From Pararhizobium capsulatum DSM 1112 (GTDB lineage Bacteria; Pseudomonadota; Alphaproteobacteria; Rhizobiales; Rhizobiaceae), in contig NZ_JAUSVF010000001.1 in the NCBI RefSeq assembly GCF_030814475.1, positions 3,746,001 through 3,810,000 of the forward strand: DNA of 64,000 nucleotides, read 5' to 3'. The notes beneath the pieces were generated by a model that saw only the letters and a program-made list of their open reading frames with translations, did not search any database and was not told where the DNA came from. This document shows, in pieces, positions 1 to 64,000 of the stretch. The translations under genes and the position numbers were made by a program. How positions within the stretch are numbered: the first letter of the stretch is position 1; every line of letters begins with the position of its first letter.

Positions 1-107
1 CCCGAACCGGAGCGCCCAAACAGCGCCGTCACGCCGCCTTCGGAGGTGAAAGACGCATCAAGCGAAAATTGGCCCAGCTGATGCCGGGCTTCAACGATCA
101 GGCTCAT
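1..107 (-). CDS. modC: Molybdate ABC transporter ATP-binding protein ModC (N-terminus only)
   Basis: Only the first ~35 codons are present; the gene runs off the left edge. The translation begins [10 protein letters not shown] and reaches the start of a Walker A motif (GRSGSG). Its ATG overlaps the modB stop as ATGA, the usual translationally coupled modBC arrangement. ModC would hydrolyse ATP to drive molybdate import through ModB. The assignment rests mainly on position behind modA and modB. Confidence 0.85.
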
Positions 108-805
108 TCGACGTCGATCCTCCGTCCGACGAACCGCGCCATGAACTCGGAGGCGAGCAGCGCAGCCATGGAAATAGCAATAGCAACGAGCGTGAGCCGC
201 ATCGCGCCGAGATCGCCGCCCGGCACCTGGGTAAAGGTATAGATCGCCGCCGAAAGCGTCTGGGTCTCGCCGGGAATGTTAGACACGAAGGTGATAGTCG
301 CGCCGAACTCGCCCATCGCCTTGGCAAACGAGAGGATCATGCCGGCGATCACGCCCGGCAGGATCAGTGGAAGAGTGACGGTCGCAAACACCCAGAGCGG
401 CGAAGCCCCGAGCGTGCCGGCCGCCTCTTCAAGCTTGCGATCCACTGCCTCGATTGACAAGCGGATAGAGCGTACCATCAGGGGAAAGCCCATGATACCG
501 CAGGCAAGCGCCGCCCCTGTCCAGCGGAAGGAGAGCACGATGCCGAACCAATCCGCGAGGAAAGACCCCACAGGGCCGCGCCGACCGAACAGCAGAAGCA
601 GGATGAAGCCGGTAACGACAGGTGGAAGGATCAACGGCAGATGGACGACGCCGTTGAGCAGTGACTTGCCCCAGAAGCGACCGCGCGCCAGCGCCATGGC
701 AACGAGAATGCCGAAGGGCAAGCTCGCGAGCATGGCGACAAGCGATATCCGAAGGCTCAGATGGATCGCCGTCCACTCCGCGTCGCTCAGTGCCAGCCAG
801 TCCAA
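104..805 (-). CDS. modB: Molybdate ABC transporter permease ModB
   Basis: Inner-membrane permease of the molybdate importer, 233 residues, with several hydrophobic segments and the EAA-type loop for the ATPase ([21 protein letters not shown]). A TTG at 805 is the preferred start because a good ribosome site (GAGGTAAA) lies just upstream and the protein then begins [10 protein letters not shown] as ModB proteins do; an in-frame ATG at 838 would add 11 atypical residues. It lies downstream of modA and overlaps modC by four bases. Confidence 0.93.
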
Positions 806-892
806 TAGTTTACCTCGTTTATACCGGCCTCGCGGCATCCCTCATGAAATCTCATCAGGATCAAAGATGAGACAAGAGCTCGCCGCCGGCCA

Positions 893-918
893 CCTTCTCC
901 CCGCCTGCGGGGAGAGGG
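893..918. repeat. Short palindromic repeat between modA and modB
   Basis: A hairpin with stem CTCCCCGC/GCGGGGAG of the kind scattered between rhizobial genes. It falls in the ~140 bp gap between modA and modB, where it could act as an mRNA 3' stabiliser or attenuator. Another small inverted repeat (CTCATC/GATGAG) lies just beyond it at 851-872. Confidence 0.5.
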
Positions 919-948
919 AACAATGGAGTTTGCCGCTCTTTGTACCGT

Positions 949-1737
949 CTATTTCAGGAGGGTGAAGCCCTGCTGCGTAAAGAACGCCGCAGCCTTGTCG
1001 GATTTCAGGAATTCCAGATACGCAGCCGCATCCGCATTCTTCGATTCAGAGAGAATGGCGACCGGATAGATGATCGGCGGGTGGCTCTCTTCCGGGAAGG
1101 TGCCAACGACTGCAACACCCGGATCAGCGGCCGCATCCGTCTGGTAGACGATGCCATAGGGAGCCTCACCACGCGAAACGAGCGCCAGCGCCGCCCGAAC
1201 GCTTTCAGCACCCGCAACCTTGCCTTCAACCGAAGCCCAGACACCGAGCTTTTCAAGGGCCGCCTTGCCGTATTTACCGGCCGGAACCGAATCCACGGCG
1301 CCCATGGCAAGCTTGCCATCACCGACGAGGCCGGCAAGGTCGAAGCCTTCCTTGATCTCGACCGTCTTTGCCCCATCCTTCGGCGCAACGAGGACGATGC
1401 GATTGCCGAGCAGGTTGGAGCGGGTATCGTCCTTGATCAGCTTCTTTTCAGCGACGTAATCCATCCAGGCGAGGTCGGCAGAGATGAAAAGGTCAGCCGG
1501 CGCGCCGGATTCGATCTGTTTGGCGAGCGCCGATGAGGCCGCATAGGAGACGGTCGTCTGCTTGGCGCTTTCCTTCGTCCATTCGGCATTGGCCGCATCA
1601 AGTGCGTTCTTCAGGCTGGCTGCGGCAAAGACGGTGACCGTGTCGTCGGCCATGGCCGGGCTGGCAATGGTGGTAAAGCCGGCAACGGTGACAGCAACGG
1701 CAATCTTCGTCAGCCTGCCCAAAAGATGAAATGTCAT
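949..1737 (-). CDS. modA: Periplasmic molybdate-binding protein ModA
   Basis: Substrate-binding component of the molybdate importer, 262 residues. A signal peptide is visible (MTFHLLGRLTK, hydrophobic stretch, cleavage near SPAMA-DD), followed by the ModA opening VTVFAAASLKNALD and the internal segment YAASSALAKQIESGAPADLF that lines the oxyanion site. The length is typical. First gene of modABC; two ModE-like palindromes precede it, so repression by molybdate-loaded ModE is likely. Confidence 0.95.
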   Translation of the reverse strand: MTFHLLGRLTKIAVAVTVAGFTTIASPAMADDTVTVFAAASLKNALDAANAEWTKESAKQTTVSYAASSALAKQIESGAPADLFISADLAWMDYVAEKKLIKDDTRSNLLGNRIVLVAPKDGAKTVEIKEGFDLAGLVGDGKLAMGAVDSVPAGKYGKAALEKLGVWASVEGKVAGAESVRAALALVSRGEAPYGIVYQTDAAADPGVAVVGTFPEESHPPIIYPVAILSESKNADAAAYLEFLKSDKAAAFFTQQGFTLLK

Positions 1738-1759
1738 GGAATATTCCCTCCGGTTTGAT

Positions 1760-1783
1760 CGAAATATCCGAATGGATATAGCG
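1760..1783. promoter_or_regulatory. ModE-like operator, promoter-proximal copy
   Basis: Imperfect palindrome with 8-8-8 layout: CGAAATAT, eight bases, ATATAGCG (the right arm reads CGCTATAT on the other strand). This resembles the known ModE box with CGNTATAT arms. It ends 23 bp upstream of the modA start, where bound protein would block transcription. Call from pattern and position only. Confidence 0.55.
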
Positions 1784-1802
1784 AAGCCGAGTGGATGACT
1801 AG

Positions 1803-1826
1803 CGTTATATTCAGATAAATATATTG
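1803..1826. promoter_or_regulatory. ModE-like operator, distal copy
   Basis: Second palindrome with the same 8-8-8 layout: CGTTATAT, eight bases, ATATATTG. Its centre is 43 bp from the centre of the first copy, close to four helical turns, so two dimers would sit on the same DNA face. Paired with the proximal site it supports ModE control of modABC. Confidence 0.5.
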
Positions 1827-1884
1827 CTGGAAAAAAGAAGGCCGCGCGGTCGTCGCGCGGCTTGCCCTTCCTGACTAAAGCGTC

Positions 1885-2203
1885 CTATCGAAACAGTTTT
1901 TCCACGTCCTCCCGTCCGATCCCGATCTTCTCACAGTGGTCACGACAGAGGGCGACGTAGTTGTGCACATCGAAGAAACCGTTCGGCTCGCCGCTCTCAT
2001 CGAGCCAGATCAGCAGCCCCTTGACCTGGAAGAATACCCTTATCGGCTGCTCGTGTTCATCGGCAACCAGCGTATGCCCCCGCCCGGCGTCTCATGGACG
2101 AAATCGCCGGCCGTCGCCGTCCAGTCATGCTCCAGATAACCCCACACGCCGGAGATCGTGTAGGCAAAGACTTCACGCGGATGGTAATGGCGGTTCACGA
2201 GAC
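1885..2203 (-). pseudogene. Remnant of a 2,4'-dihydroxyacetophenone dioxygenase-like cupin
   Basis: Read on the minus strand, the segment starts without an initiation codon at LVNRHYHPREVFAYTISG and proceeds to GDFVHETPG. It must then shift frame to continue GHTLVADEHEQPIRVFF and ends DVEKLFR-stop at 1885. The metal-binding H-x-H-P of a cupin is visible. The N-terminal third is missing and replaced at ~2203 by an unrelated AraC scrap on the other strand, so the gene is both truncated and frameshifted. Family assignment is from the recognisable cupin pattern; the original function is unknown. Confidence 0.6.
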
Positions 2204-2380
2204 CTGCTGGACAGTTCAACCCTGAAGATATCGGAGGCAGCCGAAGCGCTCGGCTTCAAGGATGCCGCTTATTTCGGCCGCTTCTTCAAGCGCATGGCGG
2301 GCGTCTCCCCCCGCGCATACCGACAAGGCATCCCACTGAAGCATGTCCGGTCCGAAACGAGCTACGCCGCCTGGCCATAA
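2203..2380 (+). pseudogene. C-terminal fragment of an AraC-family regulator
   Basis: About 58 codons matching the second helix-turn-helix of AraC/XylS regulators: LKISEAAEALGFKDAAYF, then GRFFKRMAGVSPRAYR, ending in a stop at 2380. No start codon or preceding domain belongs to it; upstream in frame it runs into the antisense of the broken cupin. It overlaps the 3' end of the neighbouring hexosaminidase gene by 19 bp. It looks like the end of a regulator whose remainder was deleted. Confidence 0.65.
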
Positions 2381-4377
2381 AAGCCGTAGAGCACCGGCAT
2401 CAGGCCCGCCAAGGCTTCGAACCGCTTAAAGGACTTGTGCTCGTCGCGCGTCCAGGCGGTTTCGGCCAGGGCCGAAAGCCGCGGAAAAACCAACCTGTCA
2501 AAAACTGCCCGGTCGCTCATCGGCTCCGACCAGATGCAGCACTGGACGCCAAGCAGGCGCGTCTTCTGCTCTTCGCTCCAGCCCTCGACCGGATCGAAAG
2601 TGTAGAGCTTCTCCGGGCTGGACCACCCCACCCAGCTTGCTCCGGGCTCGGACCACGCGGTGCTATTCGCCATGTCCAGATAATAGACTTTTCCAGGGCA
2701 GACGACGAGATTGTAGCCCTCGCCAGCCAGCGCCGCCGAAGCCTCAACCGTGCGCCATCCAAACAGCAGCGACTTCGCCTTGTCGATTACGTTGCCATGG
2801 GCAGCCTCCTGCCAACCGCCGGTGACGCGCCCCCGAGATGCTAGGAACGCCTGAATACGTCCCAGAAAGGCCGATTGCAGCACGGCCGCACCCGAACCTT
2901 CGATATCGTCGGCCCCGTGATGGTTGGTGATGACATCAAGTCGTTTGGCATGGCCATCGGCCAGGGCATCGCCGCCAATCGCCCTCAATTCGCCCAAAGC
3001 CTGCGGCGAGCCGGACCACGCCCCCAGCGGCACCTCGTCGGCACCGACATGGAAGACGGCGCAGGGGAAAAGCTCGATCAGTTCGTCAAAGATCGTTTCG
3101 AGCGCGCGGTAAGTGTCCTCGCGCGCCGGGTTGAGGCAATTGTTGGGGAAACCCTGTACCGAGTGATAATTGCCGTGTTCGGCCGGATCGCGCAGTTCCG
3201 GAATGGCTTGCAGCATCGCGTAACAATGACCGGGCACATCAATTTCCGGCATCACCTCTATGCCCAGGTTCCCCGCCAGTGCGACGATCTCCCGGATCAC
3301 CGCCTTGGTATAGTACCCTCCGCTCCGCTGCGGCGCCGAGCCGAGCAGCGGCGGGATGGCAAGCCCGTGGCCGCGCCAGGCACCGATTTCGGTCAAGGCG
3401 GGATAAGCCTCGATCTCCACCCGCCACGCCTCGTCATCGGAGAGATGCCAGTGGAAGCGGTTCAGCTTGTTCCAGGCGAGAATATGCAGGAAGCGCTTGA
3501 TTTCCGCAGCACCGTAGAATTGCCGGGCGACATCGAGATGCGTGCCGCGCCATTCATGTAAAGGCGTATCGACGATCTCGCCTTCTCCGGGAAAAATGAA
3601 GGTTCCCGGATGAAGCCGCGCGCCGCGCAGGATTTGCCCGAGTGTGATCAGGCCGTAGAGCAGCCCGCCATGCCCACCGCCCGCAACGGCAACCTCATTG
3701 GGCGCGAACCGCAAAATATAGGCTTCCGACCCCAAGGGCTCGTCCCTGCTCAGCGTCACCGGCAAACCGCCCTCGCTGGCGGAACGCACGATGCCTTCGG
3801 CGGGAAACAGATATTCGACAAGCTGCGAAAAAGCATCGGCAGCCTTTGTCGCGTCTCGTCCCTCCGGTCGAAGCGCAAAACCGGGTGGTGGAGGGGCGTT
3901 GCCTGATACGTTGACGGACTGCGGCCAGGGAAGAATGGAAACGGAGACAGGAGCCGCGACCGGCACCGGATAAACCAAGGCGCCACGCTTCAACTCCGCA
4001 TTGTTGCCGCTGTTTCCCATAGGCGACACCGCAACCGTGGCAGAGGTATCGTCAGCGAGAACAAGATAGGCCGCCGTCACACCATCAGTCCAATGATTGA
4101 GCGGATCGCTCATCCGTCGGATCGTCACCGCCCATGAGGCGCCTGGCTCAAGCACGAAGCCTTCCGGCGGCCGCAATTCCGCGTGGTTGGAGAGCCAGTG
4201 CACCAGAGTGCCGCCCTCGATATCAGCGCCTTGACCGATCCGTGCCGGACCTGACACGCAAAGCCGGAAATTGCGGATGGGAGCATCGGAAAGGTTTGCA
4301 AGGGTCAACCGATAGCTGCCGCCCTGTTCATCAGACACCCAGAGGTTTTCGAGCCGAAAAGAGCATTGGTTCGTCAT
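2362..4377 (-). CDS. Glycoside hydrolase family 20 beta-N-acetylhexosaminidase
   Basis: 671-residue enzyme predicted to remove terminal GlcNAc or GalNAc. The GH20 catalytic Asp-Glu pair is seen in HVGADEVPLG (about D447-E448), preceded by typical barrel motifs GTHLDVARQFY, NRFHWHLSDDEAWR and EIDVPGH. A non-catalytic beta-rich N-terminal domain occupies roughly the first 150 residues. No signal peptide is evident, so it may act on imported oligosaccharides. Start chosen at 4377 because GGGAGGTG precedes it; a start at 4395 would overlap the upstream gene's stop. Probably cotranscribed with the acetyltransferase 15 bp upstream. Confidence 0.9.
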   Translation of the reverse strand: MTNQCSFRLENLWVSDEQGGSYRLTLANLSDAPIRNFRLCVSGPARIGQGADIEGGTLVHWLSNHAELRPPEGFVLEPGASWAVTIRRMSDPLNHWTDGVTAAYLVLADDTSATVAVSPMGNSGNNAELKRGALVYPVPVAAPVSVSILPWPQSVNVSGNAPPPPGFALRPEGRDATKAADAFSQLVEYLFPAEGIVRSASEGGLPVTLSRDEPLGSEAYILRFAPNEVAVAGGGHGGLLYGLITLGQILRGARLHPGTFIFPGEGEIVDTPLHEWRGTHLDVARQFYGAAEIKRFLHILAWNKLNRFHWHLSDDEAWRVEIEAYPALTEIGAWRGHGLAIPPLLGSAPQRSGGYYTKAVIREIVALAGNLGIEVMPEIDVPGHCYAMLQAIPELRDPAEHGNYHSVQGFPNNCLNPAREDTYRALETIFDELIELFPCAVFHVGADEVPLGAWSGSPQALGELRAIGGDALADGHAKRLDVITNHHGADDIEGSGAAVLQSAFLGRIQAFLASRGRVTGGWQEAAHGNVIDKAKSLLFGWRTVEASAALAGEGYNLVVCPGKVYYLDMANSTAWSEPGASWVGWSSPEKLYTFDPVEGWSEEQKTRLLGVQCCIWSEPMSDRAVFDRLVFPRLSALAETAWTRDEHKSFKRFEALAGLMPVLYGFYGQAA

Positions 4378-4391
4378 GACACACCTCCCGT

Positions 4392-4868
4392 TCACTCGAC
4401 CGAAGTCAGCATGCCGGCATAGATACCGGGTGCCGAATTCGGAATCGGCATCGCACCCACCGCCCGCTCATAAAAGGCTGCCGGCCCGACATCGCCGATA
4501 ATCGCATAGGCATATCCCATCGTCTTGAGATCGATCAGCGATGCCAGCAGCAGCGCTTGGCCGATGCCCTGCCCGCGTACGCTCTCGTCGACACCCGTCG
4601 GCCCGAAGAAGCCGCGGGCAATCGATTCGTGGCAGGCGAAGCCAACGAGCTTGCCCTCCTTCGTCGCCAGGAAACAGCCCGGCGGCTGGCGGGAAAAGGC
4701 AACCGCTGTTTCTCCTGCCCAACCCGCGCCAAAGCGGCTGCGCACCCAATCAGTCACCAGTTCCAGCTCCGGCGCCAATGCCCGCCTTATCATGACACCG
4801 GTATCAGTCACGCGGGCATCGACTGCCGGATCGGCTGAAACGAGCGAAAGATTGACCAGATAATCCAT
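4392..4868 (-). CDS. GNAT family N-acetyltransferase
   Basis: 158 residues with the GNAT acetyl-CoA loop visible as VDESVRGQGIGQALL (R/Q-x-x-G-x-G/A signature), followed by a helix and the late strand AIIGDVGPAAFYERAVGA. The substrate cannot be told. It immediately precedes the GH20 hexosaminidase gene on the same strand, so an amino-sugar substrate is conceivable, but that is inference only. Confidence 0.85.
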   Translation of the reverse strand: MDYLVNLSLVSADPAVDARVTDTGVMIRRALAPELELVTDWVRSRFGAGWAGETAVAFSRQPPGCFLATKEGKLVGFACHESIARGFFGPTGVDESVRGQGIGQALLLASLIDLKTMGYAYAIIGDVGPAAFYERAVGAMPIPNSAPGIYAGMLTSVE

Positions 4869-4948
4869 GTGAGACCTTGCAGATAATCGGGCTATCCGTG
4901 TGGAGCGCCCGGAAGAAGGGATGAAGCGTTCAAACCGCCCACTTCAAG

Positions 4949-6202
4949 CTAATGTCCGCTCGTCTGGAGCGTGACGACGTCACCCGGCAAGGTAAAAACA
5001 TGAACGGGCTCGCCAACGCCCTTCAGCGGGAACGAACCCAAGCTCTCGAGTTCCACGTCGTCGCGCACCATTTCCGCAAAAGCAGCGGACAATAAAACCG
5101 GCCGGCCGGTTTCTTTCGTCAAGGTTTCAAGCCGCGAGGCGATATTCACCACGGGACCGATAACCGTAAAATCCAGCCGCTTGCGCGATCCGATATTGCC
5201 ATACATCACGTCGCCGACATGGACGCCGACACCATAATCGAGCAGCGGACGATTGCGTTCGGCGTTTTCGAGATTAAGGGCAGTCATCGCAGCTCTCGCC
5301 TCTGTAATAGCATTGAGCAAATCGAGACCGGCCCTGGGGTTGCTGAGCGGAAAGATGGCAAGGAGGCCATCGCCCATGAATTTCAGGATCTCGCCGCCAT
5401 GGGCCTCGATCGGTTCGGACATGGCGTCGAAATAGGCATTGAGCAGGTCAATCACCTCGTCGCGCGGCCAAAGGTCGGAAATCGTCGTGAACCCTCTGAG
5501 ATCGCAGATCAGAATGGCGGCCTCGACGGTGACGCCGCTGCCGCGCGTCGTGGCGCCAGCGAGAATCTGCTCACTGGCATGCGGGCCGACATAGGTACGA
5601 AGGAAAGTACGCGCCAGAATGTTTTTCAACCGAATTTCGGTAACAAGCGTCAGCGCGGGTGTCAGATCCCTCAGGAATGTCAGATGCTCTTCGAGAAATC
5701 CGCCCGGACGGTCGCTGGCAAACGTCATGACATGACGTTTGCCAAGCGTGTGATCCATCGGCCAGGCAACGTAATCCGTCAGTCCCTCCCTGCTGAGTTC
5801 AACATAGAGTGAATAGGGATGGCCGGTTTCAGCCAACCCCTCGAGGTTTTGGCGAACCTCTGGCGTCCCGCTCAATATCTCGTTTGCCGGGCTGCTTTGA
5901 AACTGAGGGGTCGCTTCCACCCCGTAACCGAAGAAGCTGATCTTCGCCTCATCCATCCCCGTGCGCCAGAGGATGCGGGCACCCAGCCATTCGGGATGGT
6001 TGGTGCGAAAATGCAATGTCGCTCGGGCGACGGGGACACCTGCAGTCCGCAATCGGGTACACATTTCAGTCACGATATTGTCGATGAAGCGCTCGTCGCG
6101 CGTTCCCTGGATCAGCCAGTCGAGAATGGCCCGCCGCTGAACAGGCCATTGCCCCTCGACATCCCCCTGAGGAACCGCGCTCGTCTCCGTTTCAGAATCC
6201 AT
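4949..6202 (-). CDS. Class III adenylate/guanylate cyclase
   Basis: 417 residues. The C-terminal half is a class III cyclase homology domain: ILICDLRGFTTIS carries the first metal aspartate (about D234), GGEILKFMGDGLLAIFP the second, and VGVHVGDVMYGNIGSRKRLDFTVIGPVVNIASRLE follows, all family hallmarks. The N-terminal ~200 residues are a soluble sensor-like domain without membrane segments. It should make a cyclic nucleotide from ATP or GTP. Start set at 6202 (GGGAGCGG upstream); a longer reading from 6295 lacks support. Confidence 0.9.
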   Translation of the reverse strand: MDSETETSAVPQGDVEGQWPVQRRAILDWLIQGTRDERFIDNIVTEMCTRLRTAGVPVARATLHFRTNHPEWLGARILWRTGMDEAKISFFGYGVEATPQFQSSPANEILSGTPEVRQNLEGLAETGHPYSLYVELSREGLTDYVAWPMDHTLGKRHVMTFASDRPGGFLEEHLTFLRDLTPALTLVTEIRLKNILARTFLRTYVGPHASEQILAGATTRGSGVTVEAAILICDLRGFTTISDLWPRDEVIDLLNAYFDAMSEPIEAHGGEILKFMGDGLLAIFPLSNPRAGLDLLNAITEARAAMTALNLENAERNRPLLDYGVGVHVGDVMYGNIGSRKRLDFTVIGPVVNIASRLETLTKETGRPVLLSAAFAEMVRDDVELESLGSFPLKGVGEPVHVFTLPGDVVTLQTSGH

Positions 6203-6386
6203 GACGTCGCCGCTCCCGTAGCATCGATGCGCGAAGGTCTGTTTGTCCTTACGCCGGATACCGATGACTAGATTTCTAGGGAAGCTGCAAGTCAAGAACC
6301 GGGCACGCCAAATGGAAACAGATGGCTCAACTCTTTCTCGGCGTAAAGCTTCCGGTCATTGCGATGCACAATACCCGAAAAAATGC

Positions 6387-6418
6387 AAAAAGACCTCTCG
6401 CGTCGCGCAAGAGGCCTT
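6387..6418 (-). terminator. Rho-independent terminator of the octad-repeat gene
   Basis: On the minus strand a stem AAGGCCTCT/AGAGGTCTT with a short GC loop is followed by TTT, about 90 bases past the stop of the octad-repeat gene. A second, longer hairpin lies between it and the gene. Confidence 0.6.
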
Positions 6419-6467
6419 CCGTATTGGGTCTGGACGTCGGGAATATCCGAAATCCGGAAAAGGGAAT

Positions 6468-6491
6468 GCGGCGCGGTCGGGACCGCGCCGC
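6468..6491. terminator. GC-rich hairpin directly after the octad-repeat gene
   Basis: Near-perfect inverted repeat GCGGCGCGGTC/GACCGCGCCGC with a two-base loop, 7 bp past the stop codon. No clean T-run follows on either strand, so it may protect the mRNA 3' end or act with the T-followed hairpin further downstream. Confidence 0.5.
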
Positions 6492-6498
6492 CTGTTTC

Positions 6499-9400
6499 TT
6501 AGAAGCTCTGGTAGGCCACGATGACGGCGGCAACCTGGTCGGTATCGAGAGCTGCGAGCTGCGAGGACGTCAAAGCCTGCAACTGGTTGCTCGTCAGGTT
6601 GGCGATATCGTCGGTGGAGAGGCCCGGGAGGGCCTTCACATTGATCGCAGCGATGTCATCGGTCGAGAAGGTTACCAGGTCTTCCGTTGCGAAGGCGCCG
6701 ATTGCTGCCGAGCTGAGAGCCGCGACCTGGTTGGAGGTCAGAGCCTCGACCTGGTCGGTCGTCAGCGCCTGGATCTGAGCGGTCGTCAGTGCAGCAACCG
6801 CCTTCGAGTTCAGAGCGATGATCTGGTTGGTGCCGAGAACCGCGATGTTGTCGGTGCTCAGCGCAGCCACCTGCGTCGAGCTCAGGGCATTGACCTGACC
6901 GGTCGTCAGGGCGACGAGCTGGTCGGAAGTCAGGGCCTGAACCTGGGCAGTCGTCAGAGCCAGAAGCTGGGCGCTGGTCAGGGCCGCAACCTGCCCCGTA
7001 CCGAGGGCCGCAAGGTTGTCCGTGGACAGACCTGCCAGAGCCTTGGTACCGATCGAGGCGATATCCGCGGTGGACAGCGTAACCACGTCGTCCGAACCGA
7101 GTGCACCGAGCGCTGTCGAGCTAAGTGCAGCGACCTGGCCAGTCGTCAGGGCTTCGACCTGATCGGTGGTCATCGCACCGATCTGAGCGGTGGTCAGGGC
7201 CGATACAGCCTTGGAGCTGAGAGCGGCAACCTGGCCGGTAGACAGTAGAGCGACGTTATCGGTATCGAGAGCCGGGATCTGAGTCGCGGTCAGCGTTGCG
7301 ACCTGTGCAGTCGACAGAGAGCCGATCTGGTCGGTCGTCAGGGCGCCAACCTGCGCCGAGGTGAGCGACATGATCTGGTTCGTGGTGAGAGCTGCAACCT
7401 GACCGGTGGACAGTACCGCAATGTTGTCCGTCGTCAGCGAAGCCAGTGCCTTCAGGCCGATGGCTGCGATGTCGTCGGTCGAGAACACTGCGATCTGATC
7501 CGTCGATAGGGCGGCGATTGCAGTCGAGCCCAGCGAGCCGACCTGACCAGTCGTCAGGGCAGCTGCCTGATCCGTGGTCAGCACGCCGATCTGAGCGGAT
7601 GTCAGGGCGGCAAGAGACTTGGAGCTGAGAGCAGCAACCTGGCCCGTCGTAAGAACGGCGACATTGTCGGTGCTGATCGCTCCAACCTGCGTCGCGCTGA
7701 GCGCCGAAACCTGCGCGGAACTCAGAACAACAGCCTGGTCGGTGGTGATGGCACCGATCTGAGCCGTCGTGAAGGCGGCCATCTGGGTGGCGGTCAGAGC
7801 GGCGAACTGACCCGTGGAGAGTGCTGCGACATTATCCGTGGACAGCGAAGGCAGATACTTCACACCGATCGAAGCGACGTCTTCAGTCGAGAAGGTTGCG
7901 AGGTCTTCCGTACCGAGTGCACCGATTGCTGCGGCACCGAGAGCGGCGACCTGCGTCGAGCTCAAGGCTTCGACCTGGTCGGTCGTGAACGCATTGATCT
8001 GGTTCAGCGTCAGAGACGCGACGGACTTCGCGCTGAGCGCCAGAACCTGGCCGGTCAACAGCAGCGCGACGTTGTCGGTGCTGATAGCTGCGGCCTGGGT
8101 GCCGGTCAGGGATGCAACCTGCGTGGTGGTAAGAACGCCGACCTGGTCGGAGCTCAGGTTACCGACCTGCGCCGTAGTGAGCGATGCAACCTGTGCCGTG
8201 GTTAGAGCAACAACCTGGGCCGTCGACAGCGACGCGATGCTACCGGTGGAGAGTGTTGCCAGCATCTTGGTGGAGATGGCGGCGACGTCTGCGGTGGAGA
8301 ATGTAGCCAGATCATCGGTGCTAAGCGCACCGAGAGCAGCCGCGCCGAGAGCAGCGACCTGCGTCGTCGTCAGGGCTTCGACCTGATCGGTCGTCAGGGC
8401 GTTGATCTGGTCGGTGGAGAGCGCAGCAACTGCCTTCGGGTTCAAGGACGCAACCTGATCCGTGGTCAAGGCCGCAACATTGGCGGTATTCAGGGCACCG
8501 ATCTGAACTGTGCTCAGCGCCGCAACCTGGCCACTTGACAGGGCCACGACCTGATCGGTCGTCAGAGCCTGGATCTGGGTGGTCTTCAGCGCCAGAACCT
8601 GGCCCGTCGACAGTGCGCCGAGCTGACCAGTGGTCAGGATGGCAATGTTATCCGTGCTGATGGCGCCGATCTGGGTAGTGTTGAGGGCGCCGATCTGGCC
8701 CGCGGTCAAGGAGACAGCTTGGTCAGTCGTGAGGGCACCGAGCTGGGCGGTGGTCAGAGCCGCTATCGCGCCAGTGGAGAAGGCGCCGAGCTGCTCTGTC
8801 GTGAGAATAGCCACGCTGTCGGTTGACAAGCCGGCAAGCGACTTGGCGTTCAGGGCAGTAATGTCGGCCGTGGAGAGGACAGCAACCTGATCCGTGCTCA
8901 GGGCGCCAAGCGCAACCGAGCCGAGAGCTCCGAGCTGGCCTGTCGTCAGAACACCGACCTGATCAGTGGTCAAGGCATCGATCTGGGTCGAGGTGAGAGC
9001 TGCGACAGCCTTGGCGCTGAGTGCAACCACCTGGTCGGTGGAAAGCAGAGCAACGTTGTCGGTGCTGAGTGCTGCAGCCTGGGTTGCGCTGAGAACAGCG
9101 GCTTGAACCGTCGTCAGAGCGCCGATCTGATCGGTCGTCAGAGCTGCAACCTGAGTTGTCTTCAGGGCAACGATCTGACCGGTGGTCAGGGCGGCGACCT
9201 GGCCGGTCGAGAGCGAAGCGAAGCTCGCCGTGGACATCCCGGCCAGCGTCTTGCCGCTGATCGCGGCAACATCGGCGGTGGAGAACACGGCCAGTTGATC
9301 GGTCGACAGAGCGCCGATGGCGGCAACGCTCAGGCTGGCAACCTGTCCGGTGGTCAGGGCTTCAGCCTGTTCGGTCGTCAGGGCGCCGATCTGGCCGCTC

Positions 9401-10506
9401 GTCAGGGCCGAGATCGTCTTCGAGTTCAGTGCAACGACCTGGTCCGTCGACAGAGCGGCAACGTTAGCAGTGCTAAGCGCAGCAACCTGCTTGGCGCTGA
9501 GAGCAGCGATCTGCGCAGAGCCGAGAACGCTGACCTGATCGGTGGTCAGAGCGCCGATCTGAGCCGAGCTCAGGGCAGCGACAGACGCTGTGCCAAGAGC
9601 GGCAACCTGGTCGGTCGACAGCAGCGCAACATTGGCCGTCGTCAGGCCGGCAAGAGCCTTGGTGCCGATGGCGGCAACGTCACCGGCGGCAAGAGCGCCG
9701 AGTTGATCGGAGGTCAGAGCACCGATGGCAGCGGAACCGAGGGCTGCGATCTGGCCGGTGCTGAGGGCGGCAACCTGATCAGTGGTCAGGACTGCAACCT
9801 GTGCGGAGGTGAAAGCGGCAACAGCCTTGGTGTTCAGGGCTGCGACCTGATCGGTCGAGAGCAGAGCGACATTGTCGGTCGACAGCGCAGCAATCTGGGT
9901 GCCGGTGATGACGGCGGCCTGCGCGGTGGTGAGCGAACCGATCTGGTCGGTGGTGAGAGCATGGATCTGAGGGGTTTTCAGGGCTGCGACCTGACCGGTC
10001 GTCATGGCCGCGATCTGGCTGGTGGAGAGAGCAGCGATGTTGGCCGAGGAGAGGCCCGAAAACGCCTTTGCACCGATGGCAGCAATGTCATCGGTGGAGA
10101 ATACGACGATGTCGTTGGTGGTGAGCGATGAGATGACGCTGGAGCTCAGCGAGCTGACCTGCGAAGCGGTTAGCGATTCGACCTGCTCGGAGGTCAGGTT
10201 CTGGATCTGGGCGGCGCTGAGTGCGGCAACCTGCGACGTCTGGAGGGCCGCGACATTGGCGGTGTCCAGAATGGCCAGCTGGCTGAGTGTGAGACCGGCA
10301 ATAGCCTTCGTCGAAATCGCACGAAGCTGATCAGAGTCGAAAGCAGCAAGATCTTCAGTCTCGAAAGCTGCGAGCTGGCTCGAGCTGAGCGTGGCGATCT
10401 GCTTGGTGGAGAGCGCTGCCACATCTTCGGTGTTCAGCGATGCGATCGTTGCGGTTGAGAGCGACCGGATCTGATTGGTCGTGAGGGAAGAAACTATCGA
10501 GGTCAT
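6499..10506 (-). CDS. Giant Ser/Thr-rich octapeptide-repeat protein of unknown function
   Basis: 1,335 residues. After seven N-terminal residues (MTSIVSS) the whole chain is 166 consecutive octads of consensus L-S/T-T-x-Q-V/I-A/G-A, without one residue out of register, ending VIVAYQSF. Leu or Phe occupies position 1, Ser/Thr positions 2-3, Gln/Asn/Asp position 5 and Val/Ile position 6. No signal peptide, membrane segment, catalytic motif or cysteine is seen in the repeats. Similar low-complexity repeat proteins carry labels such as heme utilization or beta-strand repeat, but nothing here supports those names. Start at 10506 was chosen because repeats begin right after it; ATGs at 10542 and 10608 are alternatives. 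It is divergent from a GT41 glycosyltransferase gene, so glycosylation of its Ser/Thr residues is a reasonable but untested idea. Confidence 0.85.
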   Translation of the reverse strand: MTSIVSSLTTNQIRSLSTATIASLNTEDVAALSTKQIATLSSSQLAAFETEDLAAFDSDQLRAISTKAIAGLTLSQLAILDTANVAALQTSQVAALSAAQIQNLTSEQVESLTASQVSSLSSSVISSLTTNDIVVFSTDDIAAIGAKAFSGLSSANIAALSTSQIAAMTTGQVAALKTPQIHALTTDQIGSLTTAQAAVITGTQIAALSTDNVALLSTDQVAALNTKAVAAFTSAQVAVLTTDQVAALSTGQIAALGSAAIGALTSDQLGALAAGDVAAIGTKALAGLTTANVALLSTDQVAALGTASVAALSSAQIGALTTDQVSVLGSAQIAALSAKQVAALSTANVAALSTDQVVALNSKTISALTSGQIGALTTEQAEALTTGQVASLSVAAIGALSTDQLAVFSTADVAAISGKTLAGMSTASFASLSTGQVAALTTGQIVALKTTQVAALTTDQIGALTTVQAAVLSATQAAALSTDNVALLSTDQVVALSAKAVAALTSTQIDALTTDQVGVLTTGQLGALGSVALGALSTDQVAVLSTADITALNAKSLAGLSTDSVAILTTEQLGAFSTGAIAALTTAQLGALTTDQAVSLTAGQIGALNTTQIGAISTDNIAILTTGQLGALSTGQVLALKTTQIQALTTDQVVALSSGQVAALSTVQIGALNTANVAALTTDQVASLNPKAVAALSTDQINALTTDQVEALTTTQVAALGAAALGALSTDDLATFSTADVAAISTKMLATLSTGSIASLSTAQVVALTTAQVASLTTAQVGNLSSDQVGVLTTTQVASLTGTQAAAISTDNVALLLTGQVLALSAKSVASLTLNQINAFTTDQVEALSSTQVAALGAAAIGALGTEDLATFSTEDVASIGVKYLPSLSTDNVAALSTGQFAALTATQMAAFTTAQIGAITTDQAVVLSSAQVSALSATQVGAISTDNVAVLTTGQVAALSSKSLAALTSAQIGVLTTDQAAALTTGQVGSLGSTAIAALSTDQIAVFSTDDIAAIGLKALASLTTDNIAVLSTGQVAALTTNQIMSLTSAQVGALTTDQIGSLSTAQVATLTATQIPALDTDNVALLSTGQVAALSSKAVSALTTAQIGAMTTDQVEALTTGQVAALSSTALGALGSDDVVTLSTADIASIGTKALAGLSTDNLAALGTGQVAALTSAQLLALTTAQVQALTSDQLVALTTGQVNALSSTQVAALSTDNIAVLGTNQIIALNSKAVAALTTAQIQALTTDQVEALTSNQVAALSSAAIGAFATEDLVTFSTDDIAAINVKALPGLSTDDIANLTSNQLQALTSSQLAALDTDQVAAVIVAYQSF
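6502..10485 (-). repeat. 166 x 24-bp coding repeat in 408-bp super-repeats
   Basis: The 3,984 bp equal exactly 166 x 24 bp. A second order is visible: an octad pair of type FSTDDIAA-IGxKALAG recurs every 17 octads (136 residues, 408 bp), first at ~10101 and then eight more times. One interval is 24 octads. A second lysine-bearing octad (LSxKAVAA) holds position 12 of each super-repeat. Copies differ at the DNA level, so the array is old or under selection and not a recent slippage product. Confidence 0.9.
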
Positions 10507-11056
10507 GGACGCGCGCCTATATGTTGACCGATTGCACATGCCATTCCGCTCCACCAGCAAGCCGGTGTCAGACGTATCCCGCGCCTGCCGATCAATCGCC
10601 CGTCCCATGGACTTGAGCTATTGGCATCGACCGTCCGGTCGCCTGTTGGAGAAAAACGACGTTCCGTGGAACATGGCTCGTAGGAGCCAGCGCGTTGGGA
10701 GGGCATCATGCAGCCAGGGCTTGCGCTCTGTTTCCCACGCCTGAAGATGTCTGCGTCTCGCGGAAAGCAAGAGTTTCATCGTCAACTGCTTTCGACACCG
10801 CAATCAATCGAGGGTCTGGGCAGAGGCCTTGGCACACATTTAATTCGCCAGTTTCTAATTTTGGGTTAATGCGACTATTAAATTGTACAGGATTGAGGCA
10901 ACTGCCGCGTAAGGATTGCACCAGTATGGAACAACGACGGAAATCCTGCAGAAACGGCAACACAAGCCCAAAGCAAGCTACCGCTGATAAAAGCCCAGAA
11001 CGCTTCTGCGCGTCGTTCAACGTCTGCCGTCAGGCGGCCTCTTTCTGGGATGCCCC
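10507..11056. promoter_or_regulatory. Divergent intergenic region between octad-repeat and GT41 genes
   Basis: A 550-bp gap with no convincing gene. An AT-rich stretch at about 10838-10890 (TTTAATTCG through ATTAAATTGTACAG) is the likeliest promoter zone for the glycosyltransferase; promoters for both divergent genes must lie here. No clear operator palindrome was found. Short open frames here lack ribosome sites or protein-like composition. Confidence 0.4.
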
Positions 11057-13093
11057 ATGCTCAACGATAATGCATTCGCCTCTAACACTGGTACGCCGCT
11101 GGTTGACGCCCTGACCCGTGCACGTAACCAGCTCATGCCGCTGGCCGAGCTGTTCCAGGTTGCCGAGAGCTTCAACATCACCGGAGAACGCTCTACCGCC
11201 GCCGAGATCTACAAGACCTGGGTCGCCTACAACGACGGCAATCCCCTGCTTCATCTCGCCTATTTCAATTATTCCGTGACCCTTCGGCAGATGGGCGATC
11301 TTGCCGGCGCGATCCAGACGCTGCAGGCCTGCCTGAAAATCGATCCCAAGTTCGGTCAGGCGCATATCAACCTTGGCCGCGCTCTTGAAGATTCCGGGCA
11401 GCTTGTTCAGGCTATCCAGCAGTGGAAGAAATATGTTGAAACCACCTCGGAAATCACGCCGGATCGCGTCAACCATCGCCTGATGGTGCTGCAGCATATC
11501 GGCCGCGTGCTGGAAAACGCCGGCCTTCTTGAGGAGGCCGAAAACACGCTTCGCCAAGCTATGGAACTGCGCCCGGACAAACACGAATCAGGGCACCATT
11601 GGACCTCGATCCGTCAGCGTCAGTGCAAATGGCCGACGCTGGTGCCTTCCGAGAACGTCACGGTCAAGCATCTACTCGATTCCATGTCGCCGCTGACGCT
11701 GGCCTGCTTTGCAGATGATCCGCTGTTCCAGCTCGCCAAAGCCTACCGCTACAACAAATCGCTGATCGGACGGCCCGACCTGCACGCCTTCCCGCTGCGC
11801 AAGCCGCGGCAGAAGAGCGGCACCCGGCAGCGTCTGCGCGTCGGCTACGTCTCGTCCGACCTGCGCGACCACGCCGTCGGCTTCGCCCTGAGCGAGGTTC
11901 TGGAACTGCACGACAAGAAGAGCGTCGAAGTCTTCGCTTATTACTGCGGCGATAACCGCACCGAAGATGCGACCATGCGCCGGATGAAAGCCGTCGTTGA
12001 TCACTGGCGCGATATCGCGGGTGTTGGCGACCAGGATGCCGCAACCATGATCGTCAATGATGAGATCGACATCCTCATCGACGTCAACGGCTACACCAAG
12101 CATGCGCGGACAAAGATCTTCGCCTATCGCCCGGCCCCGGTCATCGTCAATTTCTGCGGCTATCCCGGAACCATGGGCAGCCCCTTCCATCAGTATATCA
12201 TTGCCGACGAGCACATCATTCCGCCGGAAAACGAGCTTTACTATACCGAGAAGGTGCTTCGCATTCCCTGCAACCAGCCGGTCGACCGCAAGCGTGTGAT
12301 CGGCAACAAGCCCACCCGCGCAGAAGTCGGCCTGCCGGAAAATGTCTTCGTCTTCGCAAGCTTCAACGGCATGCAGAAAATCACGGCCGAGTGCTTTGCA
12401 CGGTGGATGCAAATCCTTGCCGCCACCCCGGACAGCATCCTGTGGCTGCTTGCCGGCCCGGAAGACGTAAACCTGCGCCTGCGACAGGTCGCGAGCCAGC
12501 ACGGCGTCGCGCCCGAACGGCTGATCTTTGCACCCAAGGCAGGCAACCCACAGCATCTGGCCCGCATCGGCCTTGCCGATCTCTTCCTCGACACTTTCCC
12601 CTACGGCGCACATTCCACAGCAGCCGATGCATTGACCATGGGCCTGCCGATCGTAACGGTCCCCGGCAAGAGCTTTGCCTCGCGCTTCTGCGCCAGCATC
12701 GTCGCATCGGCCGGCATTCCGGAAATGATCGCAACGGATTTGACTGATTACGTCGCCAAGGCAATCGCACTCGGCAACGATAGGAAGAAGCTCGTCACCA
12801 TCCGCGAAACGCTGCTGGCCAAGAAGGAAAAGAGCATTCTGCGCGATATGCCGGCTTCGGTTCGTCGCCTGGAAGAGGTCTACTGGCAGATGCAGGGCGA
12901 ATGCGAGCGTGGCGAAACCCCGATGCCGGATCTCAGGAACCTCGACACCTATTACGAAATCGGAGTCGAACTTATTGCCGCGGAAACTGGTTGGGACAGC
13001 GAGGAAAGCTATCGAGCGCGTTACCTCGACAAGCTCACCAAGTGGAACACCTATGCACCGTTGATGCAGGACAAGCGTCTCTGGTCCAAGTAA
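11057..13093 (+). CDS. SPINDLY/OGT-type (GT41) protein O-glycosyltransferase with TPR domain
   Basis: 678 residues. Residues ~30-185 form TPR-like helical repeats (GDLAGAIQTLQACLKIDPKF, then AHINLGRALEDSGQ). The catalytic half matches GT41: LRVGYVSSDLRDHAVGF with the conserved His (about H272), HQYIIADEHIIPP, FASFNGMQKITAE with the nucleotide-contact Lys (about K441), and DLFLDTFPYGAHSTAADAL followed by PGKSFASRFCAS. GT41 enzymes transfer a sugar from a nucleotide donor to Ser/Thr of proteins. No signal peptide or membrane segment, so it acts in the cytoplasm. It is divergent from the Ser/Thr-rich octad-repeat gene, an obvious candidate acceptor. A strong terminator follows. Confidence 0.9.
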   Translation: MLNDNAFASNTGTPLVDALTRARNQLMPLAELFQVAESFNITGERSTAAEIYKTWVAYNDGNPLLHLAYFNYSVTLRQMGDLAGAIQTLQACLKIDPKFGQAHINLGRALEDSGQLVQAIQQWKKYVETTSEITPDRVNHRLMVLQHIGRVLENAGLLEEAENTLRQAMELRPDKHESGHHWTSIRQRQCKWPTLVPSENVTVKHLLDSMSPLTLACFADDPLFQLAKAYRYNKSLIGRPDLHAFPLRKPRQKSGTRQRLRVGYVSSDLRDHAVGFALSEVLELHDKKSVEVFAYYCGDNRTEDATMRRMKAVVDHWRDIAGVGDQDAATMIVNDEIDILIDVNGYTKHARTKIFAYRPAPVIVNFCGYPGTMGSPFHQYIIADEHIIPPENELYYTEKVLRIPCNQPVDRKRVIGNKPTRAEVGLPENVFVFASFNGMQKITAECFARWMQILAATPDSILWLLAGPEDVNLRLRQVASQHGVAPERLIFAPKAGNPQHLARIGLADLFLDTFPYGAHSTAADALTMGLPIVTVPGKSFASRFCASIVASAGIPEMIATDLTDYVAKAIALGNDRKKLVTIRETLLAKKEKSILRDMPASVRRLEEVYWQMQGECERGETPMPDLRNLDTYYEIGVELIAAETGWDSEESYRARYLDKLTKWNTYAPLMQDKRLWSK

Positions 13094-13121
13094 GACCACG
13101 CTCGTCACTCTGAAATATCGA

Positions 13122-13156
13122 AATCCCTTGGCGGCCAACCGCCAAGGGATTTTTTG
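13122..13156. terminator. Strong bidirectional-looking terminator
   Basis: Perfect stem AATCCCTTGGCGG/CCGCCAAGGGATT with a four-base loop and a T-run (TTTTTTG) on the plus side. It ends the GT41 gene and separates it from the convergent ABC transporter operon. Confidence 0.9.
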
Positions 13157-13163
13157 ATGCCCT

Positions 13164-14147
13164 TCAGATATTGAAACGATGTTCCTTCGCCGTGTCCGGC
13201 GTCGCCCAGACGGTCTCGCCCGGCTGGAAACTCGCGCTGCCCAGCGTGCGGGCGACCATATCGCCAAGCCCCTCGACCCGGAAATAGACGAGCGCATCCG
13301 CGCCCAGTCGCTCCACATGCCGGATCTTGCCACTCCAGCGGCCGCGCTCGGATGACAACGTCAGGTCTTCCGGCCGGATACCGTAGGTCTTGCAGCCCAG
13401 GCCTTCGGCTGCCGCCCCAGTGTAGAGGTTCATTTTCGGACTACCGATGAAGCCAGCGACAAAGGGAGTTGCCGGCTTGTTGTAGAGATCCATCGGGCTC
13501 CCGACCTGTTCGATGCGGCCGCCGTTCAAAACCACGATCTTGTCGGCCATGGTCATCGCCTCGACCTGATCGTGGGTGACATAGATCATAGTCGTGCCGA
13601 GCCGCTTGTGCAGGTCGGTAATTTCGAGCCGCATCTGGGCACGAAGCGACGCATCGAGGTTCGACAGCGGCTCGTCGAACAGGAACACCTGGGGATTGCG
13701 CACGATGGCGCGGCCAATCGCGACGCGCTGGCGCTGGCCGCCGGAAAGCGCCTTGGGCTTGCGGTCGAGCAGATGCGTCAGCTGCAGCGATTCCGCGGCG
13801 TCGCGCACCTTCGCCTCGATCTCTGCCTTGGGACGGCTGGCAAGAGACAGGCCGAAACCGATGTTCTCGGCGACCGTCATATGCGGATAGAGCGCATAGG
13901 ACTGGAATACCATGGCGATGCCGCGCTTGGACGGCTCGGCATAGGTCACGTCCTGCCCGCCGATCGTCAGCATGCCGGAGGTGACATCTTCCAGCCCGGC
14001 GATCATGCGCAGGAGCGTGGATTTCCCGCAGCCGGACGGGCCGACGAAGACGACGAATTCGCCAGACCTGATGTCGAGATCGATGCCCTTGATGATCTCG
14101 AGCGCACCAAAACTTTTGCGGATGTCCTTGAGTTCTACGCCTGACAT
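13164..14147 (-). CDS. Sugar ABC transporter ATPase (MsmK/UgpC type)
   Basis: 327 residues. Walker [11 protein letters not shown]-loop [14 protein letters not shown], signature [14 protein letters not shown] and Walker [13 protein letters not shown] are all present. A C-terminal OB-fold (GIRPEDLTL onward) marks the CUT1 sugar-importer subclass. It energises the two permeases encoded just upstream and closes the rhamnosidase operon, five bases after the permease stop. Confidence 0.95.
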
Positions 14148-14151
14148 GCAC

Positions 14152-14979
14152 TTAGCCTTTCACGCCACCGGCGGTCATGCCGGCAACGATCTGTCGATTG
14201 AAGAAGATGAAGACGATGAGCGGCGGGATCGTCACCAAGAGGATGTTCATGAAGAGCAGATTGTACTGGCTCGTGTACATGCTCTGGAAATTGTAGAGCG
14301 TCAGCTGCACCGTCACGTTTTCCTTGCCCGGCAGGTAGTAGAGCGGGTTGGTGAAATCGTTGAAGATGGCAATCGACTGCACGACGATATTGGTCACCGT
14401 CACGGGCTTCAAAAGCGGCATCACCACCCGGAAGAAGATCTGCCAGGGTTTTGCGCCATCGATCAGCGCCGCCTCGTCCAGATCACGCGGAATGGTGCCG
14501 ATGAACGAGCGATAGAGCAGTGTCGAAAAGGAGAGATTGTAGGCGACCTGGATCAGCACCATGCCGGTCATCGTCTTGAACAGGCCGATCGATTGCAGAA
14601 GCCCGATAGTCGGCACCACGGCCGGCGGCATCATCAGGCCGATCAGCAACGCCGTCTGCGCCACGCCATTCCAGCGGGACCGACGACGCTGCATCACATA
14701 GCCAACCATCGCCGAAAGCACGACGAGGATCGTCACGGAGAACACAGTGATGACAGTGGAATTGAAATAGGCGAGCAGCAGCTGATAGTTGCGCGCCTCG
14801 ACGACCGCGACCAGATTGTCCCAGAGCAGCCATTCCTTCGGCAACGCGAAGTTGAGCCGCGAGGCCTCGGAGCGGGACTTGGCAGCCTGCAGCGCGATGA
14901 AAAGGAACGGCACGATGAAAACAACGGCAGCGACGGCAAGCGAAATGCCGCCGACGACGACCGGACGATAGCGCCTCAT
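14152..14979 (-). CDS. Sugar ABC transporter permease, MalG-like
   Basis: 275 residues with about six membrane segments and the EAA loop [20 protein letters not shown] that docks with the ATPase. Start at 14979 has GGGAGATC upstream and overlaps the preceding permease's stop as ATGA; the open frame extends further upstream only through antisense-like sequence. It pairs with the other permease to form the import channel of this CUT1 system. Confidence 0.93.
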
Positions 14980-15848
14980 TGCTCGATCTCCCGTCGGTTG
15001 AACATGATGGTCAACGGCACCATGATGACTGCAATCAGGGCAAACAGGATGACATTGCCCGCGGTCGAGAGACCATAGAACCCGGCCTGATACTGCTTGT
15101 AGATGACGGAGGCGACGACATCGGAGGAGAAGCCCGGCCCGCCCCGCGTCATCGCCCAGATCAGATCGAACGACCGCAGGCCACCAATCAGCGACAGCGT
15201 GACGACCGTCACCGTCGCCGGCCGCACGAGCGGCAGGGTGATGCGGCGGAACTGCTGCATGCGGGTCGCGCCGTCGATGCGCGAGGCCTCGTAATAATCC
15301 GGGCTGATCGCTGCAAGACCAGCGATGAAGATCAACGTCGCGAGACCAACCCCCTTCCAAAGATCAACAAGCGCCACGGAAAACAGCGCGAGCGCCGGAT
15401 CGGTAAGCCAGCCCGGCCCATCGATGCCGATGGCTTCCAGCGCCACATTGATGATGCCGCGGGTCGGGTGCATCATCACAGTGAAGGCGATGCCGATGCC
15501 GATGGTCGAAACGAGAACGGGGAAGAACACGACCGTGCGCAGGAAGCCGCGGGCAATGATGTTGCTGGTGAGCAGAACGGCCAGCAGCAGCCCGAAGATC
15601 GTCTTCAGCCCCGAGGTCATGACGGCATAGATCAGCGTGTTGATCAGGCCCTGCACCAAGAAGGGCTCGGAGAAGAACTGGCGGAAGTTCTCAAGGCCGA
15701 TGAATTCAGCCGTCGTCAGGTCCCAGCGCGTCAGGCTGTACCAGAAGGACGTCGCCGTCGGCACGAGGAAAAGAACGCCGTAGATCACCGCTGCCGGCAG
15801 GAAAAACCAGAGCGGATAGGGCGATGTGCGTTTCGTGGCCTCGACCAT
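14976..15848 (-). CDS. Sugar ABC transporter permease, MalF-like
   Basis: 290 residues, six hydrophobic segments, EAA loop YYEASRIDGATRMQQFRRITLP. Start at 15848 directly follows GGAGGACCC, better than the upstream ATG at 15863. First permease of the CUT1 importer, located between the binding-protein gene and the second permease. Confidence 0.93.
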   Translation of the reverse strand: MVEATKRTSPYPLWFFLPAAVIYGVLFLVPTATSFWYSLTRWDLTTAEFIGLENFRQFFSEPFLVQGLINTLIYAVMTSGLKTIFGLLLAVLLTSNIIARGFLRTVVFFPVLVSTIGIGIAFTVMMHPTRGIINVALEAIGIDGPGWLTDPALALFSVALVDLWKGVGLATLIFIAGLAAISPDYYEASRIDGATRMQQFRRITLPLVRPATVTVVTLSLIGGLRSFDLIWAMTRGGPGFSSDVVASVIYKQYQAGFYGLSTAGNVILFALIAVIMVPLTIMFNRREIEQ

Positions 15849-15917
15849 GGGTCCTCCTTCCACGGCATGGGGGAACCGCCCGCTGTCGCGGGCGGCTTGT
15901 TCTTAAAGCAGATCAAC

Positions 15918-17198
15918 TCACCAGCTGGGAATGCCGAGCTGCTTGGCCTGCTTGCGCACATCTTCATCGTAGAGCGCGGCCGCTTCCGCTGCGGGTCGCA
16001 TGCCCGAGCCCACCTCGACGGTGATCTGCTCCAGCGCCGGCCCCTTGATCGGCGACAGGAACTCCAGTGCGGGGGCAGTCTTGCCCTCTTTAAAGTAGGG
16101 GAGCATGTCGGTGATGGCGGCAGGCACGTCCGCCGGCAGATCGCAGCCGTCAATCAGCGGCGGCCCCTGCACGGTATTGACGGCCATGATCGCCTTGCAG
16201 CCATCGACGCTGCCGACGAAATCGGCGAATTTCTTCGCCTCTTCCACATTGGCCGTCGTCTTCGGAATATAGACCGCCGGCGGCATCCAGACCGTCAGGC
16301 CGTTGTTGGCTGCGTCATCACCGGGCTGGGCGAAGAAGCCGACATCCGCCATTTCATCGGGATAATTCTGCTTCAACGCGCCGATGGCGAAGGACAGCAT
16401 CGGATAGTGAGCAGCCTCCCCGGTTGCCACCATGCGCAGACCATCATCATAGGTGCCTGCGCCAAAGTCCTCGTTCAGAAGGCCCTTGTCATGCACTTCC
16501 TGCAGACGCTCGAAGCCTTTGACGGCTGCCGGCGTCGTTGCGTATTTCGCCTTGTTGGCCGTGTAGTCGGCTGCGAAATTCGGCACCTGCGCCTGCAGAT
16601 TGTAATAATCCGCCAGCACGAAGAGCTGCGACGTCCAGGTATCGCGATAGGTCTGGGCAACGGCAACCTTGCCGGCGGCCTTGACCTTTTCGTTGTTGGC
16701 CATGAACTCAGCCCAGGTCTTGGGCGGCGTCAGGCCAATCTCGGAATAGATCTTCTTGTTGTAGAAGATGCCACCGGCCATGGTCGTGCCGTAGGGCACG
16801 CCGTAAACCTTGCCATCGGCCGAGACGACCGATTTGAAACCATCTGCAATCTTCCCCTGTGACGACAGGTCGCTCAAGTCCAGCAATGATGTCTCGGGCT
16901 TTAGCGCCTGCAGCAGCGAGCCGGAATTGTAGAGAAAGACATCGGTCATCTCGCCGGTCGCAAGCCGGGTCTTGACGATATTGTCGCCCTCGCCGCCGCC
17001 CGGGCGCTGCTCGACCTCGACGGTCACATCAGGGTGCTTCTCTGAATAGGCGGTCGCGAGCGCTTCTGCGGCCGCAACCGAATCGGCGTTGTTATCGACG
17101 AGAAAGCTGAGCGTGGTGTCAGCGAATGCCGTTCCAGACAGCAGAAGCGCTGTCAGGGCCGTCACAGTCGTCATTTTTGTCTTCATACGCAATGTCAT
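15918..17198 (-). CDS. Sugar ABC transporter substrate-binding protein
   Basis: 426 residues with a signal peptide (MTLRMKTKM, hydrophobic core, cleavage near GTAFA-DT) and the solute-binding fold of family 1, including VYGVPYGTTMAGGIFYNKKIY. Ribosome site GGAGGAGG is six bases upstream of the start. Next to an alpha-L-rhamnosidase gene, so rhamnose-containing oligosaccharides or rhamnosides are the probable ligand; the ligand is inferred from context. Confidence 0.92.
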   Translation of the reverse strand: MTLRMKTKMTTVTALTALLLSGTAFADTTLSFLVDNNADSVAAAEALATAYSEKHPDVTVEVEQRPGGGEGDNIVKTRLATGEMTDVFLYNSGSLLQALKPETSLLDLSDLSSQGKIADGFKSVVSADGKVYGVPYGTTMAGGIFYNKKIYSEIGLTPPKTWAEFMANNEKVKAAGKVAVAQTYRDTWTSQLFVLADYYNLQAQVPNFAADYTANKAKYATTPAAVKGFERLQEVHDKGLLNEDFGAGTYDDGLRMVATGEAAHYPMLSFAIGALKQNYPDEMADVGFFAQPGDDAANNGLTVWMPPAVYIPKTTANVEEAKKFADFVGSVDGCKAIMAVNTVQGPPLIDGCDLPADVPAAITDMLPYFKEGKTAPALEFLSPIKGPALEQITVEVGSGMRPAAEAAALYDEDVRKQAKQLGIPSW

Positions 17199-17240
17199 GA
17201 TGTTCCTCCTCCGAACAGTAAGACGACACGATGGAATGCA

Positions 17241-19565
17241 TTAGTTGCTTTTCGGAATTTCAAAGGTGATCAGATGGCGACCGGCCGCCATCAGGGTATC
17301 GCCGGTAACGGGCTTGCCATCCAGAACCGGGTTGACGTGCCGCACCGTCGGCACGAACAGCCCCTCGCAGCCTTCGGGAAGGCTGACGATGTATTCGACC
17401 TTGCCATCGGCCATCGTCCACGACGCCTCGATCCGACCCTTGGCGATCTCGTGCCAGGCCGAAACGGGATTGAGCTTTTCGAGCGGCGTCGGCGAAATTT
17501 TTACACGGGCAAAGCCAGGATGCTCGGGATCGGGCGAAATGCCCGCCACGCTTTCAAAAAGCCATTGGCACACCGCCCCATAGGAATAGTGGTTGTAGCT
17601 GTTCATGTCGGGATCGTAGATCGTCCCGTCCGGCGCCATGGAATCCCAGCGCTCCCAGATCGTGGTCGCGCCCTGCTTCACCTGATAGAGCCAGCCCGGA
17701 ACCTCTTCCTGCAGAAACACCTTCTCGGCCAGATCGTCCATGCCGAGCTTGGTCAGCGCTGGCAGAAGTGCCGGCGTTCCGATGAAGCCAGTGCCGATCC
17801 GGTAGTCCGCATCCTCGACGACGCGGCGGAAATGCCCCCTGGCTGCGTCCCAATGCTCAGCCGGCACGAGATCGTGCAGGAAGGCCAGCGCATAGGAGGT
17901 CTGGTCATTGTGGGCGAGACGGCCCGATGCCGAAATGTATTCAAAGGCGAAGGCCTCGCGGATTTCGCCGGCCCGGCGCTCCATCGCCTGCCGCAGATCA
18001 TCGCGTCCCAGCACGCCGGCAATGCGGCCCAAAAGCTCGGTCGAGATGAAGTGATAGAGCGTTGCGGCGCAATCGTCGGCAATTGTCGGGCGTGGCTTGC
18101 GGTTGTCGCCGACGGGCTGCAGCCAGTCGCCGAAGGTGAAGCCGCGATCGCCCCAATGAGGCGGCGGGCGAACGATCGGACCATCCGAAATCGACCAGAC
18201 GAAATCTACCCAGCGCACCATGGCATCGAAGCATTCGCCGAGCGCAGCGCGATCACCGTAGTGGGTGTAGAGAACCCAGGGAATGATGACAATGGCATCG
18301 CCCCAACCGGTGGAGCCGGCATAACCCGGAAAATGTTCGGGGTGCAATCGCGTCGGGTCCGGCGACACATGCGGGATCGCGCCGTCCGGGCGTTGATCGG
18401 CCATAACGTCACGCAGGTACTTGCGCAGGAATTGTTCGCTGTCGGCCAGCCAGCACGCTGTGGGCGCGAAGACTTGGGCATCTCCGGTCCAGCCGAGACG
18501 CTCATCGCGCTGCGGGCAATCGGTCGGCACCTCGATGAAGTTGCCGCGCTGCGACCAGACGGCGTTGAGAACCAGCCGGTTTACGAGGCCGGAGCCGCTT
18601 TCGAAACCGCCCTTGATCTCGGCGACCGAGGTGATCGGCACGGAGGAGATCGAAACGATCTCAACCTCGCCGGTGATCGTCACGCGGGCATAACGATAGC
18701 CCTGGAAGGTGAAGTAAGGCGCATAGGTCTCATCCCCATCACCCGCAAGCGTATAAAGCGTTTCGGCAACAGCGGTGCGGTAATTGCGATTGTCGAAAAA
18801 GCGATCGGGACCAAGCACTTCGGAATGCTCGACGCGCACCTGCGCACCTGCGCTGCCGCGCACGGTATAACGGACATAACCGCCGACATTCTGGCCGAAG
18901 TCATAGACCAGACGCCCTTCGTCATCGCGCCACTGATCGACCGGCACAAGAGCCGCCAGCTCGCGCACCGCTGCAGCCTCATGGGCAACAAGCAACGCCT
19001 TGTCGAAGGCGATGACCTCGCTGCCATGGGTTTCGCTCAGCGCCGCAAGCCGCGCGTCATAGACCTCGCCGAAATAGATCCCGGACTTCACAATCGGCAG
19101 GGCGCCACTCTTCCAGTTCGCATCGGTGGAAAGCAGAGTGCGACCACCGGCAACGAGCTCGGCAATCGCCGCGATCCGGTCGCCCCAGCAATTCGGAATG
19201 GCATCCTTGCCCCACATGAGCGGCGAACGGTACCAGCCATCCGCGAGCCAGATCTCGATGTGGTTTTCACCGGCGACCAGAAGCTGCGCGACGTCGTAGC
19301 GCTGATAGGCGATGCGGTGGTCGTAATTGGTCCATCCGGGGGTCAGCAGGTCTTCTCCGACACGCTTGCCATTGATGAAGCAGCGATAAAGCCCCTGCGC
19401 GGAAATGAAGAGTTCAACCGCAGCCGGCACGGCTTCCAGCGAAAACGTCTTCGAAACAAAACTCGCAGGACGACCGACGCCCTCATCCGACAACGGCGCG
19501 ATCATCTCCGCAGCCCAGTTGCGCTGCTTCAGCCCCTTGCGGCTGGCGGTCGCGTGCATGTTCAT
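17241..19565 (-). CDS. GH78 alpha-L-rhamnosidase
   Basis: 774 residues. The GH78 signature region is clear: VPTDCPQRDERLGWTGDAQVF (catalytic acid Glu in this stretch), then ERWDSMAPDG and MNSYNHYSYGAV of the (alpha/alpha)6 barrel, with N-terminal beta domains. It should cleave terminal alpha-L-rhamnose from plant or microbial glycosides. No signal peptide, so substrates are probably imported by the ABC system in the same operon. GGAGGACATC precedes the start. First gene of the operon, divergent from the LacI regulator. Confidence 0.93.
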   Translation of the reverse strand: MNMHATASRKGLKQRNWAAEMIAPLSDEGVGRPASFVSKTFSLEAVPAAVELFISAQGLYRCFINGKRVGEDLLTPGWTNYDHRIAYQRYDVAQLLVAGENHIEIWLADGWYRSPLMWGKDAIPNCWGDRIAAIAELVAGGRTLLSTDANWKSGALPIVKSGIYFGEVYDARLAALSETHGSEVIAFDKALLVAHEAAAVRELAALVPVDQWRDDEGRLVYDFGQNVGGYVRYTVRGSAGAQVRVEHSEVLGPDRFFDNRNYRTAVAETLYTLAGDGDETYAPYFTFQGYRYARVTITGEVEIVSISSVPITSVAEIKGGFESGSGLVNRLVLNAVWSQRGNFIEVPTDCPQRDERLGWTGDAQVFAPTACWLADSEQFLRKYLRDVMADQRPDGAIPHVSPDPTRLHPEHFPGYAGSTGWGDAIVIIPWVLYTHYGDRAALGECFDAMVRWVDFVWSISDGPIVRPPPHWGDRGFTFGDWLQPVGDNRKPRPTIADDCAATLYHFISTELLGRIAGVLGRDDLRQAMERRAGEIREAFAFEYISASGRLAHNDQTSYALAFLHDLVPAEHWDAARGHFRRVVEDADYRIGTGFIGTPALLPALTKLGMDDLAEKVFLQEEVPGWLYQVKQGATTIWERWDSMAPDGTIYDPDMNSYNHYSYGAVCQWLFESVAGISPDPEHPGFARVKISPTPLEKLNPVSAWHEIAKGRIEASWTMADGKVEYIVSLPEGCEGLFVPTVRHVNPVLDGKPVTGDTLMAAGRHLITFEIPKSN

Positions 19566-19585
19566 GATGTCCTCCCTGACGTCGT

Positions 19586-19613
19586 GTAGAACGGTCTATG
19601 TATAACGTTCTAC
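19586..19613. promoter_or_regulatory. Candidate LacI-family operator
   Basis: Inverted repeat GTAGAACG, 12 bases, CGTTCTAC, placed 21 bp upstream of the GH78 start and 78 bp upstream of the lacI-type gene. Position between the divergent genes suggests joint control and autoregulation by the LacI-family protein. Confidence 0.6.
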
Positions 19614-19691
19614 ATTTTTTGCCCGGATGCAATAGAATTTTTTCGCGGCATCTGCCATGGTGGCAAAACTGTAGGGAATCCGGGGAAAAGA

Positions 19692-20738
19692 ATGTCGCAG
19701 CGAGACGAGATCGCCATCACCAGGGAGCGAGTGACCATCAGGACGGTCGCCGCCCATGCGGGCGTCTCGGTGGCCGCCGTCTCCAAGGTTCTGCGCAATG
19801 CCTACGGCGTCAGCGAGGCACTGCGCAGCCGCGTCCAGACCTCGATCGGCACGCTCGGTTATCGCCCGTCGCGCACCGCGCGGGGCCTGCGCGGCAGCAC
19901 GTTCACCATCGGCCTCCTGCTTGTGGATATCCGCAACCCGTTCCTGCCGGAGGTGATCGACGGGGTGAACGGTGTGCTTGCGCCCTCCCATTACAGCGCC
20001 ATGATCGGCGTCGGCGAAGCCAAGGCACAGCTCGAAACGTCACTGATCGAATCGATGATCGACTACAAGATGGACGGCCTGATCCTCGTCGCCCCCCGCC
20101 TGCCCTCCGAGATCATATCGCGCTTTGCCGAACAGATCCCGATCGTCGCCGTGGGCTATCACGACCCGACGGCTGTGAATTTCGACACTGTCAATTGCGA
20201 TGATCAGCAGGGTGCGACGCTCGCGGTGGAGGCTTTCATCGAGCGCGGCTATTGCAGGATTTCCATGCTCACCCTCGGTTCGCGCGAGGGCCATAGGGTC
20301 TCGGTCGTGCGCCAGCGCGAGATCGGCTATCGCCAGACCATGGAAGCGGCAGGGCTTGCTGCAGAAATCGACATCCACAGCATACCCGTTGCCTCGCCGG
20401 AACGGGAGGAAAGCATGCGCGCGTTCCTCTCGCGCCCAGACCGCCCCGAGGCCGTCTTCTGCTGGAGCGACATCGACGCGGTCACCTTCCTGAACGTCGC
20501 CGCCGAGATGGGCATCAGGGTTCCGGAAGACCTCGCCGTCATCGGCTACGACAATTCCCCGACTGCCGCACTCAGCCTGATCAACCTTGCCAGCATCGAC
20601 CAGTCCGGCCGGGCGCTCGGCGTGCTCGCCACCGAGACGCTGTTGTCACGGATCGAAGGCCGGGAAGCGCCGTTGGCCCTTGCCAATGCCCCGTCCTTTA
20701 TCGCTCGCCGCAGCCTCGGGCGTACAAAAACGAGCTGA
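19692..20738 (+). CDS. LacI family transcriptional regulator
   Basis: 348 residues. N-terminal helix-turn-helix VTIRTVAAHAGVSVAAVSKV and hinge helix YRPSRTARGLR are typical, followed by a periplasmic-binding-protein-like effector domain (FTIGLLLVDIRNPFLPEV ... VPEDLAVIGYDN). It probably represses the divergent rhamnosidase-ABC operon until a rhamnose-related inducer binds; the inducer is inferred from context. Confidence 0.93.
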   Translation: MSQRDEIAITRERVTIRTVAAHAGVSVAAVSKVLRNAYGVSEALRSRVQTSIGTLGYRPSRTARGLRGSTFTIGLLLVDIRNPFLPEVIDGVNGVLAPSHYSAMIGVGEAKAQLETSLIESMIDYKMDGLILVAPRLPSEIISRFAEQIPIVAVGYHDPTAVNFDTVNCDDQQGATLAVEAFIERGYCRISMLTLGSREGHRVSVVRQREIGYRQTMEAAGLAAEIDIHSIPVASPEREESMRAFLSRPDRPEAVFCWSDIDAVTFLNVAAEMGIRVPEDLAVIGYDNSPTAALSLINLASIDQSGRALGVLATETLLSRIEGREAPLALANAPSFIARRSLGRTKTS

Positions 20739-20874
20739 AACGGATCTCTCTCCCACGATTGCTTGCCCCGCTGTCCCGGCCAGTCCCTGCCGAGCACGAT
20801 GGGCCGGGAGGCCCTTTCCCGCAGGGGGCGCTTGCACATATCTTGCGTGAGACGGTGAAGCCCAACTCAGAGGA

Positions 20875-20898
20875 ACATGTTCGTACATGTTCCCACCT
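20875..20898 (+). promoter_or_regulatory. Direct-repeat regulatory site A (upstream of the HAD/DUF3300/DUF2950/FGE genes)
   Basis: Two 10-bp direct repeats, ACATGTTCGT and ACATGTTCCC, followed by ACCT. The same pattern occurs before the outer-membrane protein gene (27179) and the sulfatase gene (36681), in the same orientation relative to the downstream gene. A 10-bp spacing puts all units on one DNA face, as with tandem-binding activators. It lies 63 bp before the small gene at 20961. Confidence 0.55.
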
Positions 20899-20960
20899 CC
20901 CCCATTGCCAAAAACAGGTAATAGTCTTCCATCGAAGGGGACTAGTCCGAGGTTGCCGTC

Positions 20961-21215
20961 ATGTTGGCCACGGTTGTCAGGAAATTTCCAGAGCACGAAC
21001 TGATCGTTCGCAGGCTCTATGTGCGCAAGCCGGAATTCCGGAGCCTTTGCGAAGACTATGCCACGGCAAGAGCCGCACTCGAACGCTGGCAGGCGGATAC
21101 TGGCAAGATGGAAGAATTTCAGCAGCTGGTCGAAGAGATTGAGGCGGAGATCGAGGACGTCATCCATGGAGCGCTGGACGCGCTGCGCAATACCCACCCG
21201 CAAGGGGAGACATAG
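20961..21215 (+). CDS. Small helical protein of unknown function
   Basis: 84 residues, charged and predicted largely helical or coiled coil (ARAALERWQADTGKMEEFQQ then LVEEIEAEIEDVIHG). The opening FPEHELIVRRL with EFRSLCEDY faintly resembles the small DUF465/YdcH family, but I cannot assign it firmly. It is the first frame after regulatory site A and precedes the HAD phosphatase gene by 116 bp. No signal peptide. Confidence 0.6.
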   Translation: MLATVVRKFPEHELIVRRLYVRKPEFRSLCEDYATARAALERWQADTGKMEEFQQLVEEIEAEIEDVIHGALDALRNTHPQGET

Positions 21216-21331
21216 CCCTGATGAGAATATGGGGAATACTCAGCCACAAATGTTGTTGCGTGGCCAAAGACAGTCAAGCCAATATCGTCCCCGCTCACGC
21301 GAAGTTAGGGCAAACACTCGGAGGTTTCTTT

Positions 21332-22318
21332 ATGTCCGGATTACACAGGTTGGCAGCGATCGCTGCAGCAGCCATGCTGGTGCTGGCGCCGCTTTCAGTG
21401 CGGGCGGACGATCTCCCTTCCTGGAACGACGGCGCAGCAAAACAGGGCATCGTCGATTTCGTCTCGGCAGTGACGACGGCCGGCGGCACTGACTATGTGG
21501 CGCCGGACGAACGCGTCGCCGTTTTCGACAATGACGGAACGCTCTGGAGCGAGCAACCGATGTATGTCCAGCTCGCTTTTGCACTGGACCGGGTCAAGGC
21601 GCTCGCGCCGGAGCATCCCGAATGGAAGGATACCGAGCCGTTCAAGTCTGTCCTCGCCGGCGATGCCGCCGGTGTCGCGGCAACCGGTGAAAAGGGCCTG
21701 GTTGAAATCCTCGCCGTCACGCATGCCGGCATGACCAGCGATGAATTTACCAAGATCGCTACCGACTGGATCAGCACGGCAAAACATCCCAAGACCGGCA
21801 AGCTCTATACCGAGATGGTCTATCAACCGATGCTGGAACTTATCTCCTACCTGAAAGCCAACGACTTCAAGGTGTTCATCGTTTCCGGGGGCGGCATCGA
21901 ATTCATGCGGCCGTGGACTGAACGCGTCTATGGTATTGGGCCGGAAAACGTCGTCGGCTCCTCGATCAAGTCGAAATACGAGGTGCAGGATGGCAAGCCC
22001 GCGATCGTTCGTCTGCCAGACGTCGATTTCGTCGATGACGGTGCGGGCAAGCCGATCGGTATCTATACGCATATCGGCCGGCGCCCCATTGCTGCCTTCG
22101 GCAATTCCGACGGCGATTTCCAGATGCTGGAGTGGACGACGTCACGAACTGGGCGTAGCTTCGGCCTGATCGTTCATCACGATGATGGGGATCGGGAATA
22201 TGCCTATGATCGCCAATCCCATTTTGGAAGGTTGGACAAGGGCCTGGACGAAGGACCGAAACACGGCTGGACAATTGTCAGCATGAAGAACGACTGGAAA
22301 CAGATTTATCCGGAATAG
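21332..22318 (+). CDS. Exported HAD-superfamily phosphatase
   Basis: 328 residues. A signal peptide (MSGLHRLAAIAAAAM, cleavage near SVRA-DD) is followed by HAD motif I VAVFDNDGTLW (nucleophile about D66, acid D68), motif II FIVSGGG and motif IV region AAFGNSDGDFQML. Probably a periplasmic phosphomonoesterase; substrate unknown. Start at 21332 because GGAGG lies 7 bases upstream; the open frame extends to 21221 without a ribosome site. It heads a run of exported proteins (DUF3300, DUF2950). Confidence 0.9.
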   Translation: MSGLHRLAAIAAAAMLVLAPLSVRADDLPSWNDGAAKQGIVDFVSAVTTAGGTDYVAPDERVAVFDNDGTLWSEQPMYVQLAFALDRVKALAPEHPEWKDTEPFKSVLAGDAAGVAATGEKGLVEILAVTHAGMTSDEFTKIATDWISTAKHPKTGKLYTEMVYQPMLELISYLKANDFKVFIVSGGGIEFMRPWTERVYGIGPENVVGSSIKSKYEVQDGKPAIVRLPDVDFVDDGAGKPIGIYTHIGRRPIAAFGNSDGDFQMLEWTTSRTGRSFGLIVHHDDGDREYAYDRQSHFGRLDKGLDEGPKHGWTIVSMKNDWKQIYPE

Positions 22319-22419
22319 GCTTCGATGGGCGCGGCAAGACGATCACGAGCCGCGTTTCGCCCATGGGCGCGTAAAGAAGAACAGGTGCATTCAGAATCCA
22401 CGGATTGGGAGTTGATAGC

Positions 22420-23829
22420 ATGCCAGACATTTTCAGCCTTATCGGACGCTCACTCGGCACGGCAGCGCTTTTGCTGTCGGTCGCAGCTGCGCCGATTTCA
22501 ATCCCCGAAGCCAGGGCACAGGACACCCAGGCCGCAGCAGCTGCTCCGAGCGCAGATGCTGATGCAGACACGCCCGATCTTCTGACAGAAGATGAACTGG
22601 AGGTGCTCGTCGCCCGCATCGCCCTCTATCCGGACGAGCTGGTCGCCGTCATCACCTCCGCCTCGATTTTCCCCCTGCAGATCGTGGAGGCGCAGCGGTT
22701 CCTCGATCAATCGAAGGCCAAGAAGGACCTGAAGCCCAAGGACAGCTGGGACGGCAGCGTCATCTCCCTTCTGAATTACCCCCAGGTCGTCAAGATGATG
22801 AGCGACGACCTCGAGTGGACACAGTCGCTCGGCAGCGCCCTCACCTATCAGCAGAAGGATGTGCTGATCGCCATACAGACGCTGCGCGACAAGGCGGTCG
22901 CCGACAACGTCATCAAGAGTGACGACAAGATTACCGTCGTCAATGAGGGCGACAATGTCGTCATCCAGTCCACGAACCCCGAAAAGGTCTACGTGCCGCA
23001 ATACGAGCCGCAAATGCTCTATGAACCGAGCTATGCTCCGGCTCCGATCAGCTACTATCCTGAACCCTACCCCAATTATTACTACCCGACGGCAACCTTC
23101 TTTGCAGGCGCGGTGACGGGTGCAATCTGGGCCTCAGCGGTCGATTGGGACGATTGGGGTGTATGGGGAGGAAACTGGGGCGGCGGCGATGTCGATATCG
23201 ACTGCGACAACTGCTTCAACAACGTCGATATAGATCGCGACAAGTTCAAGATGGGTGATGTCGACTGGAAGAATGTCGACCGTTCCAAGATCAAGTTCGA
23301 CAAGAACCAGTTCAACAATATCGATCGCACCAAGATGCGTAACGATTTCAAGGGAAATCGCGAAAACAACATCGGTGTCAAGGCAAAGGATTTGCGTCGC
23401 GACGGCGGTAACACCATCGCCAACAATCGGCCTAAGGTTACCACAAACGACATTCGCAAGAGCAAGGTCGATGCGGATCGTGCTCGCAACAAGAGCGCTA
23501 GTGCCGGAAATCAGCGACCGGGCAAGGGGCAGAACGCTGCCAACCAGCGGCCGGGCAAAGCACAGAACGCTGGTGCCAATCGTCCAAAAGCTTCACAGGG
23601 GGCAAACCGTTCGAACAAGCAAGTCAACCGGCAGGTCAAGCAGCCAAAGGCAGGTGCTCGTACCCAGAATCGCTCCCCGAAAAACAACTCCGTGCTCGGC
23701 AATCCAGGCAATCGCCACCAAACGAACATGTCATCCAATCGCGGCAGACAGTCGATGGGCGGCGGCCATCGCGGTGGTGGCGGTCATAAGGTGGTGAGAC
23801 ATGGCGGTGGCGGCGGACGTCGCCGGTAA
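22420..23829 (+). CDS. DUF3300 domain exported protein
   Basis: 469 residues. Signal peptide (cleavage near EARA-QD), then the DUF3300 region at about residues 45-240 (LVARIALYPDELVAVITSAS, VYVPQYEPQMLYEP). A Trp/Asp/Gly segment follows, then a long Asn/Lys/Arg-rich tail with repeats around RPGKGQNAANQ and a Gly/His-rich end. Function of the family is unknown. The basic tail could bind nucleic acid or anionic polymer; that is speculation. GGGAG precedes the start. Confidence 0.88.
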   Translation: MPDIFSLIGRSLGTAALLLSVAAAPISIPEARAQDTQAAAAAPSADADADTPDLLTEDELEVLVARIALYPDELVAVITSASIFPLQIVEAQRFLDQSKAKKDLKPKDSWDGSVISLLNYPQVVKMMSDDLEWTQSLGSALTYQQKDVLIAIQTLRDKAVADNVIKSDDKITVVNEGDNVVIQSTNPEKVYVPQYEPQMLYEPSYAPAPISYYPEPYPNYYYPTATFFAGAVTGAIWASAVDWDDWGVWGGNWGGGDVDIDCDNCFNNVDIDRDKFKMGDVDWKNVDRSKIKFDKNQFNNIDRTKMRNDFKGNRENNIGVKAKDLRRDGGNTIANNRPKVTTNDIRKSKVDADRARNKSASAGNQRPGKGQNAANQRPGKAQNAGANRPKASQGANRSNKQVNRQVKQPKAGARTQNRSPKNNSVLGNPGNRHQTNMSSNRGRQSMGGGHRGGGGHKVVRHGGGGGRRR

Positions 23830-23853
23830 TTCGGGCGCAAAGGAGAAACGACG

Positions 23854-24816
23854 ATGAAAACAGAATACAGAACTATTCTTCGCACGTTGGCCTGCGCCGC
23901 AGTCTTTGCAGGCACAACGCTGGTACCGGTTGTCAACGCGCAGACCGCTGACGACAATATGTCCATTTCGGACTTCGCGTCGAAACAGGAACCACCGACT
24001 TTCGCCACCCCCGAAGAGGCTGTCGCGGCGTTCAAGTCGACCGTCGAAGGTGGCGATATCGACAAGCTCGCCGCCCTGCTCGGTCTCGATGCCGCAAAAA
24101 CCAAGGCGGCCAGTGGCGTGGCGGAAACCTACGAAGACATCAAAGCCCGCCTGAAGGAAAAGCTTGATGTCACGGATGTGAACAACCGCAAGGTTCTGGA
24201 AATCGGCAACGAGCGCTGGCCTTTCCCCTTCCCGATCTCCAAGGGTGACGACGGCAAATGGGCCTTCGATACCTTTGTCGGGCTTGAGGAGGTCGCAAAT
24301 CGCCGGGTTGGAGAAAATGAACTTTCGACCATCGACACCATCAGCGACTATGTCGGAGCACAGGAGCAATATGCCCTTGCCGATCACGATGGCGATGGCG
24401 TTCTCGAATATGCGCAGAAAATAATCAGCACCGAGGGCACCCAGGACGGCCTCTATTGGCCAGCCGCGGCGTTCGACGGCGAGGAAAGCCCGGCTGGCGC
24501 AGCGCTTGCCGGCGGGGATGCGCTCAAGGCAGCCAAGGCAGGCGAAGGCTTCAATGGCTACCGCTACAAGATCCTCACCCGACAAGGCGACGCGATTGCC
24601 GGGGGCGCTTATGACTATGTCATCAACGGCAACATGATCGCCGGTTTCGGCCTCGTGGCCTGGCCCGTCCATTATGGCATAACCGGGGTCAAGACCTTCG
24701 TCGTCAACAAGAACGGCATCGTCTATGAAGCCGATCTGGGCGACGACACGTCGAAAATCGCGTCGAAAATCGAAACCTTCAATCCTAACGACGATTGGCA
24801 GATCGTGGAGGACTGA
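23854..24816 (+). CDS. DUF2950 family exported protein
   Basis: 320 residues with a signal peptide (cleavage near VVNA-QT). DUF2950 features include FATPEEAVAAFKSTVEGGD, ALADHDGDGVLEYAQKIIST and GLYWPA, ending in AGFGLVAWPVHYGITGVKTF. Function unknown; the family is often found beside DUF3300 genes, as here (24 bp apart). Probably periplasmic. Confidence 0.9.
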   Translation: MKTEYRTILRTLACAAVFAGTTLVPVVNAQTADDNMSISDFASKQEPPTFATPEEAVAAFKSTVEGGDIDKLAALLGLDAAKTKAASGVAETYEDIKARLKEKLDVTDVNNRKVLEIGNERWPFPFPISKGDDGKWAFDTFVGLEEVANRRVGENELSTIDTISDYVGAQEQYALADHDGDGVLEYAQKIISTEGTQDGLYWPAAAFDGEESPAGAALAGGDALKAAKAGEGFNGYRYKILTRQGDAIAGGAYDYVINGNMIAGFGLVAWPVHYGITGVKTFVVNKNGIVYEADLGDDTSKIASKIETFNPNDDWQIVED

Positions 24817-24887
24817 CGCGGTGACTCGGTCGCGAGACGGGAGAGAACCAGACAGCGGCCGCGGTCGACAAGAAATAGCTGAACTGT

Positions 24888-24921
24888 AATGCCCGGCTCC
24901 GCATTTGCGGGGCCGGGCATT
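24888..24921. terminator. Strong hairpin between DUF2950 and FGE genes
   Basis: Stem AATGCCCGGC/GCCGGGCATT with an inner GC-rich section. There is no T-run, so it may attenuate or process the transcript rather than terminate it, letting some readthrough into the sulfatase-maturation gene. Confidence 0.5.
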
Positions 24922-24952
24922 ATGCCAGCCGACACCGTATAGGAAGACGACT

Positions 24953-25912
24953 ATGCAGACATCCGAACTACGTGTCGAACAGCAAGCCGAACGACCGGGC
25001 ATGGCCTGGATCGAAGGCGGAACCTTCATGATGGGGTCCAACGATCACTACCCCGAAGAAGCACCCGTCCACCCGGTCAAGGTCGATGGCTTCTGGATCG
25101 ACGAGGTTCCCGTCACCAACCGTGACTTCCTCGCCTTCGTCAACGCGACCGGCTACGTCACCTTTGCCGAAAAGCGCCCTGAGGCGCGCAACTACCCCGG
25201 CGCACCGCCGCAAAACCTGCGGGCGGGCTCACTCGTCTTCACGCCGCCGACAAAGCCGCTTCAGGGGCGCGATGTCTCGCAATGGTGGGTGTTCACCCAC
25301 GGCGCCACCTGGCGCCGGCCGCTCGGCCGCAAGAGCAGTATCGGCACGATCCTCGACCATCCCGTCGTGCATATCGCCTTTTGCGACGCCGAAGCCTATG
25401 CCGCCTGGGCCGGCAAGGAGCTGCCAACAGAAGCAGAATGGGAGTTTGCCGCCCGAGGCGGCCTCGACAAGGCAGAATTTGCCTGGGGCGAAGAGCTGAC
25501 ACCCGACGGAAAACACATGGCCAATACCTGGCAAGGGGGGTTCCCGACCCAGAACCTACTGGAGGATAGGTTCGATCGGACGTCGCCGATCCGCTCTTAC
25601 CCAGCCAATGGTTACGGCCTCTACGACATGATCGGCAACACCTGGGAATGGACGACAGATTTTTGGACGACACGCCATCCGGAGGCGGCGGCAAAGCCCT
25701 GCTGCATCCCCTCAAACCCGCGCAACCTCGATGCGGATGGAAGCATCAACCCGGCGCAGGCGGACCTTGCCATCCCGCGCCGCGTTCTCAAGGGCGGCTC
25801 GCACCTTTGTGCCCCGAACTATTGCCGACGCTACCGTCCCGCGGCGCGCCATGCGCAGGAGATCGATACGACAACGAGCCATGTCGGCTTCCGCTGCGTC
25901 CTGCGCAGATAG
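24953..25912 (+). CDS. Formylglycine-generating enzyme (sulfatase maturation, SUMF1/FGE family)
   Basis: 319 residues. FGE-sulfatase domain from IEGGTFMMGSNDHYPEEAPV to VGFRCVLRR. The active-site pair is present in KGGSHLCAPNYCRRYRP (about C286 and C291), distinguishing a genuine FGE from non-catalytic relatives. It would oxidise the Cys of a sulfatase CxAxR/CxPxR motif to formylglycine using oxygen. No signal peptide, so it works in the cytoplasm; the sulfatase encoded at 34771-36408 is Tat-exported and carries a matching motif, a likely client. Confidence 0.92.
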   Translation: MQTSELRVEQQAERPGMAWIEGGTFMMGSNDHYPEEAPVHPVKVDGFWIDEVPVTNRDFLAFVNATGYVTFAEKRPEARNYPGAPPQNLRAGSLVFTPPTKPLQGRDVSQWWVFTHGATWRRPLGRKSSIGTILDHPVVHIAFCDAEAYAAWAGKELPTEAEWEFAARGGLDKAEFAWGEELTPDGKHMANTWQGGFPTQNLLEDRFDRTSPIRSYPANGYGLYDMIGNTWEWTTDFWTTRHPEAAAKPCCIPSNPRNLDADGSINPAQADLAIPRRVLKGGSHLCAPNYCRRYRPAARHAQEIDTTTSHVGFRCVLRR

Positions 25913-26021
25913 GTAGCTGTCAGCAAGAGGGTAAACGCCCCCGATGCCGGGCTCCGCCTCGCGATGGTTTCGCCCCAGCCCCACGGCAGGCATTCATTAC
26001 TCGACGATGGGGGACGTTGGG

Positions 26022-27035
26022 CTATAGTCCGAGCACTTCGTCAACACGCATCCTGCCGTCGGGCTGACCAATAACCGAGGCGACCGAGGGGGCGATCTCG
26101 CGTTGCAGGGCGTTAAGCCGCTCCGCCGAGTAGCTCCGGTCGTAGCTGCCGATCCAGAGAATTCTTTGGCTGCGCACATCGATCAACCGGACATTGACCC
26201 GCAACATTTTCTCGGCAGCAGCATTGATCGTGCCATTCACCACGTAGGTAAGGTTCAGCCGATTGCCGAATTCGATCGGGTCTGGGCCTGACAGGCTCTT
26301 GTCGGCAGCTGAGGGCATGTAAAGGTGTATCCCCTCAAAACGGCTGAGCCCGTTCATGATTTCGTCGGCCATGTCCTTTGCAAGCGCTGCATTTGCCGGA
26401 TCATCGCCTTCCGTTTCAAATGGCAGCACGGCAAGCGCCGTGCTGTTGACGGCCGAACTCCGGCTGAACGAACCTGGCTGGGAAAACACCGTCGCGTAGA
26501 TGACGGCGGCGAAGATCAACACGATCGCAATGGCGGCAGCCAGCGTGGCGCGGCGAAACAGCTTGGATGAAACAGCCGTATTTTCTGGTCCGAGCTCCGG
26601 GGCGACGTATACACCTTCTGTTGCGGCTGACGTTACAGGCACCGCAGGGGTGTCCGTATCGGCTTTTTCGATCGTGGGAGCATATTGCCCCTTCGGAATG
26701 GAGATACGCAGCGGATTTCCGCGCCCGGCCGAAACATAGTAACTGTCGAGATCATGGCGCAGACGGCGCGCTTCCAGCCGTACTACGGGATCGGTCTGCG
26801 GATCGAAGCTCTCGTCACGCCCGAAAACGAGCGTCGCGATCGTATAGCCTTTCAGCTCGTGTCCACGACCTGCGAGCAACTCTTCGACAAGATAGCGCAG
26901 AAGCTTCTTGCGGCGCGGCGTCGCCTTGAAGGCGCTGCTCTCGATAATCCGCTCCAGTTCCTGTCTCACGCCTTCCTCGCCGGGGAAGGGATAAACGGGC
27001 TCCTTGGCCCGCTCTTTCGGCCAGCTCGTCAGCAT
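26022..27035 (-). CDS. Membrane-anchored regulator with winged-helix-like N-terminus and TolB/FlgO-like periplasmic domain
   Basis: 337 residues. Residues ~20-115 (RRKKLLRYLVEELLAG, then TDPVVRLEARRLRHDL) resemble a DNA-binding-like domain common in rhizobial signalling proteins. One membrane helix follows (about residues 175-198, LAAAIAIVLIFAAVIYATVF), then an outside domain beginning ALAVLPFETEGDDPANAAL like TolB-N/FlgO. A CadC-like transmembrane regulator is the simplest reading. It is divergent from the outer-membrane protein gene with regulatory site B between them, so it may control this cluster. Domain naming is from pattern, not a profile search. Confidence 0.7.
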   Translation of the reverse strand: MLTSWPKERAKEPVYPFPGEEGVRQELERIIESSAFKATPRRKKLLRYLVEELLAGRGHELKGYTIATLVFGRDESFDPQTDPVVRLEARRLRHDLDSYYVSAGRGNPLRISIPKGQYAPTIEKADTDTPAVPVTSAATEGVYVAPELGPENTAVSSKLFRRATLAAAIAIVLIFAAVIYATVFSQPGSFSRSSAVNSTALAVLPFETEGDDPANAALAKDMADEIMNGLSRFEGIHLYMPSAADKSLSGPDPIEFGNRLNLTYVVNGTINAAAEKMLRVNVRLIDVRSQRILWIGSYDRSYSAERLNALQREIAPSVASVIGQPDGRMRVDEVLGL

Positions 27036-27178
27036 GCGAATTCACCCCTGTGACCGATTGCTCGGAAACTGCCCGCGTATTCAACTGCGAAGTTGAAAGA
27101 AAAGCCAGCGCAATTCCAACTTGCGGATCGTTTTGGTTGCCGAAGAGTGATCACATAACCGTGCGTCAGTAAAATGAT

Positions 27179-27208
27179 ACAGGTTCGCACCTGTTCGTAC
27201 CTGTCCAG
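27179..27208 (+). promoter_or_regulatory. Direct-repeat regulatory site B
   Basis: Three tandem 10-bp units, ACAGGTTCGC, ACCTGTTCGT and ACCTGTCCAG. It lies in the divergent gap between the membrane-anchored regulator and the outer-membrane protein gene, 130 bp before the latter. Matches sites A and C. Confidence 0.55.
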
Positions 27209-27337
27209 GATAGGGGAAGCCTGATCTCCTTTTTTGGGGAGCTAAGCCTTCAACAGAACGTTTCCGGCATGCGCTATACCAGCCGATGAGACCGATGCTA
27301 TACCGAATCGGAATGCATCGGGCGAATGAGGAATGTA

Positions 27338-28141
27338 ATGATTTTAAAGCCGTTTCGAGCCACAATTGCAGCAACGATTGCTCCCTTCGCGATTGCTTCC
27401 TTTGCCTGCGCCGAGGACGCCGATCTTGCCAAACAGCTGTCCAACCCTGTTGCTTCGCTGATCAGTGTTCCCTTCCAGTTCAACGATGACAGCGGCTACG
27501 GCCCTAACGATGGCGACAAGGCGGTTCTCAATATACAGCCTGTCATTCCTTTCTCGCTGAACGAAGACTGGAACGTCATCTCGCGCACTATCATGCCCGT
27601 CGTCTGGCAGGATGATATCGCGGGTGATTCCGGCAGCCAGTTCGGTCTTGGAGATACCTTGCAGAGCTTCTTTTTTTCGCCGAAGGAGCCCACCGCCGGC
27701 GGCGTGATCTGGGGAGCGGGGCCAGCTTTCCTTCTGCCGACAGCGACGGATGAACTCCTGGGCGGCGAAAAATGGGGCCTCGGCCCCACAGCCGTTCTAC
27801 TTAAACAGGAGGGACACTGGACCTACGGGGTGCTCGCCAATCACATATGGTCGGTCGCCGGCGACCATAACCGCGCCGACGTCAGCTCGACCTTCCTGCA
27901 GCCCTTCCTCTCCTACACCACCCCGACCGCGTGGACCTTCGCGCTCAATACGGAAAGCTCTTACGACTGGAAGAACGAGCAGTGGAGCGTGCCGATCAAT
28001 TTTTCTGTTTCCAAGCTCACCAAGTTCGGCGAACAGCCGGTCAGCCTGCAGATCGGCACCCGTTACTGGGCGGAAGCGCCTGATAATGGGCCGAATGGCT
28101 GGGGCGTTCGCGCGGGCATCACCTTCCTGTTTCCGGAGTAA
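27338..28141 (+). CDS. Outer-membrane beta-barrel protein (neuromedin U/phenol-MetA-like)
   Basis: 267 residues. Signal peptide (MILKPFRATIAATIAPF, cleavage near FACA-ED), then a series of amphipathic strands (LNIQPVIPFSLNEDWNVISR, GAGPAFLLPTATDELLG, FSVSKLTKFGEQPVSLQIG) of the type annotated neuromedin U-like transporter. Start at 27338 has GAGGAA six bases upstream. It precedes the MoxR/Bat operon by 79 bp and follows regulatory site B. Confidence 0.8.
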   Translation: MILKPFRATIAATIAPFAIASFACAEDADLAKQLSNPVASLISVPFQFNDDSGYGPNDGDKAVLNIQPVIPFSLNEDWNVISRTIMPVVWQDDIAGDSGSQFGLGDTLQSFFFSPKEPTAGGVIWGAGPAFLLPTATDELLGGEKWGLGPTAVLLKQEGHWTYGVLANHIWSVAGDHNRADVSSTFLQPFLSYTTPTAWTFALNTESSYDWKNEQWSVPINFSVSKLTKFGEQPVSLQIGTRYWAEAPDNGPNGWGVRAGITFLFPE

Positions 28142-28220
28142 ACCCGAACGGGAAATCACGTCGCATCAACAATCAGGGTTCACAAGACTGGCCGGTTCAA
28201 GACGTATTCAGGGGACTAGG

Positions 28221-29192
<972 letters not shown>

Positions 29193-29208
29193 GCGGGAGG
29201 GACTGCAA

Positions 29209-30204
29209 ATGGCAATTTCTCTGCCCACCTTTGGCCGGACAAAGGGTATCAAGCGCTCGACGGAAACCGGCGCGAAAGGCGTTTACGTCAGCGTTGATGA
29301 CCTCGCGGCGCTTGAACCGATTGCCCGCGACCTGACCTTCCTGCGCAAGGCGCCGGTCCACCGCCTGCTCGCCGGGCGGCACGAATCCCGCATGCGCGGC
29401 CGCGGCCTGAGCTTCGAGGAACTGCGCAACTACCTACCCGGCGACGATATCCGCACCATCGACTGGCGCGTCACCGCCCGCACCGGCAAGCCTTTCGTGC
29501 GCGTCTATGACGAGGAAAAGGATCGCCCGGCGCTGGTTATCGTCGATCAGCGCATCAACATGTTCTTCGGCAGCCGCCGCTCGCTGAAATCGGTTGCGGC
29601 CGCCGAAGTCGCAGCACTCTGCGCCTGGCGCGTGACAGCGCTCGGGGACCGCGTCGGTGGCCTCGTGTTCAACGATGTCGAGGATGAGGCCCTGCGTCCG
29701 CACCGCAGCCGCGAAGCCGTCATTCGGTTCGCAGAAGCGATCTCCAACAAGAATAATACGCTCAATGCGACGTCCGACATGCCAAGGACACCCGCCCGGC
29801 TCGATGCTGTGCTGTCAAAGGTCGCAGCCGTGGCGCAGCATGATCACCTGATCATAGTTGTCTCCGATTTCGACGGCCATAGTGCCGCTACCCGTGATCT
29901 TCTCCTGAAGATGTCGGTCGCAAACGACGTCATCTGCATCCTCGTCTATGATCCCTTCCTGCTCGAACTTCCCCGCCAAGGCGAGATGGTGGTGAGCGGC
30001 GGCGCGCTTCAGGCCGAGCTTCAGTTTTCACGTAATTCCGTGCGCGATGCCGTCGATAGTTTCGCGCGCAATCGCGGCCGCGAGCTGCGCTCCTGGCAGC
30101 GTGACATGGGATTGCCGATGCTGGCGATTTCAGCCGCTGAGGAAGTCGCCCCTCAACTGCGCTCGATGCTCGGCCAGCTTGCCTGGCGACAACGGAGACG
30201 ATGA
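29209..30204 (+). CDS. DUF58 domain protein
   Basis: 331 residues. The DUF58 signature is LRNYLPGDDIRTIDWRVTARTG, followed by a VWA-like region (ALVIVDQRINMFFGSRRSLK). DUF58 proteins accompany MoxR ATPases and probably act with them on the envelope. Its stop overlaps the next gene's start by four bases. Confidence 0.93.
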   Translation: MAISLPTFGRTKGIKRSTETGAKGVYVSVDDLAALEPIARDLTFLRKAPVHRLLAGRHESRMRGRGLSFEELRNYLPGDDIRTIDWRVTARTGKPFVRVYDEEKDRPALVIVDQRINMFFGSRRSLKSVAAAEVAALCAWRVTALGDRVGGLVFNDVEDEALRPHRSREAVIRFAEAISNKNNTLNATSDMPRTPARLDAVLSKVAAVAQHDHLIIVVSDFDGHSAATRDLLLKMSVANDVICILVYDPFLLELPRQGEMVVSGGALQAELQFSRNSVRDAVDSFARNRGRELRSWQRDMGLPMLAISAAEEVAPQLRSMLGQLAWRQRRR

Positions 30205-30728
30205 TGGACCCGACTATGCCGCCAAAAGACCCGATGCTTCAGGCCACCCTGCGGCAGATGGCCGATATCACCCTGCCGCCGCCGGTCTCCATGATGCCGG
30301 CGACCTGGGGCTGGGCCGCACTCGCCGGCCTTGTCGTCCTCGTTCTCGCCTTCGCCTTCTGGCGCTGGCATCGTCGCCGTGCCCAAAACCGTTATCGCCG
30401 GGATGCACTGGCTGATCTCGCCGCCCTGGAATCCGGCAGCGGCAGCGACGCCGGCCGCTTGAAGGCATTGAACGCCCTGCCCGCCCTCATCAAGCGTACT
30501 GCGCTTGCCGTCTGGCCCCGCGAACAGGTCGCATCCCTGAGCGGTCCAGGCTGGGTGAACTTCCTGAGGACCAATGCTGGCAAGGCAAAGATAGAACCCG
30601 AGGGTTTCGCATTCTTCGCGGAAGCCGAATATCGCCTTGCAAACGACGACGTGCCCGACGAAGCAACGGCCCGGCGCGTCTTCGCGGCAGCCCGCCAATG
30701 GATCGAGGGACATCATGTACACCCTTGA
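30201..30728 (+). CDS. DUF4381 membrane protein
   Basis: 175 residues with one membrane segment near the N-terminus (WAALAGLVVLVLAFAFWRW) followed by a basic stretch and a soluble helical domain. DUF4381 proteins lie between DUF58 and VWA genes in Bat-type operons. It overlaps both neighbours, indicating tight translational coupling. Confidence 0.85.
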   Translation: MMDPTMPPKDPMLQATLRQMADITLPPPVSMMPATWGWAALAGLVVLVLAFAFWRWHRRRAQNRYRRDALADLAALESGSGSDAGRLKALNALPALIKRTALAVWPREQVASLSGPGWVNFLRTNAGKAKIEPEGFAFFAEAEYRLANDDVPDEATARRVFAAARQWIEGHHVHP

Positions 30729-31719
30729 TCACCCCTGGCTGCTGCTTCTGCTGCCGGCGCCGATCCTTATCTGGTGGCTGCTGCCGCCCTACCGCGAGCA
30801 GACGCCGGCGGTGCGCATCCCGTTCTTCGACGACATTACCAAGGCGGCCGGCATCGATGCCACGGAAGGCTCCGTCGTGCCTCGGGCCAACCTTTTGCAG
30901 AAGATCATCGCACCCCTCTGCTGGCTTCTCGTCCTGCTGGCTTTGGCCCGGCCGCAATTCGTCGAGCCGCCGATCGAAAAGACCGAGCCGCAACGCGACC
31001 TGATGTTGGCGCTCGATCTGTCGCAATCCATGGACACCAAGGATTTCCGCGATCCGCAGGGCAATCTCCAGGCCCGTGTCGATGCGGTGAAGACGGTCGT
31101 CGCCGATTTCATCGAAAAGCGGCCCAACGACCGCCTCGGCCTGATTGCCTTCGGTGATGCGCCCTATCCGCTCGTGCCCTTCACGATGGATCATGGCACG
31201 ATGCGTATGATGCTTGCCGATACGCTGCCCGGCATGGCTGGCCCGAGGACTGCTCTCGGCGACGCGATCGGCCTGTCGATCAAGCTCTTCCAGCAAAGCC
31301 AGGCGCCGGACAAGGTTCTGATCGTCCTGACAGACGGCAACGACACGGCGAGCAAGATGACGCCGGACAAGGCCGCCGACATCGCCAAGGAAAACCACAT
31401 CCTCATCCACACTGTCGGCATCGGCGATCCGGCAGCCCAGGGCGAAGACAAGCTCGACCCCGCCACGCTGGAGAAAATCGCCACCACCACCGGCGGCCGC
31501 TATTTCTTCGGCGGCGACGAGAAGGCGCTTGCCGATATCTACACCCTGCTCGACCGGATAACGCCCGCCAACCAGAAGACGCTGAGCTGGCAACCACGCC
31601 TCGAGCTGTTTCACTATCCGCTCGGCGCGGCGATCCTGCTCGTGCTCGGCTATCACCTCCTGATGTGGGGGTACGCGACCAACGCCTCACGCAATCGGGA
31701 TGAGGAGGCCGAAGCATGA
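30715..31719 (+). CDS. VWA domain membrane protein (BatA-like)
   Basis: 334 residues. Two N-terminal membrane helices (WLLLLLPAPILIWWLLPP and IIAPLCWLLVLLALARP), a VWA domain with intact MIDAS (LALDLSQSMD, later LTDGND), and a C-terminal helix (GAAILLVLGYHLLMWG). The metal site suggests protein binding in the periplasm. Start at 30715 (GAGGGAC upstream) overlaps DUF4381. Confidence 0.92.
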   Translation: MYTLDHPWLLLLLPAPILIWWLLPPYREQTPAVRIPFFDDITKAAGIDATEGSVVPRANLLQKIIAPLCWLLVLLALARPQFVEPPIEKTEPQRDLMLALDLSQSMDTKDFRDPQGNLQARVDAVKTVVADFIEKRPNDRLGLIAFGDAPYPLVPFTMDHGTMRMMLADTLPGMAGPRTALGDAIGLSIKLFQQSQAPDKVLIVLTDGNDTASKMTPDKAADIAKENHILIHTVGIGDPAAQGEDKLDPATLEKIATTTGGRYFFGGDEKALADIYTLLDRITPANQKTLSWQPRLELFHYPLGAAILLVLGYHLLMWGYATNASRNRDEEAEA

Positions 31720-33287
31720 TCGCCGACTTCCATTTCCTGCGCCCCTGGTGGCTCCTGGCCGTGGTCGCGGCAGCGCTTCTCGTCTGGCTGCTCGACCGGC
31801 AGACGGACATGAGGGCGCGCTGGCGAAACCTGATCGCCCCCAACCTGCTCAAACATCTGCTGATCGACCATGTCCAGAGCCGCGGTCTGCGGCCTGTGCA
31901 TCTGATCGCCGGGTTGCTCGCCCTTTCGGCCATCGCCGCGGCGGGTCCGACGTGGGAGAAGGAACGCCCGCCCTTCGTCGAGGACCGCGCACCCCTTGCC
32001 ATCGCCATCGACCTTGGCCCGACCATGGACTCTACCGACATCTCGCCGACCCGGCTGGAGCGCACCAAGCTCAAGGTGCAGGACATCATGGAGCGCCGCA
32101 AAGGCGCTCGCACCGCCCTGTTTGCCTATGCAGGCTCCGCCCACATGGTACTGCCCCTTACCGACGATGCCGCCTTGATCGCGACATATCTCGCAGCACT
32201 TTCTCCGGCACTGATGCCGGTGGAAGGCAAGAATACAGCCAAGGCACTCAATGTCATCGAAGCCGCACTGGCGGACGAAACGGCTCAGGGAACAATCCTG
32301 TTCATGACCGACGGCGTCGAGCACGGCGCGTTCAAGGCCTTTGCCGATTACAAGGGCCGCAACGACCTGATGGTGCTCGGCATCGGCACACCGGAAGGCG
32401 GACCGGTCAAAATCGCCAATGGCAACTACCTCACCGACGCCGGTGGTGCGCGGGTGCAGGCCAAACTCGATGTCGAAGCGCTGAAGGAGTTGCAGTCGGA
32501 TACGTCCGTGCAAGTCGCCACCGTCATGCTCGATGATGCGGATGTCGACTGGATCGTTCGCCGCATCCAGAGCGCCTTTACCCAGAAGACGGATGAGGGC
32601 CTGCAGCGCTGGCGCGATTTCGGCTGGTATCTGACGATCCCGATCGCCCTGCTGGTCATGCTGACATTCCGTCGTGGCCACAAGATCCATTGGCTGGACG
32701 CGTTCGTCGCCTTGCTGCTTCCGCTCGGCCTTACGCCAAAGGCCGAGGCTGCCGACTTTGTCGACGCATGGCTGACGAAGGACCAGCAAGGCCAGCGGGC
32801 CTTCCAACAGGGCGATTACGCTGCCGCCGCCGATCATTTCGAAGATTCCGCCTGGCGTGGGGCCGCCCTTTATCGCGCCGGCCGCTATCAGGACGCCATC
32901 GACGCCTTCGCACAATCGACCGACCCGGAAAGCTACTACAATCAGGGCAACGCGCTGATGCAACTGGACAAGACCGACGAAGCCATCGCCGCTTATAAAC
33001 AGGCGCTGAAGCAGCAGCCGGACTGGCCGGAAGCCGCGGCCAACCTGAAGCTCGCCGAACGCCGCAAAAAGGAAAAGGACGATCTGGAGAAGGAACAAGA
33101 GCAGGAACAGGCCGGCATAGACCCCGACCAGATTCAGTTCGACGACAAGGGAAAGAAGGGCAAGGAGGGGCAGGTCGATCTGGCAGCGCAAACCGCCGAA
33201 ATGTGGATGCGCAACATCCAGGTGTCGCCCGCCCAGCTTCTGGCCCGCAAGTTCGCAATCGAGGCTGCAAGGGACAAGCCGCAATGA
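31716..33287 (+). CDS. VWA-TPR fusion protein (BatB-BatC-like)
   Basis: 523 residues. N-terminal membrane helices, a VWA domain at ~85-290, a third membrane segment (YLTIPIALLVMLTF), then TPRs at ~350-440 (AFQQGDYAAAADHFEDSAWR, YYNQGNALMQLDKTDEAIAA) and a Lys/Glu-rich tail. The MIDAS is altered: IAIDLGPTMDSTD has Gly and Thr where the DxSxS motif has Ser, so metal binding may be weak. It joins functions split over two genes (BatB and BatC) elsewhere. Confidence 0.9.
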   Translation: MIADFHFLRPWWLLAVVAAALLVWLLDRQTDMRARWRNLIAPNLLKHLLIDHVQSRGLRPVHLIAGLLALSAIAAAGPTWEKERPPFVEDRAPLAIAIDLGPTMDSTDISPTRLERTKLKVQDIMERRKGARTALFAYAGSAHMVLPLTDDAALIATYLAALSPALMPVEGKNTAKALNVIEAALADETAQGTILFMTDGVEHGAFKAFADYKGRNDLMVLGIGTPEGGPVKIANGNYLTDAGGARVQAKLDVEALKELQSDTSVQVATVMLDDADVDWIVRRIQSAFTQKTDEGLQRWRDFGWYLTIPIALLVMLTFRRGHKIHWLDAFVALLLPLGLTPKAEAADFVDAWLTKDQQGQRAFQQGDYAAAADHFEDSAWRGAALYRAGRYQDAIDAFAQSTDPESYYNQGNALMQLDKTDEAIAAYKQALKQQPDWPEAAANLKLAERRKKEKDDLEKEQEQEQAGIDPDQIQFDDKGKKGKEGQVDLAAQTAEMWMRNIQVSPAQLLARKFAIEAARDKPQ

Positions 33288-34648
33288 GCACCCGGACCTG
33301 CTTTCTTCACATGGTTCCAGCCCTGATGTTCTGGTGCATTGCTACCACGACATCAGCGCTTGCGGCTGACCCGATCGCCCGCGCAACGTTACAATCGAAG
33401 GGCACGCTTTATGTCGGCCAGCAGGTGCTGGTCGATGTCGATGTGCTTGTGCCCAATTACTTCCTGCAGCCGCCCCAATTTCCTGAAATCGATCTGCCGG
33501 GCGCCATCGTGACGCTTCAGGACGGGCGCGCCATGAACCTCAACGAAACGATCGGCGAGGACAGCTATTCCGGCATCCGTCGCACCTACGTCATCACTCC
33601 GCAACAGGCTGGCAACTTCACCCTGCCGCCGGCGGAGATCACCTTCGGCTATGCCGCCGTACCCGGCCAGATGACACAGGGAAAGACAAGCCTGCCGTCG
33701 CTCAGCTTCACCGTGGAAGCCGCCCCCGGCAGTGCGACCCAAGGGGCAAACCAGGGGCCTGGCGTCGTGGCCGCGAAGGTGACCCTCACCCAGGATTTCG
33801 ACCGCGATACCAAAACCCTCAAAGCCGGCGATACGCTCACCAGAACCATCACCATCCGCGCCGAGGGCCTTCGCGCCATGATGATCCCGGAGCCGGAATT
33901 TGAAACGCCCGAAAGCATCCGCGTCTATCGGCAGGACCCTGTCCTTTCCGAAGAAATGGACCGAACCGATCAACCCGTCGCTGGTGTGCGCAAGGACGTG
34001 GCGCAATATCTTTTCCAAGATGTGGGACAATTCGATCTGCCGGCAGTCGAGCTCAGCTGGTTCGACCCTGCCACGGCCAAGACCGAATCCGCGTCGGCAC
34101 CGGCCGTCACAGTCTCCGTAGCTGCAGCTCCCGCCGCCACGACCGAGTTGGCACCAGCGGTCCCTGAGCCGGAAGCCGCCCCCTTCAACTGGTTCCTCGC
34201 CTGCGCGATGGCTGCTGCAGCCCTTATCTCTGGCGCAGTTATCTGGATTCTCGCCCAAGGATTGTCGCGGTTGGAGATTTCTTGGGAAACCCGCCGATCC
34301 GACCAGCGCGAGTCCGAAGCCGCTTATTTCCGCCACGTCGAACAGGCTTGCCATGGCGGCTCCCCCGCGGAAATCGAAAATGCGTTGGATCGTTGGTCGC
34401 GCAAAGCCGGAGTAGTACCATTGCGACCCTGGCTTTCTCGCTACGCGGATGAAGAAACACGTCAAGCCTACGAAGCCCAGCAGCGGTCGGTTTACGCAGA
34501 TAACCCCCTGTCGCACGCTGATCCGCATGCATTGGCGAAAGGCCTGCAAAAGGCCCGCAATGGCTGGTTCGCTCGGGTCGACAGGAAGCCTCGCCGCTGG
34601 CACAGCCGGGTCTTGCCCCAACTCAACCCTGACTGGGAAAGCCGATAG
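33284..34648 (+). CDS. BatD-like exported membrane protein
   Basis: 454 residues. Signal peptide (cleavage near TTSALA-AD), beta-rich periplasmic domains (ATLQSKGTLYVGQQVLVDVD, YVITPQQAGNFTLPPAEITF) typical of BatD, a late membrane helix (CAMAAAALISGAVIWILAQ) and a cytoplasmic helical tail. Last gene of the Bat-like operon; start overlaps the previous stop. BatD homologues in Bacteroides are linked to oxygen tolerance, but rhizobial function is not known. Confidence 0.88.
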   Translation: MSTRTCFLHMVPALMFWCIATTTSALAADPIARATLQSKGTLYVGQQVLVDVDVLVPNYFLQPPQFPEIDLPGAIVTLQDGRAMNLNETIGEDSYSGIRRTYVITPQQAGNFTLPPAEITFGYAAVPGQMTQGKTSLPSLSFTVEAAPGSATQGANQGPGVVAAKVTLTQDFDRDTKTLKAGDTLTRTITIRAEGLRAMMIPEPEFETPESIRVYRQDPVLSEEMDRTDQPVAGVRKDVAQYLFQDVGQFDLPAVELSWFDPATAKTESASAPAVTVSVAAAPAATTELAPAVPEPEAAPFNWFLACAMAAAALISGAVIWILAQGLSRLEISWETRRSDQRESEAAYFRHVEQACHGGSPAEIENALDRWSRKAGVVPLRPWLSRYADEETRQAYEAQQRSVYADNPLSHADPHALAKGLQKARNGWFARVDRKPRRWHSRVLPQLNPDWESR

Positions 34649-34722
34649 TCGGCAGCGTACGGAGCGATTTTCGCAGCCTTATATAGCGGCACGACGAAAA
34701 ACTGCGAAACCGCTCGACACGA

Positions 34723-34750
34723 AAAGGGCGAGGCAAATGCCCCGCCCTTT
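34723..34750. terminator. Bidirectional terminator between Bat operon and sulfatase gene
   Basis: Stem AAAGGGCG/CGCCCTTT with inner GGC/GCC and a short loop; T-rich or A-rich flanks serve both directions. The genes on either side converge here. Confidence 0.75.
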
Positions 34751-34770
34751 GTTGTTGGGATCGCTACCAA

Positions 34771-36408
34771 TCAACGCGGCGCGAGCTGCTCCAGTTCGTT
34801 CAGCTTCTTGAGCGCTGCCTGCTGCTGCAGCCACCCATAATTGATCCCGCTCGCATTCAACGTGCTTCCGGACTGATACGGATACTCGTTGAAATCCTGG
34901 AAGAACTCCTTGATCTTGCCCTGGATCGGTACCAGCAGCCACATGTTGCGGCCGACGAACTCCATGGCACCACCGCCTTCTTTGATACCCTTTTCATAGG
35001 GATCCATGCGCAGGTTGGTTATCATGGCCCAGCTTGTCACTTCGCGGGTTGCAGTCGCGATGTTGCCCTCGCTGGCCTGGGCAAAAGCCAGCTTCCAATC
35101 GTTCCAGCGGATCGCGTTGAGATTGCCGCCCTGGTCGAAATAGTACACCGATTCCCGCGGCGGCTTATCCGACTCGCCCTTCAGCAGAGCGGTAAGGTCA
35201 AAGCCGTCGAGGTGAACCTTGAAGGTCTTGGTGCCGGCCTTGTAACCCGTCTTCATCTGTTCCTTGATATCAGGAACTCCAGCTGCGGTGGCGAAGGTTG
35301 GCAGCCAATCCATCAGCGTGACGGGAGCGTTGATCTGCGTGCCCGGCTTTACCACGCCCGGCCAGCGAACCATCATCGGAATGCGGAAGCCACCTTCCCA
35401 GGTCGTGCCCTTCTCGCCGTGGAACATGGTCATGGCACCATCCGGCCACAGGGCAATTTCGGCGCCGTTGTCGGTGGTGTAGAGAACGATGGTGTTTTCA
35501 GTGATGCCGAGATCATCGAGTTGCTGGAGAAGCTGGCCGACGTGACCATCGTGCTCCACCATGCCATCGGCGTGGATACCCATTCCCGTCTTGCCCATCG
35601 ACTCCGGCTTCAGGTGCGTGAAGACGTGCATGCGCGTCGAGTTGAACCAGCAGAAGAACGGCTCGTCCGCTTTCGCTTTCCGGTCGATGAAGTCCTTGGC
35701 CGCTGCCAGGAATTCCTCGTCGATGGTCTCCATGCGCTTGGTGTTGAGCGCGCCGGTATCCTCGATCTTGCCATCCGCAGTGGACTTGATGACACCCCGC
35801 GGCCCATATTGTTTACGGAATGCCGCATCCTTCGGATAGAAATAGCCCTCCGGCTCTTCCTCAGCGTTCAGATGGTAGAGGTTGCCGAAGAATTCATCGA
35901 AGCCGTGGTTGGTCGGCAGGTGTTCGTCGCGGTCGCCAAGATGGTTCTTGCCGAACTGATCGGTCGCATAGCCCTTCGATTTCATCACATCAGCGATGGT
36001 CGGCATCCAATCTTGAATACCATGCGGATCGCCCGGCATACCGATGGTCAACAGACCCGTGCGGAACGGTTCCTGACCAAGGATGAACGACGCGCGGCCG
36101 GCCGTGCAGCTCTGCTGGCCATAGCTGTCGGTGAAGATCGCGCCCTCGGCCGCGATGCGGTCGATGTTCGGCGTGCGATAGCCCATGAGCCCCATCGTAT
36201 AGGCGCTGATCTGCGGAATACCGATATCGTCGCCGAAGATGACAAGGATGTTCGGTGTCTTGGCTGTGCCGGCCGTTGTGGATGTCTGGGCCTGTGCAGT
36301 CGTGGCAACTGCGCCACTTGCAGCAGCAGCCGCGGCCAGCATCGTGCCGCCCAAAAGCAGGTCACGCCGATTGATACTCAGAGATTGGTCTTTCTTTTCA
36401 GGGCTCAT
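34771..36408 (-). CDS. Tat-exported arylsulfatase-type sulfatase
   Basis: 545 residues. A twin-arginine signal (INRRDLLLGGTMLAAAAAA, cleavage near AQA) precedes the sulfatase fold: NILVIFGDDIG metal ligands, the formylglycine motif C-T-A-G-R at about C101-R105 (QSCTAGRASFILGQ), DQFGKNHLGD, and the late metal ligands YTTDNGAE. The Cys must be converted to formylglycine, presumably by the FGE encoded at 24953. Start at 36408 has AGGAG upstream. Regulatory site C lies 275 bp before it. Substrate unknown. Confidence 0.92.
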   Translation of the reverse strand: MSPEKKDQSLSINRRDLLLGGTMLAAAAAASGAVATTAQAQTSTTAGTAKTPNILVIFGDDIGIPQISAYTMGLMGYRTPNIDRIAAEGAIFTDSYGQQSCTAGRASFILGQEPFRTGLLTIGMPGDPHGIQDWMPTIADVMKSKGYATDQFGKNHLGDRDEHLPTNHGFDEFFGNLYHLNAEEEPEGYFYPKDAAFRKQYGPRGVIKSTADGKIEDTGALNTKRMETIDEEFLAAAKDFIDRKAKADEPFFCWFNSTRMHVFTHLKPESMGKTGMGIHADGMVEHDGHVGQLLQQLDDLGITENTIVLYTTDNGAEIALWPDGAMTMFHGEKGTTWEGGFRIPMMVRWPGVVKPGTQINAPVTLMDWLPTFATAAGVPDIKEQMKTGYKAGTKTFKVHLDGFDLTALLKGESDKPPRESVYYFDQGGNLNAIRWNDWKLAFAQASEGNIATATREVTSWAMITNLRMDPYEKGIKEGGGAMEFVGRNMWLLVPIQGKIKEFFQDFNEYPYQSGSTLNASGINYGWLQQQAALKKLNELEQLAPR

Positions 36409-36680
36409 GCTCTGCTCCTGGTGCGGATGAAAGTCTCGAATGCTTCGCGAAATGCCCCGTCCGGCGCTGAATGCCGGCACGTGTCGAAAGATGAACGCCG
36501 GAGACCTGACAGACATGCGCCGGCCATTGCCCGACAAGTATCCACAACAGCAGTTGCGCCTTTTCCGTCCGTCCAGCGTGCAAGGGAAAGCGACAGTTCA
36601 CGCATGCCGCCAAGCACTAAAATGCTGCAACCGCAGCCACGCGTTTGGCAGCTCAACTATGGCGCTCAGATTAAAATGCG

Positions 36681-36706
36681 GTAGGTGCGAACAGGTACGA
36701 ACATGT
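36681..36706 (-). promoter_or_regulatory. Direct-repeat regulatory site C
   Basis: On the minus strand: ACATGTTCGT, ACCTGTTCGC, ACCTAC, the same 10-bp direct-repeat pattern as sites A and B, reading toward the sulfatase gene. It sits in the 375-bp gap between the sulfatase start and the end of the next upstream gene; nothing else recognisable lies in that gap. Confidence 0.55.
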
Positions 36707-36783
36707 TACCGACTGGCCACGGTGCCGCATCGGCGCAACAAACGCCGACAGTCTCGGCGGCCGAAGCTCACATCGTCTTCGGA

Positions 36784-37395
36784 TCAATGTTTCATAGACA
36801 AGGAAGATCGATGCGCAATACCGAGAAAAATGGGAAAAACCAGCACAATCAGCATACCGGTGACAACGGCCATTGTCGGCATGTGAGCGGGAACGTTTTC
36901 CCAATGTGGCGTGAGAAACTCCGCGGTATTGAAGGATTCACCCGAATATTTGCAGCCGATAAAGGCCGCCCCCGCCTCGATCATCTCCCGATCGATTTTC
37001 GACACGAGTTGGGCGATGGCGAAACTCGCATCCGGCATGTCGCGCATATGAAGAAGGAGGGCCTTGCCTGCCGCGAGATAGGCGTGGGCACATTGGTTGA
37101 ATGGGCTTTCTTCGTCCGTAATCGCGCCGGGAGCGACACCCCAGAGGCAATAGGAATATTGAATTGCCGCATAGTTCTGCAACCGCCGGAAAGAGGGATC
37201 CGTGCGTGTGACCCTATCGGCCGCGCCCATGATATCGCCGTGATACTTGGTCAGCACCGCCATCTCGCCATGCGAGAGGTTGGGAATAGGAATGCCCGAA
37301 ACAGGGCCGCCTGCAAGCCTTCCGCTGTGCGCTAAGACGTCAGCAGCCTGGAGAAAGACGAAAAGCAGGAAGACGTATCGCAACCACCGCTTCAT
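36784..37395 (-). CDS. Unknown exported protein with C-terminal membrane helix, downstream of cbtBA
   Basis: 203 residues. Signal peptide (MKRWLRYVFLLFVFLQAADV, cleavage near LA-HS), a soluble domain with a few Cys and His residues (YSYCLWGVAP, FNQCAHAYL, FIGCKYSG), and a C-terminal membrane helix (MAVVTGMLIVLVFPIFLGIA). I do not recognise the family. Its place 52 bp after cbtA on the same strand suggests a role in cobalt uptake under the same riboswitch. Confidence 0.75.
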   Translation of the reverse strand: MKRWLRYVFLLFVFLQAADVLAHSGRLAGGPVSGIPIPNLSHGEMAVLTKYHGDIMGAADRVTRTDPSFRRLQNYAAIQYSYCLWGVAPGAITDEESPFNQCAHAYLAAGKALLLHMRDMPDASFAIAQLVSKIDREMIEAGAAFIGCKYSGESFNTAEFLTPHWENVPAHMPTMAVVTGMLIVLVFPIFLGIAHRSSLSMKH

Positions 37396-37447
37396 GCTGC
37401 CCGCGTAAAACAGGCGCCGCGCGTTTGCGGCGCCCATCGACGTGTCG

Positions 37448-38194
37448 TCACCGCGCAGCAGCAGGCACACGATAATTGCCGGTCTGGCTTAAAAGCCGTT
37501 CGGCAAGATAACCGAACAACAACGAGATAACTGTCCAGATCGTCGCCTGGAGACCGAGCGTCGCCAGGCGGAAGTTATAGAGGTTCATCGCCGAAAAATT
37601 CTCCGGCACCTCGTTGATCGTGGGCAGCAGCTTATGGACGATCGCAATGAAAACAACATAGGCGACGCCGGCAATGATCGCAGCGTTCCAGGCGCCGAAA
37701 CGCTCTTTCAGGTTCTTAGCCACGGCAAAAGCCAGCGCCATTGCAAAGATCGACGCGGCAATCATCACGAAAAACAATTGCGTGCGAACACCGATTGTCT
37801 CGGGACTGCCAACCGCAGGCGGATTGGGCGCATATTTGAGATCAGGTACGATGATCAGCGCGATGAAGGTGGCGACGCCGAGGACGGCGGCAAGACCACG
37901 GGGGCCGAGGCGACTTGCGCGGCCATAAAGCCCCGCGAAGACAAGCGAAAACACGCCGCCCATGGCAACGCTGTAGGTCATCACGCCTGTGAAAAGCCCG
38001 ATACCGGCTTGCGTTTCGCGGCTTACGACCGCCGGCTCTTCAGGCGCATTTGGATTTTCAACGGCGGCCATCCGTTCTTCGAAGGCAATGGCAAGATCAA
38101 CTTGAGGCTCACCAAACACCCGGGCGAAACCAAATGCCAACAGGCCAGCGATGAGGCCGGCAATCATGCCCCTCACCAGGAGACTACCAGTCAT
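37448..38194 (-). CDS. cbtA: Cobalt transporter subunit CbtA
   Basis: 248 residues with about six membrane helices, opening LLVRGMIAGLIAGLLAFGFA and FGEPQVDLAIAFEE as in CbtA, predicted cobalt importers of alphaproteobacteria. Start at 38194 (AAAGGGG upstream). It follows cbtB by 11 bp, and both lie behind a cobalamin riboswitch, which matches a role in supplying cobalt for B12. Confidence 0.9.
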   Translation of the reverse strand: MTGSLLVRGMIAGLIAGLLAFGFARVFGEPQVDLAIAFEERMAAVENPNAPEEPAVVSRETQAGIGLFTGVMTYSVAMGGVFSLVFAGLYGRASRLGPRGLAAVLGVATFIALIIVPDLKYAPNPPAVGSPETIGVRTQLFFVMIAASIFAMALAFAVAKNLKERFGAWNAAIIAGVAYVVFIAIVHKLLPTINEVPENFSAMNLYNFRLATLGLQATIWTVISLLFGYLAERLLSQTGNYRVPAAAR

Positions 38195-38205
38195 AGCAAC
38201 CCCTT

Positions 38206-38415
38206 TCAGTGGCAAGGAAAGCCGAGGAGATGGCGACCGTCATGAACGAATTCATGGACTTCCATGCCAGGAACCATCCGCATCGCACCTTCTTCGGTGC
38301 TGACGAAATAGAGTGCTATCAGCAGCAGGAGGCCACCGAAAATTGCCCATGGAATGAGCTGCCCGACCGGAATTGGTGTGGCGATTGCCTCTGGTGCATA
38401 ACTGATATTAGACAT
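38206..38415 (-). CDS. cbtB: Cobalt transporter subunit CbtB
   Basis: 69 residues: one membrane helix (LIPWAIFGGLLLLIALYFV) and the histidine-rich C-terminus HEFVHDGRHLLGFPCH that is the hallmark of CbtB and probably binds cobalt. First gene of cbtBA. Confidence 0.92.
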   Translation of the reverse strand: MSNISYAPEAIATPIPVGQLIPWAIFGGLLLLIALYFVSTEEGAMRMVPGMEVHEFVHDGRHLLGFPCH

Positions 38416-38439
38416 GTAACTTCCCCTATGAATGGCGCG

Positions 38440-38560
38440 TTCAATTTCTCTGGTCTATCGTAGTCGGGGTCTGGCTTTCGATGTTCGATTACAGCGGCGC
38501 GACCGCGCCAGAATTTCACTGGCTTCCCGAAGACAATGGTCAACTGTTATAGGCTTGCTC
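38440..38560 (-). promoter_or_regulatory. Cobalamin riboswitch upstream of cbtBA
   Basis: On the minus strand the leader contains GGGAAGCCAGTGAAATTC, then GCGGTCGCGCCGCTGTAA and AAGCCAGACC, in the order and spacing of the B12-riboswitch core (GGGAA...GGTG, GC-CCGC-ACTGTAA box, AGCCAGGA-CC). It lies 25-145 bases before cbtB. Binding of cobalamin should lower CbtAB expression. The B12 box is slightly degenerate and the outer P1 stem was not traced; exact ends are approximate. Confidence 0.75.
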
Positions 38561-38621
38561 TAAGTACTGTCAATCATTGGAGCTTGCGCAGGACCATCCG
38601 CCGCTCTCACAAGAGGCTGCC

Positions 38622-39215
38622 GTGAGCAGAGCCACCCGCCTGACCTTGATCTGCCGCGGAGAAACCGCATCGGCGAAACTGTCCAGGTTCTCGTCCGACG
38701 AGCCCCTGCTCGAAGGCGAGCATGACAAAGCCGCGGCCGTAGCAACCACGCTTCGGACCATCGGTCGGCTACTGACGGCACCTGAGCAGAGCGCGCAGGA
38801 AACGGCTGCAGCGATCGGCGGAACGCCCGTGGTCGATCCCGTTTTTCGCGATTTATCCTTTGACCGTTGGCAAGGACGAACGCTTGCGGATATCGCAGCC
38901 TCGACGCCCGATGAACTTGGCCTGTGGATGACGGATCCGAGCGCCGCCCCTCACGGCGGCGAATCGATCGCCCAGCTGTTTGACAGAACTGCGCACTGGA
39001 TGGCGGAAAACCGCGCCGCGGGTGGCCACACCGCGGCCGTGACACATCCCGTCGTCATCAGGGCCATTGTTCTATCGGTTCTCGACGCCCCCCTCAGTTC
39101 ATTCTGGAAACTGGATGTCGGCCTTCTGAGCCTGACCGAGCTGACAAGCGACGGCCGCAGATGGGTTGTCCAATCCCTTGGAAAGGTGCTCCACGGCCGG
39201 GAGACAGTTCAATAG
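38622..39215 (+). CDS. Histidine-phosphatase-fold protein lacking the catalytic His
   Basis: 197 residues from a GTG start (AAGAGG upstream). The fold is recognisable: an early Arg-Gly-Glu-Thr, ELDLSF-like FRDLSFDRWQGRTL, the acid region GGESIAQLFDRT and the second histidine in AAVTHPVVIRA. The first motif, however, reads LICRGETA where active enzymes have R-H-G or C-H-G/A, so the phosphate-accepting His is Arg. It is divergent from cbtBA; relatives often sit in cobalt/B12 gene groups. It may be a non-catalytic homologue. Confidence 0.8.
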   Translation: MSRATRLTLICRGETASAKLSRFSSDEPLLEGEHDKAAAVATTLRTIGRLLTAPEQSAQETAAAIGGTPVVDPVFRDLSFDRWQGRTLADIAASTPDELGLWMTDPSAAPHGGESIAQLFDRTAHWMAENRAAGGHTAAVTHPVVIRAIVLSVLDAPLSSFWKLDVGLLSLTELTSDGRRWVVQSLGKVLHGRETVQ

Positions 39216-39241
39216 CAGCTCAACGGAAACAGCGAGCAGTT

Positions 39242-39395
39242 GTTTCTACCCAGGCCTCCGCGAAGGAGGCGACCAAGAACTACCGTCGCGAATGGGACGA
39301 TGATCTGTTTCGATCCACGCCTCCGCGAAGGAGGCGACGCGGCCTGCTGCTGCGCCTGCTCGATCATATCGAGTTTCGATCCACGCCTCCGTGAA
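39242..39395 (-). CRISPR. Relic of a type I-C CRISPR array (three repeats, two spacers)
   Basis: Repeats of 32 bp at 39242-39273 and 39307-39338, and a truncated one from 39373. On the minus strand they end GGATCGAAAC and carry the GCCTCC/GGAGGC palindrome typical of type I-C. Spacers are 33 bp (39274-39306) and 34 bp (39339-39372). The lowest-coordinate repeat has three changes, as expected of the leader-distal end; the third runs into a truncated cas3. Confidence 0.88.
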
Positions 39396-40229
39396 CGGAA
39401 TGGTGTATATGATCCGGCTATGGCCGTGGGCCTTTGCGTGATCGAGCGCAAAGGCGAGCGATGTCAGCGCCTTACCGCCCCCGGTCGGCACTGTCAGCGT
39501 GAAAAGTCCCGGCGTCTCCTGTGCCTTGTCACGAACATGCGCAAGGATATGCGACCGCAGCCTGTTGAGATCGCTGTCAGCGCCCGCCCTGCCCGCAATA
39601 TGGGCTTCAAAGCCGGCCAGAAAACCCGGCAACACCGCCTGGAGAGGCTGCCATTGTCGATCAACCTGACGGCCTTCCAGCTTTGTGTAAAAAGCCTCGG
39701 TATCCTTGTAGTCGGCATCCACAAGGCAGGAAAAAAGCATGCGGCCGCAAAACGCCACCTGGAAGGCTAGCCAGTCCTTTTGCCATGAAAAACTGGGCGC
39801 CAACCCCGAAGCGCCCCAGGTCAATTCGGTTTGCCACGCCGGATCGAGCGTTTCGCTCCTGAAGCCCGCGATACGCTCCGTCAACGCACCGTCCATGCCG
39901 CGCATGTCAGGAAGACCGGCATGATGACCCAGAATGACATAGGCGATCAGCTCCGCAACAAATCTGTCCTGCCCCTGAACCGCTTGAAGAACGTGCCACC
40001 CACCCGCCGTGGAATGGTCCACACGGATTTCGGCGCCATCGAGCCGTTTCTGGAACTCGCGGGTGTATTTGCCGAGATCATGGAAGAGCCCGGCCAGGAA
40101 AGCCGCCTTTTCCAGCCCCATGGACGCGGCCATCTGGCCCGCCAGATGCGCCACGGCATGCAGATGTTCCCCCAATTCCTGCCAGTCATTTTTGTCGTTA
40201 GGCGTCCCAGAATGCGCGTAATAAGACAT
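39396..40229 (-). pseudogene. cas3: Truncated cas3 (type I-C), HD domain and start of helicase
   Basis: About 278 codons of Cas3 remain. The HD nuclease motifs are present (GLFHDLGKYT, VDHSTAGGWH, ILGHHAGLPD) and the helicase begins, but its Walker A reads PTGGGKA instead of GGGKT. The frame breaks after IIYTIPF, where it passes directly into CRISPR repeat sequence and stops at 39246. Everything from mid-cas3 through cas5, cas8c, cas7, cas4, cas1, cas2 and the array leader is missing. Start at 40229 with GGAGGG upstream. Confidence 0.88.
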
Positions 40230-40308
40230 GTAGCCCTCCAAAAACCCTCTTAGGTTTTGCAAACGGCACAGATTCTGTCAATGCGGGTATTGTCGGAGGA
40301 GGCCTTTT

Positions 40309-40578
40309 ATGGATTTCGAAGTCAGCGGCCTGATTGCGCGGAGCCTTGCCGTCTCGAGGCCCAACGCTTCACGCAATCATCCGACTAGCCGCCAGCGCTG
40401 GCCGGCTGCCGGGCCGCACGGCAGGTCGCTGAGTCCGGTAATCCCATCGGCGGGCATGCCCGGGCTGGGATACCCAGACACAGAAAGTCCGGCGAGCATC
40501 GCTGCCCGCCGGACCCAAATGACACTATTGATTTTGCCTAGAGTTTGTCAGGGAAAAGTGGGAACCAGTTCTCCATAA
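40309..40578 (+). CDS. Doubtful small open frame next to cas3
   Basis: 89 codons with an unusually strong ribosome site (GGAGGAGG, eight bases before ATG), opening MDFEVSGLIARSL. The later part runs through the ABC-operon terminator and into a repeat element, so at most the N-terminus is genuine, perhaps a truncated gene. No family recognised. Confidence 0.2.
   Translation: MDFEVSGLIARSLAVSRPNASRNHPTSRQRWPAAGPHGRSLSPVIPSAGMPGLGYPDTESPASIAARRTQMTLLILPRVCQGKVGTSSP
40484..40514 (-). terminator. Terminator of the amino-acid ABC operon
   Basis: Minus-strand stem GTCCGGCG/CGCCGGAC followed by TTT, about 100 bases beyond the stop of the binding-protein gene. Confidence 0.6.
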
Positions 40579-40607
40579 AAGACAAACGAAAACAATAATC
40601 TAGAGGA
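40539..40607. repeat. Rhizobial interspersed palindromic repeat, copy 1
   Basis: Begins TAGAGTTTGTCAGGGAAAAG, contains GTGGGAACCAGTTCTCC and ends AATCTAGAGGA. A second copy with the same outline lies at 52889. Such elements are dispersed in rhizobial intergenic regions. Here it sits right after the binding-protein gene. Confidence 0.7.
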
Positions 40608-40611
40608 CTTC

Positions 40612-41469
40612 TCAAAGCGGCGTAACGTCAAACCCGAACCACTTCTCGGACAGTTTCTTGATCGTACCGTCCGCCTTGGCGGCTGCGATCGCGTCGTTGA
40701 ACATGGCCTTCAGTTCCGGGTCGGTCTTGCGCAGGCCAACCGAGCTGCCGCGTCCGAGAAAGCCGCCCTGGAAGCGCGGGCCTGCGGTTGTCATGCCTTC
40801 GTTGCCGGGCTTTTCGGATGCCGTGGTCAGATAGGCCATCGATGCCATGACAACATCGACGCGGCCGGCGGCCAGGTCGAGGTCATGCTCTTCGGTGGTC
40901 TTGTATTCACGAACTTCGACGACACCCTTGAGGTACTTGTCGACAAAGGAAGCCCCCGTCGACGCGGTCTGCACGCCGATGGTCTTGCCCTGCAGCATCG
41001 GCTTTACCTTTTCCAGGATAGCCATGGCGCCGGCCTCGTTCGAAGCCAGCGAGAAGACTTCGCCCTTTGACGGCATGCCGGCCAGCGGGCTTGATTTCAG
41101 GGTTGCAAACGCCTGGCCGGTCGAACCGTAAGAGTTGCTAAAATCGATGACTTTCTCGCGCTTTTCCGTTGCCGACATGCCGGAGATGATCGCATCGAAC
41201 TTGCCGGCATTCAACGCGGGGATCATGCCATCGAAATTCTGGACGACAATCTCGCATTCGACTTTGATATGGTCGCAGAGATACTTGGTCAGCTCGATTT
41301 CGTAGCCATCAAGGGTGCCGTCCGGCTTGGTAAAGTTGTAGGGCTTGAAGGCGCCTTCGGTCGCAATCGTTACATGCGTCCACTTCTTGTCTTCGGCATG
41401 GGAGCCGGTCGCTGCCAGCATCAGCGCGGAGAAACAGGCCGCCTTGACGATTGATTTCATGATTTTCAT
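40612..41469 (-). CDS. Polar amino-acid ABC transporter substrate-binding protein
   Basis: 285 residues. Signal peptide (MKIMKSIVKAACFSALML, cleavage near GSHA-ED), then a family 3 solute-binding fold: ATEGAFKPYNFTKPDGTLDG, VQNFDGMIPALNAGKFDAII and SGMSATEKREKVIDFS. Start at 41469 with GGGGAA upstream. Last gene of an operon with an M20 amidohydrolase, so the ligand may be an amino-acid conjugate or its product; this is inferred. Confidence 0.92.
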   Translation of the reverse strand: MKIMKSIVKAACFSALMLAATGSHAEDKKWTHVTIATEGAFKPYNFTKPDGTLDGYEIELTKYLCDHIKVECEIVVQNFDGMIPALNAGKFDAIISGMSATEKREKVIDFSNSYGSTGQAFATLKSSPLAGMPSKGEVFSLASNEAGAMAILEKVKPMLQGKTIGVQTASTGASFVDKYLKGVVEVREYKTTEEHDLDLAAGRVDVVMASMAYLTTASEKPGNEGMTTAGPRFQGGFLGRGSSVGLRKTDPELKAMFNDAIAAAKADGTIKKLSEKWFGFDVTPL

Positions 41470-41515
41470 TCTCGCATTCCCCTTTTTTGGTCTGTGGTTG
41501 GAGTAGTCGCGGCAA

Positions 41516-42298
41516 TCATCCCTTGATGAACTGCCGGAAACGGTCGGATTTCGAATTCTCAAAGACGTCTTTCGGGCTGCCCTCTTCCTCGACGCGCCCC
41601 TTGTGTAGAAAGATGACCCGGCTGGAGACATCGCGCGCAAAACCCATTTCGTGGGTGACGATCAGCATCGTGCGCCCCTCTTCCGCGAGCGACCGCATGA
41701 CGCGCAGCACCTCGCCGACGAGTTCCGGGTCGAGGGCGGACGTCGGCTCGTCGAACAGCATGACCTCCGGGCGCATCGCAAGCGCCCGGGCAATAGCGGC
41801 GCGCTGCTGCTGTCCGCCAGACAGATGGGACGGATACTGATTGCGCTTGTCAGCAATCCCGACCTTGGCAAGCAGGGCTTCCGCCTCATCGAGGCATTCC
41901 TTGCGCGGCCTTTTCTGCACGTGCACGGGCGCTTCGATGACGTTTTCGAGGATCGTCTTGTGGGACCAGAGGTTGAAGCTCTGGAAGACCATGCCGAGCC
42001 GTGAGCGGACGCGGTCCACCTGCGCGATATCGGCCGGCTTGCTCCTGCCATTGCCCACGGGCCGCATCCGGATTGTTTCGCCACTGACGGTCACACTGCC
42101 TGAATCCGGCGTTTCAAGCATGTTGATGCAGCGCAGGAAGGTCGATTTGCCGGAACCGGACGAGCCGAGGATCGAAACCACCTCGCCCTCCCGCGCGTCG
42201 AGCGAAATCCCCTTGAGGACTTCAACCGGGCCGAAGCTCTTGTGAATATCCTTGACGCTGAGCGCCAGAGACCCTGCCGCAGACAAGGGAAGGTTCAT
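41516..42298 (-). CDS. Polar amino-acid ABC transporter ATPase
   Basis: 260 residues, with Walker [12 protein letters not shown]-loop [11 protein letters not shown], signature [15 protein letters not shown] and Walker [14 protein letters not shown], of the HisP/GlnQ subclass. Overlaps the permease stop by four bases. Confidence 0.95.
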
Positions 42299-43020
42299 CG
42301 CGCATCTCCTGCAATAACCGCTGCCGCGGCGTTTTCCGGTTGCCGCAAATGCGGATTGAGCTTGAATTCGACCAGCTGAACGAGACGCGTCAGCAGGAAG
42401 TTGATGGCCAGATAGATGAACCCCGCGACAACAAACACCTCGATGGCACGATAGGTTTCGGAGATGATCCGCGCGGCCACGCCGGTAACCTCCATGAGGG
42501 TGATGATGGAGGCGAGCGACGTCGACTTGATCATGGAAATCATTTCATTGCCGTATCCCGGCAACGCCTGGCGGATCGCCAAAGGCAGCACGACACGGCG
42601 AAAGACCATGAGCCGAGGCATGCCGCAGGCGCGCGCGGCCTCGACCTGCCCATGCGGCACCGACTGCAATCCGCCGCGAATGATCTCGCTGGCATAGGCG
42701 GCGTTGTTGAGGGTCAGCGCGATGACAGCGCACCAGAACGGTTCGCGCAGCACGGGCCAGAACAGGCTCTCCCGAACGGCCGGAAACTGGCTGAGACCGT
42801 AGTAGATCAGGAAGATCTGGACGAGTAGCGGCGTGCCGCGAAAGACGAAGACATAGGCGCGGGCAAACCAATCCAGCGCGAAGATGCCTGAGGTGCGCGC
42901 AAGCGCCAAAGCGAGCGCAAGGATGGCGCCCAGGGCGATGGATGTGCCGGCGAGCGCCAAGGTCAGCGGCAACGCCGAAATGAGACTGAGGAACGTTTCC
43001 CGCGTAAATTCCCAATCCAT
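42295..43020 (-). CDS. Polar amino-acid ABC transporter permease 2
   Basis: 241 residues, HisM/ArtM type, with membrane segments and the EAA loop [20 protein letters not shown]. Start at 43020 overlaps the preceding permease stop as ATGA; GAGGAGAGG lies upstream. Forms the channel with the neighbouring permease. Confidence 0.93.
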
Positions 43021-43739
43021 CAGCCTCTCCTCACGCCGCGGTTGAAATGGCGTTCGGCCTGCCGCAGGGCGACGCTGGAGACAGTCGAAATGGCGAGATA
43101 GATCAGGCCCGCGATCAGATAGAAGTCGAACGGCAAGCCCGTCGATCCGGCGCCGATCTGCGACTGCCGCAGAAGCTCGACCACACCCGTGATGGAGACC
43201 AGCGCCGATTCCTTCAGCACGACCTGCCAGACATTGCCGAGACCCGGCAGCGCATGCCGCAACGTCAGCGGTGCGATAATGCGGCGGAAGCGCAAGGCGC
43301 GTGACATGCCGCAAGCGATCGCAGCTTCGATTTCACCGCGATGCACCGCCTTGAACGCGCCACGAAACACTTCCGTGTGCTGCGCGCCCGACGTGATGCC
43401 GACAGCCAGCGCGCCGGCCAGAAAACCGGGAAAACCGATGAACCCTTCCGAGCCGAAAAGCCGACCGACTGCGGTGATGGCCGCACTACCCCCGAAATAG
43501 AGAAGATAGATGACGAGCAGGTCCGGAATGCCGCGCAGGACGGTGGTGTAGGCATCGGCCGCAACACGCAGCGCACGGCCGCCGGAAATCTTTGCCCAGG
43601 CGCCGAATGTGCCGATAACCGCCCCGATCGTATAGCCCGACAGCGCGATGAGAATCGTCATCCACGCGCCGGCAAGCAGCGCTTTTGCCCAGCCGTCAGG
43701 CCCGAAGCTCAGAAGATCGAGGAATCCAGGCTGGGTCAT
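43020..43739 (-). CDS. Polar amino-acid ABC transporter permease 1
   Basis: 239 residues, HisQ type, with EAA loop GEIEAAIACGMSRALRFRRI. Start at 43739 follows GGGGTAG. Sits 51 bp after the amidohydrolase gene, probably in one operon. Confidence 0.93.
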   Translation of the reverse strand: MTQPGFLDLLSFGPDGWAKALLAGAWMTILIALSGYTIGAVIGTFGAWAKISGGRALRVAADAYTTVLRGIPDLLVIYLLYFGGSAAITAVGRLFGSEGFIGFPGFLAGALAVGITSGAQHTEVFRGAFKAVHRGEIEAAIACGMSRALRFRRIIAPLTLRHALPGLGNVWQVVLKESALVSITGVVELLRQSQIGAGSTGLPFDFYLIAGLIYLAISTVSSVALRQAERHFNRGVRRG

Positions 43740-43790
43740 GTCGGATCTACCCCGGACTGGAGGCATATCTTTGAGCCCGGAAAGATGGGC

Positions 43791-45218
43791 TTACCGGCCA
43801 TCACTGTTCTCCGGCAGGGGCGGCGAAACGTCATCCGGTATGGGGTTGACGAACGGATTTCCGTCGAGGCGCGCCCTGTGGTCGGCTTTGGCCGCCGCGA
43901 TGAGAGCGGGATCGCCAATGAGGTCGAGCGCGGTGCTCGCCATGACCTTTGCCGCGTGTTCCATGCCCTTGTGGGCGGCCGGCAAGGTGCCCTGGGCCAC
44001 CAGTTGCCAGGAATGCCCCGGCGTCCCGATCGCATAGGTGGCGCCGCGCATCTGCACGGTCGGCACGACCCAGCTCACGGTACCGACGTCCGTGGAGCCG
44101 ACGATCGAGCCATCGCCTCCGCCCAGCGGGTAGATGATATCACAGAGAGCCTGATCTTTCTTCGGCGTCAGGCCGAAGCGCGCATAGGACGCCGAAATGT
44201 CCTCCCGTGAGAATGTCTTCTGAAAGGCGCGTGCGGTCTCATTGTCGGCAGCATCGAAGACCGGTGGCCCCAGGCGCTGGAGGTTGGCGAACATGCGCTC
44301 CTCGAGCGGGGTGTTGCCGACGAGATTGGCGTCGCCGCTGATAATTTCGCTGCGCACGGTGGTCTCGGTCATCATGGCCGCACCCTCGGCGACTTTCTTG
44401 ACACGTGCGACAAGCGCCAGCAGTTCCGTCAGCGTCCGGGCGCGGATCAGATAGCGCACCGTCGCACGCGCCTGAACGACATTCGGCGCGGCCCCACCCG
44501 CATCGGTAATTGCGTAGTGGACGCGCGCCGTCGATGGCATGTGCTCGCGCATGTAGTTGACGCCGACATTCATCAGTTCGACGGCATCGAGCGCGCTGCG
44601 GCCGAGATGCGGCGTCGCCGACGCATGCGACGCGCGACCGCTGAAATGGAAGTTGAGCTCGTTGCAGGCAAGCGAAATCGGATTGTTGACCCCGGCAAAC
44701 GCGGCCGGATGCCAGGATATGGCGACATCCACATCATCGAAGACACCGGCCCGCACCATGAAGCCCTTGGAGGAGCCGCCTTCTTCGGCAGGGCAGCCAT
44801 AGTAACGAACGCGCCCCTTGATACCGTTTGCCGCCAGATAATCCTTGACCGCGGCGGCGGCCATCATCGAGCCCGCACCCAACAGGTTATGGCCGCAGCC
44901 ATGACCGTTGCCGCCGGCGACAACCGCTCGCTCCTCGGCTACACCCGCTTCCTGGCTCAGTCCCGGCAGCGCATCGAACTCGCCGAGAATGGCAATGACA
45001 GGACCGCCTTCCCCCGCCTCGCCCATCACGGCCGTCGGCAGCCCGGCCACATCGCGCTCGACGCGAAACCCTTGCTCGGCCAGCAGCCGCGCATGTTCCT
45101 CGCAGGAGCGGAACTCCTCGTAATTCGTTTCCGGCATTCCCCAGATGCGATCGCTCAGCGCGGAAAAGACATCGCGTTTTGCTTCGACAAAATTCCAGAC
45201 GGAATCGGAGTTTTTCAT
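43791..45218 (-). CDS. M20 family amidohydrolase (AbgB-like)
   Basis: 475 residues. Metal-dependent M20D peptidase motifs include GGNGHGCGHNLLGAGSMMAA, GCPAEEGGSSKGFM and SWHPAAFAGVNN, with the dimerisation domain between ~190 and 310, resembling AbgB, which hydrolyses p-aminobenzoyl-glutamate, and related indole-amide hydrolases. No signal peptide. First gene of an operon with an amino-acid importer, suggesting uptake and hydrolysis of an N-acyl amino acid. Confidence 0.9.
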   Translation of the reverse strand: MKNSDSVWNFVEAKRDVFSALSDRIWGMPETNYEEFRSCEEHARLLAEQGFRVERDVAGLPTAVMGEAGEGGPVIAILGEFDALPGLSQEAGVAEERAVVAGGNGHGCGHNLLGAGSMMAAAAVKDYLAANGIKGRVRYYGCPAEEGGSSKGFMVRAGVFDDVDVAISWHPAAFAGVNNPISLACNELNFHFSGRASHASATPHLGRSALDAVELMNVGVNYMREHMPSTARVHYAITDAGGAAPNVVQARATVRYLIRARTLTELLALVARVKKVAEGAAMMTETTVRSEIISGDANLVGNTPLEERMFANLQRLGPPVFDAADNETARAFQKTFSREDISASYARFGLTPKKDQALCDIIYPLGGGDGSIVGSTDVGTVSWVVPTVQMRGATYAIGTPGHSWQLVAQGTLPAAHKGMEHAAKVMASTALDLIGDPALIAAAKADHRARLDGNPFVNPIPDDVSPPLPENSDGR

Positions 45219-45253
45219 GGATTTAGGGACCAGTTTGCTTTATAGAGTTACCA

Positions 45254-45269
45254 AAATTGGTGCCAATTT
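45254..45269. promoter_or_regulatory. Candidate GntR-family operator
   Basis: Perfect inverted repeat AAATTGG-TG-CCAATTT, 36 bp upstream of the amidohydrolase start and 127 bp before the divergent regulator gene. Size and AT-rich arms suit a GntR/FCD dimer. Confidence 0.55.
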
Positions 45270-45395
45270 AGGATACAAAAATAAATTGCGCAATCGGGGC
45301 TTTTGAATATTTTTGCTTGAGTAGCTGCAAACCAAGCTGGCTATAAGAAAATCAGGTCGACATGAGCCATCCGGGCGATCAGAACAGGTAAACTA

Positions 45396-46025
45396 ATGAG
45401 TGAAGTTGAAAGCCAGGCGGCCGAGCGCGACGTTACCGAACTCGTTCTTCAGGATATCCTGACGGGCATGCTGCCCGCAGGCACGTGGCTGAAACAGATC
45501 GACCTTGAGCGTCGATATGATTGCACACGACCGGAGGTGCGACGCGCCCTCGATCGGCTATCGCAAAAACGGCTGGTCGAGCATGTTCCCAACCGCGGTT
45601 ACCATGTCTATCAGCCCGATGGCCGGCGCGCCGACGAGGTCAGCGATATCCGCGTCATTCTCGAAACGGCCGTGGCCGACAGGATGATTACCAATGCGAC
45701 GCCGGACAGCATCGCCACCCTGCGCCGGCTTGCTCGACATTTCGACGACATGACGCTGACGGGCACCGTGCTGGAACACTATGAAGCGAACCTGGCCTTT
45801 CATCGGGAGCTTCTTCTTCTGGGCGGCAATCAGGAACTGGTCGATCTTGTTTCGGAAATCCGCCAGCGCACATCCTCGGCCCCCGTTTCGCAATGGCGGA
45901 CACGCGCACGGATCGAACAATCCGGCCGCGAGCATCACATGATGATCAACGCGCTCGAAGCAGGTGACGCCGGGGAATTGAGGCGGCTCATCACCCTCCA
46001 TATCCGCCAGCCGAAGGGCGCGTAA
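45396..46025 (+). CDS. GntR family regulator (FCD subfamily)
   Basis: 209 residues. Winged helix at ~15-75 (GTWLKQIDLERRYDCTRPEV, RRALDRLSQKRLVEHVPNRG) and an all-helical FCD effector domain with metal/ligand histidines (HREL, HHMMI, LHIRQ). Divergent from the amidohydrolase-ABC operon, which it probably controls. Confidence 0.92.
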   Translation: MSEVESQAAERDVTELVLQDILTGMLPAGTWLKQIDLERRYDCTRPEVRRALDRLSQKRLVEHVPNRGYHVYQPDGRRADEVSDIRVILETAVADRMITNATPDSIATLRRLARHFDDMTLTGTVLEHYEANLAFHRELLLLGGNQELVDLVSEIRQRTSSAPVSQWRTRARIEQSGREHHMMINALEAGDAGELRRLITLHIRQPKGA

Positions 46026-46069
46026 ATTCTTGAGGCGCGCGCCGACAGCACTACCCGAAGAACAATCCA

Positions 46070-46855
46070 TCAATCGATGATGTGATAGCCGCCGTCCACG
46101 TAAAGGACCTGACCGGTGATCAGGCGTGCGGCGTCATGCGCGAGAAAGGCCGTCGCAACGCCGACGTCATCGATACTGATGAGTTCCCTGGCCGGCGACT
46201 TCGTCTTTGTCTTTTCCAGCAACTCATCGAATTCGGGAATGCCAGAGGCGGCACGCGTCGCCAGCGCTCCCGGCGAGATGGCGTGGACCCGGATATTCTT
46301 TGGTCCCAGTTCCGCCGCCAGATAACGGGCGGCGCTCTCCAGCGCGGCCTTCGCCACGCCCATGATGTTGTAGTTCTCGACGACCTTTTGCGAGCCGTAA
46401 TAGGTCATCGTAAACAGCGTGCCGCCATTCTTCATCAGCGGCTCGGCGAGATGGGCCATGCGAATGAAGGACCAGCAGGAAATATCCATCGTCTTCAGGA
46501 AGCCGTCGCGTGGGACGTCGACAACCCTGCCGCCCAGCGTATCCTTCGGCGAGAAGGCGATGGAGTGCACGACGAAATCGAGTTCGCCCCAGGTCTTTGA
46601 AATCGTGTCGAACACAGCTTCGAGCTGGCCCTCAACCGCCACATCCATCGGCAGGAAGATCGGACTTTCGACCTCCCGTGCGAGAGGCTCCACGTGCGGC
46701 TTGGCCTTGTCATTGAGATAGGTGATTGCAAGCTCGGCGCCAAAGGCACGAAATGCTCGTGCGCACCCCCAGGCTATGGAACGATCATTGGCGATGCCCA
46801 CGATCAGCCCTTTCTTGCCCCTGAGGAGCTGCGCATTGACGACCGGGATGGACAT
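46070..46855 (-). CDS. fabI: Enoyl-[acyl-carrier-protein] reductase FabI
   Basis: 261 residues, NADH-dependent reductase of fatty-acid elongation. Opening GKKGLIVGIANDRSIAWGCA, core VVHSIAFSPKDTLGGRVVDV and the active-site pair in MTYYGSQKVVENYNIMGVAKAAL (Tyr...Lys) mark FabI. It is downstream of ackA by 29 bp in a cluster outside any obvious fatty-acid operon, so it may be a secondary paralogue. Confidence 0.92.
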   Translation of the reverse strand: MSIPVVNAQLLRGKKGLIVGIANDRSIAWGCARAFRAFGAELAITYLNDKAKPHVEPLAREVESPIFLPMDVAVEGQLEAVFDTISKTWGELDFVVHSIAFSPKDTLGGRVVDVPRDGFLKTMDISCWSFIRMAHLAEPLMKNGGTLFTMTYYGSQKVVENYNIMGVAKAALESAARYLAAELGPKNIRVHAISPGALATRAASGIPEFDELLEKTKTKSPARELISIDDVGVATAFLAHDAARLITGQVLYVDGGYHIID

Positions 46856-46884
46856 GAGCTGTGCTTCTCCTGTGAGATTTGGCT

Positions 46885-48063
46885 TCAGGACGCAGTGATC
46901 AGTGCAAGCGTATGGCGCGCGATCATCAGTTCCTCATCCGTCGGCAGGACATAGAGCGCGACGCTGCTCGCCTGGGTGGAAATCAGCATCGCACCTCTTT
47001 CGTTGGCGTCAGGATCAAGCTCTGCGCCAAGCCATGTCAAGCGCTCGGCAATGCGCGCCCGGATAGCCGGCGCGTTTTCTCCAACGCCAGCGGTGAAAAC
47101 GAACGCATCCAGACCTCCCAGCGCGCCAGCGAGCATCCCGACACTCAGCGCGCAGCGATGTATGAAATGATCGATCGCAAGGGCGGCGCGTGGATGATCG
47201 CTGGCGAGCAGGTCACGCATATCGCCGGAAATGCCAGACAACCCCTTGAGGCCAGACGCCCTATAGAGGAGATCCGTGACGTCAGCGGCGCTCATGCCCT
47301 TCTGGTCGAGCAGATAGAGAACGACGCCGGGATCCATCTGGCCTGGCCTTGTGCTCATCGGCAAGCCGTCAAGAGCCGTGAAGCCCATGCTCGTCTCAAG
47401 GCTGCGACCGTCCCGCAACGCGCACATAGAAGCTCCGCTACCGAGATGAGCAACAATGACGCGACCCTGCGCGATTTGGGGCGCAACCTCCGCCAGCCGC
47501 TCCGCGATGTATTCATAGGAAAGTCCGTGGAACCCGTAGCGGCGAATGCCCTCCTCGTAAAACGCCCATGGCAAGGCGTAGCAGTCCGTATGGACCGCAT
47601 GGTCACGATGGAAGGCCGTGTCAAAACAGGCGATTTGGGGAACATCCGGATTGATGCCCATGGCAAGGCGGATCGGTGCCAGATTGTTGGGCTGGTGCAA
47701 CGGTGCAAGCTCCTGAAAAGTCGCGAGCTTGTCGAGAATATCGTGGTCGATCAGGATCGGTTGCGCATAGTCCGGCCCGCCGTGAACCACGCGGTGGCCG
47801 ACGGCGCTCAGCGTGATACCCTCCAGCGATTGCAGCCAGGTGCGGGTCTCCGCGATAGCTGCGGGCAGATCCTTCACCACATCAGGCTCGTAGCTGCGAT
47901 CGACCAGCGTCGTGGCATCGACGGCGGTAGCGCGCAGTCGTGGCCGGGTTCCAATCCCATCCATCTGCCCGCGGATGCGACGCTCCAATCGAACGCCGGC
48001 GATCTCGAAAATCTGAAACTTGAGGCTTGATGAGCCAGCGTTGACGACGAGGATAGTGTCCAT
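46885..48063 (-). CDS. ackA: Acetate kinase
   Basis: 392 residues. [17 protein letters not shown] at the start, [17 protein letters not shown] and [18 protein letters not shown] are acetate kinase hallmarks. It interconverts acetyl phosphate plus ADP with acetate plus ATP. Three bases after the phosphotransacetylase-type gene, so cotranscribed. Confidence 0.95.
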
Positions 48064-48066
48064 GCG

Positions 48067-49029
48067 TCAGGCCACCACCTGTACCAGCTGGCGTCGCGCG
48101 GCTGCGTAGAGGGTTGCAACAGCGCACGAAGCCAGGCGGCTGCGCACGGAATCCGCCCGCGACGTCAGCACGATCGGGACGCGCGCACCCAGTACGATGC
48201 CGGCCGCATCGGCACCAGCGAGAAAAGTCAGGTTCTTGGCCAGCATGTTGCCGGCTTCCAGATCAGGCACGACGATGATCTGTGCCCGGCCGGCCACCGG
48301 CGAGGTAAGTCCTTTGATTTCTGCAGCTTCCGGACTTATCGCGTTGTCGAATGCAAGCGGACCGTCGAGCAATCCACCGGTGATCTGGCCGCGCTCGGCC
48401 ATCTTGCACAGGGCCGCAGCCTCGATGGTCGAGGGGATCTTCGTGGTCACGGTCTCGACAGCGGACACGATCGCCACCCGCGGCTGCCCCAGACCTATCG
48501 TGACCCAGAGGTCGATGGCATTCTGCACGATGTCCCGTTTGACATCCAGATCGGGAAAGATGTTGATTGCCGCATCGGTGATAAAAAGCGTGTCCGCGTG
48601 GCGGGGAACATCCATAACAAACACGTGGCTGATGCGCCTTTCTGTTCGAAGGCCGGTGGCTGAGGCGGTCACTTCCCGCATCAGTTCGTCGGTATGCAGG
48701 CTGCCCTTCATCAGGAGATCGCCCCTTCCCTCCCGGATCAGGGCTACTGCCTTTGCAGCCGCCGCATGGCTGTGCGGCACGTCGATGATCTCGTGCTCCC
48801 GCAAATCAAGGCCACTGGCGGCCGCCACCCCCCGTATCTTGGCTTCAGGCCCGATCAGCACCGGGACGATCAGGCGATACTCGGCGGCTTCCAAGGCGCC
48901 GCGCAGGGAGGTTTCGTCACAGGGGTGCGCCACGATCGTGACGGCGGGCGTCGCCTTCTGTGCGGCCGCAATCAGGCGGTCGTATTTTGATGGCTCATGG
49001 GTCGTCGCAGCCGTGTCAGCCAATGGCAA
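48067..49029 (-). CDS. Phosphate acetyl/butyryltransferase
   Basis: 320 residues. PTA/PTB family domain with AHPCDETSLRGALEAAEY, MKGSLHTDELMREV, RISHVFVMDVPRHADTLFIT and GLTSPVAGRAQIIVVPDLEAGNM. It supplies acetyl phosphate (or another acyl phosphate) to the adjacent acetate kinase. Shorter than bifunctional versions carrying a hydratase domain. Confidence 0.92.
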   Translation of the reverse strand: MPLADTAATTHEPSKYDRLIAAAQKATPAVTIVAHPCDETSLRGALEAAEYRLIVPVLIGPEAKIRGVAAASGLDLREHEIIDVPHSHAAAAKAVALIREGRGDLLMKGSLHTDELMREVTASATGLRTERRISHVFVMDVPRHADTLFITDAAINIFPDLDVKRDIVQNAIDLWVTIGLGQPRVAIVSAVETVTTKIPSTIEAAALCKMAERGQITGGLLDGPLAFDNAISPEAAEIKGLTSPVAGRAQIIVVPDLEAGNMLAKNLTFLAGADAAGIVLGARVPIVLTSRADSVRSRLASCAVATLYAAARRQLVQVVA

Positions 49030-49044
49030 CTCCTGGCATCTTGA

Positions 49045-51276
49045 TTATGCGCTGCGGTTGCGCGGTGTGGTGCGGGTCGGAATGCGGGTAGGCTCGCTGG
49101 CCGCCTCTTGCCTTTTTCCAACGTCAAAAAGCTCGGTCACGTGCTGGAAACGCTCCGCCACCGCTTCAGTCAGCGCCCCGGACGCCTCGAGCACACCGCG
49201 AAGAATATCCAGCGCTGCTCTACGCTCATCGATGTCGTTTGGCAGCATCGGCGCGATTGCAGCAAGCGCTGCGGCCTCATCATCATCAAGGATGTAATAC
49301 TGTTCCCGCACCAATGCCTTGAACTCCGACGGGTTCAGCCGGCTGGCATCTTGATGCTCGCGCCGGATCCGGCGGATCATCTCGAATCCACGTTCGTCGG
49401 CACCCTCTCGCGCCTTGCCGACAAACAGCAGCGATCGCATCAAAGCCTCCAGCGTTCCACCTTGGGCTATCTTGTCTCTCAACGCTCCGGTTCGAGCTTC
49501 GACCAGCGCGCTGGTCAACATGCTCTTAGGCGCCTGGCGCGGCGGGCGGTTCGACTTGGTATCGATGCCGAACGCAGCTTGCAACGCGGATGAACCATAC
49601 ACGGCGTTGAAAGTCTGTTCCGCAATCCGTTCGGACATCTTGCGCCAGTTTTCCAGCCCCTCGACGATCCGTCCGGAAACCTGTTCCTGGAGCGCCAGGA
49701 ACGGATTGTCGCTCTCTGCGGGGCGTCGGTTCTCCCGAACAAGCTCGGCCGCTCCCTGAACCCAGGCAAGATATGGATTCGAAGAACCAAACAACTCGTA
49801 GCTCAGGCGAAGCGGATGCAATCGCCGCATTGCCTCGGCCCAAGATGGGTTCACGGCAGCCTTCACCGCCGGCTGGAGGAAGGTCCGGTAGAGTGCGAGA
49901 TTGATCTCCGAGAGCCGCGCCGCCGCGGCAAAGCTGTTGTCATCCTCGATGTCATTGCCGCCAAGTGCACGGATATCGTCGAGGGTGCGCCTTTCGCAGC
50001 GCATGAGCCATTCGCCGGCCACCAGCTCCGGATGCTCAGTTGCGTCTCCCTTCGGCTCAAGGACCGCTTCGTAGAGACCTGGAGGAAGTACGTCGATCAG
50101 ATCGATGTTCGAAGCGAACTCGTCATGCTCCTTGCGGGCGACACCGGCGGAAACGAAGATCCCCAGATGACCGACCTTTTCGTGCACGACATAGGCGATC
50201 GTCTGGCCGAGCGAACGAATTTCATCGACGCTCTCATAGAGGTCAAGAATCCAGCCGAGCGCCTGCTGCGGCGGTGTGATATTGTCGCCCTTCGAGCAAA
50301 AGACCACGATCGGCGAGCGGATCGTGCGCAGGTCGATGGTCGTCCCGTCGGAGGTGCGGATTTCTCCCACGGCGAGCTTGTTCCCGACAAAGAGCTCATC
50401 GACGATAAACTGCATCTCCTCCGCGTTGAGCGTGACATGCCCGCCCCACCAGCGCTCGAAACCCAGGTAGCGTTCGGCCTCCGTATCGACCTTGGAATAG
50501 AGGTTGTACTGTTTGCTCCAAAGGGTATTGGCCGGATTCTGGTTTTCGAAATTCTGGGCAAGCCAGGCGCCATCGAATTTTCCAGCGCCAAGATCGCCGA
50601 CCAGGGCCGTCAACCAGCTGCCGCCGAGAAGTCCGCCGGAATAGCGCATCGGATTTTGTCCATGCACGCCCGCCCAATAGGCAAGCGGCGAACCTGCAAC
50701 GATAATCGGCCCGAACAGCTCCGGCCGCACGGCGGCAAGCATCATCACCGCCCATCCCGCCTGGCAGTTGCCGATGACGCACGGCTTCCCATCGGCCTCG
50801 GGGTGACGAGCAATCACGATTTCCAGAAACCGCGCCTCAGCCCGTGCGATCTTCTCAATCGTCTGGCCGGGCACAGGATCAGGCAGAAAGCCAATGAAGT
50901 AGCAGGCATGACCCGCTTTCATCGCTACGCCGATTTCACTGTCGGCCTTGAAGCCGCCTATGCCGGGACCGTGCCCCGCACGCGGATCAACGATGACAAA
51001 GGGGCGCTTGAGCGGATCAATCACAACCCCGGCTGGCGGGACAATACGAACGAGGGCGTAGTTGACCGGCTCCTCGAAAGTCCGGGCGTCAGAGATGAGC
51101 TCGGCCTCATAATCCAGTACATGTGGTGCCTTGCGCGCGGTGTGCTCCTCATACTGCTCGGCACGCTGCCGCATCACGTCAAGAAACAGAATCCAACGTT
51201 GCCAAGCATCGATTGAGTAGTTCGCCGACGCATCGGCAAACGCCGGAAACGACGATACATTGGATAGCTCGGACAT
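49045..51276 (-). CDS. DUF3141 protein (alpha/beta-hydrolase, PHB synthase-like)
   Basis: 743 residues. The N-terminal half has an alpha/beta-hydrolase fold with GNCQAGWAVMMLAAVRPELF (G-x-C-x-G nucleophile elbow, Cys as in PHA synthases), then SPIVVFCSKGDNITPPQQAL and HEKVGHLGIFVSAGVA (late His). The C-terminal third is helical and charged. DUF3141 genes are known beside pta-ackA, linking them to acyl-CoA or polyester metabolism. Start at 51276 with AAGGAG upstream. Confidence 0.88.
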   Translation of the reverse strand: MSELSNVSSFPAFADASANYSIDAWQRWILFLDVMRQRAEQYEEHTARKAPHVLDYEAELISDARTFEEPVNYALVRIVPPAGVVIDPLKRPFVIVDPRAGHGPGIGGFKADSEIGVAMKAGHACYFIGFLPDPVPGQTIEKIARAEARFLEIVIARHPEADGKPCVIGNCQAGWAVMMLAAVRPELFGPIIVAGSPLAYWAGVHGQNPMRYSGGLLGGSWLTALVGDLGAGKFDGAWLAQNFENQNPANTLWSKQYNLYSKVDTEAERYLGFERWWGGHVTLNAEEMQFIVDELFVGNKLAVGEIRTSDGTTIDLRTIRSPIVVFCSKGDNITPPQQALGWILDLYESVDEIRSLGQTIAYVVHEKVGHLGIFVSAGVARKEHDEFASNIDLIDVLPPGLYEAVLEPKGDATEHPELVAGEWLMRCERRTLDDIRALGGNDIEDDNSFAAAARLSEINLALYRTFLQPAVKAAVNPSWAEAMRRLHPLRLSYELFGSSNPYLAWVQGAAELVRENRRPAESDNPFLALQEQVSGRIVEGLENWRKMSERIAEQTFNAVYGSSALQAAFGIDTKSNRPPRQAPKSMLTSALVEARTGALRDKIAQGGTLEALMRSLLFVGKAREGADERGFEMIRRIRREHQDASRLNPSEFKALVREQYYILDDDEAAALAAIAPMLPNDIDERRAALDILRGVLEASGALTEAVAERFQHVTELFDVGKRQEAASEPTRIPTRTTPRNRSA

Positions 51277-51791
51277 TCTGTCCACTCCTTTTGCGACCGG
51301 AATGAAATCATCGGAAGGTCTGCGCGACACCGCCGCGGCGCTGGAAATACAAAGCTAATTCAACAAATGAGATATATGAAACTGCACAATAGCACTGGAT
51401 TGTTGCATTCATTTTATAGCGAGACAAGTTGGAATTGGATGGGCAGCGCGCGACTTTCCAATCTAGTGCCAGCGGCTGAGCTTCTTCCCGGAGGTGTCGG
51501 AGCATGAGGCGGTCGCCGAACTGTTTTTACCGGTGAAATAACGCCATCTGCTGACAGCCGGTGGCTCCTGATTGCAAGAAACGGACAGACTTCCGTCCAC
51601 CATTATCAGACGTGGGGCTTGGCTTCGGGCCGTGAGCAATCATCAAGCCATTCCGGCGCTATCGGCAGAGGGTTCCGGAAAGTTGCGTATCGAGAACACC
51701 TTGACCAACTGTTTCGGGCCACAGTTCGCAACGCTCGGCGTTCTATTTTCGCTAGGGAGAGTGTGCGTATCCCGTAGCGGCCCATGTCCAC
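51277..51791. other. Intergenic region without recognisable gene
   Basis: 515 bp between divergent genes. An AT-rich stretch at ~51345-51420 probably holds the DUF3141-operon promoter. Short open frames here are antisense or lack ribosome sites; nothing else is recognised. Confidence 0.4.
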
Positions 51792-52826
51792 ATGTGCTCC
51801 AAAGGGAATACGTTCGGACGCTTTGGAGGATTGAATGGAAAGAAGCTGGGGTGGGGTATCCTCGCGACAGGATGGATCGCAGAACTCTTCACGCAGGACT
51901 TGATTTCGTCCGGGTTGAAAGTTGCCGCAGTCGGGTCGAGACATCTCGAAAAGGCGAGTGCTTTCGCCGAGCATTTCGGAATACCGAAGGCACACGGGAG
52001 CTATGAGGACCTTGTCGCTGACCCTGAGGTCGATATCATCTACATCGCGACGCCGCACCCGCAACACGTCGATGCGGCGCTGCTTGCCCTCGACGCAGGC
52101 AAGCACGTCCTTGTCGAGAAACCCTTCACCCTGAATGCGCTGGAGGCCCGGCAGATCGTTGATCGCGCTTACGCGGGAAAACGCGTCGTGCTTGAAGCGA
52201 TGTGGACACGGTTTCTGCCGCACATGAAGCGTATTCATGAGATCATCGATGCCGGGACGCTGGGGACATTGCGTTCGCTTTCCGCCGAGCATAGGCAGTT
52301 CTTGCCGACCGATCCCAAGCACCGCCTGAACGCGCTGGAACTGGGCGGCGGAGCGCTGCTCGACCTTGGCATTTATCCGATTTCCTTCGCCTTCGACATC
52401 CTGGGTGCCCCAAGGTCGGTTCAGGCCACGGCCCGCTTCAAGGAAACCGGCGTCGATGCCGAGGTTGCGACGGTCATGGAACACCGTGACGGAGCCATTT
52501 CCACAACGGCGTCTGCCCTGGATTGCGCCGGACCCAACACTGCCGTTATCTACGGCTCAAAGGCCCGTATCGAGATCGCTTCCGTCTGGTACTCGCCGAC
52601 ATCGTTCCGCGTCATTGATCACAAAGGCGACGTTCTCGAAGAATTCGCGGAGACGGTTTCAGGTCGAGGCATGCAATTCCAGGCCTTCGAAATGGAACGC
52701 CTGATCAGGTCCGGCACGTCTTCGGAAGTGATGGCACCTGAAGACACAGTCGCTATCATGGAAACGCTTGATGCGATCAGGAAGCAAATCGGCCTGGTCT
52801 ACCCGTCCGAAAACGTCGTCGGATGA
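51792..52826 (+). CDS. Gfo/Idh/MocA family oxidoreductase
   Basis: Up to 344 residues. Rossmann N-terminus LGWGILATGWIAELF, then YIATPHPQHVDAALLALDAGKHVLVEKPF (catalytic EKP) and the C-terminal GGGALLDLGIYPISFA. NAD(P)-dependent sugar or sugar-like dehydrogenase; substrate unknown. The start is uncertain: the ATG at 51792 lacks a ribosome site, and a TTG at 51831 lies too close to GGAGG; the protein proper begins around residue 15. Confidence 0.88.
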   Translation: MCSKGNTFGRFGGLNGKKLGWGILATGWIAELFTQDLISSGLKVAAVGSRHLEKASAFAEHFGIPKAHGSYEDLVADPEVDIIYIATPHPQHVDAALLALDAGKHVLVEKPFTLNALEARQIVDRAYAGKRVVLEAMWTRFLPHMKRIHEIIDAGTLGTLRSLSAEHRQFLPTDPKHRLNALELGGGALLDLGIYPISFAFDILGAPRSVQATARFKETGVDAEVATVMEHRDGAISTTASALDCAGPNTAVIYGSKARIEIASVWYSPTSFRVIDHKGDVLEEFAETVSGRGMQFQAFEMERLIRSGTSSEVMAPEDTVAIMETLDAIRKQIGLVYPSENVVG

Positions 52827-52888
52827 CAATTTCAAAAGAGGCAATGGCGGCGGACGCGAAAATCGGTCGGCCGTTCATTATCGGTAAT

Positions 52889-52959
52889 TAGAGTTTGTCA
52901 GGGAAAAGTGGAAACCGGTTTTCCCGAAAAGACAAACGGAAACAAAAGAATCTAGAGGA
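52889..52959. repeat. Rhizobial interspersed palindromic repeat, copy 2
   Basis: Same outline as the copy at 40539: TAGAGTTTGTCAGGGAAAAG, an ACCGGTTTTCCC core and AATCTAGAGGA end. It lies after the oxidoreductase gene and leads directly into a perfect hairpin. Confidence 0.7.
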
Positions 52960-52990
52960 TGTCTGGTTCAATCTGAACCAGACATCCTCT
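52954..52990. terminator. Perfect 17-bp stem hairpin
   Basis: Arms AGAGGATGTCTGGTTCA and TGAACCAGACATCCTCT with a three-base loop, overlapping the end of the repeat element. It can end transcription or stabilise the oxidoreductase mRNA; there is no T-run. Confidence 0.55.
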
Positions 52991-53085
52991 AAGCGTCGAA
53001 GTTTGGCTCCGACGCCCTTTTGCCGAGGGTGGCTAAGTTGCGCAGAATAATCATGCCCGCAGCAGGCCGATTTTGGCGCGTTCAT

Positions 53086-53121
53086 AAATCTGGCGCGTGA
53101 TGAGTTTCAGGCGCCAGATTT
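53086..53121. terminator. Inverted repeat between convergent genes
   Basis: Arms AAATCTGGCGC and GCGCCAGATTT around a 14-base loop, 120 bp beyond the RTX gene stop; a plausible terminator for that minus-strand gene. Confidence 0.4.
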
Positions 53122-53240
53122 AGCCTTCCGTCTGACCATTTGACCATGGTGAGACAATCGCGCGGAGGTCAGACGCATCGGTTCAACGACAGAACTGATG
53201 CCCGGCTGCATGGCTTTCGAGCCGATTCCGGGCTCAAGCC

Positions 53241-56237
53241 TTACACCACCAGAAAATCGGCATGCGTCATGGTCAGGCCGGTGCCGAGGGTTGCGAAGCG
53301 GACTGCCGCGCCTGCGCCGACGCCGTCGGCATCGTAACTCAGCGCGCCTGTCGCCGAATTGTAGATGATCCGATCACTGGCATCGGCCGCCGCAGTTCCA
53401 ATGTGAAATGCTGATGACACCAGTGCGCCGGCTGCACCGAGCGTGGTGAAGATAGCATTCTCCAACTGGATCGTATCGCCTGGTACGGAGAAGTCGGTGA
53501 TCCTGTCGACATTGGTCGCAGAATTGAGCGCCGTGTTGAAGACAAAACTGTCCGCGCCGGAACCGCCGGTCAGCGTGTCACTGCCGAGCCCCCCCATCAG
53601 CCGGTCGTTGCCTCCCTGGCCCTGCAGTATGTCGTTTCCTCCGCCGCCATCGATCACATTGGCCCCGTTGTTGCCGATAATGGTTTGGGCAAGCGCGTTG
53701 CCGGTCAGGTTGAGGGCCTTGGTGACAAGCGCGTCGTCGGTGGCAAACAGCTCGATCGACGCATTGGCTGCCAGTGTATAGCTGACACTGGTCGCAACCC
53801 GATCCGAGCCGGCGCCGGCCGCTTCGATAATCACGTCGTGGGCATTGTCGACGAAGTAGATGTCGTCGCCAGCGCCGCCGGCCATCGTATCGGCGCCAAG
53901 GCCACCAATCAGCCAGTTTGCGCCGCTGTTGCCGGTGATCTGGTTCGCCAGGTCGTTACCAGCACCGTTGATCGCGGCAGACCCCGTCAGAACGAGCTTT
54001 TCAAGATTGGCGCCCAGCGCATAGCTCACGGAGGACTGAACGGTATCTACCTGCCCCACGTTCGCCGACGTTTCCAGAACCATGTCTCCGGCACTGTCGA
54101 CTATGTACAGGTCGTTGCCGTCGCCACCGGCGAGCGCATCGTTGCCGCCGCCGCCATTGAGCACATTGTTTCCGCTTGTGCCGCTGATGGCGTTGTCCGC
54201 GCCGTTACCGAAACCATTGATGTTGCCCGATCCCTCGAGTACCAGATTTTCGACATTCAGACCGAGCGTGAATGTGACTTTCGCCCGCACCGTGTCGGAC
54301 CCTTTACCGGCAGCTTCGACAACGACGTCATTGATGTTATCGACTATGTAGTAGTCGTTGCCGGCCCCACCTTGAAGGATATCTGCGCCTGCTCCACCAT
54401 CAAGGACGTCGTCACCGGCTCCGGACTTGATGACATTGGCAATACCGCTGCCGACGAGGTATGGTCCGGTCTGAGCAGTGCCCGTCAACGTCTCGATGTC
54501 ACCGCGGATGTTGGAAGCCGCGAGGCTGTAATATGCACTGCTCGTGCGGATCTCGTCTTTGCCGGAACCGCCTGTTTCGTCGACAGTGTCGATCGCGTCT
54601 ACAAGGTAGATGTCATTGCCCGCTCCGCCGCGGAGCGTATCTGCGCCTGCGCCGCCATCGAGCCTGTCGTTCCCCGCACCGCCCCTTATCTGGTTCGACG
54701 CGCTATTACCCACGAGCGTCTGGCCGGTTGAGGAAAGTCCGGTCAGGTTTTCGACGGCGCCACGAACATTGGCGTTGACGAGACTGTAAGAAGCAAGCGT
54801 CGTGCGAATTTCGTCAACGCCGGAGCCACCCGTCTCGCTGACGATATCCCCGACCTCGGCTACAATGTAGATATCATTGCCGCCGCCGCCGCTCATGGTA
54901 TCAGCGTTTGCGCCCCCGTCGATCTTGTCAGCGCCCCAACTCCCGGTGATGACATTCGCGGCGGCATTCCCGGTCAGCGATTGCCCTGTCAGCCCGGTAC
55001 CGGTAAGATTTTCAACGCTTCCCTGAACGTTTGATGAGCCAAGACTGTAGGCTGCAAGTGCAGTTCGGACTTCATCGACGCCATTTCCGCCTGCTTCATC
55101 GACGCGGTCTTTTAGGCTGTCTACATAGTAGGTGTCATTGCCCGCATTGCCGCGCATGATGTCGTCGCCGCTACCGCCGACCAGGGTGTCATTGCCGCCG
55201 GCGCCGGCCAGTATATCCTGTCCAGCGCCTCCGACGAGACGGTCCGCTGTCGCTCCCCCCTGGAGGGTATCATCGCCAGCCGTACCGACGACAAGCACCA
55301 GATCCGAGCCGCCATGCGCATCGACCCAGGAATCGGTCTCGGCAAGCAGATTTTTCCAGGTTTCGGAACTGGCGTCCTTGAGATGGCTCTGGCCCCACCA
55401 GAAAACGACCGCGGCGCCTTCGGTCGCCGCAAGCATGTCGTGCATTTCCTGCGCGGTCGGCCCGCGGGACGCAGCGATCAGATCAGGGTCCATTTGCGCG
55501 AGGACATCCGGGGAGAACAGGTCCTCCGGAGAAAAACCCTGCAGAACCATTGTATGTAACTTGTCTGGAAGATTTTCCGCCAGCCACATCATATAGTCGC
55601 GGACCGCCTGCGCCGGCGAAACAAGCTTGCCATTGCTGTACGGGGTCGAGGCACCGACGGAAGCGCCGACCGGGTAGACATCGAAGCCGACGATGTCAGC
55701 CCATTTGGCATGAGCGAGGACGTCGGCGAAATACGCATCGCGACCTTCCTGCGTCTGCATCACCGGGTCTTCTTCGTCGATAGACCGTTGAACCTGGATA
55801 ACCGGCAAGCTGGCGTCGATCGCCTTTATGTGTTCGTAAAGCCGCTGGGAAACGGCTGGGTCCACGTTGCGGAAGGCTGGTTCGTCCGGCCCATATACGC
55901 CATAGAGAAGATCGCGCCCGGCTGCTTTGATAAGGGCACGAAGGGGATCAAGCTCAGCCGATGGGAATGGCTCATTCAGGTCGTATAATAATTCGGCGTT
56001 AACGGCGAGTTTGATGCCATGCGCCCGCATAGCTTCGAAAACGCTCGGATCAGCGGTACCAAAGGGAGGGGGCAGAAAATCCGTCTCAAACCCGAGGCTC
56101 TGGGACGTCGGATTTTCCTGGTATTGGGTGAACGGAAAATAGACCTTGACGCCTGCAGCTTCGAGCTGGCTGAAAATAAGATCGTAATTACGGGTCGCCC
56201 CAAGTTCTAAAGGCACACCTGCCATTCCGACAATCAT
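53241..56237 (-). CDS. RTX calcium-binding protein with glycosidase-like N-terminal barrel
   Basis: 998 residues. Residues ~1-325 look like a TIM-barrel glycosidase (LIFSQLEAAGVKVYFPF, LLYGVYGPDEPAF, WADIVGFDVYPVGASVG, VVFWWGQSHL). The remainder is RTX: several blocks each with nonapeptides such as GGAGNDRLDGGAGADTL plus a ~90-residue VDEIRT...LTG segment, ending in a serralysin-type domain (GTAAADASDRIIYNS). Absence of a signal peptide plus a C-terminal RTX region implies type I secretion. No type I exporter genes are in the window. Start at 56237 has GGAG; 56261 is an alternative. Confidence 0.85.
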   Translation of the reverse strand: MIVGMAGVPLELGATRNYDLIFSQLEAAGVKVYFPFTQYQENPTSQSLGFETDFLPPPFGTADPSVFEAMRAHGIKLAVNAELLYDLNEPFPSAELDPLRALIKAAGRDLLYGVYGPDEPAFRNVDPAVSQRLYEHIKAIDASLPVIQVQRSIDEEDPVMQTQEGRDAYFADVLAHAKWADIVGFDVYPVGASVGASTPYSNGKLVSPAQAVRDYMMWLAENLPDKLHTMVLQGFSPEDLFSPDVLAQMDPDLIAASRGPTAQEMHDMLAATEGAAVVFWWGQSHLKDASSETWKNLLAETDSWVDAHGGSDLVLVVGTAGDDTLQGGATADRLVGGAGQDILAGAGGNDTLVGGSGDDIMRGNAGNDTYYVDSLKDRVDEAGGNGVDEVRTALAAYSLGSSNVQGSVENLTGTGLTGQSLTGNAAANVITGSWGADKIDGGANADTMSGGGGNDIYIVAEVGDIVSETGGSGVDEIRTTLASYSLVNANVRGAVENLTGLSSTGQTLVGNSASNQIRGGAGNDRLDGGAGADTLRGGAGNDIYLVDAIDTVDETGGSGKDEIRTSSAYYSLAASNIRGDIETLTGTAQTGPYLVGSGIANVIKSGAGDDVLDGGAGADILQGGAGNDYYIVDNINDVVVEAAGKGSDTVRAKVTFTLGLNVENLVLEGSGNINGFGNGADNAISGTSGNNVLNGGGGNDALAGGDGNDLYIVDSAGDMVLETSANVGQVDTVQSSVSYALGANLEKLVLTGSAAINGAGNDLANQITGNSGANWLIGGLGADTMAGGAGDDIYFVDNAHDVIIEAAGAGSDRVATSVSYTLAANASIELFATDDALVTKALNLTGNALAQTIIGNNGANVIDGGGGNDILQGQGGNDRLMGGLGSDTLTGGSGADSFVFNTALNSATNVDRITDFSVPGDTIQLENAIFTTLGAAGALVSSAFHIGTAAADASDRIIYNSATGALSYDADGVGAGAAVRFATLGTGLTMTHADFLVV

Positions 56238-56505
56238 CAACACTCCAGTCGCCGATCCCATGATTCGGCCAATTCAATCACTGGCTGGCATGTACCCGAC
56301 GCAGCTTGTGCGAAGCAACCCAGAGGCAACCTGACAATCCGCCCATCCCCAGGCGAATGCTTCGGTGCACGGGCACTCGGAATGACCACCGGCGTCCGGC
56401 CGCACGAAGGTACCAAACCAAAACTTTGTCCCGACGCAGCGCCATCAGCTCCGCGAAAGTGTGTCGCGATCTTCCCGATTCGCTTTCCACGCCTTAGCTC
56501 TTTGT

Positions 56506-56530
56506 TTTTGCGTATGTCGTTATCGCAAAA
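56506..56530. promoter_or_regulatory. Palindrome upstream of the RTX gene
   Basis: TTTTGCG, 11 bases, CGCAAAA, about 270 bp before the RTX start, in a 426-bp gap ending at the IS66 insertion. Possible operator; the rest of the gap shows no gene. Confidence 0.35.
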
Positions 56531-56655
56531 CCGCTGCGCACTCCCGCGCAACATACTTTAGTTCGGCCTGAAATGTCGAGATTGCCGCAATCGTGGGTTG
56601 CTCAAGTTTCACGGGTATGCTTGCCATTTCGACAATCATCCCGCTGATCGGACCC

Positions 56656-56663
56656 GTTAAAAA
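56656..56663 (+). repeat. Left target-site duplication of IS66
   Basis: GTTAAAAA directly left of the IS66 terminal repeat; identical to 60948-60955 on the right. Eight bases is the IS66 family norm. Confidence 0.9.
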
Positions 56664-56767
56664 GTAAGCGTCCGGCGAGCAGATTTCTCTGATCGGCCAA
56701 ATCAGGCGATGTTCTGGCATTAGAACCAGCATTAGTGCTGACATTAATTCCAGATCAAAGAGGTTTC

Positions 56768-57130
56768 ATGGCTCGAATTGAGATCATGTCCGGGACTGAG
56801 CGCAGACGGCGTTGGTCGGACGAAGCGAAACTGAGGATATTGGCAGAAGCGGATCAACCTGGTGTTCGCATTGGTGATGTGGCTCGCCGGCATGACATTC
56901 ATCCTGGCCAAATCCGTTTGTGGCGGCAGTCCTTCAGCTATGTTGGTCGACCAGCGATGTTCCTTCCGGTGGAAATCACCGAGGAAGTGAGCGCTACCCA
57001 GGCACCTGATACGCCACCGACGCCAGCGGTCATTGAGATCTCGCTACGAAACGGTCGGGGCTTGAAAGTCCCGATTGATGTTGAGCTGAAGCTGCTTACG
57101 TCGCTGGTGGCCTGTCTGGAGGCGGCATGA
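56768..57130 (+). CDS. tnpA: IS66 accessory protein TnpA
   Basis: 120 residues with the helix-turn-helix of IS66 Orf1 (RRRRWSDEAKLRILAEADQP, GVRIGDVARRHDIHPGQIRL). Required with TnpB and TnpC for transposition. Stop overlaps tnpB start. Confidence 0.92.
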   Translation: MARIEIMSGTERRRRWSDEAKLRILAEADQPGVRIGDVARRHDIHPGQIRLWRQSFSYVGRPAMFLPVEITEEVSATQAPDTPPTPAVIEISLRNGRGLKVPIDVELKLLTSLVACLEAA

Positions 57131-57447
57131 TCGGACCTTCCGGGAATGTGCGGGTCTATCTGGCCTGCGGAGTAACGGACATGCGGCGTGGCATTGATGG
57201 TCTATCGGCGCTGGTCGAGACGGCGATTAAGGAGGCACCGGGCTCGAGTGCGATCTTCGGCTTCCGCGGAAAGCGCGCCGATCGGATCAAGCTTCTCTGG
57301 TGGGATGGCCAAGGGTTTTGCCTATTTTACAAGGTTCTTGAGCGCGGATACTTTCCATGGCCGACGGCGAAAGAGGGCGTTGCGCACCTGACGCAGGCGC
57401 AGCTCTCGATGCTTGTGGAAGGGATTGATTGGCGCCGACCTGCATGA
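57127..57447 (+). CDS. tnpB: IS66 accessory protein TnpB
   Basis: 106 residues, IS66 Orf2: VRVYLACGVTDMRRGIDGLS, FRGKRADRIKLLWWDGQGFC and YKVLERGYFPWP. Intact. Confidence 0.95.
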   Translation: MIGPSGNVRVYLACGVTDMRRGIDGLSALVETAIKEAPGSSAIFGFRGKRADRIKLLWWDGQGFCLFYKVLERGYFPWPTAKEGVAHLTQAQLSMLVEGIDWRRPA

Positions 57448-57545
57448 CTTCGGCCCCGGCGAGAACGGGCTAAAACGCTTATTTTGCAGGGAAATCCGGG
57501 GCAAAATTCTGGCGCTCCAGGGGCAAATCTGCTACGTTTACGGGC

Positions 57546-58903
57546 ATGGGAACAACGCCTCTGCACAGTCAGGACGAGCTATCTGTTTTGCGCGCACTCG
57601 TCGCGGAACAGGCGGCGAAACTTGAGAGCCAGGAAGCCGAAGTCATCAAGCGCGACTCCATTATCGGGCTGTTGCGGGCGCAACTGGAATTGCTCCGACA
57701 CCGGCAGCATGGCGCGTCTTCGGAAAAGATCGACCGGAAGATCGAGCAGTTTGAGCTGATGCTGGAGGAGATCGAGGCCTCTCGTGCCGAGGCTGAACTG
57801 CGCTCCGGGAAAACCCCTCTGCCGGAGTTGGACGACACATCCGAGAAGCCGAAGCGCAAGCCATTGCCAGATGGTCTCGCCACCGAAGAACTGGTCTATG
57901 CAGCTCCCTGCAATTGCCCGACCTGCGGTGGCACCTCGTTCCTGAAGGCGGCCGACAGGGTGGTCCAGGTGCTGGAGCACGTGCCGGCGTCGGTGAAGAT
58001 TGTCCGCCATGTCGAAAAGCGCATGATCTGCAGGGAATGCGATACGACAGTGGCTGGCGAGATGCCGACCCTGCCGATCGAGCGCGGCAAACCCGGACCG
58101 GGATTGCTCGCCCATATCATGGTCGCCAAGTTCGACGATCACATCCCCCTCTACCGCCTGTCCGAGATGTACGACCGGTTGGGGATAGACATCTCCCGAT
58201 CCGTGATGGCGGACTGGGTCGGTCGCGTCTCCGTTCTACTGGCTCCTCTCATCTTGCTGATCAGAGCCCATATCGCCGCGCTTGACCGAATACATACGGA
58301 CGATACCCCCGTCGATGTTCTCGACCCCGGACGGGGCAAGACAAAAACCGGCAGGGTCTGGGTCTATGTCTTCGACGGCAGTGGCTATCGAGCCGCCACT
58401 CCCGGTGCCATCGCTTATTACTATAGCCCTGACCGCAAGGGCATGCATCCGGCCGACCACCTCGCAAACTTCAGCGGTGTGATGCATGCCGATGGCTATG
58501 GGGGTTACAAGAAGCTCTACGGCAACCAGATCGTCGAGGCCGCCTGCATGGCGCATGTGCGCCGCAAGTTCCATGACGTGATCAAGCTGAAGCCGTCTCC
58601 GATCGCTGAGGAAGCGTTGTCGCGGATCGGAGCGCTCTACGATATCGAGAACCGTATCCGCGGCATGTCGGCTGACGAGCGGCGTACCCTGCGCCAACAA
58701 CATGCCAGCTGGGAGAGTTGAAGGCCTGGATCGAGGCGACGCTTCCGATGCTGCCACAGAAGCAGAAGCTGGCCGAAGCAATGCGATACGCCCTCTCGCG
58801 ATGGACAGCCTTGAGCGTTTACATCGACGATGGCCGTGTCGAAATCGATAACAACATAGCTGAACGAGCCATGCGTCCACTTGGAATTGGAAGGAAAAAT
58901 TCT
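57546..58903 (+). pseudogene. tnpC: IS66 transposase TnpC, 5' part (frameshifted and interrupted)
   Basis: Coiled-coil N-terminus, zinc-finger-like region CNCPTCGGTSF ... MICRECDT and DDE catalytic segments (DRIHTDDTPVDVL, MHADGYGGYKKLYG) are present. The frame ends early at 58721 (QHASWES-stop). The expected sequence continues in another frame from LKAWIEATLPMLPQ to DNNIAERAMRPLGIGRKNS, where a nested element interrupts it at ~58903. A single-base loss near 58714 explains the shift. Confidence 0.9.
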
Positions 58904-58913
58904 TATGACCATT

Positions 58914-59184
58914 ATCAAGTATTGGGACGCACTTTAAAGCGCCACCCACCACGCAGGCAGCGTATAGCATTGCGTCACGGTCGGGATGGGTCAGAGCGCC
59001 AGGAATACTCGACGGTTGCTCAAACTCTTGTCCTGGGATTGGCTACCCAATGGTGACGATGCGTCGGAAGGCTGCCTCGATCTGGCTACGGACATAGGAT
59101 AAACCCGTCCAAATTTTTGCCCGAGGATTCCTTCTCCGCTCCCGACGCTCTGACCATTCCCGATCGCTGATTATGGGCTAGCTC
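58914..59184 (-). ncRNA. Candidate bridge RNA region of the IS110-family element
   Basis: Non-coding 270 bp between the transposase stop and the element end. In IS110/IS1111 elements such a segment encodes the bridge RNA that specifies target and donor DNA. No secondary structure was computed. A short match exists: ATCTGG at about 59080 also occurs in the right target flank (60393-60398); six bases may be chance. Confidence 0.35.
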
Positions 59185-60306
59185 TCAAGCAGCAGGTGAC
59201 ATTGTTTCGACTTCCGTTTTGCGAGCAACATCCCATAGGAAGCCGACAAGCTCGCGAGCGACCGCGGTGATGGCCACGTTGCTCTTTTTACCTGATCCGA
59301 CCAATTTGCGGTATCGAGAGCTCAGCCGCACCTGTGCTTTCCAGGCGATGTCATTAATGGCCTGCGGGACGTCCGGGCGTCGCTTATGCATCCAGTTCCC
59401 AACCTTGGCCTGAACGCGGTAGGACCAGGCAGCTTCGAAGAGCAAGGCGCGAAGGGCCGAGTTGCCTGTCTTCGTTATCCCGCGTGGTCGAACGGAACCG
59501 CCGCTTGAGTGCTCTCCAGGGACCAGTCCAAGGTATGCCATGAGCTTCCGGGGACTGTCGAAGCGAGAAAATATTCCGACCTCGGCGACCAGTGTTGCGG
59601 CAATGACCAAGCCTATGCCTTTGAAGGCCTGCAGGTTCATCACTGTACGTGCCAGGGACCATGTTTGAGAAATGACAGCGATCTGATCCTCCAACTCCTT
59701 TTTGCGGGCCTCGGCCTGTTCCAGTCGATTTAGATAGCTTTGAAACGCGATCTGCTGTGCATGATGTTGGAAATGTCGGTTGCGTAGCCAGGTTCTATGC
59801 CTCGAAGTCCATGACTTGGCTGAATACCGGAGGTCATGCTTTAACAAAAACAGTTGGATCAATGTTCGTGCTTTCCGCGCATCGTGAGACGCGACAGACC
59901 GGGCTCGCACTAGGTCACGCATCGCCTCGTGCACGACATCAGGAACCCAAACGAAGGTAAGTTCTCCGGCGCGCAACAGCCTTGCAAGCATCATGGCGTC
60001 GCGAGTGTCGTTCTTCTGCCGATTGCCCGGTCGGACAGGGGTATGGCTTGGCGCGACTACCCGGCAAACAAACCCCAACGCCTCAATTTGCCGAAAGACG
60101 TTGTATCCACACGGCCCTGCCTCGTAAACAAACTCTACCCGTCCGTGCCTGCTCGAAAGTTTCTTTACAAGTTTGGAGATCGCGTCTGGCTCGTTCGGAA
60201 TCGCTCCGAATAGACGGACCTCGCCAGAACGGCCAGCGTCTGCAATGGCAACGGAGATCGAGTCTTTGTGGACGTCCAACCCAATATATGCATCGTAGTC
60301 AGTCAT
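59185..60306 (-). CDS. IS110-family transposase
   Basis: 373 residues. N-terminal DEDD (RuvC-like) domain AYIGLDVHKDSISVAIADAG with later VEFVYEAGPCGYNVFRQ and NDTRDAMMLARLL; C-terminal domain with the Ser-containing region AFKGIGLVIAATLVAEVG, LMAYLGLVPGEHSSGGSVR and GITKTGNSALR. It appears full-length and intact. Confidence 0.95.
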   Translation of the reverse strand: MTDYDAYIGLDVHKDSISVAIADAGRSGEVRLFGAIPNEPDAISKLVKKLSSRHGRVEFVYEAGPCGYNVFRQIEALGFVCRVVAPSHTPVRPGNRQKNDTRDAMMLARLLRAGELTFVWVPDVVHEAMRDLVRARSVASHDARKARTLIQLFLLKHDLRYSAKSWTSRHRTWLRNRHFQHHAQQIAFQSYLNRLEQAEARKKELEDQIAVISQTWSLARTVMNLQAFKGIGLVIAATLVAEVGIFSRFDSPRKLMAYLGLVPGEHSSGGSVRPRGITKTGNSALRALLFEAAWSYRVQAKVGNWMHKRRPDVPQAINDIAWKAQVRLSSRYRKLVGSGKKSNVAITAVARELVGFLWDVARKTEVETMSPAA

Positions 60307-60390
60307 GACGAATCCATCCTCCCCATCGGCCGAAATGGCACCAGGCTATGCTGCGCTCAACGAATGACATCGCAAGGAGGAATGGTCATA

Positions 60391-60599
60391 GCATCTGGTT
60401 ATTCGCAGGCTCGGACAAGGGTGGCGATCGCATCGCCAACATCCTGACCATCATCGAAACGGTCAAATTGCACGGCCATAATCCGGAGGTCTATCTGACA
60501 GATGTCCTGATCCGGATCCAGGATCACCCCAAGGACCGACTTGAAGACCTGTTGCCCTGGAATTGGACACCAGCAAAAGCCCGATGCGAGGCCGCCTGA
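60391..60599 (+). pseudogene. tnpC: IS66 transposase TnpC, 3' part
   Basis: Continues the transposase beyond the nested element: IWLFAGSDKGGDRIANILTI and DHPKDRLEDLLPWNW, ending at 60599. It has no start of its own. Confidence 0.9.
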
Positions 60600-60925
60600 T
60601 GGCACGCTCGACCCGCGTATACACGATCAAAGCCGTCGCGGACCTCATCGACGAGGATATGGAGCTGCTCGAAGAGATCACGTACAATTCCGACAACATC
60701 GACTACGGCGAGATGATCCACATAGAAGACGGGTCCGAAGATGGCATAACCGGATTTACAGATCGCGGCATCGAATGCATAGAGGAACTCCTGCGCGATG
60801 CCCGGAGCTGGAAGGGCGGACTACGAAGCTTCCTGGTCGCGGATCATTGTGACCCGGAAACGATCGAACGCATCATGGCTAAAGAACAGGTTCGAATCGA
60901 GGCTCAAAACCGTAAGCAGGCATAA
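60599..60925 (+). CDS. IS66-associated small accessory protein
   Basis: 108 residues, acidic (MARSTRVYTIKAVADLIDED, EDGSEDGITGFTDRG). Its ATG overlaps the tnpC stop and its end lies just inside the right terminal repeat, so it belongs to the element. Function unknown. Confidence 0.75.
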   Translation: MARSTRVYTIKAVADLIDEDMELLEEITYNSDNIDYGEMIHIEDGSEDGITGFTDRGIECIEELLRDARSWKGGLRSFLVADHCDPETIERIMAKEQVRIEAQNRKQA

Positions 60926-60947
60926 AATCTATTCGCCGGACGCTTAC

Positions 60948-60955
60948 GTTAAAAA
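60948..60955 (+). repeat. Right target-site duplication of IS66
   Basis: GTTAAAAA, identical to the left copy. Confidence 0.9.
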
Positions 60956-60983
60956 CGGGGGGATTACCGGAGCAGAAACAAAA

Positions 60984-61015
60984 AAAGCTCCTCGACGGTT
61001 ATGTCGAGGAGCTTT
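60984..61015. terminator. Terminator between IS66 and tRNA-fMet
   Basis: Stem AAAGCTCCTCGAC/GTCGAGGAGCTTT with a short loop. On the minus strand the stem is followed by a T-run, ending the rRNA operon after the tRNA gene. Confidence 0.85.
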
Positions 61016-61054
61016 CTGTAAAACGACTTGCCCGGGCGAATTTGCAAGTCTCAG

Positions 61055-61131
<77 letters not shown>

Positions 61132-61298
61132 CCAATTTTTTGCCTTTGGCAAAAAGATTGCTGCGACCCTTTGGTCGCTTCTGCCGAGTTTTGGCAAAGC
61201 CAAAATCTCGTTTGAGTTCTTTTATCGGCGCTTTTGCTTATTGCAAAAGCTCGATTGACCAACATTTCGTCTGTTTATGCGGTTTAATTTACCGAAGC

Positions 61299-61322
61299 AA
61301 AAAGGCCGCTTGAGGGCGGCCC
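61299..61322 (-). terminator. Terminator-like hairpin between 5S rRNA and tRNA-fMet
   Basis: Minus-strand stem GGCCGC/GCGGCC followed by TTTTT. It may attenuate or process the transcript before the tRNA. Confidence 0.6.
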
Positions 61323-61441
61323 GTTGTTTCGGCTTGGGCCGGCGTTTGTTGAGAGAAGATATGGTTTTTTGTTGAACATGCAGCTTATCCTCAGCCTTAC
61401 GGCATCGGGCGCATGTTATCGGTTTATTCTTGCCTTTTGCA

Positions 61442-61560
61442 GACCTGGCAGCGACCTACTCTCCCGCGTCTTAAGACGAAGTACCATTGGCGCTGGGGCG
61501 TTTCACGGCCGTGTTCGGAATGGGAACGGGTGCGGCCACCCCGCAATAACCACCAGGTCG
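61442..61560 (-). rRNA. rrf: 5S ribosomal RNA
   Basis: Minus-strand sequence starts CGACCTGGTGGTTATTGCGG, contains CCCATTCCGAACACGGCCGT (loop region conserved in 5S) and ends GTCGCTGCCAGGTC, pairing with the 5' end. About 119 nt; ends accurate to a few bases. Confidence 0.93.
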
Positions 61561-61570
61561 GCAAAGGGCA

Positions 61571-61601
61571 AGATTTACACCTGCAATGCAGGTGTAAATC
61601 T
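61571..61601. repeat. Perfect hairpin in the 23S-5S spacer
   Basis: Arms AGATTTACACCTGC and GCAGGTGTAAATCT around a three-base loop, 10 bp from 5S. Possibly a processing signal. Confidence 0.6.
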
Positions 61602-61917
61602 CGCTCTTTGCTTGTCCGATACTCCTTGTCCTGTTCGCTTGGCGCTCACAGGGGACATCGGACGGCCATACGGTCATCTCACGAGGAGGCGACTTTGGGC
61701 CAGAGCGATTTTCACACCGCAGATGCGGGTAAAACCGATATTTGAGAAGCTGGTTGAAGCCTGCGTAAACCGCCTGCGGTTTATCGCTTTTGCTTCATTT
61801 GTCTTATGTGAACACGTCTTTTTTTGATGGCTTATGGTTCAGTCGGACGAAGACTTCGTCTTCGCCGAGTATCGGACAAACGCTTTGCGTTTGCCGAGTG
61901 ATGAACACAAGCAATGG

Positions 61918-64000
<2,083 letters not shown>

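Follow-up and report, generated by a model that had tools for sequence, protein, structure and literature searches.

For most bacterial OGT-like GT41 enzymes the substrate is, to our knowledge, unknown, and a locus of Pararhizobium capsulatum DSM 1112, where the gene for such an enzyme lies beside one for a protein of Ser/Thr-rich octads, raises the question whether the neighbour is what the enzyme modifies. The locus was found in a stretch of 64,000 nucleotides, hereafter the window, and both open reading frames of the divergent pair first noted at 6499..13093 proved to be real and to adjoin on opposite strands. Its features are as follows.

6499..10608, minus strand: ALTTAQ (PF20080) octad-repeat protein, 1369 amino acids, proposed glycosylation substrate (open reading frame and Pfam match, 917 bits against a cut-off of 26.4)
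10507..11056, no strand: divergent intergenic region, from the probable ALTTAQ start to the GT41 start (coordinates)
11057..13093, plus strand: TPR-containing GT41 glycosyltransferase, 678 amino acids, proposed modifying enzyme (PF13844, 258 bits against a cut-off of 25; OGT fold model)
11183..11596, plus strand: TPR region of the GT41 protein, approximately residues 43-180, proposed substrate-binding part (Pfam TPR matches)
11822..12922, plus strand: catalytic GT-B region of the GT41 protein, approximately residues 256-622 (Pfam, OGT alignment and fold comparison)

The octad protein clearly belongs to the ALTTAQ repeat family, matching PF20080 over 54 stretches with 917.4 bits against a gathering cut-off of 26.4 in a Pfam profile search; weak matches to CAAP1, DUF4351, LRR_EndoS, DUF378 and a lanthipeptide leader were discarded as low-complexity matches to the repeats. 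Its true start is probably Met35 (10506), since many relatives open with MTSI(I/V)SSLS or a similar sequence, and inspection by eye revealed no strong ribosome-binding site at this codon. The 165 octads follow one another in unbroken register, with Ser or Thr at position 2 in 128/165 and at position 3 in 140/165. Both positions are so occupied in 112/165 octads (68 %) and at least one in 156/165 (95 %), against a maximum of 24 octads with both in 2000 residue shuffles scored in all phases. The initial claim of Ser/Thr at positions 2 and 3 nearly throughout is thus accurate for at least one of the two positions, and less so for both together. The predicted fold is a screw-like solenoid of short helices and, because the model helices begin at octad position 3, position 2 would form the helix N-cap.

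The neighbouring enzyme matches PF13844 with 258.4 bits (cut-off 25), carries TPRs (Pfam TPR_2, TPR_8 and others), and gives a model of pLDDT 90 with the OGT fold, for which human OGT and XcOGT are the best PDB matches. The key His and Lys motifs and TPRs ascribed to it from the outset were found: among 17 aligned GT41 sequences, that of the window being one, all share His272, Lys441 and Asp524, and at least 90 % share His500 and His519. In an alignment with human OGT, His272, Lys441 and His500 pair with a His, a Lys and a His, respectively. His519 and Asp524 presumably have equivalents in human OGT as well, and we take H272, K441, H500, H519 and D524 to be catalytic and UDP-binding residues. 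The protein can thus be described as a predicted OGT-fold GT41 enzyme, which may transfer sugar to protein Ser/Thr.

The preliminary description had proposed a survey of the two genes across the Rhizobiaceae, with rare neighbourhood counting against a dedicated pair. This GT41 clade occurs in 24/247 Rhizobiaceae genomes and the ALTTAQ protein in 34/247, including 24/24 of those with the GT41 (Fisher 1e-25), and in 22/24 the two genes lie at most 10 kb apart, in divergent, tandem and convergent orders. ALTTAQ proteins likewise accompany the enzyme in 11/11 GT41 genomes among 61 relatives (13 ALTTAQ genomes in total; Fisher 2e-10) and in 4/4 among 289 Alphaproteobacteria (Fisher 5e-8; 6 ALTTAQ genomes in total by Pfam search, 5 otherwise). 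No GT41 of this clade was seen without an ALTTAQ protein in these three genome sets, which partly overlap; for the sets of 247 and 289 genomes, scoring covered the best two octad-protein or best four GT41 candidates per genome, at E limits of 1e-60/1e-100 and 1e-35/1e-40. Among plasmid records, an ALTTAQ protein is encoded on the same record in 12/12 with a GT41 of at least 44 % identity and in 3/11 with a lesser GT41. Among the loci retrieved, 34 have a close GT41 (>850 bits), and 31 of these encode an ALTTAQ protein within 2 kb (14 divergent, 14 on the same strand and 3 convergent). In named genomes, 20 loci with ALTTAQ were examined; a GT41 lies within 1 kb in 11 of them and farther along the contig, at 4.5, 10 and 22 kb, in three others. 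Linked pairs are also found in further Alphaproteobacteria and in Beta- and Gammaproteobacteria. Ten of the 34 ALTTAQ-bearing Rhizobiaceae genomes are without the enzyme, in the sense of this GT41 clade (weaker GT41s were left unlisted for the 247-genome set), and the fold therefore does not need the GT41.

These enzyme-less genomes supply a natural control set for the octad pattern. Position-3 Ser amounts to 0.18-0.37 per genome with the GT41 (n = 31) and 0.03-0.11 without (n = 11), in counts that cover proteins of at least 40 octads and exclude the named loci L013, L016, L017 and L029 and Shinella. Ser plus Thr at positions 2, 4, 7 and 8 shows no difference between the two groups, which do differ in other respects (Asp at position 5, Ala/Gly at position 7, Ser and Thr singly at position 2), and Mann-Whitney values for the two groups take no account of the tree. 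Tree-corrected regression, on trees that likewise omit Shinella, and in addition six broken or cut open reading frames, and with proteins that have few spare octads measured over all octads, gave an effect of GT41 absence of -0.256 ± 0.035 at position 3 and of +0.017 ± 0.028 at the control position 2. GT41 presence changes five times on the tree, giving two (well supported branches) to five strictly independent pairs, too few for a sign test of the trend.

Ser/Thr at position 3 is thus mostly enzyme-dependent, with one clear exception. In Shinella sp. PSBB067, a GT41 (999 bits) and a UDP-galactopyranose mutase adjoin an ALTTAQ protein of 53 octads with Ala, Asp, Lys and Pro at position 3, where Thr reaches 0.13 and Ser is absent; the second ALTTAQ protein of this strain is intermediate (Thr 0.32, Ser 0.16). 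Proteins of G419, G461, G532 and G589, and one of two in G005, all without the GT41, have lost only Ser and keep Thr at 0.41-0.61, while the enzyme-linked proteins of L022, L024, L042 and L032 reach only 0.40-0.56 Ser/Thr at position 3, and those of L055 and L057, unlinked but in GT41 genomes, are rich in Ala/Pro. Of the two Ser/Thr positions originally noted, position 2 was rejected as acceptor, its Ser/Thr being independent of the GT41 in both the per-genome counts and the regression; since helix capping also accounts for it, position 3 appears the likelier acceptor.

The genes around the pair bear on the sugar and on export. In 30/34 close loci, a UDP-galactopyranose mutase gene lies no more than 3 kb from the GT41, on the same strand in 29. 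In the window's clade (G000, G009, G017) the mutase is not adjacent but lies elsewhere in the genome, for the window's own at G000:C1:2121697-2122788, and none was found in the non-rhizobial GT41 genomes G046, G235, G263 and G331. The candidate donor-making gene beside the pair varies with lineage: Rhizobiaceae have the mutase, Pseudoroseomonas and Niveispirillum-type genomes a UDP-glucuronic acid decarboxylase, and a Pseudomonas plasmid a GDP-mannose dehydratase. Genes for HlyD and an ABC exporter occur in nine loci (L028, L054, L056, L062, L065, L113, L114, L117, L118), all outside the Rhizobiaceae; the Rhizobiaceae loci retrieved among L013-L107 gave no HlyD-type match. One neighbour cluster beside the GT41 (c2) was rejected as an antisense reading frame of the mutase gene, to judge by the overlap in coordinates. 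Another (c4), present in 13/34 loci, matches PF12248 and yielded no useful relative in the PDB; its N-terminal sequence permits the guess that it is a second glycosyltransferase.

We consider it rather probable that the two genes form a dedicated protein O-glycosylation system, in which the GT41 modifies octad position 3 of the solenoid in the cytoplasm and the product is then exported; the dedicated pairing, already advanced in the preliminary description, draws support from the co-occurrence survey and, Shinella apart, from the position-3 trend. The GT41 would recognise its ALTTAQ partner through the TPR domain and, before or during folding of the octad protein into the screw, transfer sugar in many octads to the position-3 Ser/Thr, with which each short helix begins, so that a regular sugar array would run along the screw. 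Where the mutase is adjacent, as in most close loci, it could supply UDP-galactofuranose for the glycan, to be used as donor by the GT41 itself or by a second transferase. Several non-rhizobial relatives probably export the product through the type I secretion system encoded nearby, some route of export is presumed for the window's organism too, and the product might serve in adhesion or surface protection.

The Ser/Thr pattern could instead be purely structural, reflecting the helix N-cap and first helical turn, with the GT41 modifying another protein and the linkage kept for co-regulation or another reason. Position 2 accords with this, being Ser, Thr, Asp, Asn or Gly in approximately 90 % of octads whether the enzyme is present or absent, and Thr/Ser in nearly all octads of HeliScrew4 (PDB 9zem), as does the low position-3 content of the Shinella protein. 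However, position 3 is mostly Pro in HeliScrew4 and Ala/Pro in many enzyme-less genomes, its Ser content tracks the enzyme, and the linkage persists through rearrangement, and we regard this explanation as unlikely.

Less probable still is that the octad protein serves as a superhelical scaffold for glycan binding and the GT41 makes the glycan on a bound partner. Mesothelin structures are its best PDB fold matches (E 9e-5, TM 0.27/0.36 for the best), and a superhelical-lectin role is suggested for the mesothelin family in PMC2628672, but the similarity is weak by TM-score and carries no function, and the enzyme-dependent position-3 Ser is left unexplained. A flagellar glycosylation module, in which the octad protein would be an accessory to the flagellum or to flagellar export, would find a precedent in FlmG, a TPR-glycosyltransferase that modifies flagellins in the cytoplasm (PMC7591256), and support in some gene neighbourhoods: the FliF gene comes directly after ALTTAQ in L089 and L094, FliD is close by in L025, and Rhodovastum (L116) has a flagellar cluster near ALTTAQ. 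As FliF/FliD relatives were found in only three of the loci L013-L107, and many pairs are instead accompanied by a mutase or by genes for type I secretion, we hold this to be very improbable.

If dedicated O-glycosylation is correct, a repeat that folds into a screw and at the same time displays sugars in a regular array would offer a usable scaffold for glycoprotein design. The pair provides a concrete GT41 enzyme-substrate candidate in three classes of Proteobacteria, with a likely acceptor position in the repeat and a donor sugar suggested by the gene neighbourhood. More tentatively, and with somewhat less than even confidence, it may represent a widespread new class of secreted glycoproteins, a screw of eight-residue helical units with sugars added at position 3 of most octads by a partner GT41, the kind of sugar changing from lineage to lineage with the donor gene beside the pair. 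No paper on the gene pair, the ALTTAQ repeat or the name HeliScrew4 was found in the open PMC literature, within which the system can be called undescribed; the papers that matched were unrelated or, among the 20 listed of 524 in one search, dealt with HMW1C and adhesins in general. HeliScrew4 (9zem) was also absent from the matches of the octad protein in the searched Foldseek copy.

With the ALTTAQ family (PF20080) compared by name and description line, the elements new here are the partnership with a GT41, the trend at position 3 and a higher-order period. HeliScrew4 shares the octad signature (E 3e-19 over 109 residues) and differs as a 120-residue chain with Pro prevailing at position 3. 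With OGT-like enzymes the window's GT41 has in common the TPRs and GT-B fold (TM 0.70/0.85 to XcOGT, 2jlb; 29 % identity) and the His, Lys and Asp positions, while it differs in that a single candidate substrate, a repeat protein, is linked to it, as is a mutase in most close loci. One Gln of human OGT, which we take to be Gln839, is Gly here. HMW1 is modified by HMW1C in the cytoplasm, before export. HMW1C is described in PMC3983070 as a GT41-family transferase and third partner of the large exported protein HMW1. Its sugars are N-linked, it carries an AAD domain in place of TPRs and it belongs to two-partner secretion, whereas the window's pair has TPRs, Ser/Thr candidates and, in relatives, type I secretion genes. 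The analogy first drawn with HMW1C thus holds as a parallel in function and not as relationship, because the GT41 is TPR/OGT-like and far below the NCBIfam NGTferase equivalog cut-off (31.2 against 1000 bits). Caulobacter FlmG, according to PMC7591256, couples a TPR domain for substrate recognition to a C-terminal GT-B domain in soluble cytoplasmic O-glycosylation. The window's GT41 shares this domain order, but while FlmG transfers pseudaminic acid to flagellin, the substrate here would be a solenoid repeat protein and the donor probably a UDP-sugar.

The preliminary description had proposed a divergent pair of a Ser/Thr-rich octad protein and a GT41 glycosyltransferase, and both open reading frames (ORFs) were recovered in this arrangement:

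6499..10608, - strand: ALTTAQ octad-repeat protein, 1369 aa, ORF almost entirely of 8-residue repeats
11057..13093, + strand: TPR and GT41-domain protein, 678 aa (PF13844, 258 bits)
4949..6295: adenylate/guanylate cyclase-domain gene, adjoining the ALTTAQ gene
2362..4868: GH20 hexosaminidase and GNAT acetyltransferase genes, past the cyclase gene
G000:C2:783991-788667, on a different replicon of the window's genome (locus L043): second ALTTAQ protein, position 3 rich in Ser/Thr

The octad protein belongs to the Pfam family PF20080 (ALTTAQ_rpt; 917 bits), with 165 octads in one unbroken register. Ser/Thr occupies position 2 in 128/165 octads, position 3 in 140/165 and both in 112/165, whereas none of 2000 shuffles gave more than 24 octads with both; the pattern described earlier is thus far above chance and holds for at least one of the two positions in nearly every octad (156/165), less so for both. 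In L114 (8704-13389, CP036421.1) and further records from Cereibacter and Pseudomonas, ALTTAQ proteins carry the annotation "heme utilization protein" or "ICE nucleation protein", names for which no support was seen in the present analysis. By eye, a non-repeat tail closes the betaproteobacterial members (L018, L019, L020, L021, L023 and L030), some tails including an acidic DxNxDG-like motif of a kind known from exported proteins. A weak ALTTAQ-like match (25 % identity) is found far from Proteobacteria, on a Spiroplasma endosymbiont plasmid (CP117533.1, 13681-16017).

An AlphaFold2 model of the C-terminal 416 residues (24 sequences; pLDDT 96) predicts a single short helix in nearly each octad, running from position 3 to 7 or 8, so that position 2 would form the helix N-cap. 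Mesothelin structures are its closest fold matches in the PDB, though the likeness is distant (best E 9e-5; TM 0.27/0.36). The only chain with a strong sequence match is 9zem "HeliScrew4" (E 3e-19), which differs in having mostly Pro at position 3, and for which no publication was found in a literature search of open PMC papers. Autocorrelation of 75 proteins with unbroken chains of at least 90 octads gave top lags of 17 octads (44/75 proteins), 24 (9), 34 (9), 10 (4), 44 (4), 27 (3), 31 (1) and 38 (1). The higher-order period of the window protein is 17 octads (136 residues), with 24 or 31 in other lineages. These lags can be composed of steps of 7 and 10 octads, as a screw with approximately 3.4 octads per turn would give, and they suggest such a turn (17 octads per five turns).

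PDB sequence relatives of the GT41 enzyme include human OGT, the Xanthomonas OGT homologue and SPINDLY, and its predicted model (17 sequences; pLDDT 90) matches the folds of human OGT (E 8e-36) and XcOGT (TM 0.70/0.85). The TPRs are present as previously claimed, as are the key His and Lys residues: His272, Lys441 and Asp524 are invariant in a 17-sequence alignment spanning Rhizobiaceae to Burkholderiales, in which conservation of His500 and His519 is 90 % or higher. An HMW1C-type identity was ruled out (31 bits against a cut-off of 1000).

Co-occurrence surveys support the pairing. In a set of 61 relatives, the GT41 clade, taken as 45 % identity or more along almost the entire protein, occurs in eleven genomes; ALTTAQ is found in thirteen, including all eleven. 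Of 247 Rhizobiaceae genomes, 24 encode the enzyme and 34 ALTTAQ; all 24 carry both, on one contig and within 10 kb in 22/24, while G371, one of the remaining two, has an ALTTAQ fragment at a contig end beside the enzyme. Similarly, among 289 Alphaproteobacteria (ALTTAQ in six) the four with the enzyme all have ALTTAQ within 10 kb. In 34 close GT41 loci (>850 bits; 30 from the two smaller-scale sets, four from named genomes), ALTTAQ lies within 2 kb in 31 (14 divergent, 14 same strand, 3 convergent), and this adjacency, kept while order and orientation vary, speaks for selection. The ALTTAQ loci of named genomes have GT41 on the same contig in 14/20 cases, eleven within 1 kb; distances reach 4.5, 10 and 22 kb in L020, L021 and L023, respectively, where the two genes were assigned to one contig by its matching length. 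No GT41 was found at E 1e-20 in the L014 genome, and just a distant one in that of L015; L026, L027, L030 and L031 are on contigs that are short or end at the locus, with no GT41 on them. Among plasmid records (23 with GT41 at E 1e-80; 57 with ALTTAQ at E 1e-10), ALTTAQ accompanies GT41 on 12/12 records at 44 % identity or more and on 3/11 below it (two Pseudomonas, Rhodovastum), being absent from seven Azospirillum and one Collimonas GT41 records.

A UDP-galactopyranose mutase gene (PF03275) lies within 3 kb of GT41 in 30/34 close loci (29 same strand), and a further gene with a PF12248 stretch is present in 13/34. In the window clade the mutase is not beside GT41; a 75 % identical one is encoded at C1:2121697-2122788. 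No mutase match (E 1e-15) was found in 8/11 enzyme-less genomes, the other three having one at 60, 41 and 36 % identity, nor in the non-rhizobial GT41 genomes G046, G235, G263 and G331. GT41 companions differ outside the Rhizobiaceae. They include an epimerase-family gene directly upstream in L054 and L056, whose equally placed Pseudoroseomonas relative is annotated as UDP-glucuronic acid decarboxylase, and a GDP-mannose dehydratase on a Pseudomonas plasmid. Genes for HlyD and an ABC exporter accompany the pair in L054, L056, L028, L113, L114, L117 and L118, and immediately follow GT41 in L062 and L065. No HlyD-type match occurs in the Rhizobiaceae loci among L013-L107, and export in the window's organism is thus inferred by analogy. 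Cyclase-domain genes lie within 1 kb of ALTTAQ in four relatives (L033, L034, L052 and L069), with or without a nearby GT41. A search of the L013-L107 ORFs at E 1e-20 found no relatives of the window GH20 and GNAT genes. Flagellar genes (FliF, FliD, a Rhodovastum cluster) adjoin or lie near ALTTAQ genes in L089, L094, L025 and L116.

Octads were called without positions 2 to 4 and compared between 31 Rhizobiaceae genomes with GT41 (47 proteins) and eleven without (12 proteins). Ser/Thr content is alike at position 2 (medians 0.78 and 0.81; p 0.84, kinship ignored), and likewise at positions 4, 7 and 8. At position 3, Ser ranges are disjoint (0.18-0.37 with the enzyme, 0.03-0.11 without), Ser/Thr is 0.60-0.95 against 0.25-0.66, and median Ala and Pro rise without the enzyme from 0.11 to 0.26 and 0.03 to 0.18, respectively. 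The groups also differ at position 5 (Asp), at position 7 (Ala and Gly) and at position 2 when Ser and Thr are counted separately. To allow for kinship among the sequences, position-3 columns were left out of a tree of 68 proteins, 13 of them without the enzyme, and the trait was scored on octads outside the tree where enough remained. The corrected effects of enzyme absence are -0.256 ± 0.035 on position-3 Ser, -0.392 ± 0.049 on position-3 Ser/Thr and +0.017 ± 0.028 on position 2. Enzyme presence changes only five times on this tree, so that independent pairs (two on well supported branches, none of these in the opposite direction; five on all) cannot reach significance. In a first tree, one protein of enzyme-holding G559 falls inside an otherwise enzyme-less group, with 23 % Ser at position 3 against 7-11 % around it.

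Several proteins count against position 3 as acceptor. The close GT41 (999 bits) and mutase of Shinella sp. PSBB067 adjoin an ALTTAQ protein with position-3 Thr of 0.13 and no Ser; the strain's other ALTTAQ protein has 0.32 Thr and 0.16 Ser. Likewise, position-3 Ser is lost but Thr kept (0.41-0.61) in four genomes lacking the enzyme and in one G005 protein out of two, the GT41-linked non-rhizobial proteins of L022, L024, L042 and L032 reach just 0.40-0.56 Ser/Thr, and L055 and L057, although their genomes encode the enzyme, are Ala/Pro-type paralogues unlinked to it. In favour of position 3, unlinked paralogues in Rhizobiaceae enzyme genomes mostly keep its Ser, as would follow from action of the enzyme on every copy; for example, L043 retains 0.30, with no GT41 in the 20 kb fetched. 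A Pro/Ala-type class with 15-28 % Pro at position 3 (L048, L049, L053, L055, L057, L071, L072, L075, L076 and L078), 8/10 from genomes without the GT41 clade, resembles HeliScrew4.

On balance, a dedicated GT41 O-glycosylation system is the favoured reading, with octad position 3 as the putative acceptor in a screw-like repeat-protein substrate. The earlier analogy with HMW1C and HMW1 holds insofar as the transferase travels with its candidate exported substrate, but not for enzyme type, the enzyme lying under the HMW1C cut-off. FliF or FliD relatives were found in only three of the loci L013-L107; the system resembles FlmG in its putative TPR-guided cytoplasmic O-glycosylation.
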